Assembly (NCBI RefSeq): GCF_015714725.1
Contig: NZ_WBKM01000179.1
Location: forward strand, 1-64,000
Source of the DNA: Nostoc sp. WHI
GTDB taxonomy: Bacteria > Cyanobacteriota > Cyanobacteriia > Cyanobacteriales > Nostocaceae
Direction: 5' to 3'
Length of the DNA stretch: 64,000 nt
Shown here: in pieces, positions 1 through 64,000 of the stretch
How positions within the stretch are numbered: position 1 is the stretch's first letter
Layout: every line of letters begins with the position of its first letter
Translations under genes and position numbers: made by a program
Notes under the pieces: model-generated
The model's database searches: none
The model's input: only the letters and a program-made list of their open reading frames with translations
What the model was told of the DNA's origin: nothing

Positions 1-23
1 TTATTTGTTATTCTCCTTCTTTT

Positions 24-54
24 CCCCACTCCCCACTCCCCACTCCCCACTCCC
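24..54. repeat. STRR heptanucleotide repeat
   Basis: Tandem CCCCACT units, about four copies, lie just downstream of the TPR gene stop. Short tandemly repeated heptamers of this kind are typical of Nostoc-type genomes. A shorter run of the same heptamer occurs near 54731. Confidence 0.85.
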
Positions 55-59
55 TTTAT

Positions 60-1289
60 TCAATTCGTTCGAGTGTTAATTTTTTGGATTAGCTGATCAA
101 TTCGCTCAACCATTTCCTTGTTTTCCTCAGTTTGGAATAACTCTCTGGCTTTTTTAAGATTGAAAATCGCTTCTTCTAGCTGTTCTTCTCTTCCGAGAGT
201 GATTCCCAAATTATAGTAAGTGAATGCATCGTTGGGTATGAGGCTAATGGCTTTTTTGTAATGTGCGATCGCTTCTTGTGGCTTACCCTGATCGTCCATA
301 GCATTTCCCAAACCTGTGTAAGCTTGTGCATGTTTTGGATCAAGGCGAATCGCTTCAGTATAGTTGGTGACTGCTTCTGCTAGCTTACCTTGGGCGTAGA
401 AAGCACTTGCTAAATTATAGTGAGCGTCTGCATATTTGGGATTGAAGCTAATGGCTTGCTTATACTCTGCGATCGCTTCTTTTAATTTGCCTTGAGCATA
501 CAGAGCATTTCCCAAAGCATTATAACCTGCTGAGTTTTTCGGTGCAAGTTTAATAGCTACTGTATATTCTGCAACTGCTTCTGCTGGTTTTCCCTGAGCA
601 TATAAGGCATTCCCTAAATAATAGTGAGCATCTGCATAATTGAGATCAAAGCTAATGGATTTTTTGTACTGGGCAACTGCTGCTGCTAGTTTACCTTGAT
701 CGTATAGAACATTTCCCAAACGCGTGTAAGTTGGCGCATAATTAGGTTCAAGGACAATCGCTGCTGTATATTCGGCCGTTGCTTCTGCTAGCTTACCTTG
801 AGCGTACAGAGCATTTCCTAAGTTATAATGAGCCTTGGCATATTTTGGATCAAGGCTGATGACTTTATTGTATTGTGCGATCGCGGCTTCTAACTGATTG
901 AGTCTTGCGAAAGTCAAACCCAAATTCAAGTATGCTTCGGAATCATTTGGATCGAGGTTAATGGCTTTTTTGTAATGTGCGATCGCTTCTTGTGGTTTGC
1001 CTTGATCATCGAGAGTATTTCCCAAGGCAATATAAGCTTGGACAAATTTGGGTTCTAGTTCAATTGCTTTCCGAAAAGCTGCCTCTGCTCCTTTTAAATC
1101 TCCTTGCGTTTGGAGATTCATTCCTTGCTCAAAATTAGCAACTGCCTTTTTATTCTGAGGAACTGCTACCTGAGCAGAGTCTTGACTTTTTGATAAAACA
1201 ATGCCTACATCTCTACCAAAGGCAGTATTGGCATTGCTCAAACACAAACAGAGAATAGCTGCTGCCAGTAGATTCTTGTTTCTCAGCAT
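60..1289 (-). CDS. secreted TPR-repeat protein
   Basis: This 409-residue protein starts with a hydrophobic stretch (residues 7-25, ending near AFG) that looks like a signal peptide, so export to the periplasm is likely. From about residue 50 to 390 it is a continuous series of roughly ten 34-residue tetratricopeptide repeats with the usual spacing of A-x-x-x-Y-x-x-A-I/L and D-P-x-Y/N-A. Neighbouring repeats are very similar (YAQGKLAEA, YKKAI), which suggests recent internal duplication. TPR arrays are protein-binding scaffolds; no catalytic domain is present, so the partner and pathway cannot be named. It is a stand-alone gene. Confidence 0.85.
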   Translation of the reverse strand: MLRNKNLLAAAILCLCLSNANTAFGRDVGIVLSKSQDSAQVAVPQNKKAVANFEQGMNLQTQGDLKGAEAAFRKAIELEPKFVQAYIALGNTLDDQGKPQEAIAHYKKAINLDPNDSEAYLNLGLTFARLNQLEAAIAQYNKVISLDPKYAKAHYNLGNALYAQGKLAEATAEYTAAIVLEPNYAPTYTRLGNVLYDQGKLAAAVAQYKKSISFDLNYADAHYYLGNALYAQGKPAEAVAEYTVAIKLAPKNSAGYNALGNALYAQGKLKEAIAEYKQAISFNPKYADAHYNLASAFYAQGKLAEAVTNYTEAIRLDPKHAQAYTGLGNAMDDQGKPQEAIAHYKKAISLIPNDAFTYYNLGITLGREEQLEEAIFNLKKARELFQTEENKEMVERIDQLIQKINTRTN

Positions 1290-1430
1290 TTTTATTACTT
1301 TAATTGCAAGGTTTCCAGTGACCTTACTCTAGTTTAGCCTTGTGTTTTTAGATAACTTTATTTATTCTGCAACAAAATAATGCAGAAAGATATAATCTGT
1401 TACTTAAAAAATTCAATAATCTAAAATTAG

Positions 1431-2426
1431 TTACAAATCAAAAATTGCGATGATTGGAGCGTGGTCTGAACCTGGTTTTCCTCGTCTTAAGTTTGGGTCA
1501 TCATTGACAGAGGGTAGTGCATCCATAGCATCGATATGGCTGTCCACTTCTGGCAATTTACGCGGCTCACCAGGCAGGAGTTCTTGACTAACAAAAATAT
1601 GGTCTATTAACTCCTTGTTGCTCTGATAAATACGCGAATATCGTCTCGGTTCAGCAATCAAAGGAGCTAAGTTAAATAGCCTTGTATCATCTCCTTTATC
1701 TGACCGCTTAAACCCAGTTGTGCCAATCTCGCTGCCACCTGGGCCTTGAAGAATTTGAGTTGTGGCAGCAGATGACACATCATTCAAATCTCCTAGAATG
1801 ATCAGACCTTGGTTGGCATTGTTTTCTAATAGCTCATTTGCTTTAATACGCAATGCAACTGCTTCTGCTGTTCGCCTTAAAAGTGCTAATCCAGCAACTC
1901 TGGCACGTTCATTTTCGTCTTTGGGAGCAAATCGGGGACGATTTGTTGTTGAGGGAAAAGTTAACAGCTTAGATTTTAAGTGTGCATTAATGAGATGAAT
2001 AGAAATATCTGGTTTTGGTTTAACAAGAATTCGGAGAGCGCCTCGACCCATGCGGGTAATTTCAGTCGAATTCCCTTCAGTATCTTGACTGAGCAATTTG
2101 GAAAAGCCACCTTGAGGAAAATCTACTAATTCCTCATGCTCTTCAATGACTAATTTTGAAAGAAAGCCAACGCGGATTCCCCGAATATCTGGGGATGTAG
2201 ATACATTACTATGTGGGTAGCGTCCCTGTAACTGTGCTACTAGTTCTTCAAATGCTTCCAGATCACCAACTTCTTGGACGGCTAGCACATCAGGATCAAG
2301 ATCCAGGATTACATTAGTTAAGCTTTTCAGCTTTTGTGTGTATTCTTGTTGCGTTTTGGGATCAAAGTTGTTACCCAAAGAGAAGAGATTCTCTAAGTTC
2401 CAAGTCATGACCTTAAATGTAGCCAT
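1431..2426 (-). CDS. endonuclease/exonuclease/phosphatase family protein
   Basis: The 331-residue protein begins MATFKVMTWNLENLF, the first strand of the EEP (DNase I-like) fold with its metal-site Asn. Other expected motifs follow: AVQEVGD near residue 50 (catalytic metal-binding Glu), INAHLKS near 148, GDLNDV near 212 (Asp and Asn of the active site) and SDHAPIIAIF at the C-terminus (catalytic Asp-His pair). Members cleave phosphodiester or phosphomonoester bonds in nucleic acids, lipids or nucleotides, so the substrate is open. No signal peptide is evident. It is transcribed in the same direction as the TPR gene but 141 bp away, so co-transcription is uncertain. Confidence 0.88.
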   Translation of the reverse strand: MATFKVMTWNLENLFSLGNNFDPKTQQEYTQKLKSLTNVILDLDPDVLAVQEVGDLEAFEELVAQLQGRYPHSNVSTSPDIRGIRVGFLSKLVIEEHEELVDFPQGGFSKLLSQDTEGNSTEITRMGRGALRILVKPKPDISIHLINAHLKSKLLTFPSTTNRPRFAPKDENERARVAGLALLRRTAEAVALRIKANELLENNANQGLIILGDLNDVSSAATTQILQGPGGSEIGTTGFKRSDKGDDTRLFNLAPLIAEPRRYSRIYQSNKELIDHIFVSQELLPGEPRKLPEVDSHIDAMDALPSVNDDPNLRRGKPGSDHAPIIAIFDL

Positions 2427-2641
2427 ACTTGCCCCAAATTATGATAAACGACTTTTTGTACTGAGCTTATCTGTACAAAGTTATCTTAACAGCAAGGTTT
2501 ATTTTTTAGCATTAATCTTTACTAAGTTTCAAAAGTTAATCAAGCTGTTTGTTTAAAAATAATTAAGGGTTTTTTATTACTCTGCTTAAATAAAAATCAC
2601 AAACCTTTTTTGTCATTAATTTTTATTAACACTAATAATCC

Positions 2642-3520
2642 TTACTCCTGCCTTCTCTCTGCTATTCTGAGTTTGGCCGATCGCGATCGCGGATTATTCC
2701 CAATCTCATCTTCTAATGCAATAATCGGCTTTTTTGTCAAGACCTTTAACAAAGGTAAATTTCTTAACCCATGCTTTACCGGGCGATCTTCTAAACTGTG
2801 AAAACTGATAATCGCAATTCTGCCACCAGGGACAAGGGCATTTGGCGCTTTATCCAAAAAGGTTTCCAGAGATTTTAATTCGTCATTAACGACAATTCGC
2901 AAAGCTTGAAAAACACGGGTAGCCGGGTGAATTCTACCATAACGGTATTTAGGGGGAACTGAAGAAGCGATCGCTTCAGCCAACTCAACAGTCGTGTGCA
3001 ACGGACGACGTTCTACAATGCGACGAGCAATGCGCCGCGATAATCTCTCTTCACCGTACTTAAAGAAAATGTCTGCTAATTCTGCTTCATCCCAATTATT
3101 GATCACATCAGCAGCAGTTAGCGATCGCCCTCGATCCATTCGCATATCCAAATTCGCAGCTTGGCGAAAGCTGAAACCCCGTTCTGGCTGATCTAAATGG
3201 TAAGAACTCACCCCCAAATCGGCTAAAATACCATCGAAAGTATTAGGGGTAAACTCGTAGTCAGCAAAGTTGCTATGAATAAATTGTATGCGATCGCTAT
3301 ATTCAGCTAAATTCTTCTGCGCTGCCGCCAAAGCATCTTCATCTTGGTCAATTGCCGTTAGCCGCACATCCGCAGCCGCTTCTAAAATCAGACGACTGTG
3401 ACCACCACCGCCTACCGTCGCATCTAAATAATGCCCACCTGGACGCACCGCCAAACCTTCAATTACCTCTCGCCCCAATACTGGCACATGAAAAAATTCC
3501 TGCGCCTCAAGTCCCTGCAT
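2642..3520 (-). CDS. rsmH: 16S rRNA (cytosine-1402-N4)-methyltransferase RsmH
   Basis: RsmH (MraW) methylates N4 of C1402 in 16S rRNA using S-adenosylmethionine. The 292-residue length is close to the family norm. The start region [13 protein letters not shown], the SAM-binding loop [10 protein letters not shown] (about residues 34-43), the [21 protein letters not shown] block and the C-terminal [17 protein letters not shown] block are all diagnostic. Unlike in most bacteria, it is not in a division/cell-wall cluster; it diverges from ndhH, with about 234 bp between the two starts. The start [10 protein letters not shown] is the only upstream Met in frame. Confidence 0.95.
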
Positions 3521-3754
3521 ATCAAGCTTCCATATAATAGTTGAAGAAGTGCAACAAAATGAAACATCAAGTAAAATCTCTCCTCTGTCACCCCCTCTCC
3601 AACATACCCCTGTCTGGGCAATACATCTAGATGCAAGTTTGTAAGTCCTTACTACAAACTCTTTATTACTAGCGTGGCAGACAAGGTAAATTGGGTGTAG
3701 TTAGCACCTGCGCGGTTGAATTCAATATTTTCACGAACGGAGAACACAAAATCT

Positions 3755-4939
3755 ATGACCAGACTAGAAACCCGCACTGAACCTATGGTGCTAAACATGG
3801 GGCCACACCACCCCTCAATGCACGGGGTTCTGCGGCTAATCATGACTTTGGATGGCGAGGATGTCGTTGACTGTGAACCAGTCATCGGCTACTTGCACCG
3901 GGGAATGGAAAAAATTGCCGAGAACCGCACTACTATTATGTACGTCCCCTACGTCAGTCGGTGGGACTATGCTGCGGGAATGTTCAACGAAGCCGTCACT
4001 GTTAACGCCCCAGAAAAGCTTGCAGGTATCACAGTCCCCAAACGCGCTAGCTACATCCGCGTCATCATGCTGGAGTTGAACCGCATTGCTAACCACTTGC
4101 TGTGGTTTGGCCCCTTCCTGGCTGACGTAGGCGCTCAAACTCCCTTTTTCTACCAATTTCGGGAACGGGAGATGATTTATGATTTGTGGGAAGCCGCTAC
4201 AGGCTACCGAATGGTGAATCACAACTACTTCCGTGTTGGTGGGGTAGCAGCCGATTTGCCTTACGGTTGGGTAGATAAGTGTCTGGAATTCTGCGACCAC
4301 TTAATACCCAAAGTTGATGAGTACGAACGCTTAGTAACTGATAACCCCATTTTCCGGCGACGTGTTGAAGGTATTGGTACTATCACCCGTGAACAAGCAA
4401 TTAACTGGGGACTTTCTGGCCCAATGTTACGCGCATCTGGCGTAAAATGGGATCTGCGGAAAGTTGACCATTACGAATGCTACGACGATTTCGACTGGGA
4501 CGTGCAGTGGGAAACCGTCGGTGATTGCTTTGCGCGTTATGTGGTGCGGATGCGGGAAATGCGCGAATCTGTAAAGATTATTCGCCAAGCAATTAAAGGA
4601 CTTCCTGGCGGCCCTTACGAAAATCTGGAAGCCAAACGCCTTGCCGCAGGTAAAAAATCAGAGTGGGACGCATTTGATTATCAATACATCGGCAAAAAAG
4701 TTTCTCCCACCTTCAAGATGCCCAAGGGTGAAATCTACTCTCGTGTAGAAAGTGGCAAAGGTGAATTGGGAATTTATTTGGTTGGCGATGATAACGTCTT
4801 TCCCTTACGGTGGAAGATTCGCGCTGCGGACTTCAACAACCTCCAGATTGTCCCACATTTACTGCGCGGAATGAAGGTTGCAGATATCGTGGTGATTCTC
4901 GGCAGTGTTGACGTAATTATGGGTTCTGTGGATAGGTAG
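3755..4939 (+). CDS. ndhH: NAD(P)H-quinone oxidoreductase subunit H
   Basis: NdhH is the 49-kDa-type subunit of the cyanobacterial NDH-1 peripheral arm, which carries electrons from ferredoxin to plastoquinone in respiration, cyclic flow and CO2 uptake. The motifs [26 protein letters not shown] and [12 protein letters not shown] at the C-terminus identify it. A longer reading frame opens at 3716, but the ATG at 3755 gives [11 protein letters not shown] and 394 residues, the expected cyanobacterial size, with GGAG upstream; I use that start. It is monocistronic, with a strong hairpin directly downstream. Confidence 0.96.
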
Positions 4940-4963
4940 AAAATTTCTATTCAAGTACTTTCT

Positions 4964-4996
4964 AGAGCAGTTGTATGGTGCAACTGCTCTATTTTC
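4964..4996 (+). terminator. intrinsic terminator of ndhH
   Basis: Ten-base inverted repeat AGAGCAGTTG / CAACTGCTCT around a 7-nt loop, followed by ATTTTCTT. It lies 24 bp after the ndhH stop. Confidence 0.85.
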
Positions 4997-5102
4997 TTAG
5001 GAGAGGGATAAATAGAATAAGAGTAGGTCTAATAATATAGAATTATAATCTTCAAACTGTTAGTGCTTCTAAATTTGTCATGACTCTTGTTTTGTTATTC
5101 AG

Positions 5103-5693
5103 TTACCAAATCGCCTCAAGGTTTAAAATAAACCCCTGTAAAACATCTTCTCCTGACAAAGTAACAGGCGATTCCAACACCTCAACTTCTTGGTCTTGCC
5201 GATAAATCTCCACTTGCCGCGATTTCCGATTAATTAACCAACCCAAACGCACACTATTATCTATGTATTCCCTCATCTTTTCCTGAGCAACTTTCAAATT
5301 ATCACTTGGCGAAAGTAACTCAACAACAAAATCAGGACAAAGTGGTATAAATTTTGTTTGTTGTTCTTGAGTAAGTGCATTCCAGCGTTCCAGTCTCAAC
5401 CAAGAAGCATCAGGTGAACGGTCTGCACCATTGGGAAGTTTAAAACCTGTAGAGGAATCAAAGGCGATACCCAGTTTATTTTGCTCATTCCAAATCCAAA
5501 GTTGAGCAGTTAGCCCAGCATTACGATTTCCGGTTTCTCCCCCCGTTGGTGGCATGATAATTAGTTCTCCAGTTGCAGTGCGTTCAAATCTCAAATCGCG
5601 GTTTGCTTGACAAAGCTGGAAAAACTGCTCATCTGTCAATTCCAGCACAGGTTTAAGGTTGACTGTTAGGGCATTCATAAGCAGGATAGGCAA
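5103..5693 (-). CDS. Uma2 family (DUF820) putative nuclease
   Basis: The 196-residue protein matches the Uma2/DUF820 family, a PD-(D/E)XK-type fold greatly expanded in cyanobacteria. Visible motifs are LRFERTATGELIIMPPTGGETGNRN, RSPDASWL (acidic residue of the active site) and CPDFVVELLSPSDNL (the E of the ExK-like core). Biochemical roles are unknown in most members; nuclease activity is a family prediction. The frame opens with MPILL, but MNALTVNL (from 5678) is also a plausible start. It marks the left edge of the accessory island just past ndhH. Confidence 0.88.
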   Translation of the reverse strand: MPILLMNALTVNLKPVLELTDEQFFQLCQANRDLRFERTATGELIIMPPTGGETGNRNAGLTAQLWIWNEQNKLGIAFDSSTGFKLPNGADRSPDASWLRLERWNALTQEQQTKFIPLCPDFVVELLSPSDNLKVAQEKMREYIDNSVRLGWLINRKSRQVEIYRQDQEVEVLESPVTLSGEDVLQGFILNLEAIW

Positions 5694-5734
5694 TGAAGCA
5701 TAGAGGTTACACTTATTTTATGATGGCATTATAG

Positions 5735-5805
5735 AAAGCGATCGCTTGTTGTGGAAGAGTGAGTACGATCACTTTGCAGAAAATCTCAAAAACAAAGCGA
5801 TCGCC
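5735..5805. repeat. isolated HIP1-bearing repeat unit
   Basis: A single divergent copy of the unit that forms the array at 10541-11007: HIP1 octamer, TTGTTGTGGAAGAGTG, a degenerate octamer, then TTTGCAGAAAATCTCAAAAAC and a second octamer. Confidence 0.75.
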
Positions 5806-5824
5806 TGGGTAGAACAATAATTTA

Positions 5825-6166
5825 CTAAGCTGTTGCAAATTCTGTAAATTTTCTCACATCTGGAGGCTGAAAAGCTAACACAATATCGCTGCTACTTACA
5901 CCTAACTTCATTAATTCAGTCGCTATTCCTTCTTCTGTCCAGTCTTCTTCTATGAAAATTTTTTCATTCTTAATACGAATATGAACATGGGTATATTTAA
6001 GTCTTTTGCTACCTTGCCAATCTACAGTTAACCAGAGATAATGATCGTAATTCTCATCAAACACTAAACAATTTTCAGCAATTTTATCAGGTGATTGACG
6101 AGATAAATTATCATATTGAGTTAGCACCTGTTTAATTAACTCTCGATATCCTATTAATTTATCCAT
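5825..6166 (-). CDS. XisI-family protein, without adjacent XisH
   Basis: The 113-residue protein has the XisI pattern: [15 protein letters not shown] at the start, [20 protein letters not shown] (D-x-x-x-D-x-Y motif), a strand pair [22 protein letters not shown], and a C-terminal [18 protein letters not shown]. In Anabaena PCC 7120 XisI and XisH are needed, with the recombinase XisF, for fdxN element excision. Most homologues have no such element nearby and their role is unknown. No xisH lies upstream here; the next gene is the MazF-like toxin. A complete xisHI pair occurs at 9358-10100. Confidence 0.9.
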
Positions 6167-6226
6167 AAAGTAATTTCCTCCCTTTCATTGTTAAAAACAA
6201 TACTCAAGTTTGCGAAGTTGTCAATA

Positions 6227-6559
6227 CTATGAAAAGCCCAACCAACACCGCAAAGATTGCTCTAAAAGTTCAGCATCATCATCAGCTAACTTACCAATCA
6301 CTTTGACAACTAAGCTTTTATGCACTGTGTATAAACCTCTCTTGACTGCTGTAGCCACGTTTAGCCCTGCTGCTGCCCATTCAGACAAGACAAACTCACC
6401 TTCTAGCAATGCTCCAGTTTTGCTCGTCAAGGGCGTGATTAAAATGTCTTGAGAAACGTGTGGCACACTTACAACAACAGCAGGTCTAACTTTTGAACTG
6501 GACAAATCTGAAAAAGGATACTGAACCAAAATGATGTCATTTTTAGAGTAGTTCGGCAT
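6227..6559 (-). CDS. MazF/PemK-type toxin
   Basis: Read from the ATG at 6559 this is a 110-residue PemK/MazF-like protein: NDIILVQYPFSDLSSSKVRPAVVVS (Arg25-Pro26 of the family's conserved RPAVV motif), ILITPLTSK, and a C-terminal helix DAELLEQSLRCWLG. Family members are usually ribosome-independent mRNA interferases. The frame stays open to 6637, but the 6559 start gives a normal N-terminus and a 17-bp overlap with the antitoxin gene, typical of translationally coupled toxin-antitoxin pairs. The antitoxin comes first in the operon. Confidence 0.88.
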   Translation of the reverse strand: MPNYSKNDIILVQYPFSDLSSSKVRPAVVVSVPHVSQDILITPLTSKTGALLEGEFVLSEWAAAGLNVATAVKRGLYTVHKSLVVKVIGKLADDDAELLEQSLRCWLGFS

Positions 6560-6761
6560 AGACATCATCCTCAGCGTTATCCCAAACTGATGAGAGTGAT
6601 GTTTGACTGGTTTGAAACCAAAATTCAGTTTCATCATCAGGAAGCAGCGTCACTAACACTCTTGTCCCTTCCGGTAATTCCTCTGACTCCAGCAATTCAA
6701 TTTTTCCTTCCCTAACAGTAGCCCAAAGCGTTTTTAGCATATCTGTTTTATGAATAGTCAT
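6543..6761 (-). CDS. antitoxin of the MazF/PemK-type pair
   Basis: The 72-residue protein has the pattern W-A-T-V-R-E-G-K-I-E-L-L followed by LPEGTRVLVTLLPDDE and an acidic tail ending WDNAEDDVYAELL. I recognise this as the common cyanobacterial antitoxin partner of PemK/MazF toxins; the C-terminal acidic segment is expected to occlude the toxin. It starts the operon and overlaps the toxin gene by 17 bp. Such antitoxins often repress their own promoter; I did not identify an operator. Confidence 0.85.
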   Translation of the reverse strand: MTIHKTDMLKTLWATVREGKIELLESEELPEGTRVLVTLLPDDETEFWFQTSQTSLSSVWDNAEDDVYAELL

Positions 6762-6794
6762 GCTTTAATTTTATGCTTCGATAGTTGATGAGGA

Positions 6795-6866
6795 GCGATC
6801 GCCTTACAGAAAACCTCAAAAATAATGCGATCGCTTTACAGAAAACCTCAAAAATAATGCGATCGC
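6795..6866. repeat. HIP1-bearing repeat, two half-units
   Basis: Three HIP1 octamers separated by two copies of a CTTTACAGAAAACCTCAAAAA-like spacer, the same family as the array at 10541-11007. It lies upstream of the MazEF-like pair and downstream of the unrecognised module. Confidence 0.75.
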
Positions 6867-6960
6867 CTCTGAGACTTCCAAAATTGCGCCTCCTTGCATT
6901 TACAACGAGATTTTGCATATATCCACTTTTTGAAATAAGTAAATTATATAATTTTTATGT

Positions 6961-8181
6961 TTATCTATTATTCTTATTAGTTCTTTTCTCTTTATACTGA
7001 ATACCCATAACTTTGTCTTCTTGTTTAATGAAATAATCATGATTAAAAGAGTAAATTTCCAATCTATCTTCATAGATAACGTGAAGATGATTTTCATACC
7101 TAATTGAACGAGGGTAAACTCTCCAACGAACTACAGGCTCATAAAAATTTATAATTTTTTGATCGCTACATAAAACAGTTAATGATTCATCATATTCTAC
7201 AATCACGCCAAAATAAGCAGTGCCAGCACTAATTACTTTACCTGTAATTGAATCATTTGAAAAATTTTCCAACAATGAAAAAGCATCTTGATTATCATTA
7301 GAGACTTTTGACTGGGTGTAGTGAACAACATCAATACTATTAGTATTAGCCATATAGATTTTCTCTTGGCAACCCCAGCTAAAACCTGATTTTTGAAATA
7401 CTTCTGTATCAGGAATGATTCTTTTAAAACCCCTATTTCTGCTTTCGATATTACTGCTTTTATTGTTATCCCAGCCAAAAGCTGCAAGAAAGCCTGAGGA
7501 AACATAAGAGGAAATATATAAGCTTGCAAAAGCCCAATTTACTAACGAAGAATGCCTATCACTAACTCTGTAAACTTTGTTATCAACTTCTTCAAGACCA
7601 AGTGATTCAATTCCATAGCTATAGTTATTAAGATGTAGTTCAAAAGCACCTTCATCTCCTGCTGCCATACCTATGGTATTTTTTGATGCACTAATTGATA
7701 AAAGCGGACAATCCCACAGTTTTTGAGAACGTGTACTAACACCATATTTTGTATGCTGACGGTGAATAGCACTAGCAATTAAGCCCGAATCGGTAATCAC
7801 AAACAAGGTGTTATTATAAATTTCTGTATCAGTAGGTAAATCATTAGCAATATTATCCTGTCTGGAATATTCAAATTTTCTTAGTTTTTTATTTGATATT
7901 AACAAATTTTTAGCTGATAACTTTTTAATTTTTTTTAAAAGTAGATTTTTAATTTCTGAATCATTTAATATCGGCTGGTTATTTAGCTTATATAAATAAT
8001 CACCTTCTATAAAAGCACTTTTTACAAGAATATCATCTATTTGATCCTTAAAAATTGAACTGATGATGTCATCCCAACGATACACACCTACAGAACCATC
8101 CATATACCACAAATAAAGCCGATTTCTATATATTTGACAATCCCAAAAGTCACCTTCAATTATGAGTTTTAAAGGTTGCAT
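6961..8181 (-). CDS. unrecognised protein, possible beta-propeller
   Basis: I do not recognise this 406-residue protein (426 if read from 8241). I choose the ATG at 8181 (MQPLKLIIEGDFWDCQIY) because it overlaps the upstream gene by 13 bp, implying coupling. The sequence shows recurring short beta-type blocks, for example YRNRLYLWYMDGSVGVYRWD, ETEIYNNTLFVITDSG-like, ISAGTAYFGVIVEYDESLTVLC and RYENHLHVIYEDRLEIYSF. This would suit a propeller or repeated sheet domain. There is no signal peptide, transmembrane segment or catalytic motif that I can name. It is A+T-rich (many Asn, Lys and Ile codons) compared with core genes, which fits horizontal acquisition. Confidence 0.6.
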   Translation of the reverse strand: MQPLKLIIEGDFWDCQIYRNRLYLWYMDGSVGVYRWDDIISSIFKDQIDDILVKSAFIEGDYLYKLNNQPILNDSEIKNLLLKKIKKLSAKNLLISNKKLRKFEYSRQDNIANDLPTDTEIYNNTLFVITDSGLIASAIHRQHTKYGVSTRSQKLWDCPLLSISASKNTIGMAAGDEGAFELHLNNYSYGIESLGLEEVDNKVYRVSDRHSSLVNWAFASLYISSYVSSGFLAAFGWDNNKSSNIESRNRGFKRIIPDTEVFQKSGFSWGCQEKIYMANTNSIDVVHYTQSKVSNDNQDAFSLLENFSNDSITGKVISAGTAYFGVIVEYDESLTVLCSDQKIINFYEPVVRWRVYPRSIRYENHLHVIYEDRLEIYSFNHDYFIKQEDKVMGIQYKEKRTNKNNR

Positions 8182-8597
8182 TGTTTCCCACTCCGTATTT
8201 TTGTGATATGATGCTTGGCGATTATTCCGTCGTTTCTCCAAATTTGCAAAATTTTTGTAGAAGGTCTATCTTGTTGATTGTTCTGGTAGTCAGCAGGATG
8301 GCCATGCCACTCTTTAGTTTGACTATCATCTCTAAATTTGGCTATTTTTAAAGGTTCTTGTAATAGCGATAAACCAATTTGTTCTAATTTACCTATTTGA
8401 TTCTGCTTAATTCCCCAACCTGTTTTTTCCTCCAACCAACCTTTTGAAAGAGCTAATTGAAAACAAGTAATTTCTTCATCTTGTGTAATAGTCCATATAG
8501 ATTTGTTAGGATTTCCACTTCTTCTATGAGAAGGGTTGATTTTATAGGATATTTCCTTATTATCTGTTTTCAAAGAAGCATTACCATTAAAAGTCAT
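8169..8597 (-). CDS. unrecognised small protein with WHGHP motif
   Basis: This 142-residue protein is the first gene of a two-gene unit with the 406-residue protein; the two frames overlap by 13 bp. I do not recognise a named family. Distinctive features are WTITQDEEITCFQLALSKGW in the middle, EWHGHPADYQNNQQDRP near residue 100 and the basic tail IWRNDGIIAKHHITKIRSGKQC. Loss of the His/Trp-rich block in homologues would argue against a catalytic role. Its position among toxin-antitoxin and defence-like genes is the only hint about function. Confidence 0.6.
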   Translation of the reverse strand: MTFNGNASLKTDNKEISYKINPSHRRSGNPNKSIWTITQDEEITCFQLALSKGWLEEKTGWGIKQNQIGKLEQIGLSLLQEPLKIAKFRDDSQTKEWHGHPADYQNNQQDRPSTKILQIWRNDGIIAKHHITKIRSGKQCNL

Positions 8598-8916
8598 TGA
8601 GAATTACACTCTATTAATTAAATGGTATGCGTAAAATTACTATGTAATTGCTTTTAATAACGTATAATTTATTATAAATTAACAAAAATAGAGCAAACTA
8701 ATGCTCTGTCATAAATAGAAAAATAAATGACTATCCTGGGTTGTACAGTTATATTGTGTTTTATTTAGATACACCATTAATGAATCTCTTTCTTCCTTTG
8801 TGCCTACCCTACGGGAACGCCTAATGACGAATGCGTGAGATTTAAAAATTTGGTTCATTTACATGAAAATTTCTGTAAATTTCAATTATTCAAAAAATAA
8901 TTCTTCACAATTTCTT
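8598..8916. other. gene-free stretch
   Basis: A+T-rich intergenic DNA between the unrecognised module and orphan higA. It contains a short Nostoc-type repeat fragment (CCTACGGGAACGCC and nearby, about 8811-8840) and, from 8885, the start of the segment duplicated at 12783. I see no gene. Confidence 0.6.
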
Positions 8917-9304
8917 CTAAACCAATGTCATAACTTGCTCATATTCTTCTTTATGGCTTTGCAAAGCATCCCAAAGATCAACTTTTTGCTGAAGATTAAG
9001 CCAAAGTCTTGGGCCATTTCCTAAAGCTTTACCAAGACGTATTGCTATATCTACTGTAATTGAGCTTTGACCATTAATAACTTCCTGAATTGTTTGATTA
9101 GATACTCCTAAAATATCTGCAAAATTTGCGGTATTAATATCTAAATCATCTAAAATATCTGCAATTACTTCGCCAGGATGTATTGGTTTTACTAATCTAT
9201 CATCAGTAATATCTTGCCAATTATCCATAATTAATACTTCTTACTTAATAATTTGGTTAACCTTATTTAGCATTGTCTAGCCCATCAATATCATATTAAC
9301 GCAG
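8885..9304. repeat. left copy of duplicated higA segment
   Basis: About 420 bp colinear with 12783-13202 at a constant offset of 3898 bp, with only scattered substitutions. It spans the 3' flank, all of higA and the higA-higB intergenic region, and stops where the higB gene should begin. The higB position is occupied by xisHI. Confidence 0.9.
8917..9228 (-). CDS. higA: HigA-type antitoxin, orphan copy
   Basis: The 103-residue protein is a HigA-family antitoxin: N-terminal IHPGEVIADILDDLDI, then the XRE-type helix-turn-helix TANFADILGVSNQTIQEVINGQSSITVDIAIRLGKAL and a C-terminal LWLNLQQKVDLWDA. It is nearly identical to the protein at 12815-13126. Unlike that copy it has no higB upstream; xisI and xisH sit there instead. 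It may still bind DNA or cross-neutralise the HigB encoded 4 kb away (inference). Confidence 0.9.
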   Translation of the reverse strand: MDNWQDITDDRLVKPIHPGEVIADILDDLDINTANFADILGVSNQTIQEVINGQSSITVDIAIRLGKALGNGPRLWLNLQQKVDLWDALQSHKEEYEQVMTLV

Positions 9305-9357
9305 TAGTTGGGGGTTAACATTCATTAAGTAGTACTTGGAGATTTTCAAAATATCTC

Positions 9358-9693
9358 CTAACTCACTGCATATTCTGTAAACTGTCTCATAAAAGGAGAC
9401 TGAAAACCTAACACAATGTCTTCCTTGGGAACTCCCGCAGCTACCAAATTAGCTGCAATATCATCTTCTGTACCATTCCACTGAAGCCAAATTTTCCCAT
9501 TTTTAATATCAATATGAATAATACAACTATGTACCCAGTCTTGACCTTCCCACCCTACATGAACTATTTGATAATGGTCACGTTCTGGATCAAAAATTGT
9601 TTCAACTTCTATGTTGCCGTTAGCTGGTTTTTGCTCACTATAATCATGTAATATCTGTTGTACAAGCTGGCGATATCGAGTTAATTTATCCAT
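9358..9693 (-). CDS. XisI-family protein
   Basis: This 111-residue XisI-like protein (MDKLTRYRQLVQQIL, FDPERDHYQIVHVGWEGQDW, IVLGFQSPFMRQFTEYA) is encoded directly after xisH, with a 13-bp overlap that implies translational coupling. It differs considerably from the XisI at 5825, so the two are not recent duplicates. In Anabaena PCC 7120 XisHI assist fdxN element excision; the pair is widespread in cyanobacteria without such elements. No recombinase gene of the XisF type is present in the window. Confidence 0.92.
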   Translation of the reverse strand: MDKLTRYRQLVQQILHDYSEQKPANGNIEVETIFDPERDHYQIVHVGWEGQDWVHSCIIHIDIKNGKIWLQWNGTEDDIAANLVAAGVPKEDIVLGFQSPFMRQFTEYAVS

Positions 9694-10100
9694 TGGAAAA
9701 TCACCTCTTGCTCTACATCATAGATCAGCATTTTAACTTGATTTTCTGCTATCATCTCTTTGGGGAAATCAAGTTGAAAAAATGTTTTATAAGTTGTTAA
9801 AGGTACTGCTAAATACAAAACACGCTCCGGTTGCCGCCGTCGTAATGCACCTCTATAATTAATAAACTGTCCTAATGCTGTATGAAATTCTGAAATAGCA
9901 GACGACCTCTCTAAAAAACTTTTGACTTCGACTGCAATTTTTTGTCCTTCACGTTCTGCTGCAATCAGCTTTTGGGCGGCTAAATCAATCGAAAGGTTAA
10001 CTCCTCCCAAGCTCATTGTGAGTGGATCGTGAGTAATTTGCCAACCATCTTTGTGTAAAGCTGTTTTGACAACTTCATGAAAGACATGTTTAGCAGACAT
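9681..10100 (-). CDS. XisH-family protein
   Basis: The 139-residue protein starts AKHVFHEVVKTALHKDGWQITHDPL and contains LSIDLAAQKLIAAEREGQKIAVEVKSFLERSSAISEFHTALGQF. The D...E-V-K spacing is that of a PD-(D/E)XK nuclease-like core, which the XisH family is known to resemble. The rest (YLAVPLTTYKTFF) also matches XisH. It is the first gene of the xisHI pair, inserted between a duplicated higA segment and a bchH 3'-end fragment, in place of higB. Confidence 0.92.
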   Translation of the reverse strand: MSAKHVFHEVVKTALHKDGWQITHDPLTMSLGGVNLSIDLAAQKLIAAEREGQKIAVEVKSFLERSSAISEFHTALGQFINYRGALRRRQPERVLYLAVPLTTYKTFFQLDFPKEMIAENQVKMLIYDVEQEVIFQWIN

Positions 10101-10214
10101 ACATATCTATAATTATATATTTGATTTTCATTTAGCCGCATTCCATACAATTTGTCAAAACCGTTTTTTATGTAGGGACGTTTTATAAAAGGTCCCTACA
10201 TTTATGATTAGGGA

Positions 10215-10429
10215 TTATTCAATCCCTTCAATCCGGTCTTCAACTTCTTGGTACAACTCGCGCAGACGATCTAAATTCTCGTCGCTAGTCTTTCAATAAC
10301 AGCGTCCATTCACTTCCAACAAAGTTGATACAATCTTGCGGAAAGAATGGGGATTGAGGTTCAGCAACCGTTTCTGCATTTCTTCATCTTTGATGAAGGT
10401 TTCGTTAGTATCCTCATAAATCCAGTTAT
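10215..10429 (-). pseudogene. bchH 3'-end fragment (dead copy)
   Basis: This stretch is colinear, without net insertion or deletion, with the last 71 codons of bchH at 13548-13762 and differs by about a dozen substitutions. It keeps a stop codon (TAA instead of TAG), but a Trp codon in the GYWETSEDN region has become TGA (10293-10295), so it cannot encode the C-terminus. Homology ends abruptly at CCAGTTAT. With the higA copy to its left it forms the left half of a duplicated higA-to-bchH segment. Confidence 0.9.
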
Positions 10430-10540
10430 AGCAGTGGACAAAGCCGTTAGGACAAGTCGGCGGTAGACACCTTCAACAAGCGTACATTGTGAATTGATTT
10501 TTGTCCTAAGCTTCCTGTCCGTTGCTATATCTATAGCGCC

Positions 10541-11007
10541 AATGGAAGAGTGAGCGATCGCCTTGCAGAAAACCTTAAAAATAAGGCGTAGACGCGTAGC
10601 GGCTTGTCGTTAGACATCGCCTGTTGTGGAAGAGTGGTGCGTTAGCGTAGCTCACCGTAGGTATCGCCTTTCAGAAAAGCTCAAAAATAAAAGCGATCGC
10701 TTGTTGTGAAAGAGTAGTGCGATCGCTTTGCAGAAAACGTCAAAAATAAAGCGATCGCTTGTTATGGAAAAGTGTGCGATCGCCTTTCAGAAAACCTCAA
10801 AAACTAAGCGATCGCTTGTATGGAAGAGTGAGCGCGATCGCCTTGCAGAAAAACTCAAAAACAAAGCGATCGCCTTTATGGAAGATGTGCGATCGCCTTA
10901 CAGAAAACCTCTAAAATAAAGCGATCGCCTGTTGTGGAAGAGTTAATGCGATCGCCTTGCAGAAAACCTCAAAAACAAATGTTGTGAAGGAGTGAGCGAT
11001 CCCCTGT
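10541..11007. repeat. tandem array of HIP1-bearing units
   Basis: About seven and a half degenerate copies of a unit of roughly 57 bp. Each unit reads GGAAGAGTG, a HIP1 octamer, CTTGCAGAAAACCTCAAAAA, a few A/T bases, a second HIP1 octamer and TTGTTGT. The first two copies carry further small Nostoc repeats (GCGTAGACGCGTAGCGG and similar). The units are similar throughout with no unique spacers, so this is not a CRISPR array. Open frames through it are repeat artefacts. Single copies lie at 5735 and 6795. Confidence 0.9.
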
Positions 11008-11031
11008 TATAGTGATATTCACAGCAAGTCC

Positions 11032-11613
11032 CTAAGTTTCAGCAAGAATTGCATCTCTGATTATTTTAATATTCATTTGTAAATCTTGCTCTAATTCATT
11101 AGAAATTTTTTTCATTTTACCGAATAAATTATCATAACCGTCATTTAAGGATAACTCATAATAACAACTATAAAGTTTATCTATATCAAGAGAGTTATCA
11201 ATATTACTATCCCTTTCTTCAAGTCTTCTTTTCACCTCTTTCTTAGAAGCGCTAATTAAAAATGTCATTGTTGGGCAGACAATATTCATTTTTTTGATAA
11301 TATTGAGCATTAAATCATTATTTTGAGGATTAGCCAAATCTACATGAGTGATAAAAGTAGAATATATGAATCTATCAATCACATAAATTTTATTTTCGTC
11401 AGCCGTTTTTACAAAGTAACTATTTGAACAAATAAAGAATATAAATCTTTCAAAAATATCAGCATCCCAAAAATCTTTTATCATGCTTGTAAATGGACTG
11501 ACTGGGGATTTAATAAATTCAATATTGCTTTCATTTTTTAAGTCCTCTTTCAGATTTTGCCAAAGAGTTGTCTTTCCCGAACCATCAATTCCCTCAAAAA
11601 CTATTAGTTTCAT
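11032..11613 (-). CDS. thymidylate-kinase-like nucleotide kinase, viperin partner
   Basis: The 193-residue protein is a P-loop nucleoside-monophosphate kinase of the dTMP-kinase superfamily. Walker A is GIDGSGKTT (residues 8-16), the substrate/magnesium DR motif is VIDRF (Asp80-Arg81), and an Arg-rich lid KKEVKRRLEERDSN follows near residue 130. A housekeeping tmk would not be expected here and the protein is A+T-rich and divergent. Its position 110 bp downstream of the viperin gene, on the same strand, recalls the CMPK2-viperin pairing in vertebrates and the kinases found beside some prokaryotic viperins. Inference: it raises the NMP/NTP substrate for viperin. The exact base preference cannot be read from sequence. 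Confidence 0.85.
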   Translation of the reverse strand: MKLIVFEGIDGSGKTTLWQNLKEDLKNESNIEFIKSPVSPFTSMIKDFWDADIFERFIFFICSNSYFVKTADENKIYVIDRFIYSTFITHVDLANPQNNDLMLNIIKKMNIVCPTMTFLISASKKEVKRRLEERDSNIDNSLDIDKLYSCYYELSLNDGYDNLFGKMKKISNELEQDLQMNIKIIRDAILAET

Positions 11614-11627
11614 GTTTATAAAGCTTA

Positions 11628-11728
11628 TATAGCGGCGTGCAGTTGAGTGAGATACAAAAACAAAAACTTGGCTGAAATGATTTTACAGTAGGGACTTTGG
11701 TGTTCTCATTGAATCGATAACCGCTATA
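11628..11728. repeat. small inverted-repeat element (MITE-like)
   Basis: A 101-bp element bounded by TATAGCGG (11628-11635) and CCGCTATA (11721-11728). It fills almost the whole gap between viperin and the kinase, and the viperin stop codon lies within its right end. No target duplication is evident and I see no second copy in the window, so mobility is inferred from symmetry only. Confidence 0.5.
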
Positions 11729-12569
11729 ATGATATATATCTTTGATTGAATTTAATTTTATCAAATACAATTTGCTCAAAAGCTTTTTCAGTCCCTTGCT
11801 CCAAAATCCTCTCACTATAGATATAACCTTTATCATTTTCCGAGTTTTGATAAAATCTTCCCAAAGGATCAATCATAATGTAGGACTCTCTCATATCATC
11901 ATTATTCTCAGCAAAAACAAGTGTGCCTACTTTTTTATAATGAGTTTCTATAAAGTACTGATACTGCTCGTCGGTAATTCCAATTGTGTTGGGTTGGATA
12001 GGTAAAACTTTAAATATTTTCCACCTATCAGGATTAAGTTCATTGATTGATATGCTCATGTCCTCTTGCCAATTATGTCTATTGACTACAGTATTGATTT
12101 TTAATTTGCAGGGTAGTTTATTCAATTCTTCTATAAACTGTCTTATGTTATAATTGGGTTTATTTTTTGTATATCGCCCTATTTTGTGATTAGTTTCTGA
12201 ATTAAAAGAATCGATGCTTATCCCTACCATTGATATTTTTTGAAATAAATTACTTATTAAACTCGCTTTTAGAAGACTACCATTTGTGATAATGGATACT
12301 TCATAGCCAATATATAAAGCAATATCAACTATGTCAATTAAGTTTGCAACGAGAAGAGGTTCCCCTCCAGCAAAATTTAATCTAATAGATTTGAATGATT
12401 TTCTAAAATACCTGAATACATCCTCCAACATTAACTTCACCGAATCAACATTTCGATGTAATTCAGTGTTAAATTTTTCTTCAAGCCCATATTTGGCAAA
12501 ACAAAACTCACAAGAGTAATTGCAACGTTCTGTTAAATGATAATTTATAACCAAATTTCTCATATCCAT
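11724..12569 (-). CDS. prokaryotic viperin (radical SAM, ddhNTP synthase-like)
   Basis: The 281-residue protein aligns by eye with vertebrate viperin through most of its length. It has NYHLTERCNYSCEFCF with the radical-SAM Cys triad C16, C20, C23; LNFAGGEPLL (GGEP, residues 68-71); VSIITNGSLL; GISIDSFNSETN with HKIGR; then KINTVVNRHNWQEDM, LNPDRWKIFKVLPI and the ESYIMIDPLGRF block. These are viperin-specific, not just radical-SAM, motifs. Viperins convert a nucleoside triphosphate to its 3'-deoxy-3',4'-didehydro form, a chain terminator active against phage in bacteria. The usual RGG-x-Y/W tail is missing; the protein ends FNQRYISL where an inverted-repeat element begins. The nucleotide product is not predictable here. 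Confidence 0.92.
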   Translation of the reverse strand: MDMRNLVINYHLTERCNYSCEFCFAKYGLEEKFNTELHRNVDSVKLMLEDVFRYFRKSFKSIRLNFAGGEPLLVANLIDIVDIALYIGYEVSIITNGSLLKASLISNLFQKISMVGISIDSFNSETNHKIGRYTKNKPNYNIRQFIEELNKLPCKLKINTVVNRHNWQEDMSISINELNPDRWKIFKVLPIQPNTIGITDEQYQYFIETHYKKVGTLVFAENNDDMRESYIMIDPLGRFYQNSENDKGYIYSERILEQGTEKAFEQIVFDKIKFNQRYISL

Positions 12570-12782
12570 TTTTAGGAACCCCTAACTTAGCGCTTAAGTT
12601 CTTTTTAAGCTTTACACTTTAAGTATTCCCACAAATGAATCTGAATTAGCGATCTAATTAAACCTTTACATAAGTTTACACAGTTCGGTTTAATTGTGTC
12701 TACCTACTTACAACTTGCGTAGGCAATCCAAATTATCGCCGCTAGTCTAATGTGCCTCATACGTTATTGGTTATGTATAAAC

Positions 12783-13202
12783 ATTATTCAAAAAATAATT
12801 CTTCACAATTCCTTCTAAACCAATGTCGTGACTTGCTTATATTCTTCTTTATGGCTTTGCAAAGCATCCCAAAGATCAACTTTTTGCTGAAGATTAAGCC
12901 AAAGTCTTGGGCCATTTCCTAAAGCTTTACCAAGACGTATTGCTATATCTACTGTAATTGAGCTTTGACCACTAATAACTTCCTGAATTGTTTGATTAGA
13001 TACTCCTAAAATTTCTGCAAAATTTGCGGTATTAATATCTAAATCATCTAAAATATCTGCAATTACTTCGCCAGGATGTATTGGTCTTACTAATCTATCA
13101 TCAGTAATATCTTGCCAATTATCCATAATTAATACTTCTTACTTAATAATTTGGTCAACCTTATTTAGCATTGTCTAGCCAATTAAGATCATATCAACAC
13201 AG
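12783..13202. repeat. right copy of duplicated higA segment
   Basis: Direct repeat of 8885-9304 (constant 3898-bp offset, no net indels). In this copy the segment runs on into an intact higB and then bchH, so it appears to be the ancestral arrangement. Confidence 0.9.
12815..13126 (-). CDS. higA: HigA-type antitoxin
   Basis: This is the 103-residue HigA antitoxin (XRE-type helix-turn-helix, IHPGEVIADIL start) of the intact pair with the HigB encoded 79 bp upstream. Toxin-first order is the usual arrangement for higBA. It differs from the orphan copy at 8917 by only a few residues (for example R versus K after DRLV, and AEIL versus ADIL). HigA proteins neutralise HigB and repress the operon promoter. 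Confidence 0.92.
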   Translation of the reverse strand: MDNWQDITDDRLVRPIHPGEVIADILDDLDINTANFAEILGVSNQTIQEVISGQSSITVDIAIRLGKALGNGPRLWLNLQQKVDLWDALQSHKEEYKQVTTLV

Positions 13203-13205
13203 GAC

Positions 13206-13484
13206 TTAATGATAATCTTCAAGATTGACATCATAAGCATTACCATCTTCAAACCTAAAAGTTATACGCCAGTTTGCTGATACCTTAATTGACCAAGTTC
13301 CTTTCCTGTCTCCTTTTAATTCATGTAAATCATAACCCGGTAATTTAATATCTTCTACAATTAACGCTGAGTCTATAACTTCAAGTCTGATTCTAATTTT
13401 CTTTTCTAAGTTTACAGGAACTCCTTTATTAAAATTTTCTCTAAATAAATTTTCTAATGCTTTCTTTTGAAATGTTTGAATCAT
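13206..13484 (-). CDS. higB: HigB/RelE-type toxin
   Basis: The 92-residue protein fits the HigB branch of the RelE superfamily: an N-terminal helical part, PGYDLHELKGDRKGTWSIKVSANWRITFRF with the basic and aromatic residues used for ribosome-dependent mRNA cleavage, and a short acidic tail. It is the first gene of the higBA operon, located between bchH and higA on the same strand. In the duplicated segment at 8885-10429 this gene is absent and xisHI takes its place. Confidence 0.92.
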   Translation of the reverse strand: MIQTFQKKALENLFRENFNKGVPVNLEKKIRIRLEVIDSALIVEDIKLPGYDLHELKGDRKGTWSIKVSANWRITFRFEDGNAYDVNLEDYH

Positions 13485-13547
13485 TTATATTTCATTTTTT
13501 AACCTTATCTCGTTGTTAAGGCAGGCTTTATGCCTGCCTATGTATTC

Positions 13548-16500
13548 CTATTCTATCCCTTCAATCCGGTCTTCAACCTCTTGGTACAACTCGCGCAGAC
13601 GATCTAAATTATCCTCGCTAGTCTCCCAATAACCGCGTCCATTCATTTCCAACAAAGTTGATACAATCTTGCGGAAAGAATGGGGGTTGAGATTCAGCAA
13701 CCGCTTCTGCATTTCTTCATCTTTGATGAAGGTTTCGTTAGTATCCTCATAAATCCAGTTATCCACAGCGCCAGCAGTCGCACTCCAACCTGTTGTATTC
13801 ACCAACCGCTTGGAGAGTTCGCGCACACCTTCGTAACCGTGAGATAGCATCCCCTCGTACCATTTGGGATTTAACAACTTAGTACGCGCATCCAAACGCA
13901 CGGTTTCTGATAATGTCCGCACTTGGGCGTTAGCTGTGGTTGTATCTGCAATATAAGATGCTGGTTTTTTACCATCACCGCGTAGACTTGCCACAAGCTT
14001 AGTAGGATCTGAATCAAAATAGTGGGAAACGTCCGTTAAGCTAATCTCGGAAGAATCGAGATTTTGGAAAGTTGCATCAGCAGTTTTCAATGTACTTTCA
14101 AAAATCTGCCGGGATTCGTCCATGATTCCGGGGTTATCGGAATTGAAAGAGAAGGATTTTCGGTTGAGATACATTTCCTGCAACTCGGCTTCGCTATCCC
14201 AAGTGCTGTTTTCTACCGCCAAGTTGATATTTGACGAGTAGGAACCAGAAGCATTGGAAAAGACGCGTGTCGCTGCTTGACGCAGATTAATCCCCATTTC
14301 TTCAGCTTGTTGCAAAGCGTGTTTGCGAACAAAGTTCATATCTAAGGGTTCATCCGCCTCAGCTGCCATTTTCACCCCTTGGTCTAGCAGGTTCATTTGA
14401 TTGATGAACAAGTCGCGGAAGACACCGGAACAGTTGATTACTACATCAATTCTGGGTCGTCCCAACTCTTCTAGAGAGATCAATTCCAATTTGTTCACCC
14501 GTCCCAAGGCATCGGGAACCGGACGCACGCCCACCATCCACATAATTTGTGCTAGGGATTCGCCGTAAGTTTTGATGTTATCGGTTCCCCAGAGGACACA
14601 GGCGATGGTTTCTGGCCATTTACCTTCGTTTTCTGACTTATTGCGGATTAAAAGCCTGTCTACGACGATTTTGGCTGATTGGATTGCTGCTGTTGTTGGG
14701 ATGGATTGCGGATCTAAAGCATGGATATTCTTACCCGTGGGCAATACATCAGGGTTGCGGATGGGATCACCACCAGGGCCAGGTAGGATGTACTGGCCTT
14801 CTAAGCCTTTGAGTAATGCTCCTAGTTCGTTGTCGGCACAAACTTGCTGGAGGCAGAATTCCAAATACTCAAATAGGGGTTTGAGTGTGGCTGTGTCAAC
14901 TTTGGGATAACCTGCTTTATGCAATGATTCTACCCAAGGCTCTTTTTTCCCCATGTTGAAGAAATTCAACCGGGAAACTAGAGAAACTCGCCCTTCTGCG
15001 TCGATTTGCTCTTGGACAAGGGCGCTAACTGCTGCACGGGTTGCCAAGGTGATATCTTGCAATAACTGGACATCTTCTAAAATGCCTCGATCGCTAGTTT
15101 GGTAAATATCGTCAATGTTACGCCCAATGCTGTTAGCGATAATTCCCGGCAAGCCTTGAAGTCCTTCTTCCTGACGATCTAGACTAGCAATGTTCACCAG
15201 AGTTGCGATCGCTTCTTCTGCACTTGGCGGTTTACCAATGACGTGCAACCCACAAGGCAATAACCGCGACTCAATTTCCATCAACTTGCGGTAGACGTTG
15301 CCAACAATATTATCGCGATCGTCGGCACTCATGTCTCTGGCATCGGTTTCTGGCAGGTTAATATCCTTATCCAGATTCACGATCCGGCATTTATCCATGA
15401 TGCTGTTGACAATGGAAACACCGCGTCCACTATCTTTTAAGGTTTGGTAGGAAGCAATCAACTCGCTGAGTTCCTTCAAACCTTTATACAAACCTGCATT
15501 TTCTGCCGGCGGTGTCAAGTAAGAAATTGTTTCGGCATAACTCCGACGTTTGGCAATTGTCGCCTCACTCGGATTATTCGCTGCGTAGTAATACAAGTTG
15601 GGAATTGAGCCAATTAAGTTATCTGGATAACAATCACCAGACATCCCCATCTGTTTACCTGGCATGAATTCCAAGGAACCATGTGTACCAAAGTGCAGCA
15701 CTGCATCAGCTTTCCAAACTTGCTCTAGGTAAGTGTAGTAGGCAGCAAAACCGTGGTGAGGACTCGCTGAACGGGAGAATAACAGCCGCATCGGATCGCC
15801 TTCATAACCAAATGTGGGCTGTACACCGATGAAGACGTTACCAAATTGCTTACCATAAATCAGCAGGTTTTGCCCGTCGCTGTTGAGATGTCCGGGAGGT
15901 GGGCCCCAGTTTTCTTCTAAACGTTGAGAGTAAGGGGTCAGTGCCTCATACTCAGGAACCGACATTTTATAAGCAACGTTGAGTTCAGGGCTGTTGTACT
16001 GCGCTTGGGCGTCGTGGATGACTTCTTGCAGCAGCGCTTCGGCAGATTCTGGCAATTCTGGCAAGTCGTAACCGTTATTTTTCATTGCTCTCATCACCTC
16101 GTAGATGGAGCCGAATACATCCAAGTAAGCGGCGGTTCCGACGTTGCCTTTATCTGGCGGGAAGCTGAAAACGGTGATGGCAACTTTTTTATCCAGCTTC
16201 GGCTTGCGGCGGAGGTTAGCCCATTTTAAGGCGCGTTCGGCCACAGTTTCAACCCGATCGCGCAGTGCGATCGCTTTCCCTGTTATCCCATCCCTACCTG
16301 ATAATACAATCGGCTCAATTGCCCCATCCAATTCGGGAATTGCAATTTGCAAAGCTACTTGAATTGGATGTAACCCTAAATCGCTATCCATCCACTCTTC
16401 TGTGGTTTGGAAAACTAAGGGTAATGCCACCATGTAAGGACGGTTTAACCGTTTGAGCGCCTCAATTGCTTTGGGATGATCTTGTCTGGCTGGGCCACCT

Positions 16501-17534
16501 ACTAAAGCAAAACCAGTCAGCGAGATCACTGCATCTACTAACTGTGTGTTGGTATTTGGTTCGTAGAAGTAGGCATCCACAGGTTTGGAGAAATCCAAAC
16601 CACCGGCAAAAACAGGTAATACCCGTGCGCCTAGTGCTTCCAACTCTTGCACCATTGCTACATAATGGGCATCATCCCCTGTCACTAGGTGAGTGCGTTG
16701 CAATACTAATCCAACACAAGGAGCTAAGGGATCTTTGAGATCATTAGAAATATCCTTGCGAGATGTATACCAATTGAGGTACTCTCTAACATCCTCAAAC
16801 ATATTGGGAGCCAAAGGATGCCAAATCCCTAAATCGGGATAAACCACCGGCTGTTGATATGTAGAAGGTGCAAAATTTTGTTTCTCTAAACCTTTAAATA
16901 CGTATTTATCAGCTAGCATCAACAAGAAGTTTTCCAGGTTTTCTGGAGAACCACCTAGCCAATACTGAAAACTGAGCATGAAATTTCGGGCATCCTGTGC
17001 TTTTTCCATTGGTAGGAACTTCAGCACTTGCGGTAGTGTTCGCAAAAGCTTTAGCATCCCATCTTGGAATCCCGCACCTGATTTTTCTTTACGTTTCCGC
17101 ATGAATTGCGCGATCGCACTTTTTGACTGACCCAACTGTGCTAGAGAAAAGCTGCCCATTTTACTTAGGCGCATGACTTCTGGCATGGAGGGAAAGACAA
17201 CGGAAACGTCTAGATGCTCGCGGTGTGGTTCTACTGCTGCTACTACTTTCTGTGCTAAGTCTTCGATGAAAATGAGGGAAGCGATGAAGATATTCGCACT
17301 CTCAATTTCTCGTTTGAACTCCTCATAGTTCTCTGGGTCGCGGAGTTCCTCAATCAAGTACCCACTAATTTCAATCGCCAAGTTAGGATTGTTCGCGTTA
17401 ATCGTGCGAACAGCTTGCGACAATGCACTCTGGTACTGAGACTCTAGCACGACATAGACCACCTTGATTAAATTACGTCCGCGTAAGTCATCAGGCGCAA
17501 TGTGTCTAATGGTGGACTTGACGTGTGTGAACAT
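13548..17534 (-). CDS. bchH: magnesium chelatase subunit H
   Basis: The large (1328-residue) porphyrin-binding subunit of magnesium chelatase inserts Mg2+ into protoporphyrin IX with subunits I and D, committing it to chlorophyll. The length and blocks such as [22 protein letters not shown] (N-terminal domain), [22 protein letters not shown] (near residue 620) and [22 protein letters not shown] (near 1035) are characteristic of BchH/ChlH of the CobN/BchH family. The start at 17534 begins the usual N-terminus. It is monocistronic or leads into higBA, 63 bp downstream. Its last 71 codons are duplicated as a pseudogene at 10215. Confidence 0.97.
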
Positions 17535-17576
17535 GCTTCTTCGGCTCCTTTGATGCGTGTTCTCTACTGGAAGTTA

Positions 17577-17596
17577 TTGGCGGCATCAGCCGCCAA
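17577..17596. promoter_or_regulatory. perfect hairpin in the bchH leader
   Basis: TTGGCGGC and GCCGCCAA around a 4-nt ATCA loop lie 43-62 bp upstream of the bchH start. The stem can be extended through a bulge (AAGTTA / TACTT). It could form in the leader transcript or mark an upstream boundary. No direct evidence for a regulator. Confidence 0.45.
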
Positions 17597-18067
17597 AGGT
17601 TACTTCTAAATCTTTAGGCAATATGTGTTTTCTATCAGAAAACACTTACCCACTGGGCATTTTATCGTCTATCTGACACAAATCGATATAAAAAACGAAA
17701 TATTTCTTTGTAATTATTTACTGTGTATAAAAGTAATTACTCACACTAATGTAAATTTTTTGTAATATTATTTTTAATAGTTAAATAGTTATTTAAAGAT
17801 ACTATTTACAAAACAAAACCCGCACAAGCGGGTTGATTAAGTATTTTTTACAGTGCGATCGCAGCTTTTGTGAGTCTAGCCTTAATCTTCTAGGGTAAGG
17901 GAACTTTGGCGTATCCTCCGAGGAAGCAAGCTACGCATAGCACAAAGCATTGGCTAGAGAAACCGGATTTATTTCAGATTAAATTTAGAGAATCTCAACA
18001 CTATAAAGTAAAACCCCGATTTTTTTGAGGAGAATGAGCTAACAGATTACTTACTTTCTAACTTTTT
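17597..18067. other. gene-free stretch upstream of bchH
   Basis: A+T-rich region between bchH and the AAA+ operon end. It contains the terminator at 17817, a HIP1-like site near 17855 and a short Nostoc repeat (GGAAGCAAGCTACGC, about 17922-17936). The bchH promoter must lie here, but I cannot identify one confidently. Confidence 0.6.
17817..17834 (-). terminator. terminator of the AAA+ operon
   Basis: Seven-base stem AACCCGC / GCGGGTT with an ACAA loop. On the minus strand it is followed by a T-rich run (TTTTGTTTTGT), so it would stop leftward transcription from the operon ending at 18068. It lies about 230 bp past that stop. Confidence 0.6.
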
Positions 18068-19216
18068 TTAAGATAGAGCTTCTTTTAACTGCTGGCTAAT
18101 TTTTTCTCTTGTCTGTGGAGATAAATCATCTGATTGCAAAATATTAATTCTCGCTGATTTAATTCTATTAATTGAGTTAAGTAAATCACTTAGCTCAACA
18201 GAAAGCTTGTCTTTTCTTGCTACTCTCATTGCAGCATCGATAATGGCATTTTTGATGTCTCTTCCGCAAACATCTTCAACTTTAGCCAGTCTTTCAGGAG
18301 AAACATCTGCTGCTAGTGGCATTTTTGCGGGAAAATGCCTTTTCCAAATTTCTATTCTACACGCGAAATCTGGCATTAAAAAATGTACATGACGCACCCG
18401 TGTTTCAAACGCTTTATCATAGTTTTCAACTAGATTCGTACAAAAAATTACAACTCCACTAAATCGTTCCAGACAAATTAATAATTGACTACGCATTGAA
18501 TTGATAGCTTGTTCTGAACCTTGCGTTACATTTGTAAGTCGCTTGGAAAGTAAAGAATCAGCTTCATCAATAAATAGCAAAGCATTATCTCGTTCTGCTG
18601 CGAGAAAAATTGCCTCCAGATTCTTCGGTCTTTCACCGTGATACATACTCTCAATTTGAGCATAGCTAGCAGCTAAAATTGGTCGTTTGATTTTAGAAGC
18701 TATTGCATGTGCAGATAAAGTTTTTCCCGTACCTGGTGAACCGTAAAAATTTAATGCAGTCCGGGGAAAAGGTTCTATTTGTCTCAAACCCCAATCATCA
18801 AAAACCTTAGCCTCTAACTCAATTAAGTCAACTGCTAGCAAAAGGTCATCTTTCACTTCTTCGGTGATGACTAACTGTTCAAAATCAAATAGTGGTTGTA
18901 CCGCTTTATATTTACCAGCACGTTCTTCAACTGACAAATCATTATTATTTGACTTTTGATTATTAGCTTCGGTTTTTTTCGTAGAATTTTCTTCACCTAT
19001 ATTTCTTGCTTCCGAAGCCGTCGTAAGAATGATATTGATTTTCTCTAAACTTGTTTCATCAACTAATTTATTTACAGCATTCAAAATTCGAGAACGAAAA
19101 AGAGCAGCAATATCTTCAGGGACATTATTGGGGATACCCTGGATTACGACATTTTGAGATACTTTCATTTGACAAATACCAATTTTTTTAAAACTTGTGT
19201 CTGATTCTATTGCCAA
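18068..19216 (-). CDS. AAA+ ATPase
   Basis: The 382-residue protein contains an AAA+ module: Walker A GSPGTGKT (residues 159-166), Walker B LLFIDEAD (213-220), sensor-1-type VVIFCTN and a C-terminal helical lid (RDIKNAIIDAAMR). This is the FtsH/proteasomal-ATPase-like branch of classical AAA proteins, not MoxR. The first ~100 residues (with a VVIQGIPNNVPEDI segment and an Asn/Lys-rich linker) are an unrecognised adaptor domain. The gene overlaps the 104-residue membrane protein gene by 10 bp. Substrate and pathway are unknown; a remodelling or signalling role is inferred. Confidence 0.8.
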   Translation of the reverse strand: MAIESDTSFKKIGICQMKVSQNVVIQGIPNNVPEDIAALFRSRILNAVNKLVDETSLEKINIILTTASEARNIGEENSTKKTEANNQKSNNNDLSVEERAGKYKAVQPLFDFEQLVITEEVKDDLLLAVDLIELEAKVFDDWGLRQIEPFPRTALNFYGSPGTGKTLSAHAIASKIKRPILAASYAQIESMYHGERPKNLEAIFLAAERDNALLFIDEADSLLSKRLTNVTQGSEQAINSMRSQLLICLERFSGVVIFCTNLVENYDKAFETRVRHVHFLMPDFACRIEIWKRHFPAKMPLAADVSPERLAKVEDVCGRDIKNAIIDAAMRVARKDKLSVELSDLLNSINRIKSARINILQSDDLSPQTREKISQQLKEALS

Positions 19217-19521
19217 ATAACAACTTCACTTCCTCGGTGAGCATCCCTAATATCTGAATCGAGTTTATCATACTTAACAGTACGTGTTTCTACAGCATCA
19301 CCAGTTTTCCTATTAAAAATACCCTGAATAACAGCATTTTCTCCACTATCTAGTTTCGTTTTGATAGTTGCAGCTACATTATTAGGTTGAGTAGCAATAT
19401 CTTCATAGTCTTGAAACCAATCAACAACTATTCCCCAGGTAAGGTAAGCACAATACACAATTTCACAAACCGCCATTGCACATATTACACCACCAATCAA
19501 AAGTGAAATTGGGTCAAACAT
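19207..19521 (-). CDS. small membrane protein in AAA+ operon
   Basis: This 104-residue protein starts with a hydrophobic segment (about residues 5-32, with Cys and Gly) that looks like a single membrane anchor, followed by a soluble domain containing ENAVIQGIFNRKTGDAVETRTVKYDKLDSDI. I recognise no family. The segment VIQGIFNR resembles VVIQGIPNN in the AAA+ protein. The gene overlaps the ATPase gene by 10 bp and is 6 bp from the upstream gene, so the three form one operon. Confidence 0.7.
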   Translation of the reverse strand: MFDPISLLIGGVICAMAVCEIVYCAYLTWGIVVDWFQDYEDIATQPNNVAATIKTKLDSGENAVIQGIFNRKTGDAVETRTVKYDKLDSDIRDAHRGSEVVIWQ

Positions 19522-19527
19522 ACTTTT

Positions 19528-19905
19528 TTACTCCACAATAATTAAATCTTTATTACCAAAAATATCTCGCAATTCTTCATCAAGTTCTCTAGCAACTAAT
19601 TGACGACCATAGGGTTTTCCATTAGTTTGACAAAGAACATTATTATAACTATCAAGAAAAACTTGAGCTAAATAATAACCTTGTTGGTGATGTTGCTTTA
19701 GAATTGCTCCCTTTTTAACTTCTGGGTCGGATGGTCGCTCTGTCACAAAATACTTGACTGCATTTTCATAGGTCATGACAGACACGACTTCCCGCACCTT
19801 ACACAAGTCTTGTAACCATTTATTGAGATTAAAGATTATGGATGGAACAAAATCATCAACGCTTTTCTGTTTAGGTAACTCTTTAGATAACCAATCCGGT
19901 AACAT
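19528..19905 (-). CDS. unrecognised first gene of AAA+ operon
   Basis: The 125-residue protein has no family that I recognise. It starts MLPDWLSKELPKQKSVDDFVPSIIFNLNKWLQDL, has a central YYLAQVFLDSYNNVLCQTNGKPYGRQLVARELDEEL and lacks membrane segments. As the first gene it may encode a substrate or adaptor for the AAA+ ATPase; that is only inferred from operon position. Confidence 0.65.
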   Translation of the reverse strand: MLPDWLSKELPKQKSVDDFVPSIIFNLNKWLQDLCKVREVVSVMTYENAVKYFVTERPSDPEVKKGAILKQHHQQGYYLAQVFLDSYNNVLCQTNGKPYGRQLVARELDEELRDIFGNKDLIIVE

Positions 19906-20105
19906 CAGTTAATTCCTCTCATGTTCTCATGCAAAATTTAATGATCCGTCAGGTTTAACTTGATTAATTAATTACTGAGCGATGTGTATGTTTTATTGCT
20001 CATATATCAGTATGTTTTAACTAAAAGCTAATTATCCACTAGCTACCATCAGGGATAATGGTAAGATTACATCAGGAAATGTAAGGCAATATTCAAAATT
20101 TGATT

Positions 20106-20594
20106 ATGGCATCCAGCAATGAACCCTTTATGCAAGCAGCGAATAGCTGGGACTTGGAAACCCTTTACTCCGATTTGTCATCAGTGAAAGGTAAGCGTTT
20201 GACACCAGTGGAAAAGCGACACTTGCGGGGTTTGCTTTGTGGCTTCAGTCCGGCTGAAATCGCTGAGAAACTGGGTAAAAATGGGAAGGGTGTAGAAACT
20301 GACCTCTGTGCAACTATATATAGGTATGTAAAAAGTCTGCTGGATAAGTCTGATGAAAAGTTAGAAAATTGGCGAAATATTTCTGAATGGCTTGATGATG
20401 CAGGGTATAAAAATCAGTCGATAAAGGTTCCAGGTTTAGATTTATCGCCCGATAAAACAATTGTTAATGTAACTAATATAAATATTGATAAGAATCAATT
20501 AGTTATTGGTATTAAAGTTTGCATTCCTACTTCGGAAAATCCAGATTCTTTGGAAGATGAATTAAATAATTTAGATAATTATAAAAATAATTAG
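20106..20594 (+). CDS. HTH protein of signalling-ATPase N-terminal type
   Basis: The 162-residue protein (ATG at 20106, two codons inside the longest frame) has residues 35-80 reading LTPVEKRHLRGLLCGFSPAEIAEKLGKNGKGVETDLCATIYRYVKSLL. This resembles the helix-turn-helix domain often found at the N-terminus of cyanobacterial NB-ARC/WD40 and vWA-MoxR-associated proteins. Here it is a free-standing protein with an Ile/Asn-rich C-terminal part (VNVTNINIDKNQLVIGIKVCIP) that could be a small sheet domain. It is divergent from the AAA+ operon, with about 200 bp between, so a shared regulatory region is plausible but unproven. Confidence 0.7.
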   Translation: MASSNEPFMQAANSWDLETLYSDLSSVKGKRLTPVEKRHLRGLLCGFSPAEIAEKLGKNGKGVETDLCATIYRYVKSLLDKSDEKLENWRNISEWLDDAGYKNQSIKVPGLDLSPDKTIVNVTNINIDKNQLVIGIKVCIPTSENPDSLEDELNNLDNYKNN

Positions 20595-20646
20595 TATTTA
20601 TCTTCTGCCTAAATCAGACCATACTTGATGAGCAAACAGAATAAAA

Positions 20647-20894
20647 ATGAAGTATAAAATTTCTCGTCATGCACAGACAGAGATGGAGCGAAGAAATATA
20701 TCTCAATCTTTAGTTGAATCTGTTCTTAATGCTCCTGGGCAATTAGTCTTAGAAAAGTCTACCAGTCAAAAATTGACTTTGGTCGTGGGAAAACATTCTG
20801 ACTGCGCGTTATCGTAGTAGATGATATTGACCCAGCAGTTGTAATAACCGTATATAAAACTAGTAAGATTGAAAAATACTGGAGAGAAATATGA
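20647..20894 (+). pseudogene. broken DUF4258-type toxin gene
   Basis: The start MKYKISRHAQTEMERRNISQSLVESVL is a typical DUF4258 toxin, but the frame ends at TAG 20815-20817. The conserved C-terminus continues in another frame (DFGRGK, then RVIVDDIDPAVVITVYKTSKIEKYW) up to a stop at 20892-20894. A frameshift near 20760 and a TGA in the second frame near 20800 separate the halves. The ATGA overlap with the next gene preserves the operon layout of a TA pair. Confidence 0.85.
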
Positions 20895-21088
20895 AAATTA
20901 CCTATGACGCAGAAGTAGATATATTAAGAATTATATTGAGTGATGTACCCATAGAAGATAGTGATGAAGAAAAGCCAGGGGTAATTTTAGATTACGATGA
21001 AGATGGAAATATTATCGGGCTAGAAATATTAGACGCTTCCAAAAGAATCGATAATCCACGTTCCCTAGAGTATTCGATTTCTACATAA
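20891..21088 (+). CDS. DUF2283 antitoxin-like protein
   Basis: The 65-residue protein begins MKITYDAEVDILRIIL and contains the family block EEKPGVILDYDEDGNIIGLEILDASKRI, typical of DUF2283. Members usually pair with DUF4258 toxins, and the remnant of one overlaps this gene by 4 bp (ATGA). The antitoxin appears intact while the toxin is dead, so it may be an orphan or may act on another toxin. Confidence 0.85.
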   Translation: MKITYDAEVDILRIILSDVPIEDSDEEKPGVILDYDEDGNIIGLEILDASKRIDNPRSLEYSIST

Positions 21089-21171
21089 TAGACGCTGGAG
21101 ATGGATTATACAAATTTCAAAAAAGAATGCGACAGATGCATTTGTAGGGGTGGGGTTCCCCGCACTTTATG

Positions 21172-21896
21172 TCACTCAGCTTGATTATGGTTCGTTTGAG
21201 CCTCTAATTGTTGAACTTGCCCGACAGTTAAACCAGTAACGCGGACAATTAATGCGATCGCAACTCCTTCATTGAGCATATTTGTTGCAATTTCCTGAGC
21301 TTTTTGTTCTAAACCTTGTTCTAAACCTTGTTCCAGCCCTTCTTGCAGAATATCTTGATAAATTACAGATTCGCGCATCATATCACTCCGCAAAATTCTT
21401 TTAATTACGTCTTTATTTAATACTAACCCTAAGCTTTTACTGCTGTTGATGCAGCAACATTACTGCGGATTCGGGTATCGTTGATTGCCTCAATAACTTG
21501 GGCGACTTCTTCTAAAGTTCGCGTTTGATCGTTGGTTTGACTTAAAGCTGCAAACGGTAGCAAACCCGGAGAATTGAAAAATACTTCGGTTGGCTGTTCC
21601 CAAAGTCGGATGACTTCAAATCTGTGCAGGCTGTTTTCTAGAACAAATTCTGTTTGGTAAACTAACTCAGAATCAGTTGGTTTTAGATAAATTACCACCT
21701 GACGCATTCGCTTATGGGGAAATTTTCGATATGCCCGTAAGCGATAATCATTCATCCGAAAGGGAATATCGGCTTTAGGTGTGGTTTGAAATTCAAGATG
21801 GAGGACAAGTTCATCCGACTGCAACAAAATTAGTGCATCGGCGCGGATGGGTTCGAGGGATAATTCAGAAGGACTCAGTTCGGTGAGTGACCATTA
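21172..21896 (-). pseudogene. Rpn-family nuclease pseudogene
   Basis: Two frames together resemble the cyanobacterial Rpn/PD-(D/E)XK family: 21429-21827 (LHLEFQTTPKADIPFRMNDYRLRAYRKFPHKRMRQVVIYL) and 21172-21393 (MMRESVIYQDIL, then repeated EQGLEQGLEQ). A small frameshift at about 21421-21428 separates them; shifting the frame by two bases restores GLVLNKDVIKRIL. The N-terminus is also truncated: family-like sequence LTELSPSELSLEPIRADALIL extends to about 21894, where it meets a stop and the start of the LpxB-related gene. Confidence 0.8.
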
Positions 21897-21900
21897 ACTA

Positions 21901-23184
21901 ATGACTAAAGTAGATATTCTCATCCTATCAAATGGCCCTGGAGAGGTAACAACCTGGGTGCGTCCAGTGGTGAAGGCGTTGCGGCAAGAATTAGGGGATG
22001 ACCATTCTGAGGCGAGGATTTCTGTGGTATTATCGCCTTGCCCAAATGCCAGTGGTAAAGAAGCAGCGATCGCTCTTTCTTACCCAGAAGTAGACAGAGT
22101 TCAGGGAGCAGAGCATTTTTGGCAATTTTTGCTTTGGGGCAAAACATTTGAGAATTGGGACTGGAGAAGTCACGGTGTAGTTGTCTTCCTCGGTGGAGAT
22201 CAAATTTTCCCCGTGATCATCGGCAGAAAACTAGGATATCGCACAGTTGTTTACGCCGAATGGGGAGCCAGGTGGCATAACTGGATTGACCGTTTTGGAA
22301 TCATGAAACCCGAAGTTGCTGCTCGTGTCTCCCAAAAATATGCCCATAAATTTACCGTCGTGGGCGATTTGATGGCAGAAGCAGCAGGGGAGAATCTAGA
22401 TTCAAATTTCCCTCTCTCTATCACTCCATTACTCAAAACTGAATTAATTGGTTTACTGCCTGGATCAAAAGCGGCAAAATTAGCCCAAGGAGTACCATTA
22501 ACTTTAGGCATTGCTGAATACGTTCACGCAAAAAGGCCCCAAACCAGATTTGTGATTCCTGTAGCCCCAACTTTAGATTTACAAACTTTAAGTACTTTTG
22601 CTGATCCTCAAAAGAATTCTATTGCTGAAATTTTTGGCTTTGGTGGTGCTTCCTTAATTGTCTCTGAGGAGGCTAGAGGTAAAGCATTCCTCAAAACAGC
22701 ATCGGGCTTAACTGTGGAACTGTGGCAAGAAAACCCTGCCTATCACTTATTATCTCAGTGCTGTATCTGCTTAACTACGGTGGGGGCAAACACTGCCGAA
22801 CTCGGTGCTTTAGGAGTGCCAATGATTGTTTTGCTGCCAACGCAGCAACTTGATGCCATGCGTTCTTGGGATGGTTTACCTGGATTATTGGCAAATCTGC
22901 CAGTAGTAGGTACGCCTTTTACCAACGTGATTAATTGGTTATTCCTGAAATTTGTGAGACGCAAAGGTTTATTAGCATGGCCAAATATTTGGGCACAAGA
23001 AGAGATCGTGCCAGAACTTATGGGTGAACTTCAACCGCAAGAAATTGGAGAAATGGTTTTAGACTTTTTGGCTCATCCAGAAAAATTAGAAAATATTAGA
23101 GCCAAGTTGCGAAGTGCGAGAGGACAAAGCGGTGCAGCAGAGAAGATAGCTACTTTAGTTAAAGAAGAAATAGAAAGTTTTTGA
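21901..23184 (+). CDS. LpxB-related glycosyltransferase
   Basis: The 427-residue protein matches the lipid-A-disaccharide-synthase-related family of cyanobacteria: VDILILSNGPGEVTTWVRPVV, then VVFLGGDQIFPVIIGRKLGYRTVVYAEWGARW, LIGLLPGSKAAKL, and a C-terminal nucleotide-sugar half with CICLTTVGANTAELGALGVPMIVLLPTQQLD. It has two Rossmann halves like GT-B enzymes such as LpxB/MurG. Whether it acts in lipid A or another glycolipid is unknown; it is longer than LpxB and has its own N-terminus. It starts on the edge of the Rpn pseudogene. Confidence 0.85.
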   Translation: MTKVDILILSNGPGEVTTWVRPVVKALRQELGDDHSEARISVVLSPCPNASGKEAAIALSYPEVDRVQGAEHFWQFLLWGKTFENWDWRSHGVVVFLGGDQIFPVIIGRKLGYRTVVYAEWGARWHNWIDRFGIMKPEVAARVSQKYAHKFTVVGDLMAEAAGENLDSNFPLSITPLLKTELIGLLPGSKAAKLAQGVPLTLGIAEYVHAKRPQTRFVIPVAPTLDLQTLSTFADPQKNSIAEIFGFGGASLIVSEEARGKAFLKTASGLTVELWQENPAYHLLSQCCICLTTVGANTAELGALGVPMIVLLPTQQLDAMRSWDGLPGLLANLPVVGTPFTNVINWLFLKFVRRKGLLAWPNIWAQEEIVPELMGELQPQEIGEMVLDFLAHPEKLENIRAKLRSARGQSGAAEKIATLVKEEIESF

Positions 23185-23210
23185 ATTTTGCATAGTAGTG
23201 AGTCAATCTT

Positions 23211-23585
23211 TTGTCTGTAAATTCCTATCCAAATTTTTTTGGAACCTTAATTAATCAAGAGTGTGATGTTGAGCTTGAAAAGCTGGATATTATTAAAAAG
23301 CATATTAATCAATTTGATCAATTTTTACCTACCCAAAAAATGATTGAGAGACTTCACCAAGCTTTAGATTTGGGACAAAAAATTTCTGGGGCTGATGCTA
23401 GTTTCTACTTTCATGAACTCAAAGAAGCGGCACTCATGGAACAAGGATATGATTGGTATACAGCCCATCCTATGGCGATCGCAAATTATGGTGTGTCACC
23501 GTATAGCTTGTATCATCCTGAAGTAATTAAGGCTTATCCAGAAGATTTCAATAAAAATTGGAGAAAAGCTTGGGGAATTGAGTAA
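23211..23585 (+). CDS. small protein, possible polymorphic-toxin C-terminal domain
   Basis: This 124-residue protein starts at TTG (weak signal) and ends with the block ELKEAALMEQGYDWYTAHPMAIANYGVSPYSLYHPEVIKAYPEDFNKNWRKAWGI. I believe I have seen similar blocks at C-termini of contact-dependent or Rhs-type toxins, but cannot confirm it. No secretion or delivery domain is present, so if related it is a detached fragment or a resident gene. It is 2 bp from the next gene, implying translational coupling. Confidence 0.5.
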   Translation: MSVNSYPNFFGTLINQECDVELEKLDIIKKHINQFDQFLPTQKMIERLHQALDLGQKISGADASFYFHELKEAALMEQGYDWYTAHPMAIANYGVSPYSLYHPEVIKAYPEDFNKNWRKAWGIE

Positions 23586-23587
23586 CT

Positions 23588-24169
23588 ATGAAAGCACTTG
23601 ATTTAGGCTTAACAGGAAAAGCTCGTATTTGGCAGGATGAACCATTGTGTTTTCCTGGTGACTATCGACCTGTTCTTTATCCTATAGTGGATGAAAAAAT
23701 AGAAACAATACTTGATAACACAAAACCTGGTTCACTTTTTCTAAGAGAAGTCATGATGGAGATATTAGCACCTTTAGGAGCTAGATTTTTGTATGGCTGC
23801 TTAGGTGCTATTTTTGAGCCAAACAATTCTGGTAAGTTGATATTGAAGGTTAGTATCTCTACTGAATTGGAGCGCCAACTTAACACTTCTCTTGCATCAT
23901 CGTTAGATTTAGTGAGAGTTGGCATAAATGAAGAGTACGCTTCTAGTGTTGCTGATGGGGCAAAATTGAAACTTCAAGAAACTGGTATTAGCAATATATT
24001 CGGCTCTGGCGACATTTCTTTTAGATCGGGTGCTTTTGGTGAAATAGGCTCTTCGAGAGCTTTTTTTCGAGATATAGCTTATGCAGTCATTGAAGTAATG
24101 GTTAGAGACAAGGCACAATCTGATGATACCAAGTCTCCTTTGAGAAAGGTTCTCGAACAATCTTGGTAA
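23588..24169 (+). CDS. unrecognised partner of the upstream gene
   Basis: The 193-residue protein is not recognised. It has no signal or membrane segment. Notable blocks are GKARIWQDEPLCFPGDYRPVLYPIVDEKIETIL at the start and an internal IFGSGDISFRSGAFGEIGSS. It begins 2 bp after the stop of the 124-residue gene, so it is almost certainly co-translated. If that gene is a toxin domain, this would be the natural candidate for immunity protein; that is purely positional. Confidence 0.5.
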   Translation: MKALDLGLTGKARIWQDEPLCFPGDYRPVLYPIVDEKIETILDNTKPGSLFLREVMMEILAPLGARFLYGCLGAIFEPNNSGKLILKVSISTELERQLNTSLASSLDLVRVGINEEYASSVADGAKLKLQETGISNIFGSGDISFRSGAFGEIGSSRAFFRDIAYAVIEVMVRDKAQSDDTKSPLRKVLEQSW

Positions 24170-24198
24170 ATTGCAGATTGATTGGCAATTAGATGAGT

Positions 24199-24606
24199 TT
24201 AATCTGAAGATTCTCCATCCCTGCGCCCTAGTTCATAAATGCCGGTGCCTACACAAGCTAATATACCTGTACTAATTCCCCAACTCTCACCTAAACTGAT
24301 TTCTAGACCCCAGTTACATAAAGCACCAACTACCAAAAAAGGCGCGATGCTAAATAATGAGGCGTAGAAAGCGTTTTGGGATTCTCTGGCTTTACGAGTC
24401 TTTTCAAATTCTGTTTTGCTGGTGTAAAGCGATCGCTCGGCGAAGTTAAACCAGCGATTGAGTTGCTCGATTACCCATTCACCTACTCTGGAAAAACCTA
24501 GATATAATGCTAATGACCACAAACTCGCTCCAGCGATCGCGATCGTATCTAACTCAAAGCGGAAAGGCAAAATTTCAGTCAGCATGGCTTGGGGGGAATC
24601 CTGCAA
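24199..24606 (-). CDS. membrane protein of unknown function
   Basis: The 135-residue protein has three probable membrane segments (about 23-42, 83-100 and 106-125) separated by a charged stretch ERSLYTSKTEFEKTRKARES. I recognise no family. The Met at residue 8 (MLTEILPF) is an equally good start. It is convergent with the preceding gene pair. Confidence 0.65.
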   Translation of the reverse strand: MQDSPQAMLTEILPFRFELDTIAIAGASLWSLALYLGFSRVGEWVIEQLNRWFNFAERSLYTSKTEFEKTRKARESQNAFYASLFSIAPFLVVGALCNWGLEISLGESWGISTGILACVGTGIYELGRRDGESSD

Positions 24607-25153
24607 AGGGTGAATTTTAGCTTTTAGTAGATGCTAAATAAACCTCTTCAGCAATTTTAAGCATAAACGTCAACAAGATTTCAACTGTTTGGCAACTCTT
24701 TCGCTCCTAAGCCGACTCTATCTAACTTGCTAGCTGAGTGCAGAGTTTTATTGGGTAAAATTTTTTGGCAGCTACCAATGCATTTATTTACGTTACTATG
24801 CAAAGCCATAAAACAACCATAACTATTTAATTCTGGTAATCACTACCAAATAAACGTGTCGATAAAAATTATACCTACGTATTTAAATGTATTAATCATT
24901 TCTCCTGTAGTCTGATTTTTTACTTTCTAATTTAAACAGATGAGATTACAAATTTAACAGTCCAAAATCTGATATTATTTAGTTGAATTACTTAAACTTC
25001 TATATCCTAAAAGAAAAGTACTACAAAAAATATAAATAATCCGCTAGCTTTCGTAGGGCAAAATTTTCATCCTTGATCAGGATTTAAATTTGCATTTTAT
25101 GAAAACTAGAAAAAAATATCCGAATACTTTATATTAAATTGAGGAATTGAAAA
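24607..25153. other. gene-free A+T-rich stretch
   Basis: About 550 bp of A+T-rich sequence upstream of the M23 peptidase. I see no ORF with coding character, tRNA or clear hairpin. It presumably carries the promoters of the two divergent flanking genes. Confidence 0.55.
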
Positions 25154-25855
25154 ATGCGTAAGAGGCAACAAAAAGTTGTACTTTCTGGAGCCACATTATT
25201 GATATTAGCATTGGGTATTATAAGTTCAATTACTCTATTGCCTAAGCCAGAAATAGTCACAGCTAGACAAGTTAAGCCAAAGAAAGCACCCAGAGCTACG
25301 AGTTGGCTAGCAGCTTCTTTCCCAATAGAAAACTTTCAAGCCTACACATCACCATTTGGTTATCGCCTTGCCGCTACTGGTGGTTCTAATTGGGAATTTC
25401 ATGGAGGCTTAGACATAGCGGCTCCACAAGGTAGTTACATTCGTAATTGGTGGGTAGGTACTGTAATTAAGGTTGGCGATGGCAACGCTTGCGGCTCCCA
25501 TATAGTAATTAAATCAGGAGAATGGGAACATACTTATTGCCACATGGAAGGAAACGTGGAAACTGCATCTGGTCGTCGTTATTTGATTGACCGCGCAGGT
25601 GGAATTCAAATCTGGGAAGGTCAGCAAATACCAACTGGAGCCAGAATTGGTAGGGTAGGGATGACTGGACGTACTACTGGGCCACACCTCCATTGGGGAT
25701 TAAAATATAGTAATAACTATGTAGACCCTGCACTTGTTTTGCGAGAAATGTTTTCCCAGCAAAAAGTTGCCAGAGGAAAGGCTTCAAAAGTACCTCCTCA
25801 ACAGTCACAAGTCATAATTCAAAAGTCAAAATTTATTCGTAATTCTGGTTATTAG
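25154..25855 (+). CDS. M23 family (LytM-type) metallopeptidase
   Basis: The 233-residue protein has an N-terminal membrane anchor/signal (about residues 9-28) and a LytM-type zinc peptidase domain. Zinc and catalytic residues are visible in FHGGLDIAAP (His83 and Asp87) and GPHLHWGL (His178 and His180), with HTYCH near residue 126-130 as the central motif. M23 enzymes cut peptidoglycan cross-links, or bind them when degenerate; here the motif is intact. It would act in the periplasm. It is a single gene. Confidence 0.9.
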   Translation: MRKRQQKVVLSGATLLILALGIISSITLLPKPEIVTARQVKPKKAPRATSWLAASFPIENFQAYTSPFGYRLAATGGSNWEFHGGLDIAAPQGSYIRNWWVGTVIKVGDGNACGSHIVIKSGEWEHTYCHMEGNVETASGRRYLIDRAGGIQIWEGQQIPTGARIGRVGMTGRTTGPHLHWGLKYSNNYVDPALVLREMFSQQKVARGKASKVPPQQSQVIIQKSKFIRNSGY

Positions 25856-25989
25856 TCAGGGTTGAAGAAGAATTCACTATTCAAAAGTGGAGCGTTTGCG
25901 GCTCCACTTAGTAAGTAATTGGCAAGAATAAATTAAGCTATATTATACTCATCTCCTCAATTATACTTAATTCCATTGTAGGAAGTATT

Positions 25990-26436
25990 TTGGTAAGCAA
26001 TTGTATCAATTTAGTAAATAACTTTTCTTTAGATTTACTTATGCCTAAAAAATCTCAAACAAATCTAGAACAATATCAAGATGTCAGATTAGCTGCCACG
26101 ACAAGAATTTGGGGAATTACAGTAGCCATTCTCGGAGTTTGCGTCCCGCTTGCAGAGGTTACTAGAAGCGGTGCTATTCTTCCTTTAGTTGCAATTGGTG
26201 GCGCAGCTGTTGGTACAGTTGCTGTTTGGCGTTCTGATGAGCGGAAATCAAAAACTAACTATTTGCAACAGCAGCAAATAGAATTATTAGAGCAGAGATT
26301 AGCGAATTTAGAAACAATTGTTAGCAGTGATGACTTGAGCTTGCAAATGAAAATTAAACAGATTGAGGCAAGAGATACTTTTGGCGACTCCTCTGATGTA
26401 AGTACTACACCCAGACAACCAAAACGCAAAGGTTAA
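25990..26436 (+). CDS. membrane protein with C-terminal coiled coil
   Basis: This 148-residue protein starts at TTG preceded by GGAAG at 25981; an ATG at 26041 (MPKKSQTN) is an alternative giving 131 residues. Two hydrophobic segments lie near residues 40-57 and 61-80 (ITVAILGVCVPLAEV and ILPLVAIGGAAVGTVAVW), followed by a charged region with NYLQQQQIELLEQRLANLETIV that looks like a coiled coil. I recognise no family. The start choice remains uncertain. Confidence 0.6.
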   Translation: MVSNCINLVNNFSLDLLMPKKSQTNLEQYQDVRLAATTRIWGITVAILGVCVPLAEVTRSGAILPLVAIGGAAVGTVAVWRSDERKSKTNYLQQQQIELLEQRLANLETIVSSDDLSLQMKIKQIEARDTFGDSSDVSTTPRQPKRKG

Positions 26437-26845
26437 AATTAGCTAATCTTCACCATTTATGCTAATTTCAGATGATCTCTCCTAAAATCAGCCACAGGAG
26501 ACTACTTTTGTGTAGGTATTTGTTGGCTTAAGGTTGCCACAACCTTTGAAATCCCTCTAACAGTAAACCTTCCTTTGCAGCTAGAAATGTTTTTAGGGAA
26601 ACAGTATCTCGTTCTTCATCTCCGTTAAAATCGACTAACATCATCTAAATTCTCTATACCTCAGCTGCATTAGCTAATCAAATGTCTAAATGCTACACAT
26701 CTCTATCTTTACCCGCAAATATATGTTAATAGCTGTGTTTTATTAGACTCCTAACATTAGTGAATTTTTAATGAACTAAAGGTTATAAACTTGAGTAATT
26801 ACATTGGTATAGCTTACGGTAAGTATAAAATAGTGTGCCGCAGGA
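26437..26845. other. gene-free stretch
   Basis: About 410 bp of A+T-rich sequence upstream of the WD40 gene. No coding frame, tRNA or strong hairpin is apparent. Confidence 0.55.
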
Positions 26846-28615
26846 ATGCAGATGGATTGGATTAGCTTACTCAAAGCTCAACAAGCTGACTTCCTTCAAC
26901 GTGTGAAAAAACCCAAAACTTATGACTTATCTTTGCTGGAAAGTCAAGTTAAAGGTTGTCACACTGAAATTATGGCCTTTTGGGGCGAGCCTTTGGCAAA
27001 ACTCCAAGAGCTTTCTCGCCAACAAGCAGAAGTTCTCGCCAAAAATCCGCCGCCTACTCCGCCTGAATATCCTGAGCCTCTTGACTGGACGATGCCTTTT
27101 CCCAAATATTTCCAGCAACAAGCCCAAGATTATCTTTTGCGGGAGCAAATCGTTGATTGCGTGATTACTGAACGCTTGGGCAAGTTGGTAAAAAAGGTGT
27201 CACAAGATACGTTGCAAAACATGATTTTAGATGATGAAGGAAATTTGTGTGGCGAAAGCAAATTTTCTTATGTACTAAAAGATAATCCTCAGCTAAGTGT
27301 TCAAGTTTATGTTGCTGATGGAGAAAGTTTTAATGGGATTAAAAAAGACAAAATTAGGTGGTCGGTTACTCAAGAAGATTTAAAAAATCACCAAGTATTA
27401 ATTTTTCTGTGTTTGTTTTATCCATATACAGGTAGTTTAGGATACGAAAAACAAAGCATAATTACAGGTTTTTTACCTACAAATCAAATTGAATTTACTG
27501 AACCAAAACTCTACATTAGTCCGAGTAACTTGTTGTATGCGGGGGGGTTGAGTTGGTATTTAGAATCACTTCTTGGGAAAAAAGACGCGTCACCAGTAAT
27601 TAATGAGAGAACGATCGCAGAGACAATACAAACTCTACCATCAGAACATTGCCTTAAGGGTATAGTAGGTGATTGGGAATGCTGGCAAACTTTGAAAGGA
27701 CACACCAGAGGAATTAATTGCCTAGCTTTTAGTTCAGGATGTAAGAATGGCAAAACTTTACCCATATTGGCAAGTGGTAGTCGTGGAGAAACAAAGCTAT
27801 GGGATCTAACTAGGGGTGAATTAATAGATACATTGTCAGAGTATCCTTGGGTGATGTCTGGGCTGGTGGATGAAGTGAATTCCCTAGCCTTTAGTTCAGA
27901 TGGACAAACTTTAGTGAGTTGCGGTGCAGATTCCACAATTAAAATTTGGCACGTAGGCGCTTTAGACTTGATAGATATTTTACACAAACATAATGGAGTA
28001 GTGCGGTGCGCTGCTTTCACCCCCGATGGTAGAATGTTAGCCACTGGCGGAGATGACAGAAAAATTCTGTTTTGGGATTTGATGCAACGTCAGGTTGCGA
28101 TCGCACTCTCTTTAGATGATACAGCTGCTCATTCGCTGGTTTTAAGCCGAGATGGGCAAACTGTGGTTACAGGCAGCTATCGCAAAATCAAAGTCTGGCG
28201 CACCTTACCCAAGACTGGGATAAAAAGTTTAAAGGACGCGCAACCACTGCATACCCTCATGGGTCATTCTCATATCGTTCGTTCCTTAGCAATCAGTGCA
28301 GATGCTAAACTGCTGGTAAGTGGCAGTTGGGATCAAACGATTAAAATTTGGCATTTGGAGACTGGGGAATTACTTCATACTCTTAAAGGACATAAGGATA
28401 GAGTATATGCGATCGCTTTAAGTCCCAATGGACAAATTATTGCCAGTGGTAGTGCCGATAAAACAATCAAATTGTGGCATCTACAAACAGGAGAATTGCT
28501 GGGTACTTTTACTGGTCATACTAACACAGTTACAGCATTAGCTTTTACAGTCTCCGGTGAAATGTTGGTTAGCGGCAGTTTAGATAAAACAATTAAAATT
28601 TGGCAACGAAATTAA
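26846..28615 (+). CDS. WD40-repeat protein
   Basis: The 589-residue protein has an N-terminal domain of about 270 residues that I do not recognise (Pro-rich NPPPTPPEYPEPLDW near residue 66) followed by WD40 repeats. From about residue 278 to the end there are seven repeats with the usual pattern GH...V..LAFSPDG..LASGS.D.TIKLW (for example CWQTLKGHTRGINCLAF and HTLKGHKDRVYAIALSPNGQIIASGSADKTIKLW). The repeats make a seven-bladed propeller scaffold. Cytoplasmic location is likely, as no signal is seen. Partners are unknown. MDWISLL at 26852 is another possible start. Confidence 0.85.
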   Translation: MQMDWISLLKAQQADFLQRVKKPKTYDLSLLESQVKGCHTEIMAFWGEPLAKLQELSRQQAEVLAKNPPPTPPEYPEPLDWTMPFPKYFQQQAQDYLLREQIVDCVITERLGKLVKKVSQDTLQNMILDDEGNLCGESKFSYVLKDNPQLSVQVYVADGESFNGIKKDKIRWSVTQEDLKNHQVLIFLCLFYPYTGSLGYEKQSIITGFLPTNQIEFTEPKLYISPSNLLYAGGLSWYLESLLGKKDASPVINERTIAETIQTLPSEHCLKGIVGDWECWQTLKGHTRGINCLAFSSGCKNGKTLPILASGSRGETKLWDLTRGELIDTLSEYPWVMSGLVDEVNSLAFSSDGQTLVSCGADSTIKIWHVGALDLIDILHKHNGVVRCAAFTPDGRMLATGGDDRKILFWDLMQRQVAIALSLDDTAAHSLVLSRDGQTVVTGSYRKIKVWRTLPKTGIKSLKDAQPLHTLMGHSHIVRSLAISADAKLLVSGSWDQTIKIWHLETGELLHTLKGHKDRVYAIALSPNGQIIASGSADKTIKLWHLQTGELLGTFTGHTNTVTALAFTVSGEMLVSGSLDKTIKIWQRN

Positions 28616-28761
28616 AACTAATTCGTAATTGATGAGTCTTTCAACTCCATTTAATGATAATGAGTCTTTGAGATTTATATTCCTAACTATTAAATAATTC
28701 TGGGTATCCAAACCTGCAATCAAGACTTTTTCAAACCAGGATTATTTGTGGCGTGATTGGC

Positions 28762-29235
28762 TTATGTAATAATTTCATGTTTTCTGCCATTATATTGATT
28801 AAATATTGAGCGATGGGATGAATAACCAAATTCATCATCTCGTTCTTCATATTGTTGAATCCAATTCTGTAGAAACTCAAATGTTTGTGCTTGCTCCTCG
28901 GTTGATTTAAATTTGTGCGGTTCCCAAGGACGATTGCGGTTATTTTCAAGACACTTATTAATGCCGGGATTTAGGAAATAGATTTCAGTCGAGAATTCGA
29001 TAGCAGCTTTGATTAGTGTACTGTAGCAGCCTTCAATTACCCAAGAAATATTATTTTCTATGAAGTCTCGTAGATCCTTTGCTGAATCTTTTTGAGGACG
29101 CCGTATAGCAACTTGATTTGGTTCCCAGACTATAGTATCGAGATCAAGAATTGGAATCCTCAAGTCTTTACCAAGTCTATTTGCAAGAGTACTTTTTCCC
29201 GAACCGGAATTGCCAAATATTAAAATTCGATGCAT
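28762..29235 (-). CDS. P-loop kinase-like ATPase
   Basis: The 157-residue protein starts with MHRILIFGNSGSGKSTLANRLG (Walker A GNSGSGKST) and has ILDLDTIVWEPNQ, typical of adenylate-kinase/FlaR-like small P-loop proteins. A later block INKCLENNRNRPWEPHKFKSTEEQ fits the same family, where an Arg is used in phosphate binding. The substrate is unknown; some homologues are annotated as DNA-topology-modulation FlaR-like or shikimate-kinase-like proteins. It is shorter than typical adenylate kinases. Confidence 0.78.
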   Translation of the reverse strand: MHRILIFGNSGSGKSTLANRLGKDLRIPILDLDTIVWEPNQVAIRRPQKDSAKDLRDFIENNISWVIEGCYSTLIKAAIEFSTEIYFLNPGINKCLENNRNRPWEPHKFKSTEEQAQTFEFLQNWIQQYEERDDEFGYSSHRSIFNQYNGRKHEIIT

Positions 29236-29358
29236 TGTGGTGAATGTAATTAAGTACGGTGCGTTAGTCTACGGGATAACACACACTACATTTAAATTCC
29301 TTAACATAACTTGAAATATTAGCGCCAACTTACTTAGATAAAGTCAAATTTAATAAGT

Positions 29359-29605
29359 AAAAGCTTATTTGACTTACTCAAACTCCAGTTTGCTTACTCA
29401 TTTTGGTGTTTTCCGCAAGCAAAAGCTTATTTGACTTACTCAAACCCTAGTTTGCTTACTCATTTTGGTGTTTTCTGCAAGCAAAAGCTTATTTGACTTA
29501 CTCGAAAGCTTATTTGACTTACTCAAACCCTAGTTTGCTTACTCATTTCGGTGTTTTCCGCAAGCAAAAGCTTATTTGACTTACTCGAAAGCTTATTTGA
29601 CTTAC
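29359..29605. repeat. 62-bp tandem repeat
   Basis: Three copies of a 62-bp unit (AAAAGCTTATTTGACTTACT, then AAACCCTAGTTTGCTTACTC, then TTTGGTGTTTTCCGCAAGC) at 29359, 29421 and within 29483-29565. The third copy carries an extra 21-bp internal duplication of the GCTTATTTGACTTACTC part; a partial fourth copy follows. All spacers are identical in kind, so this is not a CRISPR array. Confidence 0.85.
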
Positions 29606-29678
29606 TCATTTCAGTAAATCACATACTCATTAAAGTAATTCACACACTAGTGACAACTATCCCCATTTTCCTCGTTTC

Positions 29679-29839
29679 CTCGTTCCCATGCTCTGCATGG
29701 GAATGCATTCATTGAGACTCTGACTCAATGTCTGACTAAAAGCAGCAGCCCCTAATCAGCCATTCCCATGCTCTGCATAGGAACGAGAGAACAATGGGAA
29801 AATCGAGCTTTTTTCGACTTGTGTGTACACCGTAGTTTT
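29679..29839. repeat. interspersed intergenic element, copy 1
   Basis: Element with CTCGTTCCCATGCTCTGCAT at the left and GGAACGAGAGAAC on the right, ending in ACTTGTGTGTACACCGTAG. The same overall order (CTCGTTCCCA, GGAACGAGGAAAG, ACTTGTGTGTACACAGTAG) recurs at 33735-33896. The GTGTGTACAC core is the best conserved part. Confidence 0.7.
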
Positions 29840-29905
29840 CATAAAGAGAAAGGCGACTGGCGTGCAGTTTATAACCGCCGATTTAACGTTAAGTTTATTT
29901 TTGAA

Positions 29906-30871
29906 TCACAATATTTCCTGCATTTTAGCATAGGCTTCATAAACGCCCTTCACGTTGTACCAGTTGAGGAAAATCCGAGCAATTTCTAAAGCCAATTGAG
30001 GTTTGCCTAAGTTAATTAACCATTGCAAAAAAGGTGCCATTGTCCGTTCATTCAGTGCGCCATTGAGTGACAAAATGCCCCAAAGTAACCGATGTAGCCA
30101 AGTCATTTGAATCATCATTCGCACTTCCCATGTGGGATGCTTTTGATAAAATAAAACTCCCATACGTCCACGTTGAATTTCTTGGTCAATCAATCGAGGG
30201 ATTTGCTCTAATTTAAATGCTGGATGCCAGTGATACCCGACGGCTTCTGGACATTTAATTAGTTTCAAATCTAGTTTTTTTAGCCGTACACCTAGCTCTA
30301 AATCTTCCCAGCCATAGAGTTGAAACTTAGTATCAAAAAGTCCAGCTTTTTCTAACCAATGTTTGGGAATTGCGACATTTCCCGTAGCAAAAAAAGCTGC
30401 GGAAAAATCTGTTACTTTGTAGGGTTCAGCAGTTGGGTGATCAAAATTGCAAGTATTGATAACTGCACCGTAAGTAAAAAAGCGATCGCTTCCCAATTTC
30501 TCTTTTCCTTGCACTAATGCGTTACCATGAGCTTGCAAGAACTTTTCCAGCACCACTAAATCACTATCAATAAAGATAATTGTGTCTCCTAGCGCCTGTT
30601 CTACCCCCAAATTTCGAGCCGCAGCCGCGCCAGCATGGTTTTGCTGAAACCATCGGACATGGGGAAACTCTTCTTTGTGTTCTGCTAACCAATCCAATGT
30701 GCCATCAGTAGAACCATCATCCACCAAGACAATCTCGTAACCAATAACTGAACTTGGCTGACTCAACTCCTGCATTTCCAAGGCACGGAGGCACTTTTCC
30801 AAAATCGGTTGGCGATTATAAGTCGGTATTACAACGCTGAAAAACACAGTTTCACCCACAACACTACCCAT
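29906..30871 (-). CDS. family 2 glycosyltransferase
   Basis: The 321-residue protein is a GT2 (GT-A fold) transferase: FFSVVIPTYNRQPILEKCLRAL at the start, IVLVDDGSTDGTLDWL, AGAAAARNLG, and IIFIDSDLVV, the nucleotide-binding DxD-type motif. FQLYGWEDLELGVRLKK supplies the ED of the catalytic base region. Lack of membrane segments suggests a peripheral protein. Acceptor and sugar are unknown. A Pho-box-like triplet lies about 85 bp upstream but points toward phoX (inference). Confidence 0.88.
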   Translation of the reverse strand: MGSVVGETVFFSVVIPTYNRQPILEKCLRALEMQELSQPSSVIGYEIVLVDDGSTDGTLDWLAEHKEEFPHVRWFQQNHAGAAAARNLGVEQALGDTIIFIDSDLVVLEKFLQAHGNALVQGKEKLGSDRFFTYGAVINTCNFDHPTAEPYKVTDFSAAFFATGNVAIPKHWLEKAGLFDTKFQLYGWEDLELGVRLKKLDLKLIKCPEAVGYHWHPAFKLEQIPRLIDQEIQRGRMGVLFYQKHPTWEVRMMIQMTWLHRLLWGILSLNGALNERTMAPFLQWLINLGKPQLALEIARIFLNWYNVKGVYEAYAKMQEIL

Positions 30872-30953
30872 CTCCAGGATAGGACAGATGGGGCGCTGAC
30901 GCTGTTCCTTACCTGATTCTGCTTACGTAGAACTCAAGGTTTAATAATTCTTA

Positions 30954-30983
30954 GTTAATTAACATATAACCTCAACTTAACTT
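30954..30983 (+). promoter_or_regulatory. Pho-box-like PhoB-type site
   Basis: Three 8-mers, GTTAATTA, TATAACCT and CTTAACTT, spaced 3 bp apart (11-bp period). This fits the cyanobacterial Pho box of PyTTAAPyPy(T/A) repeats, bound by the SphR/PhoB-type regulator. It lies 318 bp upstream of the first phoX and 83 bp upstream of the divergent GT2 gene. The match is by eye, and the distance to phoX is long. Confidence 0.6.
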
Positions 30984-31009
30984 TTGTAAACTATTTTTAA
31001 TAAAAAAAA

Positions 31010-31039
31010 GATCCCGACTTCTTTAAGAAGTCGGGGATC
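31010..31039. repeat. hairpin repeat (AAGTCGGGGATC type)
   Basis: Inverted repeat GATCCCGACTTC / GAAGTCGGGGATC. On the minus strand it is followed by a run of T, but no leftward gene ends here, so it is more likely an intergenic repeat than a terminator. Confidence 0.6.
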
Positions 31040-31301
31040 TGACGCCTCTCGGTGTTACAAATCAAATAGGATTGCTATATAACGGTTTGCAACTGCCTAG
31101 ATTATAGATGTGCTACACTAGCCCATGCTTCATTTAAATGAGAATCGCTATAAACCAGGCAATTAATCTTTAATTTCTTAATAAGAATAGATTATTAGTT
31201 ATTTAAAACGTGCCGAATTTCATAAACTTAAGAGTTTCTGATGTTAATTAAGTAGAATTCTTTTCTAGTAAGTTTTTGCTGTCACACCAGAGGAAAGTTT
31301 A

Positions 31302-33638
31302 ATGTCTAAATTGAGTCGCAGACAAATTTTAATATTTTTTGCTGGCGGTGCTGGTGCTGCTTTGGGAAGCACACTTTTGAAAGGTTGTGTCAGCACTCAA
31401 GAAGTCAAAACTGCGTCATTGGGCTTTACACCTGTACGTTTACCACATCCCCTACCAATTTATCAACAGCAGACAAATTTCTTGCCAACAAAAATTGGTG
31501 AGGGAGAAGTAGTTAATGTATCTGCGGATGTAAAGTTAAGTAGCTACAACATTATTGATGATGTGGTAGTACCACCAGAGTATGAACGTTATGTAATTGC
31601 CAGTTGGGGCGATCGCGTCTTTCCTAACAAAGATGATTATTTCGGTTATAATAACGATTTCACTGCTTTTATTCCCCTTGATCAAACTAATGATGTCGGG
31701 TATTTATGGGTCAATCATGAATACGTTAGTTTTCCATTTTCTACCTTATTACTAGAAGATTCCTCTGATCTTAAAGGACTGCCCGATGCATTTGAAAACG
31801 TCATCGGCTGGGCTTTACCCACTAGCCGAAATATTGAAGTTGAAGGGGAATCTTTATATAATCAAGGCGGATCAATTATCCGCATCTCTCGCAGTAATAC
31901 CAGTAAACGTTTTGCTGTGGTCAAAGATGCCAAAAATCGCCGCATTCATGGTCTTTCTGGGTTGGGAATCAATAGCCAACGAAATGATAACTACAAAAAC
32001 CTCACTGCTTGGGGAAGTCGCAACCACCAGAAAGGTGATCAAAATTATTTAATCGCAACTGGCCCAGCAGCAACGGAAGTTTTTAATCTCAGTTCTGATC
32101 AACTAGGTAATAAAATTATTGGTACCGCCTTTAACTGTTCTGGCGGCAAAACTCCTTGGGGCACAATCTTATCTGCGGAAGAGAACTTCCAAAATAGCGT
32201 CACCGAAGGAGTCAAAGCTAATGGGACTCAGACAGAATACAAAGATAAAAGTATCGGCAAGACTTTTGGTTTAGTAGGAGAAAAATACGGCTGGATTGTC
32301 GAAATTGACCCGAACAATCCAGAATTTCGCCCTCGCAAACACACTTGGTTAGGTCGTTATCACCATGAAAATGTTGCCCTGCGTGTTGAACAAGGCAAGA
32401 AATTAGTTGCTTATTTGGGTGATGACAGACGTGGGGGACACACTTGGAAATTTGTCAGTGCAAGCACTATCTCTTCCCCAACCAGTAAAACTAACAGTAA
32501 CTTGTGGGAAAAAGGGACTTTGTATGTTGCCAGTTATAATCCAGACGGTACAGGTAAATGGATACCGTTACTCTTAACTACTGCTACCAATCCAATTACG
32601 CCCACAATTTTATCTTCTGTAGAATTTGCGGCGTTGCAGAAAGTCCAAAAAGAAGGTCTTTTATCACTGCCAAGACGTAATGGCATTGCAGGTCAAACCG
32701 AAGATGGTGGTATGTTTAAATGCGATCGCACTAACGAAGCAAAAGCACTACCTGATTATCAAAATAAGAAACTATCTGACTTCTACTCTACCCAAGGTGC
32801 AGTTCTTAGTGATGCCTTTTTAGCTGCAAACTTAGTCGGGGGAACTCCCACCGCCCGTCCAGAAGATATAGAGGTACATCCAACCACCAAAGAAGTTTTC
32901 ATTGCCTATACTGATGGTGCCCCAGGTAGCGATGGTTATCCTGATTCGCGGATTTTCCAAGTTGCCAAGTTAAGTAAAGATGCTAACGGCACTCAGCAAT
33001 CAGGAGGACTGTACAAGATTATTGAAGATAGTGCCGATGCTACAGGTTTAACCTTCAAGTGGCAGAAATTTGCCCAAGGTGGCGAAGCTGGATCGTTATC
33101 TGGTGCTGGTTTTGCCAATGTAGATAATCTACTGTTTGACGATGAAGCAAATGTTTGGGGTGTCACAGATATGTCTACCGGCACTCACAATGGTTTTGAT
33201 GTTGGCGCTGAAGGTAAGCAAACCAAAATCGATCACACAGTTAGCGGTAATGTTTCTGATTTTACAGGAGTATTTGGTAATAACTGGCTGTTTTTTATTC
33301 CGACCAGTGGCGCTAATGCTGGACGAGTAATACCCTTTGCCTATGGGCCAGTGCGTTGCGAAATGACAGGGCCAAGTTTCGTAGGAGATACACTGATTCT
33401 TTCAGTACAGCATCCCGGTGAAGATTGTCCAATTAACGATGGCACAATGTTAAGCCGCAGCATTGAACTACTAGATTTAAACGGCACTACATTTAATCAA
33501 ACTCGGAGTTTACCTCGTGGTAGTAGTTGGCCGAGTAATATCTCAAAAACTGATGGTGGTAAAGAGCAATCTACAGGTGTTCCTCGACCATCTGTAATTG
33601 GTATCCGCCCTAAAAATTCTCGCAGCAAGTTTATTTAA
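31302..33638 (+). CDS. phoX: PhoX-type alkaline phosphatase (DUF839), copy 1
   Basis: The 778-residue protein starts MSKLSRRQILIFFAGGAGAALG, a twin-arginine (Tat) signal (SRRQ) with Cys downstream (LLKGC). The mature part matches the PhoX/DUF839 family: HGLSGLGINSQR, NCSGGKTPWGTILSAEEN, KYGWIVEIDP, ARPEDIEVHPTTKEVFIAYTDGAPG and MTGPSFVGDTLILSVQHPGED. PhoX enzymes are calcium/iron-dependent monoesterases exported to the periplasm for phosphate scavenging. It is followed within about 575 bp by a close paralogue. Start preceded by AGAGGAAAG. Confidence 0.9.
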   Translation: MSKLSRRQILIFFAGGAGAALGSTLLKGCVSTQEVKTASLGFTPVRLPHPLPIYQQQTNFLPTKIGEGEVVNVSADVKLSSYNIIDDVVVPPEYERYVIASWGDRVFPNKDDYFGYNNDFTAFIPLDQTNDVGYLWVNHEYVSFPFSTLLLEDSSDLKGLPDAFENVIGWALPTSRNIEVEGESLYNQGGSIIRISRSNTSKRFAVVKDAKNRRIHGLSGLGINSQRNDNYKNLTAWGSRNHQKGDQNYLIATGPAATEVFNLSSDQLGNKIIGTAFNCSGGKTPWGTILSAEENFQNSVTEGVKANGTQTEYKDKSIGKTFGLVGEKYGWIVEIDPNNPEFRPRKHTWLGRYHHENVALRVEQGKKLVAYLGDDRRGGHTWKFVSASTISSPTSKTNSNLWEKGTLYVASYNPDGTGKWIPLLLTTATNPITPTILSSVEFAALQKVQKEGLLSLPRRNGIAGQTEDGGMFKCDRTNEAKALPDYQNKKLSDFYSTQGAVLSDAFLAANLVGGTPTARPEDIEVHPTTKEVFIAYTDGAPGSDGYPDSRIFQVAKLSKDANGTQQSGGLYKIIEDSADATGLTFKWQKFAQGGEAGSLSGAGFANVDNLLFDDEANVWGVTDMSTGTHNGFDVGAEGKQTKIDHTVSGNVSDFTGVFGNNWLFFIPTSGANAGRVIPFAYGPVRCEMTGPSFVGDTLILSVQHPGEDCPINDGTMLSRSIELLDLNGTTFNQTRSLPRGSSWPSNISKTDGGKEQSTGVPRPSVIGIRPKNSRSKFI

Positions 33639-33734
33639 TAACTATATTTTCTTTTCAGCAAAGCTTTGAAAAATAGTGCGATCGCCTTCAGTGAAATTTT
33701 TTGCCCAGAGGATTTATCTCTGGGCTTATTTTCT

Positions 33735-33896
33735 CTCGTTCCCAGTCTCAGACTGGGAATGTATTCCGAGAGGCTCTGCCTCCAGTTAGACAATTGAGCC
33801 AGAGACTCAATGAATGCATTCCCAAGCGGCAGCCCAGGAACGAGGAAAGCCTTATCAAGTTAGTTTTTAGGACTTGTGTGTACACAGTAGCTTTTT
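33735..33896. repeat. interspersed intergenic element, copy 2
   Basis: Second member of the element at 29679: CTCGTTCCCAGTCTCAGACT at the left, CCAGGAACGAGGAAAG internally and ACTTGTGTGTACACAGTAGC at the right. It lies between the two phoX genes. Confidence 0.7.
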
Positions 33897-33985
33897 AAGG
33901 CTTGTTCGGGGGGATCAATAAGTGCCTAAAATTACAACCAACCACTTTTCAAACAACCTCTTAGTCAGTTAAAGAATAAATCTCC

Positions 33986-34015
33986 ATTAATCAAAATATA
34001 ACCTGGCGTTAATTT
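33986..34015 (+). promoter_or_regulatory. Pho-box-like PhoB-type site
   Basis: Three 8-mers, ATTAATCA, TATAACCT and GTTAATTT, each spaced 3 bp apart. Central unit identical to that before the first phoX. It lies 198 bp upstream of the second phoX start. Confidence 0.65.
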
Positions 34016-34213
34016 TTGGTGATTAAATTATATGAAAAACTAAAAGAATTTTGTCTAGTTAAGTCACCTAAATAGTAAACAACCTTTTGTTTAATAACAG
34101 GTTACTTGCTATGCAAAATCTATGGCATTTCACATAAACAATTGACGGTTTTTCTGTCAGTAATCAAGATTTGCCTTGACGGAATTTTTGATGTCACAAG
34201 AGAGGAGAGTTTA

Positions 34214-36562
34214 ATGTCTAAATTAAGTCGCAGACAACTTTTAATATTTTTTGGAGGCAGTGCTGGTGCTGCTGTGTTGGGAGACACAATCCTGGATAGT
34301 ATCACCAACATTGCCGAAGCAACATTTAAGCGACTAAGCTTTACACCATTGCGCTTACCTCACCCCCTAGAAATTTATAAATACCAAAAGAATTTCTTGC
34401 CAACAGGAATCGGTCAGGGACAAGTCAAAAATGCATCTAATAATGTTAAGTTAAGTGCCTACAACGTCATTGATGATGTGGTAGTGCCACCAGAGTACGA
34501 ACGTTATGTAATTGTAAGTTGGGGCGATCGCGTATTTCCTAACAGCAGTGATTATTTTGGCTACAACTGTGACTACACAGGTTTTGTTCCCCTTGGTAGA
34601 ACCACAGATGTAGGATATTTGTGGGTTAATCACGAATACGTAAGTTATCCTTTTTCTGATATTGCACCAGGAACTCCTGGTGATATCCCTATAGGGCGCA
34701 CCACCTTTGAATCAGTAATTGGATGGGCTTTACCTGCTGTCAGAGGTCTTGAATTTGACGGAGAAGCTTTATATAACTTAGGCGGATCAATCGTCCGCAT
34801 CTCTCGTCGTAATGCTGACAAGCGTTTTGCTGTTGTTAAAGGTGATGTGAGAAATCGCCGTATTCATGGTCTTTCTGGCTTGGGAATCAATAGCCAAAGA
34901 AGTGATGGATATAAAAATATCACTTCTTGGGGAAGTCGTAGCCACCAAAAAGGCGACCAAAACTATTTAATCGGAACTGGCCCAGCTGCAACTGAAGTAT
35001 TTAACCTCTCCTCCGATGGATTGGGTAACAAAATTATTGGCACCGCTTACAACTGCTCTGGTGGTACAACTCCTTGGGGAACTATTTTAACTGCTGAAGA
35101 AAACTTTCAAGCAGGCGGAGGATTTTTTGTTGGTGTTACAGAATCAGTCAACCCCAATGGGACTCAGACAGGTTACACCGCTGACACTACTGGTACTACC
35201 TTCGGTTTAGTTGGGGAAAAATACGGTTGGATGGTCGAAATTGACCCCGTTAATCCGAATTTCCGCCCTCGCAAACACACTTGGTTAGGTCGTTTCCGCC
35301 ATGAAAACGTTGCCATGCGTGTCGAAGCAGGTAGAAAACTGGTTGCTTACCTGGGTGATGACAGACGTGGGGGACACACTTGGAAATTTGTTAGTACAGG
35401 TACTATTTCCTCGCCAACTAGCAAAGCCAACAGCAGTTTGTGGGAAAGTGGTACATTGTATGTCGCCCGTTACAATACAAACGGCACAGGTCGATGGATA
35501 CCGTTACGTTTATCTACTGATACCAATCCCCTTGCGCCATCGGTAATTTCTTCTGTAGAGTTTGCCGCTTTGGGTTCTGCTCAAAGAAATGGTCGTTTAT
35601 CCCTACCAAGACGCAACGGCATTGCAGGTCAAACCATAGACGGTGGTTTATTCAACTGCGACACCACCAACGAAGTGGCTGCTTTGCCTGGTTATCAAGG
35701 TAAGAAACTATCTAACTTCTATCCTACCCAAGGCGCAATTCTGTCTGATGCCTTCCTAGCAGCAAACTTAGCTGGAGGAACTCCTACAGCTCGCCCAGAA
35801 GATATAGAAGTCCATCCAACCACCAAAGAAGTGTTCATTGCTTATACTGATGGTGCGCCAGGAGGCGATGGCTATCCAGATTCGCGGATTTTCCAGGTTG
35901 CTAAGTTAAGTCCAAATGTTAACGCGACGCAGCAATCAGGAGGATTATACAAGATTATTGAAGATAGTGCTGATGGTACAGGTCTAACCTTCCGTTGGCA
36001 GAGATTCGCTCAGGGTGGAGAAGACGGTTCGGTGTCTGGTGCTGGTTTTGCGAATGTAGATAACTTAGTATTCGACAATCAGGCAAATGTTTGGGGTGTA
36101 ACAGATATGTCTACCAGCACTCACAATGGTTTTAATGTTGGTGCTGCTGGCACTCCAAACCCCATCGACCACACAGCGACTGGTGATGTTTCCAGTTTCA
36201 CAGGAGTTTTTGGTAACAACTGGCTGTTTTATATCCCCACCAAGGGTTCTGATGCTGGAAAAGTAATACCCTTTGCCCAAGGCCCGGTGCGTAGTGAAAT
36301 GACTGGGCCAACTTTTGTGGGAGATACGCTGATTCTTGCAATACAGCATCCTGGTGAAGATTGCCCGATTAACGATGGCACAATACTGAGTCGCAGCATT
36401 GAGTTACTAGATTTAAATGGTACGACCTTCAATCAGGCTCGCACTGTACCTCGTGGTAGTAGTTGGCCTAGTAACATCAATGGTCAACCTAAAGGTAATC
36501 CCCTTCCATCTGTAATTGGTATCCAACGGAAGAATTCAAGTGGCAGTGGCAATTTTATTTAG
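34214..36562 (+). CDS. phoX: PhoX-type alkaline phosphatase (DUF839), copy 2
   Basis: The 782-residue protein is a close paralogue of copy 1. The frame opens earlier at 34106, but the ATG at 34214 (MSKLSRRQLLIFFGGSAGA) has GAGGAG upstream and gives the same Tat signal as the first copy. The signal lacks the Cys of copy 1. Mature blocks (RNRRIHGLSGLGINSQR, NCSGGTTPWGTILTAEEN, PEDIEVHPTTKEVFIAYTDGAPGGDG and EMTGPTFVGDTLILAIQHPGED) match throughout. Tandem duplication with conserved leader and Pho box suggests recent gene amplification. Confidence 0.9.
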   Translation: MSKLSRRQLLIFFGGSAGAAVLGDTILDSITNIAEATFKRLSFTPLRLPHPLEIYKYQKNFLPTGIGQGQVKNASNNVKLSAYNVIDDVVVPPEYERYVIVSWGDRVFPNSSDYFGYNCDYTGFVPLGRTTDVGYLWVNHEYVSYPFSDIAPGTPGDIPIGRTTFESVIGWALPAVRGLEFDGEALYNLGGSIVRISRRNADKRFAVVKGDVRNRRIHGLSGLGINSQRSDGYKNITSWGSRSHQKGDQNYLIGTGPAATEVFNLSSDGLGNKIIGTAYNCSGGTTPWGTILTAEENFQAGGGFFVGVTESVNPNGTQTGYTADTTGTTFGLVGEKYGWMVEIDPVNPNFRPRKHTWLGRFRHENVAMRVEAGRKLVAYLGDDRRGGHTWKFVSTGTISSPTSKANSSLWESGTLYVARYNTNGTGRWIPLRLSTDTNPLAPSVISSVEFAALGSAQRNGRLSLPRRNGIAGQTIDGGLFNCDTTNEVAALPGYQGKKLSNFYPTQGAILSDAFLAANLAGGTPTARPEDIEVHPTTKEVFIAYTDGAPGGDGYPDSRIFQVAKLSPNVNATQQSGGLYKIIEDSADGTGLTFRWQRFAQGGEDGSVSGAGFANVDNLVFDNQANVWGVTDMSTSTHNGFNVGAAGTPNPIDHTATGDVSSFTGVFGNNWLFYIPTKGSDAGKVIPFAQGPVRSEMTGPTFVGDTLILAIQHPGEDCPINDGTILSRSIELLDLNGTTFNQARTVPRGSSWPSNINGQPKGNPLPSVIGIQRKNSSGSGNFI

Positions 36563-36650
36563 CATCCTCTACGGGTGTAAAGATGTTGCCATTCAGCATC
36601 TTTACATTGAAGTTCTAGCAAAAATCGCTGCTTTATAATTTGGAATTACA

Positions 36651-36681
36651 AATGCACACAGATAACTTATCTGTGTGCATT
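36651..36681. terminator. bidirectional terminator
   Basis: Near-perfect stem AATGCACACAGATAA / TTATCTGTGTGCATT around one base, between convergent phoX copy 2 and the PEP-CTERM gene. A second weaker hairpin (GTAAAGATG / CATCTTTAC) lies at 36577-36604. Confidence 0.7.
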
Positions 36682-36777
36682 ATTTGTATAATCACCAAGT
36701 TAAACCATTTAGTTGAAAACTGGTTACAACTTGCTCGTAGAAAGCCCACGAGGTTGAGCCTGAGTTAGTAAAAGATT

Positions 36778-37338
36778 TTATTTCTTCTTGCGTTTGAGGT
36801 ATAACCCCATAACACCAGCTAGAACTGTACCACCAAGAGTCATAGGTTCTGGTACAGGCTGTCCCGTAGAGTAACTTACTGTACCCACCTCTATTGCAGA
36901 TAATAAGTCAGCACTAAGAATGCTAGAAAATTTTGCTCCTCCTATATTTGGATTACCTGGATTATCCCCAATGAAAAACTGATCTTCAACCAAGTAGCTT
37001 AGTCCTAACAAGTTGCCATTTGTAAAGCTGACTACAGGAGATAATGGGTAATCAAAATCACTGGACTCTGTATACTGAGTACCTAAATAGTTAAACAAAA
37101 TGGATAATCCATTGCTAACCCCTAGATTTTCATCACCTATGCCAGTTAGGGTTGAGTCTTCATATTGAAAAGAACCGAAATACTGACCAGGATTGTCACC
37201 AGATATCGCATTCACGGTGAAATCGTAATTAACCACAGCGGCTTGTGTCGGTTTAGCACCAACAGCAGTGATGGAGATGGCAACAGCAAAAGTAGCAATG
37301 CCAAAATATGAAGCTAATTTCATTAGAAAATACTCCAA
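36778..37338 (-). CDS. PEP-CTERM sorting-domain protein
   Basis: The 186-residue exported protein has an N-terminal signal (about residues 5-33) and a C-terminal PVPEPMTLGGTVLAGVMGLYLKRKKK. This is the PEP-CTERM signal: PEP motif, hydrophobic helix and basic end, recognised by an exosortase. The middle contains a beta-type region and is poorly conserved, as usual. It is divergent from the CDF gene across an 800-bp gap. Function is unknown; most are extracellular or envelope proteins. Confidence 0.88.
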   Translation of the reverse strand: MEYFLMKLASYFGIATFAVAISITAVGAKPTQAAVVNYDFTVNAISGDNPGQYFGSFQYEDSTLTGIGDENLGVSNGLSILFNYLGTQYTESSDFDYPLSPVVSFTNGNLLGLSYLVEDQFFIGDNPGNPNIGGAKFSSILSADLLSAIEVGTVSYSTGQPVPEPMTLGGTVLAGVMGLYLKRKKK

Positions 37339-38137
37339 AGCTAAAAAGCTATAGTTCTGTAATTTAATTTAAATACCCTTTTAACCACCTTATGTAGGTT
37401 AAGAAATATCACATCAAAGACGATTTTCATATAATCTTTAAGCTTGTCAGGCATATATAAATTTCTTATGAATTCATCCCAGACTATTAGTAGTAAGTGA
37501 ATATGCAAATCAGAAGCTTACAGACTTTAAAATAATATTCGCACGTTATATAAATCAGTCAAAAAGATTCTGAATCTCTATTCATAGATATATGTCTGTG
37601 CATCAAAAATGTGTTTATTACCTGTATGAGTAGTAGATATTAAAGATAATGGTTATCATACTACCAGGTTAAATGAGAGAGCGATGTCTTCTCTACGAGA
37701 CGCTACGCGTAGCTTGCTTCCCGAAGGGTACGACGGGCTACGCCTACGCAAGTTTTGATTACAAATCAAATCATTGTGCAATTAGTCAAAAATTAATAAT
37801 AGGATGATTGCTGTAAATTGCAAGTGTTAATCTGGCTTGATTACAATTTTTAACAAAAACATTGCCATTTCTTAACCTGGATAAGATAATTTTTATGTAG
37901 ATAGATTAATTTTCTATTGCTTAAATATTTCTGAATTTATAACGTATCTATCTTAAGAACGAGATTAGTGAGCAATTTTAGAAAAATACATTGGTAAACA
38001 AAGCCTCTAATTATAGGCTGTTGAAAAATAGTTTTTAATAAACAACATTTTCAGTTAACAACATACTCGCCAAAAATAGAGTTGGTGAGATTTTTTTTCA
38101 GATAATATTATAATACTGTAAAAAGGTTTTTTGAGTA
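37339..38137. other. gene-free stretch
   Basis: About 800 bp between a minus-strand PEP-CTERM gene and the CDF gene. It carries a palindrome at 37645, a cluster of Nostoc repeats (GACGCTACGCGTAGC, CGGGCTACGCCTACG, about 37703-37748), and A+T-rich DNA. I see no gene. Confidence 0.6.
37645..37657. promoter_or_regulatory. possible Fur/Zur-family operator
   Basis: GATAATGGTTATC is an inverted repeat GATAA / TTATC with a 3-bp centre, close to the Zur/Fur-type box of Anabaena. It is 480 bp upstream of the CDF gene and 307 bp upstream of the PEP-CTERM gene, so its target is uncertain. Confidence 0.4.
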
Positions 38138-39112
38138 ATGCTTTCATTTCAATGGTGTGGATGTGCAGATAATTCAGTAAAAATAGTTAGTAATCAGCAA
38201 AAAGCAAGAATTTTGTGGATGATAGTAGGTTTACTTGCTATTTTTTTTATTGCTGAGTGGAGTGTAGGTTTATGGAGCCAAAGTTTATCTTTGCAGGCGG
38301 ATGCTGGACACATTTTTTCTGATATTACAGCGCTAGCGATATCGCTACTTGCCAGTTTTTTAGCACAGCAACCAGCTAAGAGAAAGGCAACATTTGGACA
38401 TCAGCGTATTGAAGTTTTAGCAGCTTTGTTCAATGGATTAGCTTTGCTAGCGATCGCTACTTTTATCATATGGGAAGCTATTCAACGTTGGCAACATCCA
38501 GCAACAATTTTGGGCTTACCAATGTTAGGAGTTGCGGTGTTAGGTTTAATCGTCAATCTGTTCAACATTACTTTGCTTCATCCCCACACTCACAACGACT
38601 TAAACCTACGGGGGGCTTTGCTTCATGTTATCGCCGATACTGCTAGTTCTGTTGGCGTAATTATAGCTGCCTTAGCAGTCCATCTTTGGGATTGGTGGTG
38701 GGCAGACGTTGCCATTAGTTTAGTAGTTGCAATTTTTACTGGTTTAAGCGCTTTACCCCTAGTCCAAGAAAGCCTAAAGATTTTTTTGGAGTATGCACCA
38801 GAATCAATTGATCCTGCTGAAGTGGAAATATCTCTCAAATCTTTTCCTGGTGTTGTTCAAGTAGAAAAACTTCATATCTGGACAATTAGCTCAAATAAAG
38901 TAATGCTTTGCGCCAATTTGACTGTCGAATGTCCAACTATTCAGGAACGCGATCGCTTACTCAATAAATTGCAAACTCACATCCAAAAAACTTTTAATGT
39001 TGCTGAGATAACTTTGCAGCTAACTAACTGTAAAAAACCTTCAGTGCCGCCAATTCATCCATTATTTAACCAAAACTTAACTTTAATGTTGTCTACAAAT
39101 AAAACGAATTGA
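38138..39112 (+). CDS. CDF-family metal (probable zinc) exporter
   Basis: The 324-residue protein is a cation diffusion facilitator. Six membrane segments can be seen between about residues 25 and 210; the metal site is AGHIFSD (His58, Asp62) and HVIAD (His163, Asp167). The His/Asp quartet is that of Zn/Cd transporters. A cytosolic C-terminal domain (VVQVEKLHIWTISSNKVMLCANL) is present. A histidine-containing loop HPHTHNDLN lies at residues 148-156. It extrudes metal from the cytoplasm by proton antiport. Its place among Zn-dependent phosphatase genes may be coincidental. Confidence 0.88.
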   Translation: MLSFQWCGCADNSVKIVSNQQKARILWMIVGLLAIFFIAEWSVGLWSQSLSLQADAGHIFSDITALAISLLASFLAQQPAKRKATFGHQRIEVLAALFNGLALLAIATFIIWEAIQRWQHPATILGLPMLGVAVLGLIVNLFNITLLHPHTHNDLNLRGALLHVIADTASSVGVIIAALAVHLWDWWWADVAISLVVAIFTGLSALPLVQESLKIFLEYAPESIDPAEVEISLKSFPGVVQVEKLHIWTISSNKVMLCANLTVECPTIQERDRLLNKLQTHIQKTFNVAEITLQLTNCKKPSVPPIHPLFNQNLTLMLSTNKTN

Positions 39113-39246
39113 AACCAGAGTAATAATTAAATACAGAATGTTACTGAAAAAAATTATTTTTTATTATATTGTACTTCCTTTGTTGACTTAAATTAAGATT
39201 TACAAATGATGCTTATTGGCATTTATAAATTGTCAAAGCATATTTA

Positions 39247-39266
39247 TAACCGATTGTAATCGGTTA
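39247..39266. promoter_or_regulatory. perfect inverted repeat upstream of small exported ORF
   Basis: TAACCGAT / ATCGGTTA around TGTA, 22 bp upstream of the ATG at 39289. It could be an operator or an RNA hairpin in the leader. No known regulator fits well. Confidence 0.4.
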
Positions 39267-39288
39267 TTTACTAGGAGTTTTTCTGATC

Positions 39289-39525
39289 ATGACTTTTATC
39301 CCAAAATCCAAAATGATTTCATTACTAAAACAGTACAAAAGCTCGTTGGCTTGGTTTATATCTGGTCTGCTTCTGTCAGTTTTGTTGTTCTTGGGAACAT
39401 CAAATCAACAGCCAGCAACCGCCTCTAGCCAAAGTTATGTCCCAGCTTCTACTCAGCTAAATGTGACTACTACATACTCAGACTTTGGTGCTACTCATCT
39501 AGAACCAAATTTTTACCAAAATTAA
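39289..39525 (+). CDS. small exported protein
   Basis: The 78-residue frame (ATG with AGGAG upstream) consists of a signal-like segment and a short Ser/Thr-rich tail. Residues 9-36 (MISLLKQYKSSLAWFISGLLLSVLLFLG) closely resemble the N-terminus of the downstream alkaline phosphatase (MISFLGKYKRSLALIMAGFI and so on). It may be a duplicated leader or a remnant of a second phosphatase gene. Coding is plausible but unproven. Confidence 0.55.
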   Translation: MTFIPKSKMISLLKQYKSSLAWFISGLLLSVLLFLGTSNQQPATASSQSYVPASTQLNVTTTYSDFGATHLEPNFYQN

Positions 39526-39564
39526 CCACTAAAACTTGCTCAATTAACTTTAAGGCACACTGCA

Positions 39565-41526
39565 ATGATTTCATTTTTGGGGAAGTACAAGCGATCGCTA
39601 GCCTTAATTATGGCTGGCTTTATCTGTACCGTTCTGCTGGTATTTGGTAATTCTGTTATTAAGCCGAGCCTGGCTGCTGGTAATGGGATTAACGTAATTA
39701 TCATGATTGGCGATGGTATGGGTTGGGAGATGGCGCGAGCCGCAGCCGTTGCCAAAGGCGCTCCTTTTTATACAAGTGGTAAAGGCTCAGGTCTAAGCTT
39801 CCAAAAGCTAACTGGATATGGATTAGTGACCACTTACGGCACAACTATTCAGGGAAATACACCAGCCAACCCAACAAACCAGCCCCATTTAACAGGTAAC
39901 TCTGCTCTAGATAATTCTAATCCACTCACAGGTGCAAGTCCTGTTCGTCCCAACTTTTCATTCCAGCCTACTCCTTTTAATCCCGGCAACAGATTTGATG
40001 GTAATAGTCTGGCAGACGGTAATCTGGCAGGTTATGACATCAGTAAGGGTGGCCCTGTTCCCTGGATTCCTTTGACCCCCGCTAATGCTGGTACTTATGA
40101 CAAAGATTACATTAAGTACAGTTATCCCGATTCTGCTAACACCGCTACAACTCTTTATACAGGAGTAAAGAGCTTTAACAACGCGATGGGGGTAGACATC
40201 TACGAGAAGAAGTTGAAAACCATCCTGGAAATTGCCAAGGAAAATAATAAGTCTACAGGCTTGGTAACATCCGTACCTGTTAGTCACGCAACACCTGGAG
40301 CTGCTGCTTCTTTCGTAAATCGTCGTAGCAAGTACGACAGTATTTACGACCCCAGCAAGAGCAACCAAGACAGCATTTTGCAACAGACATTGCTGAACTT
40401 TAAGCCTAATGTTTTGTTGGGTGGCGGTCATCCCAAAGATTTTGAAAATCGGGAAAGTACAAGTACAGCCGATGGCGTCTTCAAATATACCTATATTACA
40501 GAAGACACTTACAAGCATTTGAAGAATAACCCGACATCCAATCGTTACGGTTATACCTTTATAGAACGTGGCCCTAATGCAACTCAGGCGTTGCTAAACA
40601 CGGCTGCTAAAATCGACCCCAACAAGGGAGGCAGATTATTTGGTCTGTATGGTGCCCGTGGACAAGATGGCAACATTCCTACCAGCTCTTCTAAAGGAGA
40701 CTATAGTCTGACAGGTTTAAGCAACTTCTCCCTCTATAGCTCCGTTGTCAAGGCTGGAACTCCGGCTACCTGTCCATCAGGTAAGATAATTCCTGGTAGC
40801 ATTGGGGATTGTGTTCCTGTCATTGATGCAGCAGGTAATCCCATCGCTCCTAATGTTCCTGCACCTGATACTGTCCGTCCTTTGGCTCCTGGTGAAACCG
40901 ATGCCAGCTTTATCGCTAAAGAAATTAACGAAAATCCAACTTTAGCAGATTTGACCAAAGCAGCTCTAACCGTTCTAGGTAAAGACAAAGATGGTTTCTG
41001 GCTGATGGTTGAGGGAGGTGACATCGACTGGGCTGCTCATGATAACAACATGGATAACCTGATCGGAGCCATGAATGATTTTGATAAGGCAGTTCAAGAG
41101 GTTACTACTTGGGTCAACAATCATGGTGGTTGGAGCAAGAACCTAGTGCTTGTTACTGCTGACCATGACCACTACCTAACCTTGAATAATGGCTTTGCCT
41201 CAAAGTTAACTCCCAATCCTGACCCTAATCAAGCTAGAGGCTTGAAATATAACGCCAAGGACATCACTTTCGTAAAACACAATCCTACGGATGCTGGTCA
41301 CTTCTGGGGGTCTGATCCAAATTACAAGTACCTCTGGGGTAGCCATAGCCGCCGGGTTGTACCTGTTTACTACCAGGGTGCTTACGCATCAACTCTGACC
41401 CGATCTTTCGGACAAGGCTATCAGATTAAAGATAGCTCTGGTACTTACAGTGTGCCTGGTGTTCGGGGTGTGGTTGACCAAAGTCATATCTTCCAAGCTA
41501 TGAAAACTGCGATCGCAACTCCGTAA
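39565..41526 (+). CDS. phoA: PhoA-type alkaline phosphatase
   Basis: The 653-residue exported enzyme has a signal peptide (to about residue 38, SLAAG) and a PhoA-superfamily domain: MIGDGMG (Asp50, metal), PDSANTATTLYTG (Asp189-Ser190, the nucleophile region), VEGGDIDWAAHDNNM (Glu and His metal ligands), TADHDH and WGSHSRRVVPVYY (metal His). It hydrolyses phosphomonoesters in the periplasm using zinc and magnesium. It is longer than E. coli PhoA through inserts (for example, residues 100-180). It follows the small exported ORF by 39 bp, probably in one transcript. Confidence 0.92.
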   Translation: MISFLGKYKRSLALIMAGFICTVLLVFGNSVIKPSLAAGNGINVIIMIGDGMGWEMARAAAVAKGAPFYTSGKGSGLSFQKLTGYGLVTTYGTTIQGNTPANPTNQPHLTGNSALDNSNPLTGASPVRPNFSFQPTPFNPGNRFDGNSLADGNLAGYDISKGGPVPWIPLTPANAGTYDKDYIKYSYPDSANTATTLYTGVKSFNNAMGVDIYEKKLKTILEIAKENNKSTGLVTSVPVSHATPGAAASFVNRRSKYDSIYDPSKSNQDSILQQTLLNFKPNVLLGGGHPKDFENRESTSTADGVFKYTYITEDTYKHLKNNPTSNRYGYTFIERGPNATQALLNTAAKIDPNKGGRLFGLYGARGQDGNIPTSSSKGDYSLTGLSNFSLYSSVVKAGTPATCPSGKIIPGSIGDCVPVIDAAGNPIAPNVPAPDTVRPLAPGETDASFIAKEINENPTLADLTKAALTVLGKDKDGFWLMVEGGDIDWAAHDNNMDNLIGAMNDFDKAVQEVTTWVNNHGGWSKNLVLVTADHDHYLTLNNGFASKLTPNPDPNQARGLKYNAKDITFVKHNPTDAGHFWGSDPNYKYLWGSHSRRVVPVYYQGAYASTLTRSFGQGYQIKDSSGTYSVPGVRGVVDQSHIFQAMKTAIATP

Positions 41527-41575
41527 ATTGAATCCACCGCTTCACTGAACACCGACTGAAAAGCTTTGTGTTGCA

Positions 41576-41600
41576 GAGACGTGTGCGATCGCGTCTCTGT
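41576..41600. repeat. short palindromic repeat
   Basis: AGAGACG and CGTCTCT flank a HIP1-like core; similar AGACGCG hairpins at 43679 and 56403. Lies downstream of phoA, so it might help termination. Confidence 0.5.
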
Positions 41601-41652
41601 CTCATAAACCTATTGCGGTATTTTTGCACCTGTTATTAATTAGAGGAAAAAA

Positions 41653-42168
41653 ATGACTGACTCCATCTTCAAGAAGTTAGCAGCTGTAACGGTAGGAACT
41701 GCTCTGATTTTTTCGTTAGGGGAAACTATTCCTGCCCAAGCTGCAAACCTGATTTATGATTTCTCCAACGAAAATAAAACTCTCACAGGCACTTTTTCGT
41801 TCGACCAAGCAGCAGCAGCAGACGATCAACAAGTAACGATCGCCGAAGGTTTAAAGATTTTTGCTACCTACGGTGGCCAATCCTACACTGAAGCAGATGA
41901 TTCTTTAGCGTCAGTTTTTACCGACTTTTCGGGAACTATTTTGAACGAAGCGGGATTGGGTTTATCTTTTACACCCGGTAGTTTTAATGTCTACGGAGAA
42001 AATTTTATCGATCTGAATGATTCCACTGATGCTGGTGTTCAGACCGTCACTTACACTTACAGAAGTGTTCCAGAGCCAAGTTTGATGCTTGGATTGTCTG
42101 TGGTCGGGTTGAGTTTGTTCTTGAGTAAAAAGATAGCATCTTCTAGACTATCAAGCACAAAAGCTTAA
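41653..42168 (+). CDS. PEP-CTERM sorting-domain protein
   Basis: The 171-residue protein has a signal peptide (residues 1-31, ending AQA-like) and the C-terminal PEP-CTERM signal VPEPSLMLGLSVVGLSLFLSKK followed by basic residues. GAGG precedes the ATG by 9 nt. It lies just downstream of phoA and in the same direction, so they may form one unit; no function is known. The sequence between is poorly conserved beta-type. It resembles the other PEP-CTERM protein at 36778 in overall layout (a V-x-Y-D-F / LIYDF start). Confidence 0.88.
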   Translation: MTDSIFKKLAAVTVGTALIFSLGETIPAQAANLIYDFSNENKTLTGTFSFDQAAAADDQQVTIAEGLKIFATYGGQSYTEADDSLASVFTDFSGTILNEAGLGLSFTPGSFNVYGENFIDLNDSTDAGVQTVTYTYRSVPEPSLMLGLSVVGLSLFLSKKIASSRLSSTKA

Positions 42169-42206
42169 GCCAACTTATCAAGAATAACAGGGTTCGGATA
42201 AGACTT

Positions 42207-42288
42207 GATCCCCCCGCCTGTGGCGACCCCCTTAGAAAGGGGGTAAAAGAGATATGAGCAAGGCTTTTTAAGGGGGGTTGGGGGGATC
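42207..42288. repeat. imperfect palindromic intergenic repeat
   Basis: GATCCCCCCGCC at the left and GGTTGGGGGGATC at the right, with an inner CCCCCTT / AAGGGGG hairpin. About 80 bp, between a PEP-CTERM gene and argG. Repeats of this type are common between cyanobacterial genes. Confidence 0.75.
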
Positions 42289-42452
42289 TTCGAGGAATAA
42301 ACACGTTAACCGAACTGTATTGAGACGAGACTTAACTGTAATGTCTGGGTTTGCAGTTAATTAACCTATAGGTTGTTGTATGAATAAAATATACATGGAT
42401 TAGTTTAGATATAATAATGACTCATTCTTTGTTTTCCTAACTGGAGAAATTA

Positions 42453-43655
42453 ATGGGTCGCGCCAAAAAGGTTGTCCTGGCATATTCTGGCGGAGTAGAT
42501 ACCTCAGTTTGCATCCCCTACCTCAAGCAGGAGTGGGGTGTAGAAGAGGTGATTACTTTAGCAGCAGATTTAGGTCAGGGAGATGAATTAGAGCCAATTC
42601 GAGAAAAAGCTTTAAAATCGGGTGCAAGTGAATCCCTTGTGGCAGATGTCAAAGACAGTTTCGTTAAAGATTACGCCTTTGGAGCGATTCAAGCCAACGC
42701 CCTCTATGAAAATCGTTATCCTCTCGGAACTGCCCTTGCTCGTCCACTTATTGCCAAGGTATTAGTAGAAACAGCTGAAAAATATGGTGCTGATGCGATC
42801 GCTCACGGTTGCACTGGTAAGGGTAACGATCAGGTTCGCTTTGATGTCTCTGTTACCGCCCTAAACCCCAACCTGAAGATCCTCGCACCAGCCAGAGAAT
42901 GGGGGATGAGCCGAGAGGAAACCATCGCCTATGGGGAAGACTTTGGTATCCCCTCACCAGTAAAAAAATCCTCTCCCTACAGCATTGACAAGAATTTGCT
43001 TGGTCGTAGCATTGAAGCTGGTTTACTCGAAGATCCGTCATTCGAGCCACCAGAAGAAATTTATGAGATGATCAAAGCGATCGCTGACACTCCCAACGAG
43101 CCAGAGTACATCGAAATTGGTTTCTACGGTGGTGTTCCCACAACTCTCAACGGTATCGCCAAAAAGCCAGTTGAGCTAATTGAACAACTCAATCAAGTGG
43201 TAGGAAATCACGGCATTGGACGGATCGACATGATCGAAAATCGTCTGGTGGGTATCAAATCGCGGGAGATATACGAATCACCCGCGATGCTAGTTCTAAT
43301 TCAGGCACATAGGGATTTAGAAAGCTTGACTTTAACGGCAGATGTCACCCATTACAAACGTGGCATTGAAGAAACTTACAGCCAAATCGTTTACAACGGT
43401 TTGTGGTACAGCCCACTCAAAGTTGCACTTGATGCCTTTATTCAAAAGACGCAAGAGCGAGTCTCTGGAACTGTGCGAGTCAAGTTGTTCAAGGGCAACT
43501 CTACGACAGTTGGGCGTTGGAGCGATAATTCCCTCTACACTCCCGATTTGGCAACCTACGGAGCCGAAGACAAATTTGACCACAAAGCTGCTGAAGGCTT
43601 TATCTACGTTTGGGGATTACCAACTCGCATTTGGTCGCAGTTAACCAAAGGTTAG
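42453..43655 (+). CDS. argG: argininosuccinate synthase
   Basis: ArgG joins citrulline and aspartate with ATP to give argininosuccinate, the penultimate step of arginine synthesis. The 400-residue protein is the expected size. The N-type PP-loop AYSGGVDTS (residues 9-17), [14 protein letters not shown] and [15 protein letters not shown] are family motifs. It begins [14 protein letters not shown] with GGAG upstream. It is monocistronic, convergent with the dedA-type gene. Confidence 0.97.
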
Positions 43656-43678
43656 GAGTTAGAAAGCAAAATACAAAC

Positions 43679-43698
43679 AGACGCGATTAATCGCGTCT
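43679..43698. terminator. palindrome between convergent argG and dedA
   Basis: Perfect AGACGCGATT / AATCGCGTCT inverted repeat in the 43-bp gap between two convergent genes, so a bidirectional terminator is likely. The same repeat type appears after ndhJ. Confidence 0.55.
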
Positions 43699-44331
43699 CT
43701 ACTCCTCACCACTCGTTTCCTTGATTTGGCGAGACTCCAACCACAGGGGTACAACAATTAAGCCAGTCATGATCAGCAACGCTGCGATCGCAAATTTACC
43801 CACCCAAGCAACCAATTGTTCTAGAGAGATAATTTTGCCAGCAAAGAAAGCTAATGTCACCATCAAACTAGCCCAAGCAATTGCTCCCAACAAGTTGTAT
43901 AAAAAGAATTTTCCGAAGGGCATTTCGACTATACCAGCTAGCGGTGCGGCAAAAACTCGGAACAATGCCAGAAAACGCCCAAAAAATACCGTTTTAGCAG
44001 CATTTTGACTAAATTTTTCTTTAATGTTCAGCAGTCGGATTTCAGAAATCCGAAATATACTACCAACTTTTACCAGAAAAGGCCAACCGCTAACCCTACC
44101 AATCCAATAGCCACAAGTGCCGCCAATTACAGCACCCATAATTGCATCACTGAGAACCAGCCAGAAATTCAGTTCATTGCTACCAGATAGAAACCCACCC
44201 ACTAAGGTCACGGTTTCACCAGGAATCGGAAGACCTAAATTTTCTAATAAAATTCCCAAAAAAACTGCCCAATAGCCATACCTGTGGGCGACTTCCTGGA
44301 TGTTTTCTAGTGAAATCAGCTCTAAAGACAT
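43699..44331 (-). CDS. DedA/VTT-family membrane protein
   Basis: The 210-residue protein belongs to the DedA/SNARE-associated (VTT) family: YWAVFLGILLENLGLPIPGETVTLVGGFL (E of the re-entrant loop, GxPxPGE) near residue 20-50 and FFGRFLALFRVFAAPLAGIVEM near 115-140, with the Arg of that motif. Four to six membrane segments are visible. Members are lipid scramblases or flippases; the lipid here is not known. Confidence 0.9.
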   Translation of the reverse strand: MSLELISLENIQEVAHRYGYWAVFLGILLENLGLPIPGETVTLVGGFLSGSNELNFWLVLSDAIMGAVIGGTCGYWIGRVSGWPFLVKVGSIFRISEIRLLNIKEKFSQNAAKTVFFGRFLALFRVFAAPLAGIVEMPFGKFFLYNLLGAIAWASLMVTLAFFAGKIISLEQLVAWVGKFAIAALLIMTGLIVVPLWLESRQIKETSGEE

Positions 44332-44822
44332 CCCGCACCGCCATCTTTACAAATTTTTACTTTTACTATATCTTTGCTTGTTTTTGGGCGGGGTGTCAAT
44401 CAAACCGCTTACGTGGAGTCATTAAGTCATTACTTTAATTCTGAATATTCCATAGCCTCTAGTCTATGGTAACTATTGTATTTTGACTATTAACTACACA
44501 ATTTTTAGAATTTTTTATCACAAAATCTTATTTATTGAAAATAAATAAGAAAAAGTTTATAAAATTTATAAACTCCAGTTAAATTATGAAAATCTTGTAA
44601 AAGATACGATTAATACCGAAATTATTAGGCGCTTATGCATATATTAGTGAAAGTTATGATAAATTATACGGCATCAATACTGAAACAAAGTCTCTCAACT
44701 GCACGGCTGCAATTGCCCAAATATAATATATAGGTAAAACAGTTATTTTGTCGTTGAAAAAGAATAGGTATTGATGTCATTTTGCGATTTTTGTCAAGTG
44801 TTCAAACTACCCTCTTAAATTC
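44332..44822. other. gene-free stretch
   Basis: About 490 bp of A+T-rich sequence between the divergent dedA-type and STAS genes. It contains no coding frame or hairpin that I can support. It should contain both promoters. Confidence 0.55.
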
Positions 44823-45179
44823 ATGACTCTCACACAAGAACTTCAAGTAATTTTGTTCAAACCCCAAGCAAGCATAGATTTGGAAGGCGGTATGGCTTTG
44901 AGCAAACAGATGGCTGGAGTCGTTCCCCAAGCAGATCAACTCTGGATTATCGACCTTGCAGAAGTGAATTTCATGGACAGTTCTGGGCTAGTCCCTTTAG
45001 TAAAAGGATTGAAAGCCGCACGTCAGAGTGGTTGCCGCTTGGTTTTATGCAACGTGCAAGTTCCTGTACGGTTAATTTTGGAACTCACCCAACTAGATTC
45101 AGTGTTTGAAATTTTTCACACTTACGAAGACATTTTTACCCCCGTCAAAGATAACAATCTGGTGTTACAGGCTGACTAA
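44823..45179 (+). CDS. STAS-domain anti-sigma factor antagonist
   Basis: The 118-residue protein is a single STAS domain with the phosphorylation loop FMDSSGLVPL (Ser in DSSG) and DLAEVNFMD before it. Such proteins are phosphorylated by a HPK-like anti-sigma kinase and sequester it when dephosphorylated. No kinase or sigma factor gene lies nearby, so the partner cannot be named. Confidence 0.88.
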   Translation: MTLTQELQVILFKPQASIDLEGGMALSKQMAGVVPQADQLWIIDLAEVNFMDSSGLVPLVKGLKAARQSGCRLVLCNVQVPVRLILELTQLDSVFEIFHTYEDIFTPVKDNNLVLQAD

Positions 45180-45453
45180 TAGCTCTGCGTGTACAAGGAA
45201 GGTGGAGTCAAACAATATTTGCATTTTTCACACTTTCCAGCCTTTTAAAGGCGGGCTTTTCAAATTACTCTAAGCTAATTGCTTTGTGTCCCACGCAACT
45301 AGTACAAAGAAGTAGGAGGTAAGAAAGGATAGAACATCAGCCTATGCGTTATTTCTAACTGCATAGTTATTTTGAGCTTGATGTACTAGTTGGATTTCTC
45401 CAAGATACTTAGCTGCAATTTCTTACCTCTTCGATTCCACCATAATGGCAAGT

Positions 45454-46014
45454 TTAGGCATTCTGAGGAGTCGAAATGTTACTTTGTTCGGATGCTGGGC
45501 GGGGAAAATTTGGCAAATCAATGCCGCTATGAGTGGCATTGCGGGTTTTGAGTGCTAATCGATAACTCACGCTTTGCAGTTCTGCCTGTAGTTGGCGATT
45601 TTCCCGTTGTAGCATTGCTACCTTTTCTCTGACTGGAGTTATCCTCTCCTCAAATTTACGACGGTAAATTTGAGGCAACTCTTGTACTACTTGCTCTAAC
45701 ATCCGATTGCGATCAGTTAGTTCTTGGACTGACTGGCGCAATTGGTACATTTCGGAGTCACGAGTTGTAATTTGCTCTTGGTAGAACGTCACCTGTTGTT
45801 CCACAGCCTGGAGTTGTTCGTGCAAAGCCTGTAATTGAGTCAGGTCGCGCTCAAGTTCCGGCTGCTGAGGCATAAAGTTAGTATTACCCTTTACCAGCCG
45901 GAATAGTTCTTGAGATAGCTGTTGCACTAACTGGTCGCGAAGTTGCAACTCTTGGCGTAGCTGCGATACTTCCGTAGATAGAACTTGAATATTAGGTGTA
46001 TCAGATTGGCTCAC
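45454..46014 (-). CDS. coiled-coil protein
   Basis: The 186-residue protein is almost entirely heptad-rich coiled coil from residue 10 to about 155 (SQLRQELQLRDQLVQQLSQEL, QLQALHEQLQAVEQQVTFYQEQI, LQRENRQLQAELQSV), with a Pro/Asn-rich tail. I recognise no catalytic domain. It is probably a structural or scaffold protein conserved in filamentous cyanobacteria. It lies 147 bp upstream of the rpsF stop region and in the same direction. Confidence 0.75.
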   Translation of the reverse strand: MSQSDTPNIQVLSTEVSQLRQELQLRDQLVQQLSQELFRLVKGNTNFMPQQPELERDLTQLQALHEQLQAVEQQVTFYQEQITTRDSEMYQLRQSVQELTDRNRMLEQVVQELPQIYRRKFEERITPVREKVAMLQRENRQLQAELQSVSYRLALKTRNATHSGIDLPNFPRPASEQSNISTPQNA

Positions 46015-46161
46015 AGTAGCTTAAAGCTCCCATTCAGAATCTTGTCCACTCTTAGGTATAACTGCGGGAGTACTACCTTTGGCAAGTATTTGTTAATTTA
46101 GCATTCCCAAACAAGTCACTAAGAAAGAAAAAGACAAAATTTTATTGAAGGGCGTTGAGCA

Positions 46162-46515
46162 TTAACTTTCTTCCGCAGCCCCTTTGATTGTTACAGCTGC
46201 AGTCACTTTAGGGGGTTTTTCCTCTTCGAGTTCCTGCTTAATTGTCAGATAGCGAATCACTTCTTCACTCAAACGCATGGCGCGTTCATAGGGAGCGATC
46301 GCAGTTGCAGGTGCAGCGTAGTTTAACTGGATGTAGATGCCGTCCCGGTGCTTTTTTATTTCATAAGCGAGACGACGCTTACCACGATTTTGAATTTGGA
46401 TATCCTCAGCGCCTTGTTCACGAAGCAAATTCTGATATTTAGTAACTGCTTGCTCTACCTGTTCTTCTCCCAGGTCAGGACGTAGGATGTACATTGTCTC
46501 GTAATTTGTAGTCAT
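46162..46515 (-). CDS. rpsF: 30S ribosomal protein S6
   Basis: The frame opens at 46539, but the ATG at 46515 ([22 protein letters not shown]) has AAGGA about 10 nt upstream and gives 117 residues, a typical S6. The motifs [30 protein letters not shown] and RYLTIKQ are characteristic; S6 binds S18 and 16S rRNA in the platform. It stands alone here instead of in an rpsF-ssb-rpsR operon. Confidence 0.95.
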
Positions 46516-46926
46516 ATTTTTCAGTTTCCTTATGGGCAAAAATGGCTGCTTATATCAATTTATACTAGATTTTTATTCAAAATACTAGTATTAATCAACA
46601 TCTGAAGCAACAAGGAACTATAATCTTACCAGTTTTAAATTTGAATCATTAGCCCAATCTGCCGAAGTTTGGATTTTTTTGCATCTCTAATGAGAATTAG
46701 GTCGGGAGATAACCCCCAGATTTATTTAGCAAGTAAGAATCCGGCTTTTGGCGCTCGCCAGCAAATTGATCAAGCTATCAGCCTAGTCATCGGGTATGTT
46801 TTCTTAAGGGTATCTATAGCGATCGCTTTCAGACTCAAGGCTGAATTGGTTCGCTAAATAGCTAACTGAGGATTGCTACCCGCTCACAGTAACAAAAAAG
46901 CAGATAAAAGGATATTCATTAAGGTT
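46516..46926. other. gene-free stretch
   Basis: About 410 bp of intergenic DNA between rpsF and the FAH-family gene. A 62-residue plus-strand frame at 46669 has no coding features. I see a HIP1 site near 46820. Confidence 0.55.
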
Positions 46927-47700
46927 ATGGCGCAGCGCTATGTGCGAATTCAAAATCAAGAAGGACAAATTTACTACGGTTTACTACAACCATCCTTCAA
47001 TGTCCAGGTGCTAGATGCTCCACCCTGGTTACAAGGGCAAGCCACTGATTTAACTTTGACACCAGAAAATTACCAAATTTTGGCTCCCTGCGCTCCCTCA
47101 AAAATTGTGGCGGTGGGCAAGAATTATGCAGAACATGCGGCAGAAATGGGAACTTCAGTGCCTTCTGAGCCACTAATTTTTCTCAAGCCTCCCACGTCGA
47201 TCATTCCGTCTGAAACGGAAATTAAGTATCCTCCCCAGTCACAACGAGTTGATTACGAAGGAGAGTTAGCACTAGTGATTGGCGATCGCGCCTTTGACTG
47301 TACACCAGAGGTAGCCCAAACTAAAATTTGGGGCTACACTATCGCCAATGACATAACAGCACGAGATTTCCAAAAACGGGATGGTCAATGGACGCGAGCC
47401 AAAGGTTTTGATACTTTCTGTCCCTTGGGGCCTTGGATTGTGCGGGAATTGAATCCAGGAGCGAGATTGCAGACTTTTGTGAATGACTACGCCAAGCCAG
47501 TACAATCTACCTGTATCGATCAGATGGTCTTTCCCCCTGATGTACTAGTATCCTATATTAGTCAGATTATGACGCTACTACCCGGTGATGTGGTGCTTAC
47601 AGGTACGCCAGAGGGTGTAGGCCCATTGCACCGAGGCGATCGCGTCCGTGTGGAAATTGAAGGTATTGGGCGCTTGGAAAACACCGTGGCAGCCCGTTAA
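46927..47700 (+). CDS. fumarylacetoacetate hydrolase (FAH) family protein
   Basis: The 257-residue protein is an FAH-fold enzyme: IVAVGKNYAEHAAEMG, FLKPPTSIIPSETEI, RVDYEGELALVIGD (metal-binding Glu in EGE), NDITARDFQKRDGQWTRAKGFDTFCPLGPWIV and DVVLTGTPEGVGPLHRGD. These are typical of 2-keto-type C-C hydrolases, isomerases or decarboxylases. The substrate is unknown. The frame can open at TTG 46873, but the ATG at 46927 (MAQRYVRIQ) gives the usual N-terminus. Confidence 0.9.
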   Translation: MAQRYVRIQNQEGQIYYGLLQPSFNVQVLDAPPWLQGQATDLTLTPENYQILAPCAPSKIVAVGKNYAEHAAEMGTSVPSEPLIFLKPPTSIIPSETEIKYPPQSQRVDYEGELALVIGDRAFDCTPEVAQTKIWGYTIANDITARDFQKRDGQWTRAKGFDTFCPLGPWIVRELNPGARLQTFVNDYAKPVQSTCIDQMVFPPDVLVSYISQIMTLLPGDVVLTGTPEGVGPLHRGDRVRVEIEGIGRLENTVAAR

Positions 47701-47703
47701 CTA

Positions 47704-48180
47704 CTAGCGCACTTGCATGTACACTGCCTCGGAAATCGCCGGAATTTCCGCATAACGTCCGCTCACAGACTGGATAACTGAATATGCAACTGCTCCCACT
47801 ATGCCTAGAAAAATGGTTGTGGATAAGGTTTGGATTGCAAAACCACCAGTGGGAACCAGTCCAACAATATCCATCAGAATACTAAACAAAAAGATAACAA
47901 TGTCCAGAAGGATCGCCTGCATGGTGTTGAAACGAATGAAGTGACTGATTTTTTCGTTTCTTACCACCAATAGGAATAAGGCAAAGAAAACAATCAGTCC
48001 TGCAAAGCGCACACGTCTGTAAAATGACCATAAAATCAGAATCGGTGCGAAAACGAGTGCCAGGGGAGGAAACTGGTCTAACAAAAAAAAGCCGAAAGTT
48101 ACTACCTCGACCATCGGTAGCAAATAAGGCAAACAAGCAAAAATCCGATCTGAAACTGTTGTAGACCCGCGCAAAGACAT
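47704..48180 (-). CDS. Tic20-family membrane protein
   Basis: The 158-residue protein has four predicted membrane segments (about 10-35, 38-70, 85-110 and 118-138) and the Tic20/Ycf60-type pattern RIFACLPYLLPMVEV, HFIRFNTMQAILLDIV. The plastid homologue is a component of the inner-envelope translocon; the cyanobacterial role is not settled. It is convergent with the FAH gene (3 bp gap). Confidence 0.85.
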   Translation of the reverse strand: MSLRGSTTVSDRIFACLPYLLPMVEVVTFGFFLLDQFPPLALVFAPILILWSFYRRVRFAGLIVFFALFLLVVRNEKISHFIRFNTMQAILLDIVIFLFSILMDIVGLVPTGGFAIQTLSTTIFLGIVGAVAYSVIQSVSGRYAEIPAISEAVYMQVR

Positions 48181-48261
48181 TATGCGTTCTCCTATGGTGA
48201 AATTTCAATAGTCACTTGAGCTTAGGATAACGCAGTTGCTTGGTCTTGCTGGCAAATTCAA

Positions 48262-48459
48262 CTATTCTATATGGGCGATGCGAAAGCCCATCATACACTC
48301 ATACTGGTCTGGCTGCTGTTGAGTAAGTTTCCGAATGGCTTGACCACAGCGCAGTTTACCCCGATGCCAACGAGGTTGACCGCTTCGGTCAGCGAGTAAA
48401 CAAGACTGGCAAACTTGCTCAGGGGCAAGGATTTGCTCGTCCATTAAAATGACTAACAT
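48262..48459 (-). CDS. small Cys-rich conserved protein
   Basis: Read from the ATG at 48459, directly after AGGAGGGATTCG, this is a 65-residue protein; the longer frame from 48480 is not supported by an RBS. Four Cys occur: C-x-x-C (VCQSCLLA), LRCG and YECMMGF, suggesting a metal or Fe-S site. It is widely conserved in cyanobacteria as I recall it, without known function. Confidence 0.75.
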   Translation of the reverse strand: MLVILMDEQILAPEQVCQSCLLADRSGQPRWHRGKLRCGQAIRKLTQQQPDQYECMMGFRIAHIE

Positions 48460-48480
48460 CGAATCCCTCCTGTAAATCAT

Positions 48481-48903
48481 TTCACTCAGGCGAAGACACG
48501 CGTTTAGGGGTTCTAAGAGCCGCTTTAGGTAGGTTGGGCGCGTGCTGCGGGATTAAGTGTTGTGATTTGTGATGGCGCTTTGCGCCCGCCATAGGCGATC
48601 GCACAGGACACTTAAGAGCCACATCTACCTCTTTGTAGCAAAAATGGGGGCGATCGCAATTCAATCAAAGTTGTCAAGTGAATCTTAATTTATTGTATGT
48701 TGTGTCTATTGCAAATTGGACATTCTAATGAAGAGTGCTGAGTTCCGAGTGCTGAGTTTGTAAAGTGCGAGAAGTTAAGTAAGTAAAAATGAGTTAATTT
48801 GATGGCGATTTAGGTAATGCAATTACAAATTACTGAGGTAAACTTGCAAGCAAGATAATACACAATATTACTGGGCGGCTCGTCGGTCTGGGCATCACTC
48901 ACA
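48481..48903. other. gene-free stretch
   Basis: About 420 bp with HIP1-like sites (48595 and 48650) and a repeated GAGTGCTGAGTT motif near 48734-48760. No gene that I can support. Confidence 0.55.
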
Positions 48904-51492
48904 ATGGAACATTGGCAATTTCTGATACAGAAACAAGGCGATCGCTCGTGGCATATCCTAGAATCGCCAAATTTAGAGATTTTGGAAGCACAGTATAGAG
49001 TTTTGGCTCGTTCTAACCTTTCCAATATAGATGTGGAAGTACGGGTAACTCACTCTTCAACCCACCAAGCTCAACCAAAGCCGCGAATTTTCAAGCGATC
49101 GCGTCGCATTAACTCAGAAGGCTTAATGGCGGTAATTCCCTTTACTTACTTTGGAGCTGGAGTTTGGGAATTGCGCTGTTCCAGTGATTTGATGTCGGAT
49201 ATGCTCGGTAAATCTTGGCAATACAGCGTCCAAATTCAAGTACTGTCACAGAGGGAGGCAGGGGGAGCAGGGGGAGAGAAAAAAGGCTTTGAGCTTCCTG
49301 CCAAAAGCCAGGCTACGTCCGTCTACGTAGAAAGATTAGATCAGGCGATCGCTGTCTTGGCAGAACAGGTAATTGCTACAGACAGTAACCCTACTACTGT
49401 TGTGGCAAATGAAGCTGAAGAAGATGTTATTGATCAGCCTGTCAGTCCTGTGTGGCTCAAAGGTGAGACGGCAGAACAGATTTTACAAAATTTAATAGAA
49501 TTAGCTGCACCCACCTCTGAACTTCTGTCCAAAGATGAACAGGTTACAGATTCTTTAGCAACACAACCACTGCCCCTATTATCGCTAACTTTAGATCAGG
49601 ATACCTACATTGCTCGTTGGGGACAAGCTCTTACAATTAATGGGTACATAGAACTTAAGGAAAAGACAAATTATCTGGTTGAAACATTTTCCTCACAAAG
49701 CCTCAGTGCGATCGCACTCTTAATTGAACTGCGATCGCCCCTAGAGTCAAAAATCTTGACCCAGGTACGGCAACCCCTACCAGACCGGGAATTGCCTTTC
49801 ACTATCAATCCCTCAATTGATATTCCTGCTGACTGCGAATCTAAGTTAATTTTGGCAGATATCAGTTTATATGGTAGATTCGCTGCTGTTGGTGAAGTCA
49901 TCCAGTTAGCCAGCCAGTCCTTCATAATTACAGCAGATGTAACAGAATTACTGGCAATCACAGCAGCAGCAAAAACTAATACATCTTTGAATGACTCTAC
50001 TGCACCATTGGACTCGTCTCTTGGTTTCACAGAGCCAGAGACAACTGTTAAGCTCGATTTGAAACTATTTAATCTAGTCAAAATTCCCAAAACAGACGAG
50101 TCTCAGATACTCAATTCATCCCCAAACACACTTTTACCACCACAAATTAACCTGCAAGTTCTGCGAGAAGCCACCCTGCGGACATCTAAGCTCAAGAATT
50201 CAGTTACTTTGCCTCAATTACCAAAACTGCCTCCTGTCCAAACCAATGTCAATACTCCCACAGATGTTGTTGCAGAACCCCCTACACAAGAGGAACTTCT
50301 AGAAAAGGATGCTACTATAGCTGCCATTAATTTAGAGCAGTTGGTCATCAGGCAACGTCGAATCCCAATGCTCGACACTGCTTTTCCATACTTGAGAAGG
50401 CTACAAGCTGTGCCAGATGACACAGAAGAAGAAGTAAAAAACAATGGTTCAAATACATTTGCAGTTCAAGCGGCTGAAGACTTCGCGCAGTTGAACACAA
50501 TTGTAGTTGAACATGAAAATACACCTGAATTAGTAATAGGTGATGCACAATCTCAGGAAGAATCTGTTGCTGAAGTAGTAGCCCAGCCTAATGCACAATC
50601 TCAGGAAGAATCTGTTGTTGAAGTAGTAGCCCAGCCTAATGCACAATTAATTACAATGAGTAACCTTTACTCATCTCCTCTGCTCAGGAAGTGGATGCAG
50701 AGCCAAGGACACTATGAACCTGAATCCCTCAATGAGCTGCAACCTCAAGACTACGATAGCTATGTTCCAGCGCCGCAGATGCCACTTTCTCTTAGTGCAG
50801 AAACTCCCAATGTTGATGTCAACTTGCCCTTAAGCCTAGATGCCAACACGGAAATACTGCCAGACGCAGACACAGCAAAGAAAGCGGATTTGGAAATAGA
50901 AAAAGTATCAGAAGCAACACTCTCACCGCCTCCGTTATCACAGCTACCGCCCCCCCCTCCTCCGATAAAAATAAATATGGCATCAGCTTGGTTAGCCCAA
51001 GAAATCGTTGTCGATGATCCATATAGCGAACTGGAAACCGATGCAACGAGGAGTTACCTTTTTGAAGCAGAAAAGCAAGCACTGTTAGATATATCTCCTT
51101 CCCTACCGATAATTGCGGCAGCCATTGAGCCTTTGCCAACTCCACAACTGCATGTTCCAGACGGCGAACTAATCGCTGGTAAGTCTGTCCTAGTCCGTGT
51201 AGTACTACCTGAAGTACCTCCGCAAGTTGTTGTTAAGTTATGGGTTGAAGATTATCAAACTCGCTGGTTACTAGATGGCCCCCATTTACTGAGAAATTTG
51301 CTACCTAACGCCTTGGGAGGATTGGAAGTGATGGCGCAATTAAACATTCCCTTTGGCTGTTTGGAAATTCGCTTGGAGGCGATCGCATTTGAGCCGACAA
51401 CTCAACAGGAGAGTCACAAAATCACAATAGTGCGGACTGTGATTCCTCCAGACTTACCAAATTTGGAGCTAGATGAACTACTGGGTATGTAA
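48904..51492 (+). CDS. large hypothetical protein with low-complexity linker
   Basis: The 862-residue protein has no recognised catalytic motif. Residues 1-115 are a compact region (MEHWQFLIQKQGDRSWHILESPNLEILEAQYRV, FTYFGAGVWELRCSSDLM); a beta-rich region follows (LDQDTYIARWGQALTINGYIEL, FTINPSIDIPADCESKLILADISLYGRF). The long middle is acidic and Pro/Gln-rich with a perfect 17-residue repeat (AQSQEESVAEVVAQPNA, then AQSQEESVVEVVAQPNA) near 50550-50645. The C-terminus ends in another beta-type domain (PDGELIAGKSVLVRVVLPEVPPQVVVKLWVED). It seems to be a multidomain cyanobacterial surface or scaffold protein with no signal peptide visible. Confidence 0.7.
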   Translation: MEHWQFLIQKQGDRSWHILESPNLEILEAQYRVLARSNLSNIDVEVRVTHSSTHQAQPKPRIFKRSRRINSEGLMAVIPFTYFGAGVWELRCSSDLMSDMLGKSWQYSVQIQVLSQREAGGAGGEKKGFELPAKSQATSVYVERLDQAIAVLAEQVIATDSNPTTVVANEAEEDVIDQPVSPVWLKGETAEQILQNLIELAAPTSELLSKDEQVTDSLATQPLPLLSLTLDQDTYIARWGQALTINGYIELKEKTNYLVETFSSQSLSAIALLIELRSPLESKILTQVRQPLPDRELPFTINPSIDIPADCESKLILADISLYGRFAAVGEVIQLASQSFIITADVTELLAITAAAKTNTSLNDSTAPLDSSLGFTEPETTVKLDLKLFNLVKIPKTDESQILNSSPNTLLPPQINLQVLREATLRTSKLKNSVTLPQLPKLPPVQTNVNTPTDVVAEPPTQEELLEKDATIAAINLEQLVIRQRRIPMLDTAFPYLRRLQAVPDDTEEEVKNNGSNTFAVQAAEDFAQLNTIVVEHENTPELVIGDAQSQEESVAEVVAQPNAQSQEESVVEVVAQPNAQLITMSNLYSSPLLRKWMQSQGHYEPESLNELQPQDYDSYVPAPQMPLSLSAETPNVDVNLPLSLDANTEILPDADTAKKADLEIEKVSEATLSPPPLSQLPPPPPPIKINMASAWLAQEIVVDDPYSELETDATRSYLFEAEKQALLDISPSLPIIAAAIEPLPTPQLHVPDGELIAGKSVLVRVVLPEVPPQVVVKLWVEDYQTRWLLDGPHLLRNLLPNALGGLEVMAQLNIPFGCLEIRLEAIAFEPTTQQESHKITIVRTVIPPDLPNLELDELLGM

Positions 51493-51502
51493 CTCAGATA
51501 TT

Positions 51503-51558
51503 AGGGGCAAGAGGCAATAGGCAAGAGGCAAGAGGCAAGAGGCAAGAGGCAATAGGCA
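51503..51558. repeat. STRR heptanucleotide repeat
   Basis: Tandem AGGCAAG / AGGCAAT heptamers, about seven copies, just after the 862-residue gene. Confidence 0.85.
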
Positions 51559-51693
51559 TTGGGCATAGTTATTCTCCTTGTCCCCATCTCCCAATATCGG
51601 CTGTGTTAAAAATATGAAAGAATTTCAAAAATCAAGCAGGATTTGCAGTAAGCTCATTTTGAATTGTAGTGTTATCTAACAGGAATTTTTACT

Positions 51694-51804
51694 ATGGCAG
51701 CTTCCTTTTTGCCTTCTATCCTCGTTCCCATCGTTGGTTTGGTTGTACCAGCTGTGACCTTCGCGTTTCTATTTTTATACATTGAAAGCGACAATATCAA
51801 CTGA
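51694..51804 (+). CDS. psaI: photosystem I subunit VIII
   Basis: The 36-residue protein [20 protein letters not shown], then a continuous hydrophobic helix ending [12 protein letters not shown], fits PsaI (subunit VIII), which has a single membrane helix and aids PSI trimer stability. The gene is too short to stand out as an ORF, but the ATG is preceded by AGGAA and an intrinsic terminator follows. It is convergent with the psbEFLJ operon. Confidence 0.88.
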
Positions 51805-51893
51805 TGTAGTCATTAATCATTGGTCAAGTTTTCGGACAAGCGAAAGTTATCAATTTCCTTGGATACTTTCATAGACTATTGACCAAAATTAAT

Positions 51894-51926
51894 ACCGCCT
51901 ATCTCATAGAGACAGGCGGTTTTTTA
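51894..51926 (+). terminator. intrinsic terminator after psaI
   Basis: Stem ACCGCCT / AGGCGGT with a 13-nt loop followed by TTTTTT. It lies 90 bp after the psaI stop. Confidence 0.88.
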
Positions 51927-51987
51927 ACGTTGATTTCTCAACAAATGCTGAAAAATTCTAACTTATAGTGTTCGGTTCAAGTTAGTG

Positions 51988-52107
51988 TTAAATCGAAGAA
52001 CCGATTCCGGCATAGGCACCATAAAAGAAAATGCCCAAGACTGTAATAATACCTAAACCTACGATCGTAGCGACGACCCACAGGGGAATTCTCCCACTTC
52101 CAGACAC
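51988..52107 (-). CDS. psbJ: photosystem II protein J
   Basis: The 39-residue protein reads [18 protein letters not shown], then one hydrophobic helix and [10 protein letters not shown], a typical PsbJ; it has a single membrane helix near the plastoquinone channel of PSII. The start is GTG at 52107 with AGGA upstream, and the stop is TAA. It is the last gene of psbEFLJ. Confidence 0.92.
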
Positions 52108-52176
52108 AGGTTTTTCCTCCCTTAATAACAAATGAACATACGTTCAATAAACAAAAATTAACAATTGTAGTTCCAG

Positions 52177-52299
52177 TTAGTTAAAGAAGTAACTGGAAAA
52201 CAGAATCCCTAGAACGAAAACTAGTAGTAGTCCCAGGTATAGGGAAGTCCGGTTTAGTTCAACCGGCTGATTATTGGGATTAGGCGATCTTTCTACCAT
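52177..52299 (-). CDS. psbL: photosystem II protein L
   Basis: The 40-residue protein [20 protein letters not shown], then [22 protein letters not shown], is a standard PsbL, needed for QA function and PSII dimer assembly. The long frame opens earlier but the ATG at 52299 gives the right length. It lies 8 bp after psbF. Confidence 0.95.
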
Positions 52300-52307
52300 A
52301 ATTGCTC

Positions 52308-52445
52308 CTAACGATGAGTAAATTGCATTGCGGCGATCGCGCCTAAAAAGAATACAGTTGGTACACCTAAAGTATGAACTGCCAGCCATCTAACAGTAAA
52401 AATTGGATAGGTAACTGGTTGATTGATGTTATTGCCGCTAGTCAT
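52308..52445 (-). CDS. psbF: cytochrome b559 beta subunit
   Basis: The 45-residue protein [20 protein letters not shown], then [20 protein letters not shown], is the beta subunit of cytochrome b559. His24 ligates the heme shared with PsbE. The start is the ATG at 52445, 9 bp after the psbE stop. Confidence 0.95.
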
Positions 52446-52454
52446 GATCTCAAA

Positions 52455-52703
52455 TTACTTTCCGATAAATTGGTCAACTTGTTTTTTAGCTTCAAAACGG
52501 TTCTTCACAATTGGCACTTCTTGACGTGCTTGTGTGAAATACTCATTGGGACGAGGTGTGCCAAAAGCATCATAAGCCAGCCCAGTTTGCACAAATAGCC
52601 AACCTGCAATAAACAATGCTGGGATGGTGATGCTGTGAATCACCCAGTAACGAACGCTGGTAATTATGTCCGAAAACGGACGCTCTCCAGTGGTACCTGA
52701 CAT
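52455..52703 (-). CDS. psbE: cytochrome b559 alpha subunit
   Basis: The 82-residue protein has one membrane helix (about residues 18-42) with the heme-ligating His23 in [15 protein letters not shown], and a C-terminal lumenal tail. It forms cytochrome b559 with PsbF and is required for PSII assembly. It starts the psbEFLJ operon, downstream of ycf48. Confidence 0.97.
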
Positions 52704-52805
52704 TTAAATCTCTACCTTTACACAGAGTGTTATTGAGTTTATTATCCTACAAAGTTTAGAAACAGTTACAACTTGCAACGTTATTCTCAGAAATTGGGTA
52801 TTGGG

Positions 52806-52918
52806 CAAAACAGTTCCGTTAGCGGTAGCGGGGCGTTTAGCCCGTTCCCAGTAATGAGTGCTGAGTAAAGAAATGAGATTCCCAACTCGGTACTCAGGAC
52901 TCAGGACTCAGCACTCCC
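52806..52918. repeat. interspersed repeat upstream of psbE
   Basis: AAAACAGTTCCGTTAGCGG, then TAGCGGGGCGTTTAGCCC and GTTCCCAGTAATGAGTGCTG, continuing with heptamer runs (ACTCAGG). The first ~55 bp is nearly identical, in inverted orientation, to 61034-61095 inside the tRNA nucleotidyltransferase gene. Confidence 0.85.
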
Positions 52919-52930
52919 TACTCTTACTCA

Positions 52931-53956
52931 CTAAGCTGCCTCTGCTGGAGAAGTTGCTTCAGGGTTTGGGATGTATTTTAGCAAAGCGCCGCGATCGCCA
53001 ATAACAAATCCCCGATCTGGCTCTAAGAAAATAATCTTGTATAAATTAGCAGCCACTTCTTCCACCAGACGGTCTTTTTCCCAAGTTTTGCCACCATCGG
53101 CACTTCGTAGCAAATTACCGCTACCGCCACCGATCCAAATTTCATTGGGTGTGCGGTATGCCAAATCCAGTAAACCCCAACTGGTGGATAACTCTGGATA
53201 TTGTGCCTTTTGCCATTCTTCAGGTTTTGTTGGGTCACTAAACTGAATTTGACCTCCCCTAGCTAGCAACCACAATTGCCCATTGGCAGCAAAGCCCATG
53301 TTTTCTACCCGCCGCGAACTATTGCGGTTATGGGGTACCCAAGCATCTTGCCCTGGTTCCCAAGTTGAGTAGAAACTACCCTTAGCGGAAACTGCAACAT
53401 ATTTACCGTCAGCAGAACGTTCTAAGTTACGTACCACACCCACTGCTGATTCCACCTGTGCTTTCCAGTTTTTGCCGCCATCTGTGGTTTTATATATGGC
53501 TCCGACATCAGTAGCCATCTCAGCTGTGTTATTTGCCAGTGCCTTAATTGCGATCGGGTTACCAGGTAGCTTTTCGTTTAAGGGAATACGTGACCAAGAA
53601 CTACCTTCATCGGTAGTGTGCAGTAACAATCCCGGTTCCCCGGCAATCCAGCCTTCTTTATTAACAAAACTTATCGAGTCAAAGCGATACTTTTGCTCCT
53701 CAAGCTCTAGTGTTATTGGTTTCCAGGTATCACCACCGTCATTGGTTTCCAATAGAGTGGCATTGCTACCTACTAAGTAGCCATGCTGAGGGTTATTAGT
53801 AAAAGCAATATCTAGTAAATTCGAGTCTGTTGGTACAGAAATGATTTTCCACGGGTTGTAGCTCACAGAGGGAATTTTGCTACAACCTATGCACATGACG
53901 ACTACTATCAACAAGGCAGCTATTCGTTGCCAACTTTTTACAATTGAATGCATCAC
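52931..53956 (-). CDS. ycf48: photosystem II assembly factor Ycf48/HCF136
   Basis: The 341-residue protein has an N-terminal hydrophobic segment with Cys (VVVMCIGCSK, Cys25) suitable for a lipoprotein signal and then a seven-bladed propeller made of BNR/Asp-box-like repeats (GSNATLLETNDGGDTWKPI, LLHTTDEGSSWSRI, AIYKTTDGGKNWKAQ, NLLRSADGGKTWEKD). Ycf48 binds newly made D1 and assists PSII reaction-centre assembly in the thylakoid lumen. It lies between rubA and psbE, the conserved cyanobacterial order. Confidence 0.95.
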   Translation of the reverse strand: MMHSIVKSWQRIAALLIVVVMCIGCSKIPSVSYNPWKIISVPTDSNLLDIAFTNNPQHGYLVGSNATLLETNDGGDTWKPITLELEEQKYRFDSISFVNKEGWIAGEPGLLLHTTDEGSSWSRIPLNEKLPGNPIAIKALANNTAEMATDVGAIYKTTDGGKNWKAQVESAVGVVRNLERSADGKYVAVSAKGSFYSTWEPGQDAWVPHNRNSSRRVENMGFAANGQLWLLARGGQIQFSDPTKPEEWQKAQYPELSTSWGLLDLAYRTPNEIWIGGGSGNLLRSADGGKTWEKDRLVEEVAANLYKIIFLEPDRGFVIGDRGALLKYIPNPEATSPAEAA

Positions 53957-54129
53957 TATTTCTTATTTGTTTCTAAATTTTTGTAACGGTTATCTAAAAG
54001 CTTTCCCTTAAGGGCTATGTCCACTCTAAGGAACGGGCAAAACAATATATCTATGTGATTTTAGTCACACAAACAATCATGAAAATCTCTTTCCCTACTC
54101 CCTGTTACCTATCTTCGAGATAACGGCTG

Positions 54130-54465
54130 TCATTGTAAGCCGTAGAGACTGATAAAAAACAAGAAGCCAAGACCCAAAGCACCAAAAATTAGGATACTCT
54201 TTTGGGTTGGTGTTAGGTTATTGACACCAAAACCATAACCGAGATTTTCTTGGAAGCCGGATGCAGTACCCGCAGGGCCGATGTTGGCAAAAGCAGTTTT
54301 CTTAGCACTACAAACTGGACAGCGCCAATTTATCGGCAGTTCTGCAAAGGATATCCCTGAAGAAATATCATGCTTGTCGTCTCCTTTTTCGGGTTCGTAA
54401 ACATAACCGCAGGCCAGACACTCATAGCGGTCTAACATAGGAGTCTCAACAGCTGGTTCGTTCAT
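54130..54465 (-). CDS. rubA: membrane-anchored rubredoxin RubA
   Basis: The 111-residue protein has a rubredoxin fold with Cys16, Cys19, Cys49 and Cys52 (YECLACG and WRCPVCSA), and a C-terminal membrane helix (SILIFGALGLGFLFFISLYGLQ). RubA is needed for PSII assembly. It heads the rubA-ycf48-psbEFLJ cluster. Confidence 0.95.
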   Translation of the reverse strand: MNEPAVETPMLDRYECLACGYVYEPEKGDDKHDISSGISFAELPINWRCPVCSAKKTAFANIGPAGTASGFQENLGYGFGVNNLTPTQKSILIFGALGLGFLFFISLYGLQ

Positions 54466-54776
54466 GGCTAAAATCTCGCAGAGGATAAATCTTAAATATA
54501 CGTTAAAAATTATGACATAACGTTAGACTTTTCTATCACTAGCAAAAACGAATCAAATACGTGAAGTGCGTCTGTTTCTTAGATTTCAGAAAAACCAAAC
54601 AGATATAATGTAAAAGAAAGTAACGTAATTAAGGGGTTGGGTAATTCAATTTTGGATTTCGGATTGACGATTTTGGATTAAATTTCAATTCTTTAATCTA
54701 AAATCCAAAATCCAAAATCTAAAATTATTACTCCCCACTCCCCACTTAAAATACTCCATAGCGGTAGATACTCATT
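54466..54776. other. rubA-ndhC divergent intergenic region
   Basis: 310 bp containing repeated heptamer variants (ATTTTGGATT on one side, AATCCAAAATCC on the other, about 54648-54726), able to form an inverted repeat, and a short CCCCACT run. Promoters of rubA and ndhC should be here; I could not fix their positions. Confidence 0.6.
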
Positions 54777-55139
54777 GTGTTTGTCCTCAGCGGTTACGAG
54801 TACCTTCTAGGCTTCTTCATAGTCTGTAGCCTAGTACCTGCCTTAGCGCTCTCAGCGTCCAAGCTCCTACGACCGAGTGGTTACAGCCCAGAACGGCACA
54901 CCACCTATGAATCTGGCATGGAACCCATTGGGGGAGCCTGGATTCAGTTCAACATCCGGTACTACATGTTTGCTCTGGTCTTCGTTGTCTTTGATGTGGA
55001 GACTGTATTCTTGTATCCTTGGGCGGTAGTTTTCCACCGTTTGGGGCTATTGGCATTTATTGAAGCGCTAGTCTTTATTGCAATTCTTGTAGTCGCGTTA
55101 GTTTACGCATGGCGTAAAGGAGCTTTGGAATGGTCTTGA
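54777..55139 (+). CDS. ndhC: NAD(P)H-quinone oxidoreductase subunit 3
   Basis: The 120-residue NdhC has three membrane helices and the typical [39 protein letters not shown] motif. It starts at GTG (54777) and overlaps ndhK by 10 bp. It belongs to the membrane arm of NDH-1, near the quinone site. Confidence 0.96.
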
Positions 55140-55867
55140 ATTCTAACTTAACAGCTCAGGATAAAGAGCGAATCATCAACCCCATTGAGCGTTCCACAAT
55201 CACTCAAGACCTTTCAGAAAACGTCATTTTGACGACGGTTGATGACCTCTACGACTGGGCGCGGCTTTCTAGTTTGTGGCCGTTGCTGTTTGGTACTGCT
55301 TGCTGCTTTATTGAGTTTGCAGCTTTAATTGGCTCTCGATTTGACTTTGACCGTTTTGGTCTAATTCCCCGTTCTAGCCCCCGCCAAGCCGATTTAATTA
55401 TTACGGCAGGGACAATTACGATGAAGATGGCTCCCCAACTGGTGCGTCTTTATGAACAAATGCCGGAGCCGAAGTATGTAATTGCGATGGGTGCTTGCAC
55501 AATTACGGGCGGGATGTTCAGCGTTGATTCCCCTACGGCAGTGCGCGGAGTTGATAAACTGATTCCTGTGGATGTGTACTTGCCTGGTTGTCCTCCTCGT
55601 CCAGAAGCAATTATCGACGCGATTATTAAGCTGCGGAAGAAAATCTCTAATGAATCGATGCGAGAGCGGGACAAGATTAAGCAAACCCACCGCTACTACA
55701 GCACGACTCATAATTTGAAGCCAGTAGAGGAAATCTTAACTGGTAAGTATTTACAGTCAGAAACACGCTTTGCACCACCGAAGGAATTAACAGAAGCAAT
55801 CGGTATGCCAATACCACCTGCACTGCTGACAGCAAAGGCACAAAAGGAGGAACAAAGCCGTGGCTGA
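55130..55867 (+). CDS. ndhK: NAD(P)H-quinone oxidoreductase subunit K
   Basis: The 245-residue NdhK (PSST-type) holds the N2 4Fe-4S cluster: [12 protein letters not shown] (two Cys), [11 protein letters not shown] and [12 protein letters not shown] (two more Cys) are present. It overlaps ndhC by 10 bp and ndhJ by 8 bp, so the three are translationally coupled. The C-terminal tail is charged. Confidence 0.97.
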
Positions 55868-56390
55868 AGAAGAATCTAAACCAGTAGTAGCAGCCCCAGA
55901 AGAGTCATTGGTACAAGCCGGTAAAGTTTCCCAGTGGTTAACGGAAAATGGCTTTGACCATGAGTTTTTAGCACCAGACAAGAACGGGGTAGAAATAATT
56001 AAGGTGGAGCCAGGTTTCTTGCTCCCCACCGCTACAGCGTTGTATGCTTACGGATTTAATTATCTCCAGTTTCAAGCTGGTGTTGACCTTGGGCCGGGAC
56101 AAGAATTGGTGAGTGTGTATCACTTGATTAAAGTGGGTGATAATAGCGATCGCCCTGAAGAAGTTCGAGTTAAGGTGTTCTTACCACGGGAAAATCCTGT
56201 AGTGCCTTCTGTGTACTGGATTTGGAAGACCGCAGATTGGCAAGAGCGCGAGTCTTACGATATGTTGGGCATTGTCTATGAAGGACATCCAAATCTCAAG
56301 CGGATTTTGATGCCGGAAGATTGGGTGGGTTGGCCTTTGCGGAAGGATTATATCTCGCCTGATTTCTACGAGTTGCAAGACGCTTATTAG
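55860..56390 (+). CDS. ndhJ: NAD(P)H-quinone oxidoreductase subunit J
   Basis: The 176-residue NdhJ (30-kDa type) has the [27 protein letters not shown] motif and the C-terminal [18 protein letters not shown]. It starts at GTG (55860) overlapping ndhK and ends the ndhCKJ operon. A terminator follows. Confidence 0.96.
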
Positions 56391-56402
56391 AGATTGCTGA
56401 AT

Positions 56403-56424
56403 AGAGACGCGATTCATCGCGTCT
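56403..56424. repeat. AGACGCGAT palindromic repeat
   Basis: AGAGACGCGATTCATCGCGTCT, shortened to the arms AGACGCGAT and ATCGCGTCT; same family as 43679. Just after ndhJ. Confidence 0.6.
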
Positions 56425-56455
56425 GTACAATATAGTGCTGAGTTTCAGTAGTGAT

Positions 56456-56492
56456 TAACCCCTTTCCGGTGGCGGAGAGGGGTTATGTTTTT
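56456..56492 (+). terminator. intrinsic terminator of ndhCKJ
   Basis: Stem TAACCCCTTTCC / GGAGAGGGGTTA with a GGTGGC-type loop, then TGTTTTT. It is 65 bp after the ndhJ stop. Confidence 0.82.
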
Positions 56493-56498
56493 GACGTT

Positions 56499-57371
56499 TC
56501 ATGTAAAGTTGGTTGACAAAATTTGCTGTAATTCATTTACTGTATTTACAGTTTTAATTGCCTGCTGAATTGCTTTTAAGTTCTGCAAATCCGTAATTTG
56601 AGAGATTATCGGCATCAATTCTAAACCTTGATTGCCAAACTTAATTTCTAATGCTAATTCAATCCCTGAATATAATTCCTCTTTTCTTCCTCGCAGTTCT
56701 CCGCGTGCTTCTCCTTTGCTAAAAATTTCTTGATACCAAGGCGACTGCTCTAAAAGTGCCATATCCCACCTCAAAATTTGCTGAACTATTGCACTATCTA
56801 ATACAAACGTAGCAAAAAATCCTAATACTGTTTCTAGTTGATTCAATTGTTCATCTGCACGTAAGATTCGCAATGCATCTCGAATTGTAGACTCGTTATC
56901 ACCTCCTTTGAGGATGGGTACAAATGGAAGTAGTGATGGTAATGGTTGTGCAAAGGCAATGTTTACATCAACTTCCCACAGGTTAATGACACGGTAATCT
57001 TGAATAGCACGTAAACCAGCAATATTTAATGCATAACTTGTCGGTATTTCAGCATCACTTGCCTTGAGGATATTAATTAGTACTGGATACGTTGGCAAAT
57101 GATATTTTTCTTCTGCAAGTGCTGCATAGGCACGCATTCTGCGCGGCATTTCTGGTTTATAGCGGAGTTGTAATTCGTTAAGAACGAGAAATTTTCCATG
57201 CTGGGGACTTTCGACACGGATTAAAACATCACTTTCTCGACTTATCCACTGAAATTCTGAGTTGAGAATTTCACCAGCAACAATATCAGGAATTTGCGTT
57301 ACCCATTTTACCCAGTTATCAGGTGCAAGGCTAATTAAGCGTTTGGTGCTGACATCGGCGGGTTTTATCAT
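56499..57371 (-). CDS. Rpn-family putative nuclease
   Basis: The 290-residue protein matches the cyanobacterial Rpn/YhgA-like, PD-(D/E)XK family: VLIRVESPQHGKFLVLNELQLRYKPEMPRRMRAYAALAEEKYHLPTYPVLI (E-x-Q-x-R of the core) and RILRADEQLNQLETVLGFFATFVL. A C-terminal region (GEARGELRGRKEELYSGIELALEIKFG) is a typical tail. Unlike the Rpn pseudogene at 21172, it is full length. Confidence 0.85.
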   Translation of the reverse strand: MIKPADVSTKRLISLAPDNWVKWVTQIPDIVAGEILNSEFQWISRESDVLIRVESPQHGKFLVLNELQLRYKPEMPRRMRAYAALAEEKYHLPTYPVLINILKASDAEIPTSYALNIAGLRAIQDYRVINLWEVDVNIAFAQPLPSLLPFVPILKGGDNESTIRDALRILRADEQLNQLETVLGFFATFVLDSAIVQQILRWDMALLEQSPWYQEIFSKGEARGELRGRKEELYSGIELALEIKFGNQGLELMPIISQITDLQNLKAIQQAIKTVNTVNELQQILSTNFT

Positions 57372-57647
57372 GGGGTTGTAAAGGCACTGAAAGTTATAAA
57401 ATAATTCTACTTAAGACTGGATTACGGATATTCAGATTTTTGATCGGACTACTTATGGAAAGCGTAGGCAAAGCCCGTCGTAGACATCGTACCTAATCTA
57501 AGATAATTTGAGTGCGATGTCTACGATGGGTTTCCTATTTTTAACGCAGAGGTTCGCAAAGGGAAGCGCAGAGGTTCGCAAAGGAGATGTCTAAGATGCT
57601 TAGTGAGATTTCCTAGTAATCGGAATCGCTATCTCTACTGTTTTATC

Positions 57648-59103
57648 TATCCCTCTTCTGTCACTCTCCGGCGTTAGCAAGTAGTAACTAAGTGAAATTA
57701 TCCAGAAGCATAACAAGGTTTAAATTGATTCATTTCACTAATTAATTGATTGAATCCCAGCAATAAATTAGAATTGGGGAAAATATGTATCCAGGGATAA
57801 ATCAACCAAAATAGTAAGAGTGGTTGGGCAATGAGACGCGGATTATTTAAAGTATTCTTCCATCCGCATTCATGGTTCCATTGTTGATGATTAGAAAAAT
57901 CAACATCACTATTTTCTTGTACCTCAGTTTCAATTTGACGAGATTTATTTAAGCCTAACAAGGCTGGAGAATTTAAACTAATCCGCAGTGTAAACACAAA
58001 AAATGATTTCCCACCATCTCTCAATATGTTGAAAATTGGTGAAACGATAATCTGTCCAACCTAGTTCCTGTTTACACTGTCGGAAACCATATTCTACCCA
58101 GGTTCTTAATCCATATAAATCTCCTAAAATTTTCTTGAGATTACCTTGAAGATTTGTCATCACAAAAGAAGTAGAATTCTCTGGCATGGTTTCTGGGTCA
58201 GTAGTTATTTCCCAGTAAGTTATGGCTCTTTTTTTACCATAAATTATTTCTCTAATGTATCTAGTTTCTGATTTTTCATTGCTAAATGTTCTGTTAAATT
58301 TACACCACTTATTTGCTCTAACGCTCTGCCCTGCTGGAAGCCAGACTCCGTGATTACTTCTTATTGCTACGACATAATCTAATTTACATTCAGCTATTTT
58401 TCTAATAAATTGGCTACTTTCACCATATAAACTATCTGCTAGTACTAACTTAATATTAAAGCCTGATTCAATTAATTCAGTAATAATTTCTGATGCCAAC
58501 TCTATTTTAGTTTTATATTTATCCTCTGCTTTTAGTGTCCCTTTCGGTTTGAATACTTTTACAGTTAAAGGAAATGTTATATTCGAGTAAACTCCATAGG
58601 CATTGACTGAAACTATCCCATTATCCACTTTTCCCACACTTCCTAGATATTGTCTTGCCACATAATCGGTCTTTTTACCTTTTTTTCTATCTCCTGTTTC
58701 ATCTATTACTACTGTAATCGCATTTCCATCTAGTACTTTTTTGAGTTTATTTAATCTTCGTTGTTTTAATTTATTTAATGACCAATCTGAATTGGCTAGA
58801 AAATGATGTAATGATTGTGCGGAGTTTATACTTACAACTTTCGCTATCTCTGGCAATGTTTTTCTTTTAATTTGTGACATTATTCCCAAATGTAAATATT
58901 TGAAGCATTCATAATTTCTTACTTCTTTAAACAGGTCTTTATACTCTGCACAATATTCATCTATGGTAGCAACTGTTGGGTGAGCATCTCTTGCCAAATG
59001 TTTCAAGATTTGTAATTCTACATCCATTGCCCTATTTACCTTTCAGGGTTTTATTTTTTTATTCTTTTATTCAGAATACCCGGAAAGTGACAGAAGAGGG
59101 ATA
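57648..59103. mobile_element. insertion sequence with 24-bp terminal inverted repeats
   Basis: Both ends carry TATCCCTCTTCTGTCACT (plus C/T, TCCGG), one mismatch in 24 bp (57648-57671 and 59080-59103). The 1456-bp element encodes a single transposase. No clear target duplication can be seen. The family is IS4-superfamily, most like IS701 by transposase features. Confidence 0.85.
57698..59027 (-). pseudogene. IS701-like transposase, frameshifted
   Basis: The 349-residue main frame (57978-59027) is a DDE transposase: VIDETGDRKKGKKTDYVARQYLGSVGKVDNG near residue 107, LADSLYGES near 200 and RTWVEYGFRQCKQELGWTDYRF near 322 (the E of DDE). It stops after FCVYTAD. The missing C-terminus continues in another frame (57698-58024: LRISLNSPALLGLNKSRQ). 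The shift is +1 near 57990 and does not fit a programmed -1 frameshift, so the transposase is probably dead. Confidence 0.85.
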
Positions 59104-59164
59104 CAACTTATATTTTAAGAAGAATGTTAAGATTGACTTCTCATCATAATAGTTAGATTATTTT

Positions 59165-59389
59165 ATGTTTTACAAAGTAAACATTATTATCGAAAAAGAT
59201 GAAGATGGCTATTACGCTTATTCTCCAGAACTTCCAGGCTGTCAAAGTCAAGGTGATTCTTTGGAAGAAGTAAGTTCAAATATCAAAGAAGCTGTTGAAG
59301 TTTACCTAGAAACTTTATCAGATTCAGAGAAACAGGAACTTTTAAAGAAGGAAATCCTGACTATGACTTTGGAGGTTCAGGTTGCCTAA
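59165..59389 (+). CDS. hicB: HicB-type antitoxin
   Basis: The 74-residue protein has the HicB partial RNase-H-like core: YKVNIIIEKDEDGYYAYSPELPGCQSQGDSLEEVSSNIKEAVEVYLETL. HicB neutralises HicA. It is the first gene of the pair and overlaps hicA by 8 bp. It lies beside the IS, about 60 bp beyond its right end. Confidence 0.93.
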   Translation: MFYKVNIIIEKDEDGYYAYSPELPGCQSQGDSLEEVSSNIKEAVEVYLETLSDSEKQELLKKEILTMTLEVQVA

Positions 59390-59606
59390 ACTACCGCGAC
59401 TAAATGCCAAGGAAGCGGAAAAACTATTATTGGATGCTGGCTTTATCCAGATTAGAAGTAAAGGCAGTCACAGAGTCTATCGCCTAGAAAATATCAGGGT
59501 TGTCATTCCTTTTCACTCGGGAAAAGTATTACACCCAAAGATAGTTCAACATGTTATACAAGCTATCAAACCTGATGAAAATGATCCGCCTGATGATGAA
59601 ACTTGA
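59382..59606 (+). CDS. hicA: HicA-type toxin
   Basis: The 74-residue protein starts at TTG (59382) and has the HicA dsRBD-like fold with the catalytic His in RSKGSHRVYRLENIRVVIPFHSGKVLHPKIV. HicA toxins are mRNA interferases. The coupled hicB-hicA order is the less common one. It appears intact. Confidence 0.93.
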   Translation: MPKLPRLNAKEAEKLLLDAGFIQIRSKGSHRVYRLENIRVVIPFHSGKVLHPKIVQHVIQAIKPDENDPPDDET

Positions 59607-59661
59607 ATTTATAATCTATTGCTCAACACTCCACAAATATATAAGCGATCGCTTCACTAAT

Positions 59662-62400
59662 TCATTTAGGATAGTGTTGTGCTAAAAACTCCTCAGCTTC
59701 AGTCCTATCTTTAATCACTCCATCCAAGGTAGCAACAATTACATCATCTAAGATTTGCCGATACTGTGGCCCTGGTTTGTAACCAAGTTTCTTTAAATCA
59801 TTGCCATTTAAAAGTGGCTGCACATTAGCCCAAACAGTTAAATATTTCCAAATTTGATGTCTAATCGCTCGCGGACTTTGCAAGGCAATTAAAATCAGCA
59901 TTGGTAAATCGTACTGTCGCAATAACTGCACCACTTGACTAGGATGTTGGAAAGTAGGTAAGTATTCCATCACCTGACTAAAGCTTTGGGCTAAGTTCTT
60001 CAACCTAGCGATGCTATCTTCCTGTAATTGGAGATTTTGTGCTACTTTCGCCCGATATTGTGGTGCGAGATGGGCGATTAACGCTTCTAAGAGCGTTTGC
60101 CAGTGAATCAGGGTTTGTTCGGCATCAAATCGCCGCAAACAGCGTTCCAGCAAACGTAATCGTCGCAGAAGTGACCCATCTAGCTTGAGGGTAGGATGGA
60201 TGCACTGCAAGGCCCCTAAGTTATCGAGTAACTGTAAAGCTGATTTCCAGTAGGGCGCTTCTAGGATGTGCTTTAATTCTGTTTTGAGTCGAGTTTGTAG
60301 GGCTGGAGTTCTGGTATTCTCTTGAGCGGTGCGATCGTAAACACCACTGTTGATGGCATAGCGGATAAACTCTTCAGTTTGTGGTTCAATCTGAAATCCG
60401 AAACGCACGGCAAAGCGCACGCCACGATAAATCCGCGTGGGGTCTTCGATAAAGCTATTGGCGTGTAAAACTCGAATTTGCTCGGCTTGTAAATCGAGTA
60501 AACCGCCAAAGAAATCGAGTAACTCGCCAGCACGCGGGGAAGTAAGCCGCAAGGCGAGGGCGTTGATGGTAAAATCTCGGCGATACAAATCTTGACGAAT
60601 GGAACTCGCCTCAACTTCTGGATTCGCTGCTGGGTAAGGATAAAATTCCGTTCTAGCGGTGGCAATATCCACCCATAGACAATCTAACTCTGGGTCTTTA
60701 TGCCACAACAAGGCAGCAGTTTGAAACGCTCCGTGGATTTCTAAGCGAGCCGCAGGGTAAAGTTGCTGGAGTGCCTTTGCTAGTTCCACACCAGCACCAA
60801 CATCTGCTGATTTGTGAAAGCCATCAACTACGAGGTCAATATCTTTAATCATTAAGGTATCTGCTGCTTGGGCTAATAGCAAGTCCCGCACTGCACCCCC
60901 CACTAGATAAAGATGCCAACCCCGTTTTTCTGCCTCTGCTGATGCTTTGGTGAGCAATTGCCACAGTTGGGGAGCAAGTTTATTTTGCAACTCAAAGCTG
61001 AGTCCCAAGTGCTGATTTCTGAATGATGATTGAGACTCAGGACTCAGTACTGGGAACGGGCTAAACGCCCCGCTACCGCTAACAGCACTGTTTTGATGTA
61101 ATTCTCTCAATACATCAGTACGGCTGACAATACCAACTAACTGCCCATTCTCCAATACGGGTAAGCGCCCGATATCGTATGTGACCATCAGCGCCTCAAT
61201 TTGTGGCAGTGTTGTATCTGGTGTAATCGTTTTAAGATTCGTGGTCATGTAGCCTTTGACTGGCGCATGACTAAATCCGTGGCGCAAGGCGATATCAATA
61301 TCCCGCCGCGAAATAATACCTACCATCTGCCCTTGGGCATCGACTACAGATAAACCAGAATGTCCATAGCGTAATAAAATGCGCTGTGCTTCGGCAATTG
61401 TGGTTTCAGGCAGAATAGTGCGGACAGGAGAAGACATCAAATCCCTAGCAGTGGGGGGATGGGGAATTTGCGCTTTTACCCCGTCAAGGAGTTGTTTTAA
61501 TATTGCCTGTGAATTTACTTTGTGTAGATTCAGCGATGCAGCTTGCGAATGACCGCCACCACCTAGTAGTTGAAATAATGAGTTGAGATTTGTCTTGGGA
61601 ATTTGCGATCGCCCTATTATAGTTAAGCCTGAATCCCCTTTACCCAAATGATACTCATTAGCCAACAGTATGGCATCAATTTCAGTTAATTCGACGAGTT
61701 GAGAGGCTAAACTTGATAACCCTGGTACAAAGCACTCTGTTTTTAGTGTTACCCAAGCAACCGTATATCCATGTAGACAAAGATATTCTAAATTTTCCAG
61801 CGCCTCAGTTAATAGCTGCTGTAATTGCAAAGACAAGCCAGGGTCACGGTAGGTAGAAATTACTGATAAACTGGCACCTTGTTGCATCAACCAAGCCAAA
61901 GCCAAGGCATCCCGTGGTGTAGACTGGTCAAAAGTCAAAGAGCCAGTGTCAACGTGGATACCTAAAGCCATCACACTTGCTTCAACAGAAGTGAGGGAAA
62001 TTTCCTGTTGTTGCAATTGCTCGACGATTAAAGTTGTAGTAGCTCCTACTGAAGAAATATGCGATCGCGTGGCAGGAATATCTGATTTTTGTCCTAAGTG
62101 ATGGTCATAAACTATAATCTCTATTAGATTGGGCAAATCTAACCACTCAGCAGCTTTACCCAAGCGATCGCGCTGCTGCGTATCCACCACAGTCAAAGAA
62201 CGAATCTTTTCAGAATTAACCGAACGCCTTTCAATCAACGGATACTCATCCCGATGCAATGCTAAAAAATCCCGTACAGGAGGATGAGAGCCGCCAGTTA
62301 GCACAATTTTGCTTCCCGGTAGTAGGCGCGTTAGCCCTACCGCCGCTCCTAGTGCGTCAAAATCAGCTGTTGTGTGGCAAAGAATTAAATCCATAGTCAA
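59662..62400 (-). CDS. DHH-CBS-tRNA nucleotidyltransferase fusion
   Basis: The 912-residue protein has three parts. Residues 1-310 are a DHH/DHHA1 phosphoesterase ([28 protein letters not shown]). Residues 325-430 are two CBS domains ([23 protein letters not shown] and [23 protein letters not shown]). From about 470 is a class II poly(A)/CCA-type nucleotidyltransferase ([13 protein letters not shown] near 500, [40 protein letters not shown]). Such fusions are typical of cyanobacteria, where separate genes add CC and A to tRNA. Residues near 435-456, the linker, derive from an interspersed repeat (see 52806). Confidence 0.9.
61034..61095. repeat. interspersed repeat within coding sequence
   Basis: Inverted copy of the repeat at 52806: CTCAGGACTCAGTACTGGGAA, then GGGCTAAACGCCCCGCTACC and TAACAGCACTGTTTTG. 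It is read in frame as [24 protein letters not shown], the linker between CBS and nucleotidyltransferase domains. Confidence 0.85.
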
Positions 62401-62401
62401 G

Positions 62402-62444
62402 AGTCATTGGTCAAGAGTCATTGGTCATTGGTCATTGGTCATTG
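62402..62444. repeat. STRR heptanucleotide repeat
   Basis: Tandem TCATTGG units, about six with one interruption, directly upstream of the nucleotidyltransferase gene start. Confidence 0.85.
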
Positions 62445-62586
62445 GTACTTAGACAAAGGACAGAGGACAAAAGACTAATGACTAAAATGTAACAATTTCT
62501 GCTAGCTTAAAAATAAGGAAAAACTGTCAGTGTCGCCCTTTAGGATATTCTGTCTTTACTATTTCATTAGCTTAGGAGAAGCAAAA

Positions 62587-62775
62587 ATGACCATAATATT
62601 CCAATTTGCTCTGATAGGACTAGTCCTATTATCTTTTGTCCTGGTTGTGGGCGTTCCCGTCGCTTACGCCACTCCCCAAAATTGGGTTGAGTCTAAAAAG
62701 CTGCTCTGGCTTGGTTCTGGTGTCTGGATTGCTTTGGTATTTTTAGTTGGTTTGTTAAACTTTTTTGTTGTATAG
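62587..62775 (+). CDS. psbZ: photosystem II protein Z
   Basis: The 62-residue protein [20 protein letters not shown], then [21 protein letters not shown], has the two helices of PsbZ, which stabilises PSII and its interaction with antenna. The frame opens at 62530, but the ATG at 62587 follows AGGAGAAG and gives the expected size. Confidence 0.94.
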
Positions 62776-62816
62776 GCGACGGCTTCGCTCTGGCGCAAGC
62801 ACATAATATAAGAACT

Positions 62817-62906
62817 AGAGGAGCAGAAGAGCCAAGGTTAAGGAAAAAAGGAGAGATGTTTTATTTTCCTGTTTCCTTTTTCCTGACCGGGCTTTCCTGC
62901 TCCTCT
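62817..62906. repeat. imperfect long inverted repeat between psbZ and ribH
   Basis: AGAGGAGCAGAAGAGCC at the left and GGGCTTTCCTGCTCCTCT at the right, with inner AAGGAAAAAAGGA / TCCTTTTTCCT. It is about 90 bp. It could be a MITE-like repeat or serve as psbZ terminator. Confidence 0.65.
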
Positions 62907-62962
62907 ACATTTAAATTAAGAAATGTATATTGACCAGAAGTATAGTTGATTAAGAGGCAGTC

Positions 62963-63541
62963 ATGGCAGTTTTTGAAGGAACTTTTACTCAAACGGAACC
63001 TTTGCGTTTTGCAGTGGTGATTGGTCGATTCAATGACCTTGTTACAGGAAAGCTGCTAGAGGGATGTCAAGATTGCTTGAAACGCCACGGTGTAGACCCC
63101 GACCCCCACGGTAATCAAGTAGACTATGTTTGGGTACCAGGAAGTTTTGAAGTGCCTTTAGTAGCTCGCCAGTTGGCACTTTCCCATCGTTATGATGCTG
63201 TAATTTGTCTAGGTGCTGTCATTCGAGGGCAAACACCTCATTTTGATTACGTATCCTCAGAAGTTTCTAAAGGTATTGCCGCCGCTAGCTTTCAAACTGG
63301 GGTGCCAGTAATTTTTGGCATTTTGACAGTAGACACCATGCAGCAAGCCTTAGAACGCGCAGGCATCAAAGGTAATCATGGCTGGGACTACGCCATGAAT
63401 GCCCTAGAAATGGCAAGCCTCATGCGGCAACTGCGTTCTAACCTGGCGGAGCCATACTCTCGTAACACCCAGTCTTTGCCAGCCTCATTTCAAAGTGCTG
63501 GTGTAGGCAATTTAACTGCGGAGTCAGAAGAATTAGGCTAG
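62963..63541 (+). CDS. ribH: 6,7-dimethyl-8-ribityllumazine synthase
   Basis: The 192-residue RibH condenses 5-amino-6-ribitylaminouracil with dihydroxybutanone phosphate in riboflavin synthesis. [54 protein letters not shown] (His for catalysis) and [17 protein letters not shown] with [16 protein letters not shown] are all present. The C-terminal about 30 residues after MRQLR ([19 protein letters not shown]) exceed the usual length. Confidence 0.96.
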
Positions 63542-63639
63542 TACGTCCTTTGTCCTTTGTCATAAGTGAATAACAAAGGACTAAATTAAGGGTTGACAAT
63601 TAGGGTAAAATCTGGGATATTGGTATTTAGATGATAAAT

Positions 63640-63711
63640 GCGGGCATGGCTCAGTGGTAGAGCGTCACCTTGCCAAGGTGAATGTCGCGCGTTCGAATCG
63701 CGTTGCCCGCT
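63640..63711 (+). tRNA. tRNA-Gly (GCC)
   Basis: Cloverleaf is complete: acceptor GCGGGCA / TGCCCGC, D-arm GCTCAGTGGTAGAGC, anticodon stem-loop TCACC-TTGCCAA-GGTGA (anticodon GCC) and T-arm with TTCGAAT. CCA is not encoded. The discriminator base is T. Confidence 0.96.
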
Positions 63712-63718
63712 TCCAACT

Positions 63719-63753
63719 AAAACCTCTTGGAGTTAAAAATTTCAAGAGGTTTT
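63719..63753 (+). terminator. terminator after tRNA-Gly
   Basis: Stem AAAACCTCTTG / CAAGAGGTTTT with a GAGTTAAAAATTT-type loop, followed by GCATTTTT. It starts 7 bp after the tRNA. From there to the window end I see no gene. Confidence 0.8.
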
Positions 63754-64000
63754 GCATTTTTAAGGTGCGTTTAAGTGTTTGTAGATTCGCGCCACATTTC
63801 TATAAACCGCTCCCAATGTGGACAGTTGGAGCAAAAAAATCTAATTTGAATATCGCCCACTCAAATCGCCTTACCCACTTGCTAACAAATATAAAACCCA
63901 GCTTTAGACTAGTCTAGATGTGCATTAGGTTGGTTACAATCTTGATAGGTGTAATCAATTCGTTTTGTGTAGAGTGTATTACGCTCAACTAAAGGTAGCT

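Follow-up and report, generated by a model that had tools for sequence, protein, structure and literature searches.

Bacterial viperins are described, as a class, as making ddhCTP, ddhUTP or ddhGTP, and some of them make two or three of these products (PMC10732462). The vertebrate viperin gene, RSAD2, is adjoined by CMPK2, which is described as upstream of viperin (PMC12889620, PMC10058120). Knockdown of CMPK2 did not lower ddhCTP in one study (PMC12889620), and thus a kinase need not be rate-limiting. Viperins that lie beside kinases or are fused to them are also a known kind among prokaryotes, for which PADLOC models exist (PDLC02904 and, for the fusion, PDLC02905).

Here, we analyzed a 64,000-nucleotide stretch of DNA from Nostoc sp. 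WHI (the window), in which a viperin gene is followed on the same strand by the gene of a thymidylate-kinase-fold enzyme, which we call type A (Table 1). We propose that the two genes form a horizontally acquired anti-phage module with ddhCTP as its most likely product, and we give this reading a probability of roughly 0.68. By gene arrangement, the pair can be likened to RSAD2-CMPK2, where viperin also lies beside a nucleoside monophosphate kinase (PMC12889620). It resembles the PDLC02904 systems in carrying a kinase gene beside viperin on the same strand, but its viperin gives a slightly better score with the PADLOC model of viperins that have no associated kinase (309.3 versus 298.8 bits), and its kinase, which sits downstream, belongs to a type that few genomes show. 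The locus provides an intact viperin-kinase pair from a filamentous photosynthetic host. The family and predicted fold of the viperin, the fold of the kinase, its loss of two dTMP-kinase residues, the viperin linkage and the insertion at chlH are computed results.

Table 1. Features of the viperin-kinase locus and its surroundings (positions in the window)
Feature	Position	Strand	Remarks
PemK/MazF-like toxin	6227-6637		Pfam-positive
HigA-like antitoxin, copy 2	8917..9228	-	Pfam HTH_3, 30.4 bits; no HigB beside this copy
XisI	9358..9693	-	Pfam XisI
XisH	9681..10100	-	Pfam XisH; native neighbor of the displaced chlH end
chlH 3' end, second copy	10216..10429	-	214 bp, one in-frame stop; interpreted as the former chlH end, now displaced
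Array of 58-bp units	10663..10979	.	5.5 copies (Tandem Repeats Finder); between kinase and chlH remnant
Thymidylate-kinase-fold nucleotide kinase (type A)	11032..11613	-	193 aa; 110 bp downstream of viperin
Viperin (radical-SAM nucleotide dehydratase)	11724..12569	-	281 aa, intact
Region upstream of viperin	12570..12782	-	Presumed promoter; between viperin start and end of HigA repeat block
HigA-like antitoxin, copy 1	12815..13126	-	Repeat block with copy 2; named by its place beside HigB
HigB-like toxin	13206..13484	-	Pfam HigB-like_toxin, 63.3 bits
chlH (magnesium chelatase large subunit)	13548..17534	-	Intact; Pfam CobN-Mg_chel, 1253.8 bits; 3' end is the insertion site

Identity of the viperin

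That the 281-residue protein is a viperin is supported by its family model, by comparison of structures and by a tree. It matches the NCBIfam model NF038283 ("viperin family antiviral radical SAM protein") at 314.3 bits (6e-94, cut-off 180) over positions 2-280 of 281, and the PADLOC pVip model at 309.3 bits; the NCBIfam MoaA models give 50-63 bits, against cut-offs of 231-325. The protein carries the cluster motif CNYSCEFC (CX3CX2C) at residue 16, GGEP at residue 68, KINTVVNRHNWQEDM (KINTVVN, the NxVVN motif) at residue 157 and DRWKIF (the WK motif) at residue 181, and its residues N159, V161, V162, W183 and K184 do not vary across 24 viperins. These are the features of described prokaryotic viperins (pVip, NF038283, SAND), and its predicted fold likewise ranks first with viperins. 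When solved structures were compared with the predicted fold, 11 of 11 viperin entries outranked other radical-SAM folds. Mouse viperin structures are 30-33% identical to the window protein, and the UTP-bound and CTP-bound forms match its predicted structure equally well. A sequence search of the PDB at E 0.001 gave 14 matches, the top nine being viperins or viperin-like enzymes, although several of these are named viperin only via the titles in the structure comparison.

In a tree rooted on MoaA from the same genome, MoaA forms a very long branch outside the 71 viperin rows and the window clade is nested among viperins (row L010, a frame without the cluster motif, was left out). The first-pass annotation had read the protein as a viperin and not as a generic radical-SAM enzyme, from motifs that are indeed present, and the profiles, the tree and the predicted structure all bear this out. 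In fact, the family models and the fold ranking rule out a generic radical-SAM or MoaA identity, and a truncated viperin or pseudogene is ruled out by the open reading frame and the full-length profile match.

Close relatives are few. Only five proteins at least 75% identical to the window viperin were found in the search, the next best being 49% identical, and a viperin match of any kind occurs in 9 of 217 genomes of the family. The remaining Nostocaceae viperins are 35-38% identical to that of the window, whose clade is distinct from them. Viperin relatives that are 36-39% identical and almost full length also occur on contigs classed as viral (L116-L119).

The adjoining kinase and its partnership with viperins

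A dTMP-kinase-like gene beside viperin and on the same strand had been noted at first reading. The adjacency holds, and so does the broad family: Pfam Thymidylate_kin (PF02223) matches at 46.7 bits (cut-off 27), and all 50 PDB rows listed for the predicted fold are thymidylate kinases. However, the NCBIfam dTMP kinase equivalog TIGR00041 scores 51.9 bits, under its cut-off of 83.25. An ordinary housekeeping thymidylate kinase (Tmk) can be ruled out, given that the genome's own Tmk sits on another contig. No terminator-like site was found between positions 10900 and 12850, the stretch that holds the viperin and kinase genes.

A single-sequence search with the kinase across 5.8 billion database entries found seven homologues, six of them at 62-98% identity. 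A profile search added one at 54% (P0128); among the other new rows listed, those aligned over most of the length show 29-33% identity. In the annotation of its relatives, the names "deoxynucleoside kinase" and "thymidylate kinase" are used. Ten pattern matches in viral contigs included no relative by tblastn, phages gave no match, and plasmids gave a single one, a recorded dTMP kinase that aligns with 43% of the kinase at 34% identity.

What sets the kinase apart from bacterial Tmk, with which it has the fold, P-loop, DR[YF] motif and LID arginines in common, is its nucleotide pocket: the base-pocket Arg is lost, and Thr and His stand where Tmk has Tyr and Gln. In mycobacterial Tmk, the pocket Arg contacts thymine and the Tyr blocks the 2'-hydroxyl. 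In all 57 control Tmk, from cyanobacteria and the class of genome G805 (59 fetched, two not extracted), the aromatic helix residue is soon followed by an Arg, and the Asp of the DR motif by a Tyr nine positions on. All nine type-A kinases lack both; in the window kinase, no Arg occupies either candidate position, 63 or 64, and T89 takes the place of the Tyr. An earlier count against 113 similar canonical enzymes placed the lost Arg at N64, and the broader 57-enzyme control placed it at S63. Since these alignments disagree, we limit the claim to a loss of Arg, which the alignments make firm for type A, and do not extend it to an Arg-to-Asn change. Asn 64 itself is unvaried in the 19 kinases counted (nine type A and the ten type B described below). 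If the mycobacterial residue roles hold, type A would have come to favor a ribonucleotide and disfavor thymine.

Where does this kinase occur? The type-A profile matches 3 of 386 cyanobacterial genomes (that of the window, G238 and G696), each time directly downstream of viperin. An adjacent co-directional kinase is thus kept across divergent viperins: that of G238 is 45% identical to the window viperin, and in both G238 and G696 the two genes overlap by 4 bp. Moreover, three of the six closest kinase homologues lie on contigs as long as those of close viperin homologues, and probably share a contig with them. A single clade of type-A-linked viperins was neither shown nor rejected (p-AU 0.136), and a single clade of all cyanobacterial viperins was weakly rejected (p-AU 0.033); long branches are flagged.

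In seven of the eight other Nostocaceae loci, viperin is preceded, at a distance of about 29-70 bp, by a different kinase of 202-211 aa (type B); the eighth, in G083, has no kinase. Type B is annotated "deoxynucleoside kinase" in two records. Its profile matches 3 of 194 cyanobacterial genomes, all three times beside viperins, and G805 is its sole match in 229 genomes of the G805 class. Relatives of type B also adjoin Vibrio and Pseudoalteromonas viperins, which form a separate viperin lineage. All ten type-B kinases lack the pocket Arg and retain the Tyr. In the kinase tree, where long branches meet, types A and B form separate clades (98/93 and 99/98), and L073 from Marinomonas groups with type A at 90/89. 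This kinase of Marinomonas sargassi (L073:7191-7793), a third type found downstream of viperin, also lacks the canonical Arg; it is not among the 19 kinases of the pocket count.

Overall, a kinase accompanies 10 of 12 cyanobacterial viperin loci (8 of 10 without the window and G696, which was found through its kinase), 1 of 8 other plasmid loci and 3 of 80 proteobacterial loci, the latter being the best 80 of 414 confirmed. Among the P-loop ORFs of the proteobacterial loci, those of L073, L083 and L084 were kept; the others, such as one in L059 that resembles APS kinase, did not look like nucleotide kinases by eye and were dropped. The difference between 10/12 and 3/80 (Fisher p = 2.4e-9) is indicative only, because the loci are related, the 80 are nonrandom and some contigs end near the gene. 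The 77 proteobacterial loci without a kinase imply that viperin can do without one. Still, the kinase neighbor does not look incidental, judging from its genomic distribution, and the early suggestion that the pairing is meaningful is upheld by a kinase family found only directly downstream of viperins, in three of three cases among the 386 genomes. The viperin literature searched contained no description of the type-A kinase or of the parallel pairing, the primary prokaryotic viperin papers lying outside this search; a text search for VakA with viperin gave only papers that are unrelated, judging from titles and abstract openings.

Proposed function and its alternatives

In the mechanism we propose, the viperin, relying on SAM and a [4Fe-4S] cluster, would dehydrate a ribonucleoside triphosphate (CTP being the most likely one) at its ribose, and the resulting 3'-deoxy-3',4'-didehydro nucleotide would bring the RNA synthesis of a phage polymerase to an end. 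The best-supported product is a ddh-pyrimidine nucleotide. The kinase encoded on the same strand would be a thymidylate-kinase-fold enzyme re-tuned away from dTMP, and could either raise the substrate pool or re-phosphorylate the ddh-monophosphate, in the way proposed for CMPK2 and viperin in vertebrates. We infer the catalysis, the identity of the nucleotide, the role of the kinase and phage defense from these comparisons; CTP, the weakest step, is a putative substrate chosen from the vertebrate parallel. The same module could work as proposed but make ddhUTP or ddhGTP, or a mixture, which we consider somewhat unlikely: the bacterial viperin class includes makers of both (PMC10732462), mouse structures with UTP and CTP fit the window viperin equally well, and the pocket Asn could, we reason, serve uracil as well as cytosine, whereas the kinase fold points, weakly, to pyrimidines over purines.

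It is quite improbable that the kinase beside an active viperin is only a supernumerary dTMP or deoxynucleoside kinase riding the same mobile DNA. The thymidylate kinase fold, the annotations of its relatives and the 110-bp gap in the window, in place of a tight overlap, would all suit such a passenger. However, in the 386 genomes type A is found only beside viperins, the genome has its own Tmk elsewhere, the pocket residues differ in nine of nine, and other Nostocaceae show the same partnership with a different kinase. A metabolic rather than defensive role for the radical-SAM enzyme has a slimmer chance still, even though isopentenyl pyrophosphate is among the other substrates proposed for viperin homologues (PMC8124187) and the SAND paper cautions against presuming antiviral function (PMC9642334). 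The patchy occurrence of viperin in the family, the defense-type cargo that relatives carry at the same site and a relic in G139 that suggests loss (both described below) fit an accessory defense function and not a housekeeping one. For the anti-phage module that we favor, the altered kinase pocket would offer a direct handle on the nucleotide used by a kinase-linked viperin, and the presence of two different kinases next to the viperins of cyanobacteria suggests that nucleotide supply or rescue is a real functional need.

The insertion at chlH and its surroundings

The second copy of the chlH end is 94.9% identical (203/214) to positions 13549-13762 of the window. In G119, an intact chlH continues into the sequence past the window's remnant (1644 bp at 95.2%), and the same junction is found over 1119 bp in G133 and G115. 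Given these junctions, the most plausible reading of the remnant is a former chlH end, which was displaced when about 3.33 kb, consisting of a fresh chlH end, HigBA, viperin, the kinase and the repeats, was inserted. The only ORFs of at least 100 aa in this insert are viperin, the kinase and HigA, and thus no integrase is evident.

A second chlH-end copy occurs in at least 6 of 53 genomes of the genus, that of the window included, and by these comparisons the 3' end of chlH seems to be a hotspot for insertions in Nostoc. Of ten cargo ORFs selected from relatives at this site, eight are Pfam-positive (TIR, GIY-YIG, C5 methylase, GmrSD with Schlafen, T5orf172, DndB, PIN and Uma2), and five of the nine compared with PADLOC match its defense models. 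In G139, 201 bp covering the start of viperin and upstream sequence (L220:1778-1978) lie beside a chlH remnant and are 99.5% identical to window positions 12467-12667, which suggests that viperin was lost from this genome. The cargo downstream of the chlH end also differs among Nostoc genomes, being of defense, toxin-antitoxin (TA) or XisHI type (window 10216-13762; L217-L221; L227).

Tentatively, and at well under even odds, we envision a broader picture in which at least two different enzymes of thymidylate-kinase fold became partners of cyanobacterial viperins, with the genes in opposite order and the dTMP-reading Arg lost from both. These would be dedicated (ddh)pyrimidine-ribonucleotide kinases, parallel counterparts of CMPK2, and the Nostoc pair would be exchanged via a hotspot that lies at the 3' end of chlH, bears defense-type cargo and duplicates the gene end. 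The chlH 3' end is a place to seek further defense cargo in Nostoc.

The initial description of the surroundings as TA-rich is borne out: HigB and PemK/MazF are Pfam-positive and two near-identical HTH proteins are present. XisH and XisI, encoded nearby, are not a TA pair. The two HTH proteins are the HigA-like genes, which lie in 420-bp blocks (12783-13202 and 8885-9304) that are 96.9% identical, HigB being beside one only. XisHI is contiguous with the chlH end in G119, G133 and G115. A 426-aa ORF at positions 6961-8241, without a Pfam or PADLOC match, is conserved in pieces in G138.
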